DNA from: a bacterium
GTDB taxonomy: Bacteria; UBP18; UBA7526
NCBI GenBank assembly: GCA_030615855.1
Contig: JAUWYL010000015.1
Span: forward strand, 1-31,322
DNA length: 31,322 nt
Reading direction: 5' to 3'
Of the stretch, positions 1 through 31,322 are shown in pieces. Both the position numbers and the translations under genes were made by a program. Position 1 is the stretch's first letter. Each line of letters opens with the position of its first letter. Below the pieces are notes generated by a model. That model did not search any database, was not told where the DNA came from, and saw nothing but the letters and a program-made list of their open reading frames with translations.

Positions 1-47
1 ACAATGAAATCATTCCCGCTGGCAGACATCTTAGTAAACCTAATCAT
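1..47 (-). CDS. dapF: diaminopimelate epimerase, N-terminal fragment (runs off the left edge)
   Basis: Only the first 15 codons are in the window. They read MIRFTKMSASGNDFI, matching the conserved DapF start (F-x-KM-x-G/S-x-GNDF) that opens the first half of the epimerase fold and contributes to the substrate site. DapF interconverts LL- and meso-diaminopimelate for lysine and peptidoglycan synthesis. The ATG overlaps the trpE stop as ATGA, so the two genes are translationally coupled in one operon. Neither catalytic Cys lies in this fragment. The call rests on a short but distinctive motif. Confidence 0.82.
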   Translation of the reverse strand, partial: MIRFTKMSASGNDFI

Positions 48-1519
48 TCCAAGCCTTTCTCCGCCATCTCTACCGCTCTTACAAGCGCTCTTGCCTTATT
101 CACCGTCTCTTGATATTCTTGCTCTGGAATAGATTCAGCAATGATCCCTGCTCCTGCCTGGATATAGGCCTGGTTTCCTTTAATGACTATGGTTCTTATG
201 GTAATACCGGTATCGAGATTCCCGGAGAAAGAAAAGTAGCCTACTGTTCCGGCATAGGGGCCCCTTCTTACTGGTTCTAACTCATCAATAATCTCCAGGG
301 CCCTTTTTCTTGGAGCACCCACAACTGTCCCAGCAGGGAAGTTAGAGCGCAGGACATCGAAAGAGTCTTTATTTTTTCGTAGTCTTCCGGTAATATCACT
401 CACGATGTGCATCACATGGGAGTATTTTTCGATGACCATGAGTTCATTTACCCTCACGCTTCCCGGTCTTGACACTTTCCCTACATCATCCTTCCCCAGG
501 TCAACAAGCATCATATGTTCTGCCCTATCCTTAGGATGGGCAAGGAGTTCTTTTTCTAAGGCTTGGTCTTCCTTTAAAGTCTTCCCCCGATGCCTGGTCC
601 CGGCAATGGGTCTTACCTCTACTATCCCCCCTTCCAACCTCACTAAAATCTCTGGTGAGGAACCGATCAATCTCAAACCCTTGCACCTTAAATAATACAT
701 ATAGGGGGAGGGGTTGATGGTTCGTAGTGCGCGATAGATATCAAAGGGATCAACGGTAATTTTAGTCTCAAATCTCTGGGAAAGCACGACCTGAATGATA
801 TCCCCTGCTTTAATATATTCCTTCGCCTTCTTTACCTTTCTCTTAAATCCCTCTTTCGTAAAATTCGACTTTATGATAATCGGTGAACGGTGAACGGTGA
901 ACGGTGAACGGTAATGGGGAGTTGGTTTCTTAAGCTGATTTACCAGATTTTCAATCCTCTCGATCGCCTCCTGGTAGGCCTTCTTGGGATCCTTCTTGAC
1001 AGAGGCATTGGAAATCACCTTTATCTTATGCTCTAAATGATCGAAGATGAGAAGGGTATCGGCTAAGAGAAAGATGGCATCCGGAAGGTTCAGGTCATCC
1101 GGGTTCTCGTCCGGGATTTCTTCAAAGAAGCGCACCATATCATAAGCGAGATAGCCCACCATCCCTCCCACGAACCTGGGAAGCCCCTTAACCTTTACAA
1201 ACTTATAATCTGCCATTAACTTTTTCAAAGTAATGAGGGGATCGAATACCTCTTGGATTTTCTTTTTTCCCTCGCTAATGATCTCTACCCTTCTTCCCTT
1301 GCTCTTAAATATTAAAGAGGGATTACTTCCTAAGAAAGAATAGCGACCTAATTTTTCCCCTCTTTCTGCGCTCTCTAAGAGATAGGCATAGTCACCAGTA
1401 TCGATCTTGGTGAAGGCAGAGACCGGAGTTTCAAAGTCTGCTAAGATTTCTCTATAGACTGGGATGAGGTTCCCTTTTTTAGATTTCTGAATAAATTCTT
1501 TTAGACTTGGATAATACAT
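44..1519 (-). CDS. trpE: anthranilate synthase component I
   Basis: 491 aa, normal length. TrpE converts chorismate plus ammonia (from TrpG) to anthranilate, the first committed step to tryptophan. Visible landmarks are the N-terminal feedback-site motif LLESAERGEKLGRYSFLG (residues about 48-64), the chorismate-binding C-terminal half with VLSQRFE, the segment FPAGTVVGAPRKRALEIIDE and GPYAGTVGYFSFSGNLD. An unusual linker at residues about 199-214 (PTPHYRSPFTVHRSP) is encoded by a tandem heptamer array at 881-915, between the N-terminal domain and the chorismate-binding core. The gene lies 12 bp after hisF and overlaps dapF. A PabB role is less likely because the Trp-site motif is present. No trpG is in view. 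Confidence 0.93.
   Translation of the reverse strand: MYYPSLKEFIQKSKKGNLIPVYREILADFETPVSAFTKIDTGDYAYLLESAERGEKLGRYSFLGSNPSLIFKSKGRRVEIISEGKKKIQEVFDPLITLKKLMADYKFVKVKGLPRFVGGMVGYLAYDMVRFFEEIPDENPDDLNLPDAIFLLADTLLIFDHLEHKIKVISNASVKKDPKKAYQEAIERIENLVNQLKKPTPHYRSPFTVHRSPIIIKSNFTKEGFKRKVKKAKEYIKAGDIIQVVLSQRFETKITVDPFDIYRALRTINPSPYMYYLRCKGLRLIGSSPEILVRLEGGIVEVRPIAGTRHRGKTLKEDQALEKELLAHPKDRAEHMMLVDLGKDDVGKVSRPGSVRVNELMVIEKYSHVMHIVSDITGRLRKNKDSFDVLRSNFPAGTVVGAPRKRALEIIDELEPVRRGPYAGTVGYFSFSGNLDTGITIRTIVIKGNQAYIQAGAGIIAESIPEQEYQETVNKARALVRAVEMAEKGLE
881..915 (-). repeat. in-frame tandem heptamer array inside trpE
   Basis: Four exact copies of the heptamer CGGTGAA (plus-strand reading) fill 881-908, followed by a decayed fifth copy. 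Seven is not a multiple of three, so the encoded peptide repeats every 21 nt, giving the RSPFTVH-RSP pattern. The unit resembles the ACCGTT/GTTTACC words that fill several intergenic gaps here. Confidence 0.9.
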
Positions 1520-1531
1520 AGATAAACCTTT

Positions 1532-2293
1532 TTATAAACGAACTGCCACTCCCTTTTTCTTTAAATACTCCTTGGCCTCTCTTATAGTATATTCTCTGAA
1601 GTGGAAGATAGAGGCGGCCAAGACAGCGTCTGCCTTTCCTTCTGTCAGGGCTTGATATAGGTGCTCCAAGTTCCCGGCGCCGCCAGAGGCGATCACCGGA
1701 AGACCAGTAGCCTCAGCAATCAAACAAATGGAATGGATGTCATATCCCTTCTTTGTTCCATCAGCATCAATACTGGTAGGTAAGATTTCTCCTGCTCCCA
1801 AATTCTTTACCTCTTTGGCCCACTCGATAGCATCCTTGCCAGTAGGGGTCTTTCCTCCCTCAACAATCACCTCATATCCTGAGGGCATACTGGGATTTTT
1901 TCTGGTATCGATGGCTACAATGATACGCTTTGAGCCAAACTTTTGAGAGGCCTCTTTCACTAAATCTGGATTTCTGACCGCTGCGGTATTGATGGCTATT
2001 TTACTTGCCCCCGCTTCGAGTATCTTTTCTATATCTTCCAGGTTACCGATCCCTCCTCCAACAGTGAGTGGGATACTTATCGCTTGCGCTACCTTCTCCA
2101 CCCAGGGAAGCATGGTCTTTCTCTTCTCCACAGTAGCACTAATGTCAAGGAAGGCTAATTCGTCTGCTCCTTCTTTCTCATAAAGAAAGGCAATCTCAGC
2201 AGGATTTCCTACATCCTTCAGATCAACGAACTTTACTCCCTTAACCACACGGCCATCCTTGATATCCAGACAGGGAATGATTCTCTTGGTCAC
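1532..2293 (-). CDS. hisF: imidazole glycerol phosphate synthase, cyclase subunit
   Basis: 253 aa, the usual HisF length, a (beta/alpha)8 barrel. With HisH it converts PRFAR and ammonia to imidazole glycerol phosphate and AICAR in histidine synthesis. The catalytic acids are present: D10 in PCLDIKDG and D129 in IIVAIDTRK. The phosphate-binding loops are recognisable (VGGGIGN, ASGGAGN, AASIFHF). The start overlaps the gdhA stop by 4 bp (ATGA), indicating coupling. hisH is not in the window, so this is a mixed amino-acid operon (gdhA-hisF-trpE-dapF) and not a full his cluster. Confidence 0.96.
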   Translation of the reverse strand: MTKRIIPCLDIKDGRVVKGVKFVDLKDVGNPAEIAFLYEKEGADELAFLDISATVEKRKTMLPWVEKVAQAISIPLTVGGGIGNLEDIEKILEAGASKIAINTAAVRNPDLVKEASQKFGSKRIIVAIDTRKNPSMPSGYEVIVEGGKTPTGKDAIEWAKEVKNLGAGEILPTSIDADGTKKGYDIHSICLIAEATGLPVIASGGAGNLEHLYQALTEGKADAVLAASIFHFREYTIREAKEYLKKKGVAVRL

Positions 2294-3573
2294 GGATAGA
2301 TTCCTCGTAGTCTTGTGGCGTCTGCTACCCGGAAAACAGCAAGCATATAAGCGGCCATTCTCATATCTACTCTGTGCTTCTTCGCAGCGCGCAGGACATC
2401 ATAGAAAGCCTCAGTCATGATCTCCTCTAACCTTCGATTGACCTCTTCCTCCTTCCAGAAGAGGGCCTGGGTATCCTGAACCCATTCGAAGTAACTGACC
2501 ACCACCCCAGCGGCATTGGCTAAGATATCGGGAATGATGAATATCTTCTTCTTAGCTAATATCTTATCCGCTCTGGGAGTGATAGGACCATTGGCCGCCT
2601 CAGTAATCATCTTGGCTTTTATGATGCCAGCATTCTCCTCTGTGATCTGATTTTCCAGGGCAGCAGGAATGAGGACATCGACCTTTAAGCCAAATAGTTT
2701 CTCATTCGCTCTTTTAAAATCACTGATGAACTGTGGACCCTTGAAGCCCTTAATAACTTTATATTTAGTTCTTTTTACATGTTTTATCAAAGAAGGGATG
2801 TCTATCCCTTTAGGATTGAACAGACCGCCACTGATATCGCTGACCGCTATAATCTTCGCCCCGGCCTCACTCAATAGTTTAGCAGAGGCGCTCCCCACAT
2901 TCCCAAATCCCTGGATGGCAATGGTCGTCCCCTTTAAGGAAAGGCTAATGTGTTTCAATCCTTCCCGGGTAACGAACATCACTCCTCTTCCCGTAGCATC
3001 GAGCCTTCCTTTAGAACCTCCCAGGTGGACCGGCTTTCCGGTAACCACCCCAGGAACAGAGAATCCCTGATGCATACTGTAGGTATCCATCATCCAGGAC
3101 ATAACCTGAGGATTAGTATAAACATCGGGAGCGGCGATGTCCTTCTCCGGACCGATCATCATCATGATCTCGTAAGTAAACCTTCTGGTCAATCCCTCCA
3201 GTTCCTTTAAAGACATCTCCCTGGGGTTACAGTATACCCCTCCCTTGGCCCCTCCAAAGGGAATATTCACTACAGCGCACTTCCAGGTCATGAGCATGGC
3301 TAAGGCAGTAACCTCCTCCAAGGTAACCTCGGGATGATATCTTATCCCTCCCTTCCCCGGACCCCGATCCAGGTTATGCTGTACCCGATAGCCAGTAAAT
3401 ACTCTTAAATGACCGTTATCCATCTTGACTGGTATGGAGACGATCAAAGCCCGTTTGGGAAACTTGAGTTTATCCACCAGTCCTGGATCCAGTTTCAACT
3501 TCTTGGCCACCATATCCAATCGCTCCCGGGCATCGGCTAAGAATTGCATTCCTTTCCGGTAATCTCTGGTCAT
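2290..3573 (-). CDS. gdhA: glutamate dehydrogenase (Glu/Leu/Phe/Val dehydrogenase family)
   Basis: 427 aa, typical for the hexameric class found in anaerobes and archaea. It interconverts glutamate and 2-oxoglutarate plus ammonia. The catalytic region is seen as PFGGAKGGV (K110) and the substrate-side Asp in DIAAPDVYT. The Rossmann domain opens with IQGFGNVGSASAKLLSEAG. The C-terminal FEWVQDTQ motif is also family-typical. Cofactor preference cannot be read with certainty. A 112-bp AT-rich gap precedes it, and it is first in a coupled run into hisF and trpE, so it probably has its own promoter, although I could not identify a convincing -35/-10 pair. Confidence 0.95.
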   Translation of the reverse strand: MTRDYRKGMQFLADARERLDMVAKKLKLDPGLVDKLKFPKRALIVSIPVKMDNGHLRVFTGYRVQHNLDRGPGKGGIRYHPEVTLEEVTALAMLMTWKCAVVNIPFGGAKGGVYCNPREMSLKELEGLTRRFTYEIMMMIGPEKDIAAPDVYTNPQVMSWMMDTYSMHQGFSVPGVVTGKPVHLGGSKGRLDATGRGVMFVTREGLKHISLSLKGTTIAIQGFGNVGSASAKLLSEAGAKIIAVSDISGGLFNPKGIDIPSLIKHVKRTKYKVIKGFKGPQFISDFKRANEKLFGLKVDVLIPAALENQITEENAGIIKAKMITEAANGPITPRADKILAKKKIFIIPDILANAAGVVVSYFEWVQDTQALFWKEEEVNRRLEEIMTEAFYDVLRAAKKHRVDMRMAAYMLAVFRVADATRLRGIYP

Positions 3574-3685
3574 CTTCTCTCCCCCCTTATACGCTGATTT
3601 CTTTGTATTATTTATCTATTAAACTTTTGATTAAAAGCTTTTCTTCAGTTTGCAAGATAGACCTCACTATGTTCGGCAAAACGCG

Positions 3686-4084
3686 TTAGGATTTCACAAA
3701 TTGAAGACCATAACAAACCTTGCCGTAAAATTCTTTAATTTTTCCCACCCTGACATTCAGTTTCATCCCTATCTTTGGTTTATCCACCAATAATCGTCCC
3801 GATGCTCTTATACCGTTCTCAAACTCAACCAGGCCAAAGTCCAGATAGCGCTGATCAAATCCTATTGGTAAGTTCCAGAGTCTGGTATAAGTTAGAAGTT
3901 TGCAAGAACCTTTTAAAGGGGTCTTTTCCCAAGGTTTATATCCTTCTCTCTGGAAATTCGGTTCAATTTCCTGCTCCGGATAGCGCCGATATCCACATTT
4001 TTTACACCGCATTGGGGCGGGATAATGGAGCTGTCCGCATTTAGGACATTTGTAAGCATAGACATTTTTATCTACTCTATACAT
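3686..4084 (-). CDS. Zn-ribbon/OB-fold protein, DUF35 family
   Basis: 132 aa. An N-terminal rubredoxin-like zinc ribbon with C13, C16, C27 and C30 (CPKCG, CKKCG) is followed by an OB-fold of about 80 residues. DUF35 proteins form complexes with thiolase-fold enzymes: in archaea they bridge acetoacetyl-CoA thiolase and HMG-CoA synthase, and in steroid-degrading actinobacteria they partner the aldolase Ltp2. It starts 3 bp after the stop of the thiolase-like gene, which is the standard arrangement. It probably binds CoA or the acyl intermediate. No HMG-CoA synthase gene is adjacent, so the pathway is open. Confidence 0.88.
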   Translation of the reverse strand: MYRVDKNVYAYKCPKCGQLHYPAPMRCKKCGYRRYPEQEIEPNFQREGYKPWEKTPLKGSCKLLTYTRLWNLPIGFDQRYLDFGLVEFENGIRASGRLLVDKPKIGMKLNVRVGKIKEFYGKVCYGLQFVKS

Positions 4085-4087
4085 TTA

Positions 4088-5311
4088 CTACTCCTTTGCC
4101 AAAATGGTAGCTACAACATTGTTTCCAAATCCTCCAAAATTGATCGCCAGACCATATTTTGGATTCTTAACCTGGCGGCCTTTCTCAGCTTCACTTCGCA
4201 GTTGCTTTACCAGTTCATGTATTTGAGAAATACCGGTGGCCCCCACAGGATGACCTTTGGCCTTCAATCCTCCGGAAGGATTAATTGGTAATCTCCCGGA
4301 AACTTCAGTTTCACCTTTCTCAGCTGCTTCGATTGCCTTACCCTTTTCAAAGAAACCAACCTCTTCAGCAAGACAAAGTTCCAAAATTACAAAGGCATCG
4401 TGAAGTTCAGCAAAAGAAATATCTTGAGGTCCGATACCGGCCATTTTATAAGCCATCTCAGCAGCCAGGCGAACAGCTTTTAAATCCAAAGGATCTTTTC
4501 TATTGTGAACGCAATGGGTGTCGGTAGCGGAACCAATACCGGCAATTCGTACTGGTTTCTTTTTAAATCTCGCAGCCCCATCCATAGCACACATCACAAC
4601 AGAAGATGCTCCATCTGAAACAGGGCACATATGATATAACCGCAAAGGTTCTGAAACGTAAGAATTGACAACAGAAGCATGGCAACTATCTGCAATCCCT
4701 TCCATGGTCACTGGTAATTGGACATGAGCAAAAGGATTTTTTTCTGCATTTAGATGGTCTTTTACGGCAATTAAAGATAACTGTCTTTCTGTCAGACCAT
4801 ATTTAGCCATATAAGCTCTGGTAAACATGGCTGCAAAAGCCGGTAAAGTCAGGCCATAAGGATATTCAACTTCTGGATGAGATAACGTGGCTACAAAATC
4901 TGTTGCTTCCCACCCAGTAACTCTTCGCATCTGCTCTCCCGCAGTGACCAGCACAACATCAACCATTCCAGAGACGATAGCCATATAGCCCATCTTGAAT
5001 GCTGAGGAACCCGAGGCCGGGCCATTGCTGACTAATTCAGCCATTGCCGGTTCCAGATTAAGCGTAGAAACCAGTGCAGATTCAATTCCTGTCTGATGAT
5101 TCAACATACCTGCTCCCATGTTGCCCACGATAACCTGGTCGATCCCCCCATCAATACCAGCATCTTCCATGGCATTTAGCGAGGCATAGGCCATGATATC
5201 GACCAGTTCATAATCACTAAGATTGCCAAATTTGGTATGTCCAATTCCTACTACCCCTACTTTTCTCACCCCGTTAGAAGTTTTTTCTTTTAAAAGTTGT
5301 TTTTTCTTCAT
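4088..5311 (-). CDS. thiolase-fold protein (SCP-2/archaeal type) lacking the nucleophilic Cys
   Basis: 407 aa. The fold is clear from VGVVGIGHTKFG at the N-terminus, ELHDAFVILEL and the C-terminal PSGGLKAKGHPVGATG with its catalytic His. At the position of the thiolase nucleophile, where relatives have a Cys before A-S-G, this protein reads SNGPASGSSA with Pro98. The second Cys region reads NFGGFGNN, also without Cys. It may therefore be a lyase or aldolase like Ltp2, not a Claisen thiolase, though this is inference. Residues 1-14 are an extra N-terminal extension; a GTG at 5269 (VRKVGVVG) would give the usual family start. The ATG at 5311 has a GGAG ribosome-binding site and is preferred. 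Confidence 0.85.
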   Translation of the reverse strand: MKKKQLLKEKTSNGVRKVGVVGIGHTKFGNLSDYELVDIMAYASLNAMEDAGIDGGIDQVIVGNMGAGMLNHQTGIESALVSTLNLEPAMAELVSNGPASGSSAFKMGYMAIVSGMVDVVLVTAGEQMRRVTGWEATDFVATLSHPEVEYPYGLTLPAFAAMFTRAYMAKYGLTERQLSLIAVKDHLNAEKNPFAHVQLPVTMEGIADSCHASVVNSYVSEPLRLYHMCPVSDGASSVVMCAMDGAARFKKKPVRIAGIGSATDTHCVHNRKDPLDLKAVRLAAEMAYKMAGIGPQDISFAELHDAFVILELCLAEEVGFFEKGKAIEAAEKGETEVSGRLPINPSGGLKAKGHPVGATGISQIHELVKQLRSEAEKGRQVKNPKYGLAINFGGFGNNVVATILAKE

Positions 5312-5348
5312 AGTTTCTCCGGTGCCCCATTAGAACTTCTAACGGGGC
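5269..5348 (-). promoter_or_regulatory. possible bistable RNA structure around the thiolase-like start codon
   Basis: In transcript order there are three arms. Arm 1 (5347-5336) reads CCCCGTTAGAAG. Arm 2 (5335-5324) reads TTCTAATGGGGC. Arm 3 (5280-5269) reads CTTCTAACGGGG and lies within codons 11-14. Arm 1 can pair with arm 2 as a local hairpin with one G-U pair, leaving the ribosome-binding site free, or with arm 3 as a perfect 12-bp helix that loops in the RBS and ATG. The two pairings exclude each other. Function is inferred; the inverted repeats themselves are directly visible. Confidence 0.5.
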
Positions 5349-6026
5349 TCATCTGTGCCACCCTGGTATTTGGGGATACTCTTCCGGGAGAATGAGAGTA
5401 TCCGATGTTTTCAAAAGTTCTTCTGGCACCGGACGGGTTCCAGTAACCAATCTCTCTTTTGCAGCGAAATAAAGATCCCTGGTCAGAACATAGGTAGGAA
5501 CTCCTCCTAATTCGTGTTGAACATGAAATCTGGGCTCGAGTTGATATTCAATCATCCATCTTCGAAAGCCGATAGGACTTTCAGCCACAATAAACACTTC
5601 TTTCTGATTCAGGATCTCTATGTGGTATTCCATCTTTGCAGCGAACATTTGTGCTCCACAACGAAGGCCTCTCTTTATAGTCATGGTGTGATAACTCATA
5701 CCTAAATCATCATTAACAAGCCGTCCATTACAGATACTTGTGACAACCCCATCTATCGTTCCTACAAGACAATACTCATCACGAACCCGGTAACGGAAGA
5801 ACCCCAACAGTTCGGCATAAAAGCGGGCCGCCACAATATCATAGAAGTCCTTCTCTACCTTTATCAAAGGTTCTATCACTTCAAGAAGCAAAGGAATTTC
5901 TTCTCTTTTTGCCTGCCGGATCACCATTTTTTCTCCAGAAGCCATGGTAATGAATTTGGCTGGATAAGGTAGCATTTCTTTTTGAGGTGGCCGGAGCTTC
6001 ATCTCCAATTCATAAGCGATGTTCAT
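5349..6026 (-). CDS. GNAT-like acyltransferase-fold protein, function unknown
   Basis: 225 aa from the ATG at 6026, chosen because a strong AAAGGAGG lies 5 nt upstream; the longer frame to 6083 has no such site. The middle looks like a GNAT domain: VIRQAKREEIPLLLEVI as strand 1/helix 1, then EYCLVGTIDGVVTSICNGRL, a possible CoA-binding segment RGLRCGAQMFAAKMEYH, and a late ESPIGFRRWMIEY resembling the GF motif. The N-terminal 40 residues and the C-terminal tail (VPEELLKTSDTLILPEE) are outside the usual fold. It lies 37 bp upstream of the thiolase-like gene in an apparent three-gene operon with DUF35. The substrate is unknown. Confidence 0.65.
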   Translation of the reverse strand: MNIAYELEMKLRPPQKEMLPYPAKFITMASGEKMVIRQAKREEIPLLLEVIEPLIKVEKDFYDIVAARFYAELLGFFRYRVRDEYCLVGTIDGVVTSICNGRLVNDDLGMSYHTMTIKRGLRCGAQMFAAKMEYHIEILNQKEVFIVAESPIGFRRWMIEYQLEPRFHVQHELGGVPTYVLTRDLYFAAKERLVTGTRPVPEELLKTSDTLILPEEYPQIPGWHR

Positions 6027-6091
6027 AAACGCCTCCTTTGGTTTCCAATCTCCTTCACGGTTAACTTCTTCTCCATCTTCCACCTCCTCAT

Positions 6092-6180
6092 TTTACAATG
6101 AACATTGAACATTTCACACTGCTCACTTTCCCACTTTCACACCTGCTCTTCGGCAGTCATTGCTTAATATTTATGCTCTC
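6092..6180. repeat. degenerate short-unit repeat in the gap after the SudA/GltD-like gene
   Basis: The gap between the GNAT-like gene and the SudA/GltD-like gene holds related words such as AACATTGAACATTTCACAC, CACTTTCCCACTTTCACAC and CTGCTCAC. It belongs to the same general class of low-complexity 7-9 nt arrays as the other gaps, but with no clear inverted arm. Confidence 0.45.
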
Positions 6181-6204
6181 TCGGATGCCAGCTAAGCGCA
6201 TCCG

Positions 6205-7620
6205 TCATCTACGTCTAAGGTATTTGTTTATTGCCTGGGCGGCCCTCTTTCCATGTCCCATGGCATCGATCACCGTGGGCTCGCCCGGTATTATGTCTCC
6301 CCCCGCGAAGACTCCCGGGATAGAGGTGGCCCCATCCTTATCCACCAAAATATGGCCCTTAGGAGTGGTCTTCAGACTTGGGGTATAAGAAGGTAACAGA
6401 GGATTGGGCCCCTGGCCTATGGCTACCACTACCGTATCTACTTCCATCATAAACTGAGAACCCTCAATGGGTAAAGGCCTTCTCCTCCCACTCTCATCGG
6501 GCTCCCCCAATCTCATTCGGGTACACTCCATCCCTCTGACCCATCCCCTTTCATCTCCCAAGAAACGTATGGGCAAGGTCAGGAGTTTTATTCCTACTCC
6601 CTCTTCCTTAGCATGCTCTATCTCCTCCTGGCGAGCAGGCATCTCTTGTTCACTCCTTCGATAAGTAATGGTTACTTCTTCTGCTTCCAGGCGCTGGGCA
6701 ACCCGGGCAGCATCAAAAGCCACGTTTCCTCCCCCGATCACCGCCATCCTCCTTCCCTTTCTAACTGGGGTGTCGTACTCTGGAAACCTGTGGGCCTTCA
6801 TCAAGTTGACACGGGTCAGGAATTCATTCGCCGAATAGATACCATTCAAATTCTCTCCCGGGATGTTTAGAAAGCGAGGGAGCCCAGCCCCAGTGCCGAT
6901 AAAGACGGCCTTATATCCTTGCTCGAATAAATCCTTAAGAGTAAATACCTTGCCTATGAGCATATTGGTCTGGATCTCTACCCCCAGCCTTTTTATTCCC
7001 TCGATTTCAAAGTCCAGAACTCCTTTGGGCAATCTAAAGCCCGGGATCCCATACCTCAAGACCCCTCCTGGAAAATGCAAAGATTCGAATATGGTTACTC
7101 TATACCCTGATTTGGCCAGGTCGGCTGCTGCGGTCAACCCTGCCGGACCAGAACCCACCACCGCCACTTTTACATTTTTGAGTTTTGAGTTTTGCCCGCC
7201 CCGCTTCGCGGGGCGAGGCCGGGGAGTTTTGAGTTTAATATTCTGTGACTTGCCCCAGTCGGCAACAAACCTCTCCAACTTCCCAATGGCTAAAGGTTCT
7301 CCTTTTTTACCCAGAATACATTGGACCTCGCACTGGGTCTCCTGGGGGCAGACCCGACCGCAGATGGCGGGCAGGTTATTCTTCTCCCACAGGAGATTGA
7401 GGGCAGAATCGAACCTTCCCTCCTTTATATGAAGAGTGAATCCCGGGATGTCTATCCCTACCGGACATCCCTCCTTACAGGGTGCCGGGGAACATATCAG
7501 ACATCTACTGGCCTCTTCCCTTGCCCCTTCTGCGCTATATCCCAGGGCTACCTCTGCGAAGTTCCTAATCCTCTCCTCTGGCCTCTGCCTGGGCATTCTC
7601 ACCCTTAAGTTCTTCCTCAT
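6205..7620 (-). CDS. NAD(P)H-dependent glutamate synthase small subunit-like oxidoreductase (SudA/NfnB/GltA type)
   Basis: 471 aa FAD/iron-sulfur flavoprotein. The N-terminus binds two [4Fe-4S] clusters (RCLICSPAPCKEGCP and ICGRVCPQETQCEVQC). An FAD Rossmann motif VVGSGPAGLTAAADL, an NADPH site VIGGGNVAFDAARVAQ and a C-terminal FAD closure GVFAGGDI follow. It sits directly after the FNR-like subunit and overlaps it, so the pair probably forms a SudAB or NfnAB-type complex that moves electrons between NAD(P)H and ferredoxin or sulfur. Residues about 127-149 (KLKTPRPRPAKRGG and flanks) are an extra basic linker encoded by a repeat. An alternative ATG at 7596 (MPRQRPEER) would also fit the family. 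Confidence 0.88.
   Translation of the reverse strand: MRKNLRVRMPRQRPEERIRNFAEVALGYSAEGAREEASRCLICSPAPCKEGCPVGIDIPGFTLHIKEGRFDSALNLLWEKNNLPAICGRVCPQETQCEVQCILGKKGEPLAIGKLERFVADWGKSQNIKLKTPRPRPAKRGGQNSKLKNVKVAVVGSGPAGLTAAADLAKSGYRVTIFESLHFPGGVLRYGIPGFRLPKGVLDFEIEGIKRLGVEIQTNMLIGKVFTLKDLFEQGYKAVFIGTGAGLPRFLNIPGENLNGIYSANEFLTRVNLMKAHRFPEYDTPVRKGRRMAVIGGGNVAFDAARVAQRLEAEEVTITYRRSEQEMPARQEEIEHAKEEGVGIKLLTLPIRFLGDERGWVRGMECTRMRLGEPDESGRRRPLPIEGSQFMMEVDTVVVAIGQGPNPLLPSYTPSLKTTPKGHILVDKDGATSIPGVFAGGDIIPGEPTVIDAMGHGKRAAQAINKYLRRR
7174..7238 (-). repeat. heptamer array with GC-rich hairpin inside the SudA/GltD-like gene
   Basis: On the plus strand, copies of AGTTTTG flank a perfect inverted repeat GCCCCGC-TTC-GCGGGGC: about three copies lie on the left and two on the right. 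The whole element stays in frame and encodes the basic linker between the N-terminal iron-sulfur domain and the FAD domain. Short units flanking a CGCTTCG-type hairpin are also seen in intergenic gaps at 12036-12094 and 14726-14840. Confidence 0.85.
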
Positions 7621-8431
7621 ATCTCTCCAGGGCTATCCTCTCCTCTTTTGTGAACCTTTTCTCCCGGACCAAAAGCTCATCGAAATCCACCAGCTCTCCT
7701 GGAAATTCTGGACCGTGGACGCAGACGAACCTATTCTCTTCTCCTACTCGTACACGACAGCTTCCACACATCCCAGTGCCATCCACCATGATGGTATTGA
7801 GGCTTACCGTAGTGGGAATTTTCTCCTTTTTAGTGATCTCACAGACCTTCTTCATCATGATCAAAGGTCCTATAGCCAGGACCTGATCCATCCTTTTCTT
7901 CTGGGCGATCAATCTCTCCAGGATATCGGTTACCAGGCCCTTCTCTCCATAGGAACCATCGTCAGTAGTGATATAGATCTCCTGGCTTAGATCCTTCATC
8001 TCTTTCTCTAAGATAATGAGCTCCTTAGTCCTAGCTCCCAGGATGGTGGTAATCCTATTCCCGGCCTCTTTTAGCGCTCTTGCAATAGGAACTAAGGGAA
8101 TGATCCCGATGCCCCCTCCAATAGTAAGCACCTCCCCATACTTCTCTATAGAGGTAGGTTTCCCCAAAGGGCCCAAAAGATCCGGGAGGGAATCCCCCAC
8201 CTTCAGGGTAGAGAGCTTCTTGGTAGTCTTTCCCACCTCCTGGAAGATGATGGTTATCCTGTCTTGGGTCCCATCCGCCTCATAGATGGTCAAGGGGATC
8301 CGTTCTCCCTGCTCATCGATTCTCAGGATGACGAATTGACCGGGCAGGGCTTTCTTAGCGATGAGGGGGGCCTCTATTTGGAATAGAGTGATCTCTGGCG
8401 CCACTCTTTTCTTGGCTACTATTTTGTTCAT
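7565..8431 (-). CDS. ferredoxin-NADP+ reductase-like subunit (SudB/NfnA type)
   Basis: 288 aa. It has an N-terminal FAD-binding barrel (LPGQFVILRIDEQGERIPLTI), an NAD-binding domain (GGGIGIIPLVPIARALKEAG) and a C-terminal [2Fe-2S] site in MVDGTGMCGSCRVRVG with a later Cys in RFVCVHGPEF. One ligand position appears to be the Asp of the VDGTGMC motif, as known for NfnA. It heads the pair with the SudA/GltD-like gene and overlaps it by 56 bp. It likely exchanges electrons between NAD(H) and its partner. PyrK and sulfhydrogenase gamma subunits are related alternatives, but the neighbour favours SudB/NfnA. Confidence 0.88.
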   Translation of the reverse strand: MNKIVAKKRVAPEITLFQIEAPLIAKKALPGQFVILRIDEQGERIPLTIYEADGTQDRITIIFQEVGKTTKKLSTLKVGDSLPDLLGPLGKPTSIEKYGEVLTIGGGIGIIPLVPIARALKEAGNRITTILGARTKELIILEKEMKDLSQEIYITTDDGSYGEKGLVTDILERLIAQKKRMDQVLAIGPLIMMKKVCEITKKEKIPTTVSLNTIMVDGTGMCGSCRVRVGEENRFVCVHGPEFPGELVDFDELLVREKRFTKEERIALERYEEELKGENAQAEARGED

Positions 8432-8459
8432 CTTATCTAATCTTCAAGGGTTAGGAGGG

Positions 8460-8622
8460 GATAGAGGAGGAATATTGATGTATCGGAGTATGGGCGTATT
8501 GGGGTATCGGTGTATCGGAGTGTCGGTGTAATGGTGTAAGTGAATATTTTTCTTTTTTACTCCCACACTCCACTACTCCCCTACCCCGTTACTCCCTTAC
8601 CCATCCTCACCCGTCCTTACCC
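8460..8622. repeat. inverted array of degenerate octamers (TATCGGTG family)
   Basis: The left half carries related words (TATCGGAG, TATTGGGG, TATCGGTG, TGTCGGTG). After an AT-rich spacer (about 8543-8560) the right half carries CACTCCACTACTCCCCTACC-like words, roughly their complement. Transcribed, the two halves could fold on each other. It fills the gap between the aminotransferase and SudB genes; no promoter or gene is visible in it. Confidence 0.75.
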
Positions 8623-8630
8623 TTCTCCTC

Positions 8631-9803
8631 TTAAAGTTTAGAGAGGCCAGCCTCAATTTTTTCCAGGCCCTTCTTTATATTCTCAATGGAGGTAGCATAG
8701 GAGAGTCGGATATAGCCCTCTCCATATTCACCGAAAGAGGTCCCAGACAAAACAGCTACCCCTGCTTCATTCAAAAGATAATCCGCCAATTCCTGGGATT
8801 TCTTTCCCGTCTGAGTAATATTGGGGAAGACGTAGAAGGCGCCAAGGGGGTTACGACAGCTAATCCTGGGAATCTTATTCAAACCCTCAACAATGACATC
8901 TCTCCTTTTTTTGAACTCAGCCACCATTTTATTTACAGCATCCTGTGGCCCATTGATGGCCTCTATTCCGGCAATCTGAGTGAAGGTTGCCGTGCAGGAG
9001 TTGGAGTTGGTCATTAACTTAGTAACCTTCTCGGCGATCCCTTTATTCATCACCCCATATCCTAATCTCCAACCAGTCATGGCATAGGTCTTGGAGTGGC
9101 CCTCTAAGATAATGGTCCTCTCCTTCATCCCGGGAAAGGAGACAATGGAATGATGCTCCCCCCCATAGATGATGCGAGAATATATCTCGTCAGATAGAAC
9201 CAAGAGATCATTGGTCACAGCGACCTTGGCAATCTCCTCAAGATCTTCTTTGGGAATAACCCCTCCAGTGGGATTGGCTGGAGAGTTCAGAACGATCATC
9301 TTTGTCTTTTTGGTGATCCTCTCCTCCAGATCTTTGATATCGAAGACGAATCCCTTCTCCTCCTTTATGGGAATGGGAACTGCCTTGGCTCCCACGAAGT
9401 TGATCATCGATTCATAGATAGGATAAGCCGGATTGGGATATAGGACCTCATCCCCTTCATCGATACAAGCTAAGATAGAAAAGAATAGGATGGGCTTTCC
9501 CCCGGGAGTGACTACCACTTCCTCTGGATCAACGGAGATATTCCTGGTCTTTGAGATATATTTGGCAAAGCACTCCCTTGCCTCCCACAATCCAGCAGAG
9601 GGACCGTAGTGGGTCTTATTCTCTCTGATTGCTTTAATGCCTGCTTCCTTGATATTCTCTGGAGTATCGAAATCCGGCTCACCGATCTGTAGATGAACGA
9701 TCTCCTTCCCTTCTCTCTCCAAAGCCTTGGCCTTTGCTAAGACCTCGAAGGCGGTCTCTGTTCCAATCCTGGACATCCTCTTAGCGATCATCTCCTTCTT
9801 CAT
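8631..9803 (-). CDS. PLP-dependent aminotransferase class I/II (aspartate aminotransferase-like)
   Basis: 390 aa, fold type I. The Schiff-base Lys is in [17 protein letters not shown], the PLP-contacting segments are [10 protein letters not shown] and VLSDEIYS, and the C-terminal Arg that binds the substrate carboxylate is in GYIRLSYA. This is the AspC/AlaT-like Ig subfamily common in anaerobes and archaea. The amino donor cannot be fixed from sequence: Asp, Ala or aromatic are all possible. Its ATG overlaps the glyA stop by 4 bp, so the two genes are coupled. Confidence 0.9.
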
Positions 9804-11044
9804 TCTCTCTCCTCCATGAGGGAAAATTTATTGCACAACTTCTTAACCTCCCCTTTTACCTGAGCAATTATCTTTTCATCCTTTATATTCTTCAATACTT
9901 CTCCTATCCATTTAGCGATTCTTTTCATCTCTTCTTCTTTCATTCCCCGGGTAGTTAGGGCTGGAGTCCCAATCCTCAAACCACTGGTAATGAAGGGGCT
10001 TCTCTTCTCAAAGGGAATGGTATTCTTATTGACCACGATCTCTGCCTTTTCTAAGGCTTCCTCGGCGTCCTTACCGGTAATATTCTTATCTGTGAGATCA
10101 ACGAGCATTAGGTGATTATCTGTTCCCCCAGAGACGAGTCTGAATCCTTCCTCTTTTAACCCTTCCGCTAAGGCTTGGGCATTCTTAATGATTCTCTTCT
10201 GATACCCTTTAAAATCTGGTTTCAGGGCTTGGGCAAAGCAGACCGCCTTGGCAGCGATGGTGTGCATGAAAGGGCCTCCCTGGATCCCGGGAAAGACCAT
10301 CTTATCTATCATCTTGGCATGCTTCTCCTTACACATAATTATCCCTGATCTCGGGCCCCTCAAGGTCTTATGGGTGGTAGTAGTAACGAAGTCGCAGTGA
10401 GGAATAGGATCGGGATGGAGCTTGGCCGCCACCAGTCCAGCGATATGGGCGATGTCAGCTAAAAGATAAGCGCCTACCTCATCCGCAATTTCCTTAAACC
10501 TCTTGAAGTCAATGATGCGGGGATAGGCGCTCGCTCCACAGATGATGAGTTTTGGCTTACACTCCTTGGCAGTCCTCAATACCTCATCATAATCTATTCT
10601 CTCTGTCTTTTTATCCACACCATAGAAGACAACATTAAAGTATTTTCCAGAGAAGCTGACTGGACTTCCGTGAGAGAGGTGGCCACCATGAGAAAGTTTC
10701 ATAGAGAGCATGGTATCCCCTATATCTAAAGAGGCGAAGTAGACTGCCATGTTGGCCTGGGTTCCAGAGTGGGGTTGGACATTGACATGCTCACAGCCAA
10801 ATAACTTCTTCGCCCTCTCGATGGCTAAACTTTCGGCCACATCAACGAATTGACAGCCTCCGTAGTACCTCTTCCCGGGATAGCCCTCAGCATACTTATT
10901 GGTCATCACTGATCTTTGGGCCTCCATAACCGCATCAGAAACAAAATTCTCAGAGGCAATGAGTTCCAGACACTCCCTCTCCCTTCGCTTCTCATCCTCT
11001 ATCGCTTTATAGATCTCAGGATCAATATCCTTCAAACTTCTCAT
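9800..11044 (-). CDS. glyA: serine hydroxymethyltransferase
   Basis: 414 aa, normal length. It interconverts serine and glycine with tetrahydrofolate. The PLP Lys is in [13 protein letters not shown]. Other landmarks are [33 protein letters not shown], the [11 protein letters not shown] segment and the C-terminal [10 protein letters not shown]. It follows the BMC gene deoC after a 75-bp repeat-filled gap and may be part of the same long transcript, but nothing links it to the microcompartment: it has no N-terminal tag. rpiB and glyA are close neighbours in many bacteria, so this may be an old adjacency into which BMC genes were built (inference). Confidence 0.96.
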
Positions 11045-11051
11045 CTAATCT

Positions 11052-11128
11052 CCCTAACACGGATTAGCACAGATTAGAAAAAACAGATTAGCACAGATTT
11101 AATCCGTGCCTATCCGTGTCTAATAGCC
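11052..11128. repeat. inverted array of CACGGATTAG/CACAGATTAG units
   Basis: The left arm has CACGGATTAGCACAGATTAG followed by an A-rich spacer and two more units. The right arm is its near complement (AATCCGTGCCTATCCGTG) and runs into the last codons of deoC. The RNA could form a long imperfect hairpin in the glyA leader. It is the same family as 17703-17790 and 21441-21530. Confidence 0.85.
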
Positions 11129-12007
11129 GGCTCCAGCTGGGGTTCCCTTTATGATAGCCACGCTCGCTGAGGCCCCGATCCTGGTGGCTCCGGCCTTGAG
11201 CAAGGCTTGGACATCCTCAAAGGTTCTGACTCCTCCCGAGGCCTTTACCCCCATAATAGGACCAACTATGCGACGCATGAGGGCAACATCGGCTACCGTT
11301 GCCCCCCCTCCACTGAAACCGGTGGATGTTTTAACAAAGTCTGCTCCAGCTTCCTTTGCTATCTGACAGGCCTTAATCTTTTCCTCTTGAGTTAGTAAAG
11401 CAGTCTCCAGAATCACCTTAACAATCCTTCCATTGGCCGCATTGACTACCGCCTGAATATCCTTTTTCACCAGATCGTAATTCTTTGCTTTCAGGGCTCC
11501 GATGTTCATCACCATATCGATCTCATCCGCTCCATTGGCGATGGCATCCCTGGTCTCCATGGCCTTGGCCGTGGAGGTCGTGGCTCCTAAGGGAAAACCG
11601 ATTACCGTAGTGATCTTGACTGGGGTCCCTTTTAGTACCTTTGCTGCTAAGGGGACATAACTGGGATTGATGCAGACAGAGGCAAAGTTATACTTCTTTG
11701 CCTCCTCACATAACTGGGTGATCTTCTCTGGAGAGGCATCGGGCTTTAAATAGGTATGATCAATGGTATGGGCAATCTCTTCTTTTGGCGGCCTTGCTCC
11801 AATGGTAGCCCCTATCCTCTCTGCTCCAGCAGCAACTACTTTCTCCACCTCACTGGGACACTTAACAACGCATAATCCACAGGCAGTACATTCGCTATCC
11901 GTTGCCGGACAGATGGTCACTCCAGGAATAACTCCTGTCTCCTCTTCAGCAAGGCGCCGCATAACATTCCTGGTTATTCTATCTATTAGCTCATCGAACT
12001 CAGCCAT
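11120..12007 (-). CDS. deoC: deoxyribose-phosphate aldolase with encapsulation tag and ferredoxin-like Cys motif
   Basis: 295 aa, about 70 longer than typical bacterial DeoC. Residues 1-23 ([20 protein letters not shown]) form an amphipathic helix of the BMC-cargo type. Residues 40-51 read [12 protein letters not shown], the classic C-x2-C-x2-C-x3-C-P signature for a [4Fe-4S] cluster, with another Cys at 33. The aldolase barrel starts near residue 76. Catalytic residues are present: D164 (DEIDMV), the Schiff-base K226 (FVKTSTG) and K255 (GVKASGGVR). DeoC splits 2-deoxyribose-5-phosphate into acetaldehyde and glyceraldehyde-3-phosphate, so it would be the signature enzyme feeding the shell. 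The role of the cluster motif is unknown; it could be structural or redox. Confidence 0.95.
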
Positions 12008-12035
12008 TCTTCCTCCACGTGATTTCCAAGCATAT

Positions 12036-12094
12036 CGTTTACCGTTAACCCGCTTCGCTGTTTACCGTTTACCGTAAACCGTTAACCGTAAACC
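12036..12094. repeat. ACCGTTAACC-type repeat with CGCTTCG core
   Basis: The gap between deoC and the third BMC-P gene consists of words GTTTACC, GTTAACC and GTAAACC in both polarities, around CCCGCTTCGCTG. GTTTACC and its complement GGTAAAC alternate, so the array is partly self-complementary. The same words recur at 14726-14840, 25780-25815 and 26821-26923. Confidence 0.85.
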
Positions 12095-12099
12095 TGCTT

Positions 12100-12369
12100 T
12101 CATTCCATGTCGATGCGGTCTATTACTCCTGCGATAAAAGTCCTCACGGGAATATCTGGATTGCCGAATGCCTGACGGGCAGAGTTTCCCTCATCGATGA
12201 CCAGGACCGTCTCCCCAAAGCCGGCATAACCCTGATCCACGGCCATCAGGGAATTCCCCTCAGGCTTTAGTTTTTTATTCAGAGGTTGAACAATTAAGAG
12301 CCTATTCCCTTCCAGGTGCTTATTCTTCCTGGTAGCTACCACTACCCCGGTTACTTTAGCTATTAACAT
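12100..12369 (-). CDS. BMC-P pentameric vertex protein (EutN/CcmL family), copy 3
   Basis: 89 aa, full length for the family. The N-terminus reads MLIAKVTGVVVATRK, the middle RLLIVQPLNKK and the pentamer loop GYAGFGETVLVIDEGNSARQ, with a C-terminal VIDRIDME. BMC-P proteins form pentamers capping the vertices of the shell. The start lies 12 bp after the SH3 lipoprotein gene and upstream of deoC. Three different BMC-P paralogues in one locus imply distinct vertices or mixed shells. Confidence 0.93.
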   Translation of the reverse strand: MLIAKVTGVVVATRKNKHLEGNRLLIVQPLNKKLKPEGNSLMAVDQGYAGFGETVLVIDEGNSARQAFGNPDIPVRTFIAGVIDRIDME

Positions 12370-12381
12370 TCTTCACTCCCT

Positions 12382-12669
12382 TCATTTAGATCGCGGTTTG
12401 GTTGGAGTAACCAAGGACTTGTGAATCCATCCCTCTCTCTTATCAGGTAGTCTAACCTTATACCAATTCCTGCTTTCCTCTAAGACCTTTAGGCGGTCAC
12501 CCTGTTTAAGAGTAATAACTATCTTACTCTCTATTGTAGCCGCACTTCTTATGTTGGCCTGCCCTACTTTGATCCAGACCTTGGCCGGGATTTTCTTAGT
12601 AGTTACCGCAGCACAGCCAGCCAATAGGATAACAACTACTAAGCCCAGTATTAAAAGTCTCCGTCCCAT
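12382..12669 (-). CDS. SH3-domain lipoprotein inside the BMC operon
   Basis: 95 aa from the ATG at 12669, which has GGGGGTGAT spaced correctly; that site would lie inside the longer frame starting at 12687. Residues 1-18 are a lipoprotein signal with lipobox LLAGC and Cys19. A bacterial SH3 domain follows (ANIRSAATIESKIVITLKQG through WYKVRLPDKREGWIHKS). Such domains usually bind peptidoglycan or peptides at the cell envelope. An exported lipoprotein between two shell genes is unexpected: shell genes flank it on both sides and the spacing to the next one is only 12 bp. Its role with the microcompartment is unknown. Confidence 0.85.
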   Translation of the reverse strand: MGRRLLILGLVVVILLAGCAAVTTKKIPAKVWIKVGQANIRSAATIESKIVITLKQGDRLKVLEESRNWYKVRLPDKREGWIHKSLVTPTKPRSK

Positions 12670-12693
12670 TCTATCACCCCCTTTCAATCATTC

Positions 12694-12836
12694 TTCTAGG
12701 CTGTCACGAAACTCGTTCCAGCCTATGATTACACAGATTCTAAAAAGATTACGCAGATTTTACCGACGAGTATTTGATCTGTGTAATCTAAATTTTAATG
12801 GGTGTAATAAAGGACGACACTTTTGTGACGCCCTAA
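12694..12836. repeat. gap with GATTACACAGATT array inside an imperfect outer inverted repeat
   Basis: The core (about 12727-12792) has GATTACACAGATT and GATTACGCAGATTT on the left and GATCTGTGTAATCT on the right, so it is self-complementary. Outside it lie AGGCTGTCACGAAA (from 12697) and, inverted near 12820-12834, a close relative AGGGCGTCACAAAA. A further local stem TAGGCTG/CAGCCTA is present at about 12696-12724. It separates the second BMC-P gene from the lipoprotein gene. Confidence 0.65.
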
Positions 12837-13115
12837 TCATTCTTCCTCATGGATATCTATGGAGTCCACGATGCCCACGATACCTGCATCAACCGGAGCA
12901 ACCTCAGGTAATAGAGGTAAGGAAGCTTCCCGGGCCTCAACGTAGAAGACATAGTCCCCGATCCCCGCCTGAACAGTATCTACAGCCACCTGGGGCTTGT
13001 CTATGGGCTTTTTATCCTCCCAAGTTAAGGGCTGAATGATTAAAAGTTTTGCCCCTTCCAATGTCTCATACTTCTGAGAGGCAACTACTGTTCCAATGAC
13101 TTTAGCAAGCTTCAT
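12837..13115 (-). CDS. BMC-P pentameric vertex protein (EutN/CcmL family), copy 2
   Basis: 92 aa from the ATG at 13115 (MKLAKVIGTVVASQK), chosen because this is the family start and AAGGAG lies just before it; the upstream extension to 13148 is not family-like. Core motifs are LLIIQPL, VAVDTVQAGIGDYVFYVEAREAS and the C-terminal AGIVGIVDSIDI. It is the most divergent of the three paralogues around the pentamer loop, where it has YVEAREASLPLL in place of the usual GSSAR-type segment. It follows rpiB by about 140 bp. Confidence 0.93.
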   Translation of the reverse strand: MKLAKVIGTVVASQKYETLEGAKLLIIQPLTWEDKKPIDKPQVAVDTVQAGIGDYVFYVEAREASLPLLPEVAPVDAGIVGIVDSIDIHEEE

Positions 13116-13149
13116 AGGCTCCTTCCAGTCGCGCTTCAAGCCATACACT

Positions 13150-13250
13150 TAGGAAGCGGTGAATCGGAGATCCTCTTTCTCCGCATCCTTATATCCCTCT
13201 ATTACCGTTTCTCCCTTTCTCCGTCTCTCCGTTTCAACATTCCTACAGCC
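13150..13250. repeat. low-complexity repeat of TCTCCG-type units
   Basis: The gap between rpiB and BMC-P copy 2 has an initial GGTGAATCGGAGA and then repeated TTTCTCCG, GTTTCTCCC, TTTCTCCG, GTCTCTCCG, so one CGGAGA can pair with several TCTCCG copies. No gene or promoter is visible. Confidence 0.6.
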
Positions 13251-13255
13251 TGTGG

Positions 13256-13789
13256 CTATTTCAAGTATTTTTTTTCTATTCCCATTATCTTATCTACTCT
13301 TCGGGCATGACGACCACCAGCGAACTTAGTCTCCAGCCATACCTTAACCATCTCCTTTGCTAAAGCAACTCCAATGGTCTGGCCCCCGAGACATAGAATA
13401 TTGGCATCATCATGCTCACTGGCCATCTTTGCAGTAAAGGTGTCATAGGCCAAAGCCGCCCTTATTCCGGGAACCTTATTACAGGCGATGCAGGAACCCA
13501 TTCCCGCACCATCGATCATTATTCCTTTAGAACATTCTCCCTTTACAACCTCTGAAGCAACGAGATGGGCATAGTCCGGATAGTCGCAGGACTCCGGGCT
13601 ATAGGGACCACAGTCCTTCACCTTATATCCCAATTCATTGAGATATTTTCTCAGTTCCTCCTTTAAGGGGAACCCTCCGTGATCGCTCCCCATGGCAATT
13701 TTCTTCTCATCCTTAGGAGGAGCTTCAGAGGATTTTAACTGAGCAGCAACTTCTTTTACGATCTTCTTTATGATATCCTCAGAAACCAT
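13256..13789 (-). CDS. rpiB: ribose-5-phosphate isomerase B-like enzyme with encapsulation tag
   Basis: 177 aa, about 28 longer than RpiB at the N-terminus. Residues 1-20 (SEDIIKKIVKEVAAQLKSS) form the cargo-type amphipathic helix, followed by a Pro/Lys-rich linker and the RpiB domain from KKIAMGSDHGG. Conserved elements are SDHGG, DYPDYAH, NKVPGIRAAL, SEHDDAN with the ring-opening His, and GGRHARRV for phosphate binding. The catalytic Cys of E. coli RpiB (in ICGTG) is replaced by Asp (MIDGAGMGS), as in LacA/LacB-like relatives, while two other Cys sit close by (GSCIACNK). It interconverts ribose- and ribulose-5-phosphate, or a related sugar phosphate. Confidence 0.92.
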   Translation of the reverse strand: MVSEDIIKKIVKEVAAQLKSSEAPPKDEKKIAMGSDHGGFPLKEELRKYLNELGYKVKDCGPYSPESCDYPDYAHLVASEVVKGECSKGIMIDGAGMGSCIACNKVPGIRAALAYDTFTAKMASEHDDANILCLGGQTIGVALAKEMVKVWLETKFAGGRHARRVDKIMGIEKKYLK

Positions 13790-13794
13790 TCTTC

Positions 13795-14028
13795 TTACTC
13801 TTTTATAATTTTGATTCTGAATTCCAGGGCCCTATCCCGGGCAAAAGGGGTGATGATGGCATCCCTGGGAACCCTTAATTCCTTGCATCCCTGCTTTGCC
13901 GCCTTAAGCATCACCTCTTCATTAACGAGCATCCTCTTCGTCCCACGGGGAGAAGTTACCTTCCCCTTTCCAGCCAACTCCTTCTGGACCTCTTCAGTAA
14001 CGATTTGAATCAACTTCTCTTTATCCAT
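13795..14028 (-). CDS. small encapsulation-tagged protein with EutQ/EutT-like N-terminal module
   Basis: 77 aa from the ATG at 14028 (a GTG at 14037 is an alternative). Residues 1-18 (MDKEKLIQIVTEEVQKEL) match the amphipathic tag of its neighbours. After a Gly/Lys linker, residues 34-74 (LVNEEVMLKAAKQGCKEL, then VPRDAIITPFARDRA) resemble from memory the short N-terminal segment of EutQ and EutT, where I-T-P-x-A-R is conserved. No catalytic domain follows. It ends 5 bp before rpiB, so the two are probably co-translated. It could be a cargo scaffold or adaptor; I cannot assign a function. Confidence 0.75.
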   Translation of the reverse strand: MDKEKLIQIVTEEVQKELAGKGKVTSPRGTKRMLVNEEVMLKAAKQGCKELRVPRDAIITPFARDRALEFRIKIIKE

Positions 14029-14047
14029 TTCGCTCACTCCGTTCGCT

Positions 14048-14153
14048 CAATACGCTGATTACCGCTGATATACTGCACTGATTGCCGCTGATTATCTGCG
14101 GTCATCTGCGTCTTTTTTCCATATCTCTCCTCGCCATCTGCGTCTATCTGCGT
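14048..14153. repeat. inverted array of CGCTGATTA/TCTGCGGTCA units
   Basis: The left part has CGCTGATTACCGCTGATA and GCCGCTGATTATCTGCGG. The right part has CATCTGCGTC, CATCTGCGTC and TATCTGCG, approximate complements of the left. It fills the gap between the PduT-like BMC-T gene and the 77-aa gene. Confidence 0.75.
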
Positions 14154-14705
14154 TTATAAGAGGGCTTTACGTAGTGCCTCATGGGGCTTGGGGATGACGG
14201 TTCGATTGACTAATAGTCCTTCCTCTTCTATCTCTCTGCAACCAGCATCTATGGCAGCCTTGACCGCATCTACTTCTCCTGTCAAGGTAACGAAGCCCTT
14301 TCCGGCCAATCCCTTTGCTAAACGAATTTCGATGAGTTCTATCTTGGCCGCCTTTACTGCGGCATCTGCAGCCAGGATAATGGCTGATACAGAGAAGGTC
14401 TCTATTACACCAATTGCTTTTAGCTCCTTAATAACGCTCGTTCCCATTATGGCCGGAAAGACATCGGAGTGGACATTGGGAATGACGAAGCTATCCATCA
14501 CTGTTTCTTTACCCACTTCCTTTCCTTTATCGATTGAGGACCGGACACTGGCCACATCTCCCATTACCAAGACGATATATTTACCGGGGCAGATGGAGAA
14601 GGATTCGATGAGGTCCACTGCCGCTACCTTCATCATGGCATCACAGACCTCAAACCCCCGGGCAACACTATTCAATTCCACCATACCGATGGCATTTTTA
14701 ACCAT
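14154..14705 (-). CDS. pduT: BMC-T tandem-domain shell protein, PduT-like
   Basis: 183 aa with two fused BMC domains: residues 1-90 (NAIGMVELNSVARGFEVCDAM) and 91-183 (AIGVIETFSVSAII). It forms pseudohexameric trimers in the shell. The loop SFSICPGKY carries Cys39 at the place where PduT has its pore Cys (ICPGKF); in PduT three such Cys hold one [4Fe-4S] cluster at the pore. The C-terminus (LLVNRTVIPKPHEAL) is also PduT-like. The start has GAGG 5 nt before the ATG. It follows pduS directly, and the pair fits an electron-transfer route through the shell. Confidence 0.93.
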   Translation of the reverse strand: MVKNAIGMVELNSVARGFEVCDAMMKVAAVDLIESFSICPGKYIVLVMGDVASVRSSIDKGKEVGKETVMDSFVIPNVHSDVFPAIMGTSVIKELKAIGVIETFSVSAIILAADAAVKAAKIELIEIRLAKGLAGKGFVTLTGEVDAVKAAIDAGCREIEEEGLLVNRTVIPKPHEALRKALL

Positions 14706-14725
14706 TTCATCCTCGTTTCACTCGG

Positions 14726-14840
14726 ATAGTTTACAGTTTATCCGCTCGGCCTTTGGCCTCGCTGTTTACTGTTAACCGTCTTTTACCGTAAACCGTACAC
14801 CGTTAACCGTAAACCCTATCTTGCTGGTTACTGCTCACTG
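14726..14840. repeat. ACCGTTAACC-type repeat between pduS and pduT
   Basis: It consists of GTTTAC, GTTAACCG and GTAAACC words in both polarities around CTCGGCCTTTGGCCTCG, an inverted repeat GGCC-TTT-GGCC. The 24 nt at 14792-14815 are identical to 26900-26923, and the first 17 of them to 25798-25814. The array abuts the stop of pduS. Confidence 0.9.
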
Positions 14841-16163
14841 TTATGCTTCGATAGTAATAGAGTCTCCGATATCGGTTATCTTTCCCTCTATTGAGGCATG
14901 AATCCTTGCTCCTAAGGCTCCTCTGGGAATATCGGCAATCAAATCTCCCACTTTTACTTTCTCATTCAACTTTACGGTCGGGATCGATTTTGCTCCCACA
15001 TGCTGAGAGAGAGAAATCCTGACAAGGTTCGTCCGATATTCTCTCTTCTCCAGAGGAGCATCAAGATTATATTCCTCTATTCCGATCCTTGAGATGATCC
15101 TCTCTGTAGGAACTTTGCGATACTCTATCATGGAATGGGCTTCCTCCGGAGCCTCCTTATGGGGATTCTTAACCTTGGCCTCTGTCAGTTCCTTTTTAAT
15201 CTCCTGATTCACCCTGAGTGGTGATAGTCCAAAAGGACAAGCATATAGATTACATAAACCGCATTCTGAACAGAGGAAAGCAGCGGTGATGTCATTCAAT
15301 TCCTTTCTCATTTCATACCCCACATGCCTCATTATCTTATGGGGTTTTAAGGAATGGCCGATTAAGTACCGGGGACAGAGTTCAGTGCAGTCGGTGCACT
15401 GCATACAGAGCATGGTCTTCCTGAGGATTTTTCTCATCTCCAGGGTCTTGTTCATAATGACCTGATGGTCTTTGGGCAGGACAATCAATCCCGTGGTGGT
15501 CTTCATTACTGGGGAATCCAAATCTTCAATCAGTTTCCCCATCATAGGTCCGCCATCCAAGACAGAAAAATCATTTATCTTTGGTTCAGCTAATCTTATT
15601 ACCTCTCCCACACTCATCCCCACGGGAACCTTCACTGACTTCGGTCCCTTCACCGCCCCGGATATTGTGAGATAGCGATGGGTGACCGGCCTTCTTTCTA
15701 TAGTATCTGCAACATTGATGAGGGTTCCCACATTATCCACCACCACTCCCACTTGTAGGGGAATTCCTCCCTCAGGGACGATCCTCTTCAATACCTCATA
15801 GACCAGTATCTGCTCATCACCCGCAGGATAGAAGTCACCAAGGATAAATAGTTCGATGTGGGATGGAGGATGTGGGATGTGGGATGTTAAAGCAGCGATG
15901 GCCTCTTTATATTTTTCTTTTAAAGCAATAAATCCCTTCTTGGCTCCCGTGGCCTCCATTACTAGCTTTAAACCCTTGATCACTTTGTTCGCTTGGGTAG
16001 CCATTAATTGCTGATCGATGCGCAAGAGAGGCTCACACTCCGCACCATTGGCGATGACATACTCTACCTTGGTCTCTAACTTCACATGGGTGGGGAAGCC
16101 CGCTCCCCCTGCTCCCACCACCCCAGCATCCCTTACTTTCTCAATAATCTCTTTCTTATTCAT
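14841..16163 (-). CDS. pduS: PduS-like iron-sulfur flavoprotein (RnfC-related NADH dehydrogenase)
   Basis: 440 aa. The NADH/FMN-binding start reads VVGAGGAGFPTHVKLE, followed by YVIANGAECEPLL and LGDFYPAGDEQILVYE. Two [4Fe-4S] motifs are visible: C253/C256/C259/C263 (CMQCTDCTELCP) and C298/C301/C304/C309 (CSECGLCNLYACP). A C-terminal barrel domain (GDLIADIP) closes the protein. In Pdu systems PduS is a cobalamin reductase, but no B12 enzyme is in this window, so here it more likely oxidises NADH and passes electrons to PduT. Residues about 93-104 (TSHIPHPPSHIE) come from a repeat. The start codon lies at the edge of a tandem octamer array. Confidence 0.92.
   Translation of the reverse strand: MNKKEIIEKVRDAGVVGAGGAGFPTHVKLETKVEYVIANGAECEPLLRIDQQLMATQANKVIKGLKLVMEATGAKKGFIALKEKYKEAIAALTSHIPHPPSHIELFILGDFYPAGDEQILVYEVLKRIVPEGGIPLQVGVVVDNVGTLINVADTIERRPVTHRYLTISGAVKGPKSVKVPVGMSVGEVIRLAEPKINDFSVLDGGPMMGKLIEDLDSPVMKTTTGLIVLPKDHQVIMNKTLEMRKILRKTMLCMQCTDCTELCPRYLIGHSLKPHKIMRHVGYEMRKELNDITAAFLCSECGLCNLYACPFGLSPLRVNQEIKKELTEAKVKNPHKEAPEEAHSMIEYRKVPTERIISRIGIEEYNLDAPLEKREYRTNLVRISLSQHVGAKSIPTVKLNEKVKVGDLIADIPRGALGARIHASIEGKITDIGDSITIEA
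15854..15888 (-). repeat. in-frame GGGATGT array inside pduS
   Basis: On the plus strand this reads as GATGTGGGATGGAGGATGTGG followed by two more GGGATGT units. It encodes the His/Pro-rich stretch SHIPHPPSHI between a helix and the LFILGDFYPAGDE strand. It is placed in a loop and kept in frame, like the arrays in trpE and the SudA-like gene. Confidence 0.8.
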
Positions 16164-16225
16164 TCCGTCATTCCGTCATTCCGTCATTCCGTCAGTAAGT
16201 TAGACGGATAGACGGATTAGACGTT
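16162..16225 (-). repeat. four perfect tandem octamers at the pduS start, followed by related words
   Basis: Exactly four copies of ATTCCGTC (plus strand) fill 16162-16193, followed by inverted relatives (AGACGGAT, AGACGGATT, AGACG) to about 16224. On the coding strand each copy reads GACGGAAT and contributes an ATG, each opening a three-codon frame ATG-ACG-GAA-TGA. The last ATG is the pduS start. No ordinary ribosome-binding site is visible. Copy-number change would alter the translation start context. Confidence 0.9.
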
Positions 16226-16231
16226 TCCTTC

Positions 16232-16246
16232 AAAACTTAAAGTTTT
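16232..16246 (-). terminator. weak AT-rich hairpin after the aldehyde dehydrogenase gene
   Basis: A perfect 15-nt inverted repeat AAAACTT-A-AAGTTTT lies 4-18 nt downstream of the stop. It has no GC stem and only a short T run, so it is at most a weak terminator or processing site. Confidence 0.25.
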
Positions 16247-16249
16247 TTA

Positions 16250-17680
16250 TTAGGCAATTCTAAAGTAATCCACCAATACGCATCTTAAGGGTCTAGTGAA
16301 GGTGCTGGCTTTGGTCAATCCTTCTCCAGTGGGGGTGGCGATGCTCATGGTGGCATATCCCTCTCCCTCGTACCCCAACCCGGCATAGGAAGGGGCATTC
16401 TTAACGAAGATGGAAACTTGAGCGGTCTTGGCCATCTTGGTCAGATTGGCAACATTTAAGGAATGCATGATGGCGGTATGCTTATTGGCCTGTTCAACTT
16501 CTACAGCAAAATTAATTGCCTCATCAACATCTTTTACCCTGACAAAAGGGATGACCGGCATGAGCTGCTCTGTCCAGACGAAAGCGTGGTTTCGGTCCAC
16601 TTCACAGAATAAGAGTCTGGTACTCTCTGGTACTTTTACTCCAATCTTGGAAGCGATTAAAGTGGCATCCCTACCAATATACTCCCTACTCACTTTGGGC
16701 TCTTTCCCTGGACCACCTGGTTCCAGTATGGCGGCCTTGGTTAACTTTTCAAACTCATCCTTCTTTAACTCATAGGTCCGGGGATCCTTGCGCAATAGTT
16801 CCAATAATCTATCAGCAATAGCTTCCACGGCGATGATCTCCTTCTCTGCGGTACACAAGACGCCATTGTCAAAACTGGCTCCCTTTATGATGGAGTCAGA
16901 GGCATGCTCTAAGTCTAAAGTCTCATCTATTACTACTGGAGGATTCCCTGGACCAGCAGCAATCACCTTCTTTCCGCAGGCCATGGCGGCTCTCACCACC
17001 CCTGGCCCACCAGTGACTAGGATGAGCTTTATCTTGGGATGCTTGAATAGTGTCTGGGCCTCTTCAATGGAGGGCTTGGCAGCAGTGGTCATCAGATTTG
17101 CTGGCCCACCTGCTTTTATAATCGCTTCATTAAGAATCTGAATGGATTTCAGGGATACCTTCTTGGCTGCCGGATGGGGGGCGAAGACCACACTATTCCC
17201 GGCAGCGATGATGGAGATGGCATTATTTATTATGGTAGAGGAAGGATTGGTAGAGGGAGTCACAGCACCTATTACTCCAAAGGGAGCCATCTCCACTAAG
17301 GTTAAACCATGGTCCCCAGTATAGGCTATGGGGTGTAGATCCTCTACTCCAGGGGTCTTCTGGGCAGATAATAAGTTCTTCTGGACCTTATCCTCCCACC
17401 TTCCCATCTTGGTCTCTTCCCAGGCCAATTTTGCTAAACTCTCTGCCTCCCGGATTGAGGCCTCCCTCATAGCCTCGATATATTTGCTCCTCTTCTCCAG
17501 ACTCTCGCGAAAGAGCTCCCTTTGGGCAATCCGTGCCGCCTCAATGGCTTCCTCCACATTAGGAAAGACCCCCAGGTCCCCAGCACCTGCCTTTACTTCA
17601 GGAGGTCTGGCCTCTTCTTTGGTCATCCTCTCTACTATTTCCTTAACAACTTCTCTTATCTTCTCTGGACTGATCTCCAT
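16250..17680 (-). CDS. CoA-acylating aldehyde dehydrogenase (PduP/EutE type), encapsulated
   Basis: 476 aa from the ATG at 17680, which has GTGAGG six nt upstream; an ATG at 17686 is possible. Residues 1-23 (MEISPEKIREVVKEIVERM) form the cargo helix, then a linker (ARPPEVKAGAGDLG) leads to the dehydrogenase domain. The catalytic Cys276 is in FDNGVLCTAEKE, and the cofactor loop in VTPSTNPSST and LVTGGPGVVRA. It oxidises acetaldehyde with NAD+ and CoA to acetyl-CoA. It would take acetaldehyde from DeoC and pass acetyl-CoA to PduL. No alcohol dehydrogenase accompanies it, unlike in the classical Pdu and Eut loci. Confidence 0.95.
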   Translation of the reverse strand: MEISPEKIREVVKEIVERMTKEEARPPEVKAGAGDLGVFPNVEEAIEAARIAQRELFRESLEKRSKYIEAMREASIREAESLAKLAWEETKMGRWEDKVQKNLLSAQKTPGVEDLHPIAYTGDHGLTLVEMAPFGVIGAVTPSTNPSSTIINNAISIIAAGNSVVFAPHPAAKKVSLKSIQILNEAIIKAGGPANLMTTAAKPSIEEAQTLFKHPKIKLILVTGGPGVVRAAMACGKKVIAAGPGNPPVVIDETLDLEHASDSIIKGASFDNGVLCTAEKEIIAVEAIADRLLELLRKDPRTYELKKDEFEKLTKAAILEPGGPGKEPKVSREYIGRDATLIASKIGVKVPESTRLLFCEVDRNHAFVWTEQLMPVIPFVRVKDVDEAINFAVEVEQANKHTAIMHSLNVANLTKMAKTAQVSIFVKNAPSYAGLGYEGEGYATMSIATPTGEGLTKASTFTRPLRCVLVDYFRIA

Positions 17681-17702
17681 CTTCATCCTCACTTCGCTCC
17701 GG

Positions 17703-17790
17703 TGCACGGATAATCACGGATTTCATACGGATGAGCACAGATTAAATCCGTGCTAATCTGTATTATTATCAGTGCTAATCCGTGTCTAAG
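17703..17790. repeat. inverted array of CACGGATAAT/CACAGATTA units
   Basis: The left arm has GCACGGATAATCACGGATTT and GAGCACAGATT. The right arm has AATCCGTGCTAATCTG and GTGCTAATCCGTG. The arms are near complements, so the leader of the aldehyde dehydrogenase gene could fold into a long hairpin ending about 20 nt before its start. Confidence 0.85.
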
Positions 17791-18076
17791 ACTTTCTGAA
17801 TAAAACCTTACCTTCTACCTCAATGGTATCCACAATGGCCATGATCACCGCATCTGTGGGGGTATCCTTAGTCCTTACTGTCTGACGGGCAGAGGAGCCC
17901 TTGGCGATCAGGACCACCTCTCCGATTCCAGCTCCCACAGCATCGATGGCTACCAGAGGAGATCCCTCCTCTTTTCCTTCCATGCTTATGGGCTGAATCG
18001 CCAATAACTTACAACCCTCTATCTTCTCATCCTTCCTGGTAGCCACAACGGTACCAATCACCTTGGCAAATATCAT
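17786..18076 (-). CDS. BMC-P pentameric vertex protein (EutN/CcmL family), copy 1
   Basis: 96 aa. The start MIFAKVIGTVVATRK is typical, with AGGAGGAG upstream of the ATG. The core reads CKLLAIQPISMEG and AVGAGIGEVVLIAKGSSARQT, and the C-terminus PTDAVIMAIVDTIEVEG. It carries the conserved GSSAR loop, like copy 3 (GNSAR) and unlike copy 2. It sits between ackA and the aldehyde dehydrogenase gene. Confidence 0.94.
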   Translation of the reverse strand: MIFAKVIGTVVATRKDEKIEGCKLLAIQPISMEGKEEGSPLVAIDAVGAGIGEVVLIAKGSSARQTVRTKDTPTDAVIMAIVDTIEVEGKVLFRKS

Positions 18077-18100
18077 CTGTCTCCTCCTTATAGATTAGAA

Positions 18101-18168
18101 GTTTACAGTAGCCAGTTAACAGTAACCAGTCTTCTACTGTAAACTGTTCGCTGGTTACTGGTTACTTC
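18101..18168. repeat. GTTTACAGTAACCAGT-type repeat between ackA and BMC-P copy 1
   Basis: Words such as GTTTACAGTA, CAGTTAACAGTAACCAGT, ACTGTAAACTG and GCTGGTTACTGGTTAC form a partly self-complementary array. It is a relative of the ACCGTTAACC family with CAGT in place of CCGT. It runs into the ackA stop codon. Confidence 0.8.
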
Positions 18169-19370
18169 TTTGTTTTGCTGATGACATCGTAGGTATCTCG
18201 AGCAATGACCAGTTCCTCGTTGGTTGGTATGCAATAGACTTTGACCTTTGAATTGGGAGCGCTTATCTCCCCCTCCTTCTTTATTGTCTTCTCGTTCCTC
18301 TCCTTATCGATAACCACCCCTAAAAATTCCAACCCAGCACAACTCAAGGCTCTTATTCTGGGAGCATTTTCGCCAATCCCGGCAGTGAAGACGATAGCAT
18401 CCACTCCTCCCATGACTCCGGCATAGGAAGTGATATACTTCCTAATGTGATAGGTGAAGATCTCTATGGCTAATCTTGCCCGGTCATTCCCCTTCTTCTC
18501 CTCTTCCAGGATATCATACATATCACTGCTCACTCCTGATAATCCCTGAAGACCAGAGTGGAAGTTAAGCATGGTATTTACCTCATTTATGGATAATCCT
18601 TCATTAGTCATGATATATAGAACGATGGCGGGATCGATGTCCCCACATCTGGTCCCCATGACTAAACCCTCTAGGGGGGTGAAGCCCATTGAGGTATCGA
18701 TGGATACCCCTCCCTTAATGGCAGCAATACTGACTCCATTCCCCAAGTGGCAGGTGATGACCTTTAAATCTGTCAAGGGCCTATCCATGAGATGGGCCAC
18801 TCTCTGGGAGACATAGAGGTGAGAAGTTCCATGGAAGCCGTATCTCCTTATCCCATATTTACGATACTGAGTGTAAGGCAATCCATAGATATAGGCATGG
18901 CGAGGCATGGTCTGATGGAAGGCAGTATCGAAGACCGCTACCTGGGGGATCCCGGGAAGGAGTTCCTCACAGGCCATGATTCCCCTCAGGTTATGAGGGT
19001 TATGTAGAGGAGCAAGTTCTATGCAATCCGCTATACCTTCTTTTACCTCCTCAGTAACCAGGACTGAAGTAGCAAATTTCTCTCCCCCATGGACTACTCG
19101 GTGACCGACAGCAACAATCTCTTTCTTATCCTTAATGACTCCCGTTTTAGGATGGAGAAGAGCATCTAGGGCTAACTTTATCGCCTCTCTATGATCCAAG
19201 ATCTCTGCTGCCGTCTTTACCGGCTTCTTCTTCCCAACCTGATAGGTTGAGAGCGCTCCACTCATTCCGATTCTCTCCACAATCCCCTTGGCTAAAACAG
19301 ACTCCTTTTCAATCTCAATCAGTTCATACTTCACAGAAGAACTTCCACAATTTAGTACTAATATTTTCAC
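18162..19370 (-). CDS. ackA: acetate kinase
   Basis: 402 aa, full length, starting with GTG at 19370 behind AAAGGGGGT. Family motifs are complete: VLNCGSSSVKYEL, GHRVVHGGEKF, VFDTAFHQTMP, GFHGTSHLYVS, CHLGNGVSIAAI, GFTPLEGLVMGTRCGDIDP and FTAGIGENAPRIR. It turns acetyl-phosphate and ADP into acetate and ATP, the energy-yielding end of the pathway, and probably works in the cytosol because it has no tag. It follows pduL, its natural upstream partner. Confidence 0.97.
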   Translation of the reverse strand: MKILVLNCGSSSVKYELIEIEKESVLAKGIVERIGMSGALSTYQVGKKKPVKTAAEILDHREAIKLALDALLHPKTGVIKDKKEIVAVGHRVVHGGEKFATSVLVTEEVKEGIADCIELAPLHNPHNLRGIMACEELLPGIPQVAVFDTAFHQTMPRHAYIYGLPYTQYRKYGIRRYGFHGTSHLYVSQRVAHLMDRPLTDLKVITCHLGNGVSIAAIKGGVSIDTSMGFTPLEGLVMGTRCGDIDPAIVLYIMTNEGLSINEVNTMLNFHSGLQGLSGVSSDMYDILEEEKKGNDRARLAIEIFTYHIRKYITSYAGVMGGVDAIVFTAGIGENAPRIRALSCAGLEFLGVVIDKERNEKTIKKEGEISAPNSKVKVYCIPTNEELVIARDTYDVISKTKK

Positions 19371-19398
19371 TTTTACCCCCTTTAAGGTTGGTATTAGT

Positions 19399-19456
19399 TA
19401 GCAGTGTACAGTTTACAGCAAAAAACTGGTTACTGTTCGCTGGTTACTGATTACTC
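19399..19456. repeat. CAGTTTACAG/GGTTACTG repeat between pduL and ackA
   Basis: It contains GTGTACAGTTTACAG and two copies of CTGGTTACTG separated by TTCG. It is the same subfamily as 18101-18168. Confidence 0.75.
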
Positions 19457-19470
19457 TTTATCTTAACTTT

Positions 19471-20112
19471 TTATGATATTTCTACTAGGTCTCCTTGAGA
19501 TAGGCCAGCGGCATTGGCCTCATCAATATCTATATGGAAATCTAACCTATGGGTTGGTCCCGACCTTATCATGACGTTATCGAATATTAATGCTCTCTTT
19601 CCCGGTACCTTTACCTTTACTGTATCCCCGTCCTTCACCCCAAAGCCCCTTGCTTCATCTGGAGACAAGTGGATATGGCGCTGGGCAATAATCGCCCCCG
19701 CTCTTAAGTTAATCTCTCCCTTGGGGCCGATAATCTTTATCCCGCTCGAGCCCTTTATATCTCCCGAAATCCTCACTGGAGGTTTGATTCCCAAGATGTA
19801 GCTATCTGTTCTTGAGACCTCGACCTGGGTCTCTTTTCTTACTGGGGCCAGGATGCGCACCTTTTCCATCCTTCCCTTTGGTCCTACTAAGGCGACTACT
19901 TCATTTGCTGCAAACTGCCCTGGCTGAGAGAGGTCTCTCAGTTTTGTCAGTTTCGCTCCCTTTCCGAATAGGGTTTCTAAATCCTTTGTAGTAAGATGTA
20001 CATGTCTATTAGAGAGACCGACTGGGATCTTTCCAGGAGGTGCTTTGGGCGCGGCACTCAGCTTGCTTAAGACCTCCTCCACTATGGAACGAACTAACTT
20101 CTCATCGTACAC
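19471..20112 (-). CDS. pduL: phosphotransacylase PduL, encapsulated
   Basis: 213 aa from a GTG at 20112, chosen because GAGGA lies 7 nt upstream; a TTG at 20136 would add eight residues but has no such site. Residues 1-20 (YDEKLVRSIVEEVLSKLS) form the encapsulation helix. Two PduL half-domains follow. Zinc-binding His residues are seen in GLSNRHVHL and AQRHIHLSPDEA, with the family motif LDFHIDIDEANAAG near the C-terminus. It converts acetyl-CoA and phosphate to acetyl-phosphate and recycles CoA inside the compartment. Position and tag agree with a core cargo enzyme. Confidence 0.95.
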   Translation of the reverse strand: MYDEKLVRSIVEEVLSKLSAAPKAPPGKIPVGLSNRHVHLTTKDLETLFGKGAKLTKLRDLSQPGQFAANEVVALVGPKGRMEKVRILAPVRKETQVEVSRTDSYILGIKPPVRISGDIKGSSGIKIIGPKGEINLRAGAIIAQRHIHLSPDEARGFGVKDGDTVKVKVPGKRALIFDNVMIRSGPTHRLDFHIDIDEANAAGLSQGDLVEIS

Positions 20113-20149
20113 TTTCTTGTCCTCGATAGATGTCAATAAAATACAGTAT

Positions 20150-20217
20150 AATAGGTGGATTGGTTGGATTAGTTGGATTTAAAATCCACCTAATTTCCTA
20201 ATCCAACTAATTTACTC
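20150..20217. repeat. inverted array of GGATTAGTT units
   Basis: The left arm has GGTGGATTGGTTGGATTAG followed by one more TTGGATT. The right arm has AATCCACCTAATTTCC and TAATCCAACTAATTT, its near complement. Related single-arm words are at 30711-30740. Confidence 0.85.
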
Positions 20218-20222
20218 GGCGG

Positions 20223-20978
20223 CTATTTTTTATACTTAATGATCTGGGCAAAGGATTTAGCATCGAGGCTCGCTCCCCCCACTAAGGCGCCATCGATGTC
20301 CTCCTCCCTCATTAAATCAGAGATATTCTCTGGCTTGACGCTTCCTCCATATTGGATTCTAACCTTAGCGGCAGTAACCTCATCATAGAGTTCGTTTAAA
20401 AGTCCTCTAATGAAGGAGTGAACCTCTTGTGCCTGATCTGGGGTGGCGGTCTTTCCGGTTCCAATGGCCCATACCGGCTCATAGGCAATGACTATCTTCA
20501 GTATCTCTTCCCGGGATAGGCCTTCCAGTCCCCGGGTGATATGTTCTCTCACCACCCCTTCGGTCACTCCCCTCTCCCTCTCCTCTAACCTTTCTCCCAC
20601 ACACATTATAGGTGTAAGGCTAAACTTTAGAGCCGTCTTTACCTTCCTATTCACTGATTGATTCGTTTCAGCGAAGAACTGCCTCCTCTCCGAGTGACCA
20701 ATGATGACGTATCTGCAGCCCACACCAGTGAGCATCCCTGGTGAAACCTCTCCCGTATAGGCCCCCTTCTCCTCCCAGTAGACATCCTGAGCACTGAGAA
20801 AAATGTTCGTCCCTCGAATGGCCTTGCCCACCGCAAAGAGAGAAGTAAAAGGAGGACAGACTACAATGTCAAGATCGTTGACCTTGGCGACCTCGGACTT
20901 TAATTTAGTCACTAAGTCCAGGGACTGGTCGATGGTCTTATTCATCTTCCAGTTCCCGGCAATTATCGGCCGGCGCAT
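20223..20978 (-). CDS. tpiA: triose-phosphate isomerase
   Basis: 251 aa from the ATG at 20978, preceded by AGAGGAGG; the extra 19 codons upstream are translated repeat. Catalytic residues are present: Lys in GNWKMNKT, His in IIGHSERRQF and Glu in IAYEPVWAIGTG. The phosphate loops (YGGSVKPEN, GALVGGASL) are normal. It interconverts glyceraldehyde-3-phosphate, the second DeoC product, and DHAP. It has no encapsulation tag, so it is probably cytosolic. Its place between the BMC-H gene and pduL suggests a dedicated role in clearing the triose phosphate. Confidence 0.96.
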   Translation of the reverse strand: MRRPIIAGNWKMNKTIDQSLDLVTKLKSEVAKVNDLDIVVCPPFTSLFAVGKAIRGTNIFLSAQDVYWEEKGAYTGEVSPGMLTGVGCRYVIIGHSERRQFFAETNQSVNRKVKTALKFSLTPIMCVGERLEERERGVTEGVVREHITRGLEGLSREEILKIVIAYEPVWAIGTGKTATPDQAQEVHSFIRGLLNELYDEVTAAKVRIQYGGSVKPENISDLMREEDIDGALVGGASLDAKSFAQIIKYKK

Positions 20979-20989
20979 AAACTCCTCCT

Positions 20990-21133
20990 CTAAACACAGA
21001 TTCACACAGATAAGAGACAGATTCACACAGATCACAGATATTTAATAGCATCCGAATTCCAAAAAATTCTAATATCGAATTTTATAATCTGTGATCTGTG
21101 GCCATCTGTAAACAATCTGTGATGATCTGTGCT
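20990..21133. repeat. inverted array of ACACAGAT(C/TC) units with AT-rich centre
   Basis: The left arm (about 20993-21041) has repeated ACAGATTCACACAGAT words. The centre includes GAATTCCAAAAAATTC. The right arm (about 21087-21132) has ATCTGTGATCTGTGG and CAATCTGTGATGATCTGTG. It separates the BMC-H gene from tpiA and could fold into a large imperfect hairpin. Confidence 0.85.
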
Positions 21134-21422
21134 ATTTACCAGGAGTGATGGGCATTACCCCTTCCAGATCCGGATGAGGTCGGGGAATGACGTGGACGCT
21201 TATCAGTTCTCCTACTTTCTGGGCAGCACTGGCTCCCGCATCGCAGGCTGCCTTGCAGGCGGCAACGTCACCCCTCACCAAGGTAGTGACATAGCCGGCT
21301 CCGATCTTCTCCCAGCCCACGAGATTCACCTTGGCGGCCTTGATCATGGCATCTGTAGCCTCGATAAGGGTTACCAGTCCCTTGGTCTCAATCATCCCCA
21401 GCGCTTCTCTTGCTTCTACCAT
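21132..21422 (-). CDS. BMC-H hexameric shell protein
   Basis: 96 aa from the ATG at 21422, where GAGGAGGTGA lies 5 nt upstream; the frame can be extended 18 codons into repeat sequence, but [15 protein letters not shown] is the family start. A single BMC domain has the pore segment [10 protein letters not shown] (residues 39-48) and the edge-forming [11 protein letters not shown]. The C-terminus ([14 protein letters not shown]) is normal. It forms the hexamers that tile shell facets. It is the only BMC-H in the window and the first gene of the locus. Confidence 0.96.
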
Positions 21423-21440
21423 TTTCTTCACCTCCTCTAA

Positions 21441-21530
21441 TACACGGATAATCACAGATTCTTTACGGATGGTCACGGATCAAATCCGTGCTAATCCGTG
21501 TTGTTATCCGTGCTAATCCGTGTCTATTTA
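21441..21530. repeat. inverted array of CACGGATAATCACAGATT units before the BMC locus
   Basis: The left arm has CACGGATAATCACAGATT and ACGGATGGTCACGGAT. The right arm has AATCCGTGCTAATCCGTG, then TTATCCGTGCTAATCCGTG. It fills the gap between the diguanylate cyclase gene and the first BMC gene, so any BMC leader RNA begins with this hairpin-forming tract. I see no sigma-70-like promoter in it. Confidence 0.85.
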
Positions 21531-23290
21531 CTTTTAAAGAGGCAGACCTTATTTCTTCCTTCTCTTTTAGCGCGATATAAAGATTGGTCTGCCTGGCCGA
21601 TTAGTACCTCCTTACGCATACCCTTCTTATAACCGGCCACCCCAATACTCATCGTAATCTTGACTCTCTTCTTCTTTCCTTTTAGAAAATCAAAGCCCTG
21701 GACCTTCTTCCGCAGGCGTTCTGCCAAGAGACAGGCTCCCTTAGCATCCGTCTCGGGTAGGATAAGGGCGAATTCCTCTCCTCCGTAGCGGGCAGCGATA
21801 TCCGCTCCCCTTATAGCTTGCTTTAAGAGACGGGCGATATTCACTAAAACCGTATCCCCCGCTGGATGGCCATAGGTATCGTTAAATCTTTTGAAGTGAT
21901 CAATATCTAACATAAGCAAGGATAATGGAGTCTCATAACGTTTGGCCTTCCCCATCTCCTGCTCCAGGTAATTCTGAAAGAAGGTATGGGCATAGAGACC
22001 GGTCAATCCATCGTGAATCGCCTGCTCATATAGCATAGCATTCTGGATGGCTATCGCAGCATGGCTTGCCAGGGTAGATAGGAGCTCCTCGTCCCGGCGA
22101 ATGAACGGCTGGCGGGAGACCTTATTGGAGAGGGTAATCACTCCCACCCCCTCTCCCTTAGCCACCAGGGGAAGAGCGAGTAAAGTCTCTGTCCTATGTA
22201 ATTTCTTCTCTGTCTTTAGAGTCTTATAGCGTCGATCCCTTAAGGTATCATTGATTACCATGAGTTTCTTCTTCTCAAAGACGCTACCGGCAATCCCTTC
22301 CCCTATCTTTAGCCTCAGGTGTTTCCTGGCCTCCTCACTTATCCCTGTACCATAAGCGATATAGAGCCTCTTTTTCTTCTCGTGCCAGAGCATGAGGGAT
22401 CCCTTCTCCACCTGAGCCACCTCCATGAATAATCCTACGATGAGCCTCAAAAGTTCTTCCCTCTCCAGGTTGGAACTTATCTTTGTCGAGAGTCTTTGAA
22501 GCATCTGAAGATCCAGGACCCTCTGGTCAAGCTCCTCCTTTGCTCTGGCTAAGAGAGTGCTCTTCTCCTCAAGCGATCTCCAGCTCTGAGAGAGCCTCTT
22601 CCCCATCTGGTTAAATACCTCTCCCAATTCCCCCACCTCATCTCGAGAGGTGATCCTCACCCTGGCTCCCAGATCTCCCTTACCAATTTTCTTGGCAGCT
22701 TGAACTAACCTCTTTATCGGTCGGGTAATGCTGGCTGCCAGGAATAAGGAGATGACGATCCCTAGGATGAGCAGGCCAATGGTCAGAAGAAAGATGCGAT
22801 CTCGAATCTCAGCGATCCTTGCTTTTAAGAGGAGAGAGGAGAATCCCACCCTTACCAGGCCGATCCTTCTTTTTCCAAGAAGAATAGGAACTGCGACATC
22901 GTATACTCCCTCTTCTGTAATCTGTGAGAGGGTGGTCCTTGCTCCCTGGGCCTTGAGGCTCAAGTCATCACTCAAGGTCTTGCCCACCAGGCTCTTATTC
23001 GTGTGGGCCATGACCTCTCCAATATCATTCAAAATGATGACATAATCGATATCCTCACCCTTCTTGCCTATTCCCTCCACTATCTGGGCCAAGGTGATGT
23101 AATCATTGGATAGGATGGCCGTGGTGGAGGTGGTGGCCAGAGCATTGGTAATGTCCTTGGCCCTCTTGATCATCTGGTCAGTGGCCGTTCCCTCCTCCCT
23201 TTTGAGAGTGATACCAGCCACTAAGGACATGATGATCACGATGATCATAATCACAAATCCAGCAATCTTTCCTGCTAAACTAACTTTCAT
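21524..23290 (-). CDS. membrane-bound diguanylate cyclase (Cache-like sensor, HAMP, GAF, GGDEF)
   Basis: 588 aa from the ATG at 23290; a TTG at 23317 inside the previous gene would add nine residues. TM1 is near residues 9-28 and TM2 near 167-188, enclosing a periplasmic region of about 140 residues that looks like a single Cache domain. HAMP (TRPIKRLVQAAKKIGKGDLG), a coiled coil, a GAF domain (about 270-425) and GGDEF follow. The active-site motif is GGEEF (503-507), and the inhibitory RxxD site (RGAD) is five residues before it, so c-di-GMP synthesis with product inhibition is expected. It is the last gene before the BMC locus. Confidence 0.93.
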   Translation of the reverse strand: MKVSLAGKIAGFVIMIIVIIMSLVAGITLKREEGTATDQMIKRAKDITNALATTSTTAILSNDYITLAQIVEGIGKKGEDIDYVIILNDIGEVMAHTNKSLVGKTLSDDLSLKAQGARTTLSQITEEGVYDVAVPILLGKRRIGLVRVGFSSLLLKARIAEIRDRIFLLTIGLLILGIVISLFLAASITRPIKRLVQAAKKIGKGDLGARVRITSRDEVGELGEVFNQMGKRLSQSWRSLEEKSTLLARAKEELDQRVLDLQMLQRLSTKISSNLEREELLRLIVGLFMEVAQVEKGSLMLWHEKKKRLYIAYGTGISEEARKHLRLKIGEGIAGSVFEKKKLMVINDTLRDRRYKTLKTEKKLHRTETLLALPLVAKGEGVGVITLSNKVSRQPFIRRDEELLSTLASHAAIAIQNAMLYEQAIHDGLTGLYAHTFFQNYLEQEMGKAKRYETPLSLLMLDIDHFKRFNDTYGHPAGDTVLVNIARLLKQAIRGADIAARYGGEEFALILPETDAKGACLLAERLRKKVQGFDFLKGKKKRVKITMSIGVAGYKKGMRKEVLIGQADQSLYRAKREGRNKVCLFKSK

Positions 23291-23294
23291 CTGT

Positions 23295-24536
23295 TTAGAA
23301 GTATCCCGGGCTGACAAAGCCCGCCTCCCTTCCCTCTGGAGTAATTCTCAAAGAGCCAAACTGAATAATCCTTATTCTTCCTCCATCTTTAACTGGAGTG
23401 GATAAGAGGACTTCCTTCTTCCTGTAGTCGATCTCATCTATCCTTCCCATTCCTAAGGTATCGCCTTTTTCATCCAAGAGGCCCACCAGTATTCCCTTCT
23501 CGTCTCCAGCAACGATGCTTCTGATATTTCCCAATTCTTTACCCAGCTCATTCAATCTCTCTTGAGGAAGAGGCTTTTGGGTAACAACCAATGTTCCTTC
23601 AAAGCCAGATAGTCTCTCGGCATAAAGAGTCCCGGGAATTTTCATCTCTCTTCCTGTCCTGAAGTAACACCTATCAGTTGCTATTCTCTCCAGGGGAAGT
23701 CTAATCTTCCTGGCCCCTTTAAAATACCTTGTGCTGGGCAGTTCCCTCAACTTCTTCCTCTCCCCCTCACTAGTAAAAGAGGCCTTCTTCGAAACATGAA
23801 TCCGAACGATCTTTTTGGGAGCATAACCCTTAATCAGATGTTCCAACTCGTTCGTCCTCTGTAAAAGAACAATGATCTCTGGAGAGAGGATTTCGATTTT
23901 CGCCCTCTTGAGCGCCCGCCCTCCATCGCTCTGTACCCAGCCTGTGGTATTGATAATGACCGTATTCGCTTTTTTCAAACCAGCCTCTACCAATCGCTTG
24001 ATTCCCACAATAGTGGGTAAAAAGTGCAGGCCTGGGGAATGGGAGCCCACGAAGTAGATGGCAGAAATGCGGGCTTCTTTCAAAAAGACCACCTGTTTCT
24101 TTAAAACCGCCAACCCCAAAGTGCCTGGGATACCGATGTCGCTCTGGCCCGGATCACCATCCAGGACCGCCGGCCTCACTCCCTTCTCCAGGAGCTTATT
24201 CGCTAAATAGGTGGCGAAGAAGGTCTTTCCCGTATCCACCTCCCCCAGAACGAGAATTGTTCTGGCTTTTTCTTTTACAATGCGGGAGATAAGATCATCC
24301 CAGGAGGAAGGGATAGTTCTCTCTTTAATTTTCCTTATCTCGCCAGGCCTCTTTACTTCTATAGAAAGAGTGGATTTTTCTTCGGCCTCTAAAGGAATGG
24401 TCTTGCCCGGAGGAATAAAGACCTCTTCATTTTCTTCGACACTCTTTCCCACCGCCTCTATCTTTCCCCTCTTTACTCTTACCTTTCCCGGCCCTTTCAG
24501 GATATAGATATCACCTTTCTTTACCTTATATTCCAT
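23295..24536 (-). CDS. Clp1/Grc3-type polynucleotide 5'-hydroxyl kinase
   Basis: 413 aa. An N-terminal beta-rich domain (residues 1-70, KGDIYILKGPGKVRVKRGKI) precedes a P-loop domain with Walker A GEVDTGKT (98-105) and the Clp1/Grc3 signature DGDPGQSD (126-133), then NTTGWVQSDGGRALKRA. A C-terminal beta domain follows (GTLVVTQKPLP through GRIDEIDYRKKEVLL). Family members phosphorylate 5'-OH ends of RNA or DNA. They are common in archaea and eukaryotes and rarer in bacteria. The ATG has GGAGG six nt upstream. It sits after the 148-aa protein and a P-loop kinase. Confidence 0.85.
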   Translation of the reverse strand: MEYKVKKGDIYILKGPGKVRVKRGKIEAVGKSVEENEEVFIPPGKTIPLEAEEKSTLSIEVKRPGEIRKIKERTIPSSWDDLISRIVKEKARTILVLGEVDTGKTFFATYLANKLLEKGVRPAVLDGDPGQSDIGIPGTLGLAVLKKQVVFLKEARISAIYFVGSHSPGLHFLPTIVGIKRLVEAGLKKANTVIINTTGWVQSDGGRALKRAKIEILSPEIIVLLQRTNELEHLIKGYAPKKIVRIHVSKKASFTSEGERKKLRELPSTRYFKGARKIRLPLERIATDRCYFRTGREMKIPGTLYAERLSGFEGTLVVTQKPLPQERLNELGKELGNIRSIVAGDEKGILVGLLDEKGDTLGMGRIDEIDYRKKEVLLSTPVKDGGRIRIIQFGSLRITPEGREAGFVSPGYF

Positions 24537-24551
24537 CCTTTACCTCCCTTT

Positions 24552-24622
24552 CTTTATTCGTGTCAATTCGTGTTCTACTTCTTTCGTCTACCCTTTATAG
24601 TTCGCGTTGATTCGTGTTCTTT
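24552..24622. repeat. AATTCGTGTT repeat overlapping the end of the 148-aa gene
   Basis: TTATTCGTGTCAATTCGTG lies just outside the gene, and TTCGCGTTGATTCGTG lies within it, encoding the final KEHESTRTI. The array therefore straddles the stop codon at 24575. It is another unit family, different from its neighbours. Confidence 0.75.
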
Positions 24623-25021
24623 AAATACTAAGGTAGGCCAGATCTTTTCTAAGACACCCTTCTCCAGCACCAGAATCTTCTTTATGTCCTCTTTCTTTAT
24701 CTCCACGCTCTGGGGACGTCTCACTACCTCTGGCTTCTCCAAGACAATTCTCTTCCCTTTTTTAGACTTCACGGTTCCTACTACTTCACAGCCCGGGGTC
24801 CTAATGAGTACTTTCTCCCCCCTCTTTAGTTCCCCTATCTTTTTCTCTTTCACCATACTGGGCAGGCACATAGAGATTATTCCGGGATAGAGAGGGACCT
24901 GCTTATGGGTCTCCCAGATCTCTTTCAATACCTCAACCACCAGGGCTGGGTTCTTATACTTCTGGATGAGATTTATCATCTCTTTCTTTAGATTGGGATA
25001 ATCCGATTCCTGAAAGGTCAT
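24575..25021 (-). CDS. protein of unknown function (148 aa)
   Basis: I do not recognise this family. The first 50 residues look helical (YPNLKKEMINLIQKYKNPAL, then EVLKEIWETHKQ). The middle reads like a small beta barrel (KKIGELKRGEKVLIRTPGCE, GTVKSKKGKRIVLEKPEV), and a charged tail of about 20 residues follows, part of it encoded by repeat. No signal peptide or membrane segment is present. The start overlaps the kinase stop by 4 bp (ATGA), and the Clp1-like gene follows by 38 bp, so it is coupled to two nucleotide- or RNA-acting enzymes. A nucleic-acid role would be a guess. Confidence 0.75.
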   Translation of the reverse strand: MTFQESDYPNLKKEMINLIQKYKNPALVVEVLKEIWETHKQVPLYPGIISMCLPSMVKEKKIGELKRGEKVLIRTPGCEVVGTVKSKKGKRIVLEKPEVVRRPQSVEIKKEDIKKILVLEKGVLEKIWPTLVFKEHESTRTIKGRRKK

Positions 25022-25677
25022 TTCTCCCTCCTCAACGCGGATTTCTTTTTGCTGCTTACTGCTTGGGTAATCTTTTCTACTATTCCCTTATAGTGGGCCA
25101 TCCCGTTATAATCGGTATTGACCACTACTATTGGTATCTTTGATTCTTTTCCAAATCTTAGCAGATCATCTCTATCATCGTGAAGATAGGTCTCTTCCAT
25201 CTCCTCACGTGGTACCAGATGGTTATCCACTCCCGCAGCTAAGGTCGCCTCATGCCTTCTCACATTCCTCCTCCAGCAGGTCTCAAAGGAACAATCAATA
25301 TAGACAATCAAGGATTTATCTATGATTCCCTTATCAAAGTTTTTCAGGGAATGGACATAGTTTGAACGGGAGAACTCAATGAAGATCATCCTTCCCTTCT
25401 TATCCAGTTTCTTCACATCCCTATTCACCTCTTTTAGGATGTCATCCCAGACCTTGGGATCGGTAACTTTATATCCCCCATCCTCTGTCGGTTTACATCT
25501 CTTAAAATTTTTGTCGTTTACGAAAATATTCCAGAGTTTTGGGAAGTCATCCACCCTGACAAATTCCTGGGCAAAGCCTTCCTTCTTTAATCTTGGGGTA
25601 AGCCTCCTATGTAACTCGCTCTTTCCACATCCCGGCCTGCCCAACATAAATATATTCCTGCATTCTTTCTTAGCCAT
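25018..25677 (-). CDS. P-loop kinase, nucleoside/nucleotide kinase-like
   Basis: 219 aa from the ATG at 25677 (a TTG at 25680 also exists). Walker A is FMLGRPGCGKSELH (K19). Downstream are a hydrophobic strand MIFIEFSRSNY, IVYIDCSFETCWRRNVRRHE, which resembles the Arg-rich lid of nucleoside and sugar kinases, and a final strand IPIVVVNTDY. The protein is soluble. Substrate is unknown: a nucleoside, nucleotide or gluconate-like kinase would all fit. It is the first of a run with the 148-aa gene, the Clp1-like gene and the diguanylate cyclase gene. Confidence 0.72.
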   Translation of the reverse strand: MAKKECRNIFMLGRPGCGKSELHRRLTPRLKKEGFAQEFVRVDDFPKLWNIFVNDKNFKRCKPTEDGGYKVTDPKVWDDILKEVNRDVKKLDKKGRMIFIEFSRSNYVHSLKNFDKGIIDKSLIVYIDCSFETCWRRNVRRHEATLAAGVDNHLVPREEMEETYLHDDRDDLLRFGKESKIPIVVVNTDYNGMAHYKGIVEKITQAVSSKKKSALRREK

Positions 25678-25716
25678 CAACCCTCGCTTCGTTCGGGAGT
25701 TTATAGTTGAGCGGCG

Positions 25717-25815
25717 CGTTTTACTTGCCCCGCTGGTGAATAACTGTTATTCAATTTACCCGTTCCCCCGATTTATCGGGGTCGCTGTTTACCGTAAACC
25801 GTACACCGTTAACCT
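25717..25815. repeat. gap with ACCGTTAACC-type repeat, hairpin and operator-like palindrome
   Basis: From left to right: a 17-bp perfect palindrome TGAATAAC-T-GTTATTCA at 25737-25753, then a hairpin CCCCGA-TTTA-TCGGGG at about 25766-25781, then GTTTACCGTAAACC words with the shared 17-mer at 25798-25814. The palindrome could be an operator for the kinase operon or just part of the array. Confidence 0.75.
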
Positions 25816-25821
25816 TGCCCT

Positions 25822-26799
25822 TCATTTAAAAATACTATTTAGATAATCTGTCTCATCCTGCAAAAGCTTTCTAGCATTAATGATTTCTTGCGGATCCCTC
25901 ACTGCAGTCTCAACGACGATCAGTTCCACCCCTTTTTCCTTTATAATTTCAGCAAACCTCTCTAAGTTCTTCTTCTTCAGGGGGCCCCTCTGGTAATGGA
26001 GGGGGGGATGGAACTTCTTGATCTTGGGGATATAGTCATTGAGATGGATCTCCTTCAAGAGTTCCGCTGGGATCTTTTCCAGGATGCTTTCTGGGGGGTC
26101 TGGTATCTCCTTGGGTGGTGTTCCATCCGCCCTAGTAAACCAGTGGCCGATGTCAAAGCAGTAATAAATCTCCAACCCCTTCTTCTTCACCTCCTCAATT
26201 ACCGGATAGATCTCTTCTGACTCCACGAAGACGATGTCAAATACGGTGTTATTCTCAATGTGAAAGGAGATCCCCATCTCCTTAGAAGCCTGGCTCAATT
26301 CTATAAGGCTCTTGATGAGGCTCTTCTTCAAATCCTCTTGATACTGGGGGCCGGCCTGATAGAAAGGAACAGTGCCTGGATGCATGATGGCATTGATCGC
26401 TCCCACTCCTTCAGCAAACTTCAAGTATCTCTTCTGCAGGGTAACCGCTAATTCCCGGTCCACCTCCTGGAAGGCACAGGTGCTCGTAGCAACATAGGTA
26501 TAGGGGAGATGTAAAGAAATGGTAATTCCCGATTCCTGGGCCGTTTGCCTTACTCTTTCGATCTCTTCCTCACTCATCTCCAAGAAGGGGTTGGGCACCC
26601 CGCCATCCAGTTCTATATGATCCAGGCCGATCTCCTTAGCTACCTCTATCTGTTTAGGGATATCTCTCTTGGACTTTATCTGGGTCAGGGCGTCCAAGTC
26701 CGGAACATCTATCTCACCCCTCTTAAATCTCTCTCTATCCTCTTGGCTTACATAATCTAACTCTAAGAGATTAGTAAAGTTCCTTCCGATTCTAATCAT
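25822..26799 (-). CDS. sugar-phosphate isomerase/epimerase-like TIM barrel (AP endonuclease 2 superfamily)
   Basis: 325 aa from the ATG at 26799, preceded by GGAGTGAG; a GTG at 26808 is an alternative. The barrel pattern of this superfamily is clear: DHIELDGGV, ISLHLPYTYV, NAIMHPGTVPFY, SFHIENNTVFD, IYYCFDIGHWF, KEIHLNDYI and ELIVVETAV. The Glu, Asp, His and Glu in these strands would hold a divalent metal. The substrate may be a sugar or sugar phosphate; endonuclease IV activity is a less likely alternative. It stands between the nucleoside phosphorylase region and the kinase operon. Confidence 0.78.
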   Translation of the reverse strand: MIRIGRNFTNLLELDYVSQEDRERFKRGEIDVPDLDALTQIKSKRDIPKQIEVAKEIGLDHIELDGGVPNPFLEMSEEEIERVRQTAQESGITISLHLPYTYVATSTCAFQEVDRELAVTLQKRYLKFAEGVGAINAIMHPGTVPFYQAGPQYQEDLKKSLIKSLIELSQASKEMGISFHIENNTVFDIVFVESEEIYPVIEEVKKKGLEIYYCFDIGHWFTRADGTPPKEIPDPPESILEKIPAELLKEIHLNDYIPKIKKFHPPLHYQRGPLKKKNLERFAEIIKEKGVELIVVETAVRDPQEIINARKLLQDETDYLNSIFK

Positions 26800-26820
26800 T
26801 TTTCTCACTCCGTTCGAGGG

Positions 26821-26923
26821 TTTACTGTTGACCGTTTACGGTAAAAAAAACCGCCTCTCGTTTTCACTCGAGACTGGGCGATCCTGAATGAAATGAAGGA
26901 CCGTACACCGTTAACCGTAAACC
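26821..26923. repeat. ACCGTTAACC-type repeat around the mtnP terminator
   Basis: GTTTACTGTTGACCGTTTACGG words lie on the left and GACCGTACACCGTTAACC words on the right, flanking the hairpin at 26851-26880. The right 24 nt (26900-26923) are identical to 14792-14815. Confidence 0.85.
26843..26880 (-). terminator. rho-independent-type terminator after mtnP
   Basis: In transcript direction: CGCC, a 3-nt bulge, TCTCG, an 8-nt loop, CGAGA, GGCG, one G, then eight T. A GC-containing 9-bp stem followed by a T8 run fits an intrinsic terminator about 45 nt downstream of the mtnP stop. It would separate mtnP from the next gene at 26799. Confidence 0.6.
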
Positions 26924-26924
26924 T

Positions 26925-27788
26925 TTATTTCTTCAAATATTTTCCAATAAGAAGTTCTAGTTCCTTCTTCCTCTTCTCTGGTATGGCCTCTTTCTGAGTA
27001 ATAACGGCAGTGGCTAAGGCAGTGGCACAGGAACATTCCCTCTTATCTGGTATCCTGGGAATGATCGCTCTAACAAGTTCCTTTGCTTTTAAGGCATTTG
27101 CCTCTAAGTTTTTTATCACGGTCGCAACGCTCACTTCTTCTGTCACATGCCACACATCATAATCCGTAACCAGAGCCACTGTGGCATAGCAGATCTCTGC
27201 CTCTCGGGCAAGCTTCACCTCCGGAAGGTTGGTCATCCCAATGACCTCCACCCCCCAACTGCGATATATTCTGGACTCTGCTCGGGTAGAGAAGGCTGGC
27301 CCTTCGATGCAGAGATAGGTTCCGCCCTTATGTATCCGGTATCCCAAATCCTTGCCCGTTTCATATAGTATCTTGCTCAAGATTGGGCAGTAGGGGTCAG
27401 CGAAGGAGATATGAGCCACTATCCCATCCCCAAAGAAGGTAGGGACCCTAATCTTCGTCCTATCGAATAACTGATCGGGGATGAAGAAGTCCTGGGGCCT
27501 GATCTCTTCCTTCATGCTTCCCACAGCAGAAAAGGCAATGATCCACTCCACCCCCAGAGATTTCAGGGCATAGATATTGGCCTTATTGGGGAGTTCTGTG
27601 GGCATAATCCTATGACCCCGGGCATGACGAGGTAGAAAGGCCACCCTCTTCCCTTCCAAAGTACCAGTGATTATGCTATCTGAGGGCTCCCCGAAGGGAG
27701 TAGAGGGCTTCACCTCCTTCATATCCTCTAAGCCCTTGATATCATATAATCCCGTTCCCCCAATCACCCCGATCTTAATCTTCTCCAT
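26925..27788 (-). CDS. mtnP: S-methyl-5'-thioadenosine/purine nucleoside phosphorylase
   Basis: 287 aa, typical MTAP length. Motifs are VIGGTGLYDIKG, PRHARGHRIMPTELPNKANI for phosphate, FSAVGSMKEEI, CIEGPAFSTRAE and GMTNLPEVKLAREAEICYA. TDYDVWH carries the two Asp that select 6-aminopurines, favouring methylthioadenosine or adenosine-type substrates over guanosine. It releases adenine and a (methylthio)ribose-1-phosphate. It starts 1 bp after the protease stop. Release of (deoxy)ribose-1-phosphate could feed the pentose-phosphate microcompartment, but no phosphopentomutase is in view. Confidence 0.92.
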   Translation of the reverse strand: MEKIKIGVIGGTGLYDIKGLEDMKEVKPSTPFGEPSDSIITGTLEGKRVAFLPRHARGHRIMPTELPNKANIYALKSLGVEWIIAFSAVGSMKEEIRPQDFFIPDQLFDRTKIRVPTFFGDGIVAHISFADPYCPILSKILYETGKDLGYRIHKGGTYLCIEGPAFSTRAESRIYRSWGVEVIGMTNLPEVKLAREAEICYATVALVTDYDVWHVTEEVSVATVIKNLEANALKAKELVRAIIPRIPDKRECSCATALATAVITQKEAIPEKRKKELELLIGKYLKK

Positions 27789-27789
27789 A

Positions 27790-29259
27790 TCAGAAACTCC
27801 TCAAGTTTTCCGAGCGATCAGAATTGATCTTGTACTTCTTGAGAATCCTCTGGTTGGCTTCCTGGACCTTGTCTCTCTCCAAAACTATCTCATAACCCCG
27901 CTCATCTACTATGGTGTGATATCTTCCTTCATAATCCTCAAAGGCTCTTACCAGATCTTTCATAGTAGAAATCTTCTTGCCATTGACATAAGAGATTGCA
28001 TTATACTTCCAGTTGTGATAGCCCACATTGACTTCATCAGCCAGGACCTTCACCAATACAATCACCTCTCTCCGCTCCTCTGTTGGCTCCCCCTCATAGT
28101 AGTAATTGACCAGATTTCGCGGGGCCTCACCCCACCACTCTCTACCCCATTCCTTCAGAAAGTTTCGGGTAAGGGGCTCAAATACTAGACCACCTAAGAT
28201 GTAATATGTTGGGGCTACATCATACTGTGCATGGGGTACTAAGCGCCAGGTATCTAAAGGTAGGGAGAGTCTAATCTCAACGCTCCTAATCTCTTTTTCT
28301 CTCAGGATCTCAAATCCGACTGGGTCATTGATATACTTCTTCTGTACTAAGTAGCCAAAGGATGTCCGCTCATCCTTCCTGAATTCTATGGTTCCATCGT
28401 TTGCGATATTCTGGCTATCGATGGAGAGGATTATGTCTCCCGATTTCAATATCCCTCTGGCGGGAGAACCAGGATAGATTTTATTCACCAGTATCCCGGT
28501 CTGTTTCTCAGTCATGTTAAACTTAGTTCTCAGATCGGGATTCTCCATCTTCTGCCAGGAGATTCCCAGGCCCGGTATCCCATTATACTCACCATCCTCA
28601 ATATCCTTTAGGAAATGGTTAATGACCGGGACGGGAACCATATAGCCGATATTCTCACCAGATCCCGCCTGAAAGGCCACCCCCACTATCTTATCATCCT
28701 TAATCACCGGTCCCCCGCTACTTCCCGGATTGATGGCGGCATCGATCTGACAGGTGAGCAGGTAGGCCTGGCTGTGGGTATATCTCTGGTGTTCTACCCG
28801 GGAGACCACTCCCTCAGTGATGCATAATTCATCGCCGCCTCTTGGAAAGCCATAGACCGCCACCCTATCCCTGACTTCTGGCAGGCTCCCCATCTCCAGG
28901 GGTCTGATGCCCGAAAAGAACGAGTCATCACTAACCTTGAGAATAGCCAGTTCACATTCATGGGCCACTATCTCTACCTCTGCGGTATATCTCTTCGCCT
29001 CTCCAGCACGTCTGACCTGAATGAATGTCTGGTCACCTACCACATGGGCATTGGTCAGGATCCGGTTGCCACTAATGATACATCCCGAACCACTGCGCCT
29101 CCTCTGACCCGACATCTGCCAGGGATCATAGTAATCATGTTCATTATATACTGTGTAGATCTTTACCACAGCCTCCTTTACCTCTCTTTTGGCGAACGAT
29201 GATGAAGTGATAAGACAACCCAAAACCACTATCAAGATAATCTTTGAAAATGATCTCAT
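27790..29259 (-). CDS. secreted trypsin-like serine protease with PDZ domains, DEG9-like
   Basis: 489 aa. A Sec signal peptide (residues 1-23, ending SSSFA) precedes the protease domain. His72 is in LTNAHVVGD and Ser181 in INPGSSGGPV. At the usual Asp position (CDLAIL in relatives) this protein has Glu103 (HECELAILKV). The sequence through GFPRGGDELCITEGVVSRVEH strongly recalls the plant DEG9/DegP-like subfamily. One clear PDZ domain (about 235-305, ILVNKIYPGSPARGILKSGD) and a second degenerate one near the C-terminus follow. It probably acts in the periplasm or outside the membrane. It lies between the DHH gene and mtnP. Confidence 0.88.
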   Translation of the reverse strand: MRSFSKIILIVVLGCLITSSSFAKREVKEAVVKIYTVYNEHDYYDPWQMSGQRRRSGSGCIISGNRILTNAHVVGDQTFIQVRRAGEAKRYTAEVEIVAHECELAILKVSDDSFFSGIRPLEMGSLPEVRDRVAVYGFPRGGDELCITEGVVSRVEHQRYTHSQAYLLTCQIDAAINPGSSGGPVIKDDKIVGVAFQAGSGENIGYMVPVPVINHFLKDIEDGEYNGIPGLGISWQKMENPDLRTKFNMTEKQTGILVNKIYPGSPARGILKSGDIILSIDSQNIANDGTIEFRKDERTSFGYLVQKKYINDPVGFEILREKEIRSVEIRLSLPLDTWRLVPHAQYDVAPTYYILGGLVFEPLTRNFLKEWGREWWGEAPRNLVNYYYEGEPTEERREVIVLVKVLADEVNVGYHNWKYNAISYVNGKKISTMKDLVRAFEDYEGRYHTIVDERGYEIVLERDKVQEANQRILKKYKINSDRSENLRSF

Positions 29260-29271
29260 CTCTTCCTCAGT

Positions 29272-30675
29272 TTAACTCTTGAGATAATCCAGGCCCAGGT
29301 CTATGGCGATCTCCCTCTCCCTCTTCTTAAGTCCATTCTTGTCTGCCCGCAAGGAGAGATCCTTTAACTGTTCATAGAATCTGAAGAAGGCCAGTATGGC
29401 AGTGGGGGTGGGAACGGGTGCCGTCCGGGTATTGCATTCTGCCGCCCGGCTATGGCCTCCTCCAGTAATCAAGTCTGGAAAGCCATACTTCCTCACCAGC
29501 CTACTGGCCAGAGTATGGCAGATTTTACCACAGTGTATCCTATCCGAGGTGGCACGAAGGGAGAAGTGGGTTCCTCCATCAGGCTCCTTATTGATCATGA
29601 CTAAAAGGACATGCTTCTCACTCGATTCCTTAGTGAGATCATGGAGCTTCACCGAGCCCACCATGGGCAGTAAGGGAACATTCTCTCCAATGAAGAGCTG
29701 GATGGCCACCCGACCCATCTTCCCTATGGAGATGGTGGAATCTAAGAGGTGGCTAGCGCTCTCCCAATCCCTTAAATAATATTTGTATAGTTGCTGGATG
29801 ACCCAGCGATAGGGAATTTCTCCTGAGAAGTGATCGAGCCTCTTTAGATTCGACATCTTAGGGTTTCTTCTTCCATACTTGGATAAAGAGGTAAAGACCA
29901 GATCTACCTGGTCCACCCCCTTTAAAGACTTCGCTCTATCGTTATAGAAGTACTGGAAGCCTCCACCGCATGTTCCATGGATGAGTTCTGTGATCCGGGA
30001 AAGAAGAGAGGTCTTCTCCCTCTGGGTAATATCGAACATGGTGGGTCTGGACTTCAGAGGGGTGAGCAGGTTCTTGAAGTTCTTCTCATATGTCTCATAG
30101 AAGGATTGGGCGAATTTACTCACCTCTCCTGTTGCCGGATCGATGGCAAAGTCTCCCTTCAGGCCGATGAAGCATAGAAAATCATCATAATCCTCTTTTA
30201 AACCCAAGGTAGTAGCGATCATGTGGGTGAGAAGTGAGGTGGAACACATGATATACTCTTCTGCTTGAGGATTGCTATTAGGGTTATAGAGGAGGCACTT
30301 CTTGGGAGGTCCTTCGGGGAGATCGGGGAAGTGATGATCGATGACTACGATATCCTTTATGATCATGGTGTGTTCGTCATAGTAGCTGGTAGTCCCCTTA
30401 TCCAGAATGAAGAGAAGCTCGTATTTCTTCTTTACTGTAGAGGCTAATTGTTCCTTAGTTAGTATATAAGAAGGGGGAAAGAAATAATCAACCTCTGCCC
30501 CCAATTTATCCAAGAGACGCTTTAAAATAAGGGCGGAAACGATCCCATCCGGATCGTCGTGGCTTACTATGAGACACCTCTGTTCCTTTGTGACCTTTAT
30601 ACGCTCGACAATTTTTTCTAATCCTTCAGAGGATTTAATCTCTTTCTCTATCCACTCGGTATAGTCCTGGGCCAT
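29272..30675 (-). CDS. DHH-superfamily phosphoesterase with DHHA1-like C-terminus
   Basis: 467 aa. Metal-binding motifs are SHDDPDGIVSALIL (38-51), a later LDKGTTS, and the name-giving DHH at 113-115 (VVIDHHFPDLP), then GLKGDFAIDP. The C-terminal region ends in LITGGGHSRAAECN, the GGGH motif of DHHA1 substrate-binding domains. Relatives include RecJ-like nucleases, oligoribonucleases (NrnA) and archaeal RecJ/GAN proteins; single-strand exonuclease or nanoRNase activity is likely but not decided. It is transcribed from a good promoter at 30765-30794. Confidence 0.87.
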   Translation of the reverse strand: MAQDYTEWIEKEIKSSEGLEKIVERIKVTKEQRCLIVSHDDPDGIVSALILKRLLDKLGAEVDYFFPPSYILTKEQLASTVKKKYELLFILDKGTTSYYDEHTMIIKDIVVIDHHFPDLPEGPPKKCLLYNPNSNPQAEEYIMCSTSLLTHMIATTLGLKEDYDDFLCFIGLKGDFAIDPATGEVSKFAQSFYETYEKNFKNLLTPLKSRPTMFDITQREKTSLLSRITELIHGTCGGGFQYFYNDRAKSLKGVDQVDLVFTSLSKYGRRNPKMSNLKRLDHFSGEIPYRWVIQQLYKYYLRDWESASHLLDSTISIGKMGRVAIQLFIGENVPLLPMVGSVKLHDLTKESSEKHVLLVMINKEPDGGTHFSLRATSDRIHCGKICHTLASRLVRKYGFPDLITGGGHSRAAECNTRTAPVPTPTAILAFFRFYEQLKDLSLRADKNGLKKREREIAIDLGLDYLKS

Positions 30676-30704
30676 TCTACACCTCGCTTACGCTTGGAAT
30701 AATT

Positions 30705-30764
30705 AAGGAAATTAGTTGGATTGGGTGGATTAGTTCAACCTTGCCCACCTACGAGGTGGGACAG
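30705..30764 (-). repeat. GGATTAGTT words and a 7-bp hairpin in the DHH leader
   Basis: AATTAGTTGGATTGGGTGG and ATTAGTTCAACC lie at 30709-30740, followed by a perfect hairpin CCCACCT-ACG-AGGTGGG at 30744-30760. The predicted transcription start is near 30758, so the RNA would begin with the hairpin, which could protect its 5' end. Confidence 0.6.
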
Positions 30765-30794
30765 GTTATACGTATTCTCATATTTTTTTGTCAA
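30765..30794 (-). promoter_or_regulatory. sigma-70-type promoter for the DHH gene
   Basis: On the minus strand, -35 TTGACA (30794-30789), an 18-nt spacer and -10 TATAAC (30770-30765). A second TTGACA lies 16 nt upstream (30810-30805) in a direct repeat of AAGTTGACAA, without its own -10; it may be a duplicated activator or -35 site. Confidence 0.6.
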
Positions 30795-30863
30795 CTTGTA
30801 TCCTTGTCAACTTCTGGTTACTGGTTACTGTTCAATTATAAAACTGTTGGACCATATATTGAT

Positions 30864-31124
30864 TCACTTCGACTTTTCTATTTTGTCTTTTAGTTCCTTT
30901 AGTTCTTTCTTATAAGCTAAAGCTAATGCAGCAACATAATAGCGTAGAATAGCGCCTATAAATAGTACGAAACCTAGAAACCACCATGGAAATGTATAAT
31001 CTATTACAAATGTACCCCATACGAGAACTAGGAAGCATAAAATTGCTAATATCAGATTCCACAATTTCTCTTTCTTTAGTTCTTCTACTATCCTTTTCTC
31101 TATTGGTTTCCACCCTAATTTCAT
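30864..31124 (-). CDS. small membrane protein, two predicted TM helices
   Basis: 86 aa, family not recognised. A short charged N-terminus (KPIEKRIVEELKKEKLW) leads into TM1 (about 22-42, LILAILCFLVLVWGTFVI), a short DYTFPWW turn and TM2 (about 47-70). The tail is a charged helix (KKELKELKDKIEKSK), probably cytoplasmic. The ATG follows AGGGGGTGA by 5 nt. A promoter-like sequence lies just upstream, so it may be a single-gene unit. Function is unknown. Confidence 0.78.
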   Translation of the reverse strand: MKLGWKPIEKRIVEELKKEKLWNLILAILCFLVLVWGTFVIDYTFPWWFLGFVLFIGAILRYYVAALALAYKKELKELKDKIEKSK

Positions 31125-31158
31125 TTATTTCACCCCCTGTCTTTTTTAATTTTTACTT

Positions 31159-31188
31159 ATCTTATCATACTCTAAATCGGTATGTCAA
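31159..31188 (-). promoter_or_regulatory. promoter-like sequence before the 86-aa gene
   Basis: On the minus strand, a perfect -35 TTGACA (31188-31183), an 18-nt spacer and -10 TAAGAT (31164-31159, 4 of 6 matches), about 35 nt before the ATG. The surrounding DNA is AT-rich. Confidence 0.5.
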
Positions 31189-31212
31189 ATATTTTTTCAA
31201 TTTTGAGGCCAA

Positions 31213-31322
31213 TTAGTCCTCAGAAGGCTCGTAAGGGATCCCATCTGCTGCTGGAGGAACCGCTCTTCCAATGGCACTTGCCAAAACAACCAAGGTTAAT
31301 AGGTAGGGAATCATCTGGACGA
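31213..31322 (-). CDS. ABC transporter permease, C-terminal end (nucleoside/simple sugar type)
   Basis: The last 36 codons of a gene that enters from the right edge: VQMIPYLLTLVVLASAIGRA, then VPPAADGIPYEPSED and TAA. This closing pattern (PYLLTL-hydrophobic-GR-x-PAA-x-G-x-PY) is typical of the second permease of BmpA-linked nucleoside importers (YufQ/NupQ). It suggests that a nucleoside or ribose-type importer lies just outside the window, upstream of the nucleoside phosphorylase and the sugar-phosphate BMC. The substrate is inferred from a short tail only. Confidence 0.75.
   Translation of the reverse strand, partial: VQMIPYLLTLVVLASAIGRAVPPAADGIPYEPSED

Follow-up and report, generated by a model that had tools for sequence, protein, structure and literature searches.

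A recurrent four-cysteine module on the linker of microcompartment-type deoxyribose-phosphate aldolases and a candidate [4Fe-4S] site

Deoxyribose-phosphate aldolase (DERA, or DeoC; EC 4.1.2.4) is a class I aldolase whose reaction is metal-free. A DeoC-type aldolase is shared by loci for the sugar-phosphate-utilising (SPU) microcompartment, which PMC8217296 defines by a pfam01791 aldolase and a pfam02502 isomerase together with shell proteins. The SPU literature (Axen 2014, PMC4207490; Sutter 2021, PMC8217296) notes PduS in Atribacteria, and its passages on the aldolase that we located describe no Cys or cluster module, in contrast to the DeoC studied here; Sutter 2021 mentions only encapsulation-peptide (EP)-like N-terminal extensions. 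Fe-S or putative Fe-S sites have been described in microcompartments for PduT, GrpU, PduK and PduS, including a tetracysteine motif in the terminal extension of PduK (PMC6325248). However, the sites there belong to the shell or to a dedicated oxidoreductase, whereas the DeoC module sits on the signature aldolase. Among open-licence papers, we found none that describes DERA cargo with an Fe-S or Cys-rich linker, which agrees with the initial annotation in that it knew of no described function for such a module in DeoC.

The stretch of DNA that we analyzed (the window) comprises the 31,322 nucleotides of contig JAUWYL010000015.1 from a bacterium of the UBP18 lineage, and its locus contains a pfam01791 aldolase, a pfam02502 isomerase and shell proteins. 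With a DeoC-type aldolase, RpiB, an aldehyde dehydrogenase (AldDH), PduL and shell proteins in common, the locus is predicted to encode an SPU microcompartment and matches those described in PMC4207490 and PMC8217296. All of its genes discussed here lie on the minus strand. The shell proteins are a pentameric BMC-P (12100-12369; Pfam EutN_CcmL, 88 bits), a hexameric BMC-H (21132-21476; Pfam BMC) and a PduT-like BMC-T (14154-14705; Pfam BMC) that scores 142 bits against TIGR02526, below the cut-off of 250. The sequence SICPGKY (C39) in this BMC-T is a PduT-type pore motif and a predicted Fe-S site of the shell (compare PMC6325248). An RpiB-type sugar isomerase (13256-13789; Pfam LacAB_rpiB, 196 bits) and the AldDH (16250-17707; Pfam Aldedh) both have EP-like N-termini followed by Cys-free linkers, and the locus further encodes a PduL phosphotransacylase (19471-20136; Pfam PTAC) and a PduS-like flavin/[4Fe-4S] oxidoreductase (14841-16163; Pfam Complex1_51K, Fer4_17 and RnfC_N). 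An 80-aa open reading frame (13795-14037) joins an EP-like start to the C-terminal part of TIGR02536 (eut_hyp); L008 and related proteins have the remaining, flavoprotein-like part of this family fused ahead of DeoC. Short dispersed repeats of GTTTACCGTAAACC-like and CACGGATTAGCACGGATT-like families occur mostly between the genes of the compartment locus (11059-11123, 12047-12094, 14762-14815, 17705-17789, 18095-18166, 19402-19455, 20996-21037 and 21443-21527).

The deoC gene (11120-12007) encodes an encapsulated-type DERA of 295 aa, the only DeoC that a family search recovered from this genome, and it was assigned by Pfam DeoC (E=1.4e-19, 71 bits) and by TIGR00126 (313 bits, cut-off 117). The DeoC/LacD fold was confirmed by Foldseek, whose ten best matches had TMt values of 0.93-0.98; identity to the solved DERAs 8qps and 6d33, which share the whole barrel and the catalytic residues, was 64-66%. 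Residues D164, K226 and K255, invariant in alignments of 27 and of 64 sequences, are presumably equivalent to D102, K167 and K201 of the Escherichia coli enzyme, that is, the catalytic Asp and the two Lys. Given that the catalytic residues are intact, the Cys module described below is an addition to a normal enzyme. The TIM barrel begins near residue 78, and solved DERAs align by sequence only from about residue 72-92 onward; none of them aligns to the Cys module, which separates DERAs of the window type from the solved ones despite the shared barrel and catalytic residues. The N-terminus (residues 2-24, 11936-12004) is modeled by AlphaFold2 as an EP-like helix, with a pLDDT of 82-85 across residues 1-20 and an amphipathic repeat that is kept in relatives. 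Because DeoC combines an N-terminal amphipathic helix with a linker, as is expected of EP-bearing proteins, we regard it as putative cargo.

Five of the eight Cys in the protein (33, 40, 43, 46 and 50, as opposed to 100, 112 and 214) fall between the encapsulation helix and the barrel. They form a Fer4-like segment at residues 33-50 (11858-11911), C33-x6-C40-x2-C43-G-x-C46-x3-C50-P, in which CxxCxxC (C40/C43/C46) is accompanied by a further Cys at C33 and also at C50. Such arrangements were rare in shuffles of the whole protein, given that CxxCxxCxxxC arose in 8 of 200,000 and C-x(4-11)-CxxCxxC in 84 of 200,000, and so the Cys motif that had been proposed for this position is real. The initial annotation listed C40, C43, C46 and C50 within 11810-11911, and all four are present there. 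However, this span runs from C33 (11909-11911) to residue 66 and therefore holds five Cys rather than four, with C33 having been overlooked. The choice of C50 as the fourth member did not hold up either, since C33 is kept, while position 50 is occupied by Arg, Lys, Asn or some other residue in almost every other carrier; within type A (defined below), it is not retained beyond near relatives of the window DeoC. In two-cluster ferredoxins, the CxxCxxC motif serves one cluster and the Cys of the CP pair serves the other, so the loss of C50 fits a single-cluster site. A single cluster needs no CP Cys and C33 is the kept fourth thiol, which makes C33/C40/C43/C46 the conserved quartet of candidate ligands, and C50 is probably accessory.

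The remainder of the linker copies a part of the enzyme itself. Residues 49-68 (11804-11863) match, as a helix-strand unit, the α7-β8 unit at the C-terminal end of the barrel (residues 261-280, 11168-11227). The consensus of the N-terminal unit, rRPEDVRAIVDAGADRIGAT, matches the same barrel unit with a non-anchor BLOSUM score of 10.3 compared to -9.5 (SD 8.0) for shuffles. When the N-terminal unit of each of 133 sequences (a set with near-copies) was compared to its own barrel, the α7-β8 place was the best match in 95%. Encapsulated DERAs thus carry, within their N-terminal module, a second version of the α7-β8 unit of their own barrel, which may serve in docking or packing.

We collected homologues by barrel similarity, with no use of Cys content, and obtained 109 encapsulated-type DERAs from several phyla. 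Of these, 33 were type A, defined as C-x(3-12)-CxxCxx[C/S], 32 had four or more Cys at other spacings (type B), 24 had two or three Cys and 20 had none or one, although the labels A to C are crude. Among the 95 DeoC linkers with a GAxR motif, the number of Cys per 60-residue linker peaked at exactly four (41 linkers), and CxxC was the commonest spacing. In an unselected Elusimicrobiota sample, all 14 intact extended DeoCs kept C33/C40/C43/C46 and had another residue at C50; this sample was used as evidence instead of the A3 profile, in which Cys invariance is by construction given that its members were chosen by Cys pattern. Several Myxococcota DeoCs among L153-L168 show the same type of pattern, as do L176-L179 from the phylum of G017. 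In L161, L162 and L165 the C46 position is Ser and an additional upstream Cys restores the total of four, as would be expected of a tetrathiolate site. Acidobacteriota linkers read CxC-x3-C-x3-CP, with the CP Cys present and a different upstream spacing, and no linker Cys was found in the DeoCs of Spirochaetes. An alignment of microcompartment-linked DeoC proteins, which had been put forward as a check, therefore shows the Cys module to be kept across phyla as a kind, but not in its exact letters and not at C50. As for other features of these N-termini, in the Elusimicrobiota linkers L112-L119 the stretch that separates the targeting helix from the Cys module holds a VTxGTxGKxF-type repeat two or three times, and Myxococcota L145-L149 have short N-termini with no obvious targeting helix and a Cys-rich start such as MSCxxCxCP.

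Close to the window, the module is both kept and absent. All five Cys are kept in two other-genus relatives of the window's family (L001/L083 and L002/L084), and all five are absent from the same-genus genomes L003 and L004, where a 45-base in-frame gap spans C40-C50 and C33 is replaced by Ser. This pair nests within a Cys-bearing clade in a quickly built tree with many weakly supported forks, and because of that position, loss of the segment is the simpler reading of these sequences. A further contig from the L004 genome (L005) carries another deoC fragment. Over residues 97-295 its barrel protein matches the window DeoC at 100% identity, while its DNA is only 92% identical to the window over 3.1 kb; this fragment possibly reflects a strain mixture or a second copy. 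Numerous relatives carry only two or three Cys or none at all, so the four-Cys site is dispensable to the compartment.

The comparison of this motif to [4Fe-4S] sites was supported by its resemblance to ferredoxin cluster-binding segments. Tested alone against Pfam Fer4, the Cys segment scored 21.1 bits, equal to the cut-off of 21.1; in the whole window DeoC, Pfam gave no Fer4 match at E<=0.001. A profile of 25 type-A modules searched against the PDB matched [4Fe-4S] ferredoxins, PsaC and related proteins (best 9.8e-7), and no ferredoxins were found with the type-B profiles of other Cys spacing. Because ferredoxins are an expected result for any CxxCGxC profile, the PDB matches favor a cluster and do not prove one. 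Like bacterial 2x[4Fe-4S] ferredoxins, the DeoC module has a CxxCGxC loop followed by a helix; in contrast to them, it corresponds to one half only, has the CP Cys mostly replaced and the fourth Cys upstream (C33), and is fused inside an aldolase linker. Structure prediction, which had also been suggested, was informative in part: two AlphaFold2 runs gave a confident barrel and no confident fold for the Cys loop, whose pLDDT was about 50 in the window DeoC and under 50 in an Elusimicrobia homologue, although the alignments behind the predictions were shallow in that region.

The module is restricted to DERA among the cargo proteins. Linkers of AldDH, RpiB and PduL in the same loci have almost no Cys, compared to typically four to six in DeoC linkers where the module is present, and a module HMM run over the open reading frames of all fetched loci found no convincing carrier other than DeoC. 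The untagged matches to this HMM that were inspected proved to be C-terminal ends of DeoC. Every one of the 66 genomes tested that encode an encapsulation-type DeoC also had BMC-P genes, compared to none of 12 control Myxococcota genomes that have no such DeoC. In the Myxococcota and G017-phylum loci that were read, deoC does not adjoin recognizable shell genes despite BMC-P in the genome, a separation that Sutter et al. (PMC8217296) note for some HO genomes. As far as gene content can tell, a four-Cys module recurs in DERA across several phyla only where a microcompartment is predicted.

We infer the metal, the cluster type and the function of the module from these patterns. The most likely reading, to which we assign a probability of about 0.45, is that the cargo linker holds a [4Fe-4S] site with a structural role and perhaps a redox-responsive one. 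In this model, the encapsulated DERA would split deoxyribose 5-phosphate into acetaldehyde and glyceraldehyde 3-phosphate inside the SPU microcompartment, and its linker module would consist of a half-ferredoxin-like four-Cys loop, C-x(4-11)-CxxCGxC, followed by the α7-β8 copy. One [4Fe-4S] cluster per subunit, bound by C33, C40, C43 and C46, would fold an otherwise flexible linker and fix the position of the targeting helix relative to the barrel, and it may make packing or activity responsive to oxygen or redox state while taking no part in the aldol reaction. We counted the four-Cys peak, the compensating Cys, the recurrence across phyla, the Cys-poor linkers of other cargo, the tie to compartments, the ferredoxin matches of the type-A profile, the Fer4 score of the window segment, the loss of the CP Cys, the whole-segment absence in L003/L004 and the intact catalytic residues in favor of a tetrathiolate [4Fe-4S] site; the plastic spacing of the four Cys, the Cys-poor relatives, the failure of type-B profiles to find ferredoxins and the low pLDDT of the Cys loop were counted against it. 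A further proposal, which we consider doubtful, is that the half-ferredoxin loop and the α7-β8 copy form a compartment-specific [4Fe-4S] module that, fused to DERA and kept across phyla, turns a non-redox cargo aldolase into a redox- or oxygen-responsive element by which SPU and HO-type compartments control how cargo is packed or how active it is.

The initial annotation raised the possibility that a cluster on the aldolase links cargo to the PduS/PduT electron route. As a relay, the cluster would act as a tethered ferredoxin between redox partners in the lumen (PduS or a flavoprotein domain) and the pore cluster of PduT, and we regard this as unlikely. The window locus does encode a PduS-like protein and a PduT-like one that carries the pore Cys, and a flavoprotein domain (PF02441/TIGR02536-like) is fused ahead of DeoC in L008, L011 and the G090 protein. 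PduS was present in 24 of 33 type-A genomes, 13 of 32 type-B genomes, 10 of 24 with two or three Cys and 5 of 20 with none or one, counts that come from draft genomes in which PduS may be missed; no PduS was seen in 9 type-A and 19 type-B genomes. A coupling of the Cys module to PduS was weakly indicated by the raw association (Fisher p=0.03) and was rejected once that association was lost in an independent-pairs test, in which PduS status was the same in 5.2 of 7 pairs on average and power is low because the pairs are few. Furthermore, L003 and L004 retain both PduS and PduT without the Cys, the flavoprotein-fused L011 has no linker Cys, and the aldol reaction is non-redox. Given the PduS-less carriers, the Cys-less genomes with PduS and PduT and the lack of coupling in independent pairs, a dedicated electron route from the aldolase to PduS is not supported, although the fused flavoprotein domain keeps a redox role open.

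Ranked behind the relay, and also improbable in our estimation, is a zinc knuckle in which the four Cys bind structural Zn and stiffen the linker or mediate cargo contacts. This would suit the freely varying Cys spacing, the CxxC-x6-CxxCG form of Myxococcota L020, L027, L140 and L141, which resembles a zinc ribbon knuckle, and hosts that, judged by phylum, include aerobic ones. However, three Cys within seven residues, as in CxxCGxC, are a typical feature of [4Fe-4S] sites, the type-A profile found ferredoxins among the PDB matches listed, and the CxxC-CxxC profile found no zinc protein. Thiol chemistry is less probable still, whether as disulfide cross-links between cargo proteins in an oxidizing lumen or as a trap for acetaldehyde or crotonaldehyde that spares the active-site Lys and Cys. 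In E. coli DERA, Lys167 and Cys47 become cross-linked by acetaldehyde-derived crotonaldehyde (PMC8403123), and the window DeoC has kept the equivalent of Cys47 (Cys112); variable numbers and spacings of Cys would also suit sacrificial or cross-linking thiols. The four-Cys peak, the compensating shifts and the CxxCGxC pattern nevertheless suggest a metal site, and AldDH also handles acetaldehyde, yet its linker is almost Cys-free. Non-functional drift of a tolerant linker would accommodate the clean absence of Cys in the L003/L004 subclade and the many Cys-poor relatives, but Cys retention over deep divergence in several phyla, on DERA linkers and not on other cargo linkers, makes drift very improbable.

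In summary, our analysis favors a linker [4Fe-4S] site in encapsulated DERAs that is structural and may also respond to redox state. For a textbook metal-free aldolase, conservation of a tetra-Cys site would be the first indication that the signature enzyme of these compartments has a cofactor or is under redox control. Collectively, the four Cys and the existence, within a single family, of natural variants that have or lack them would offer a handle on how cargo is organized or protected.
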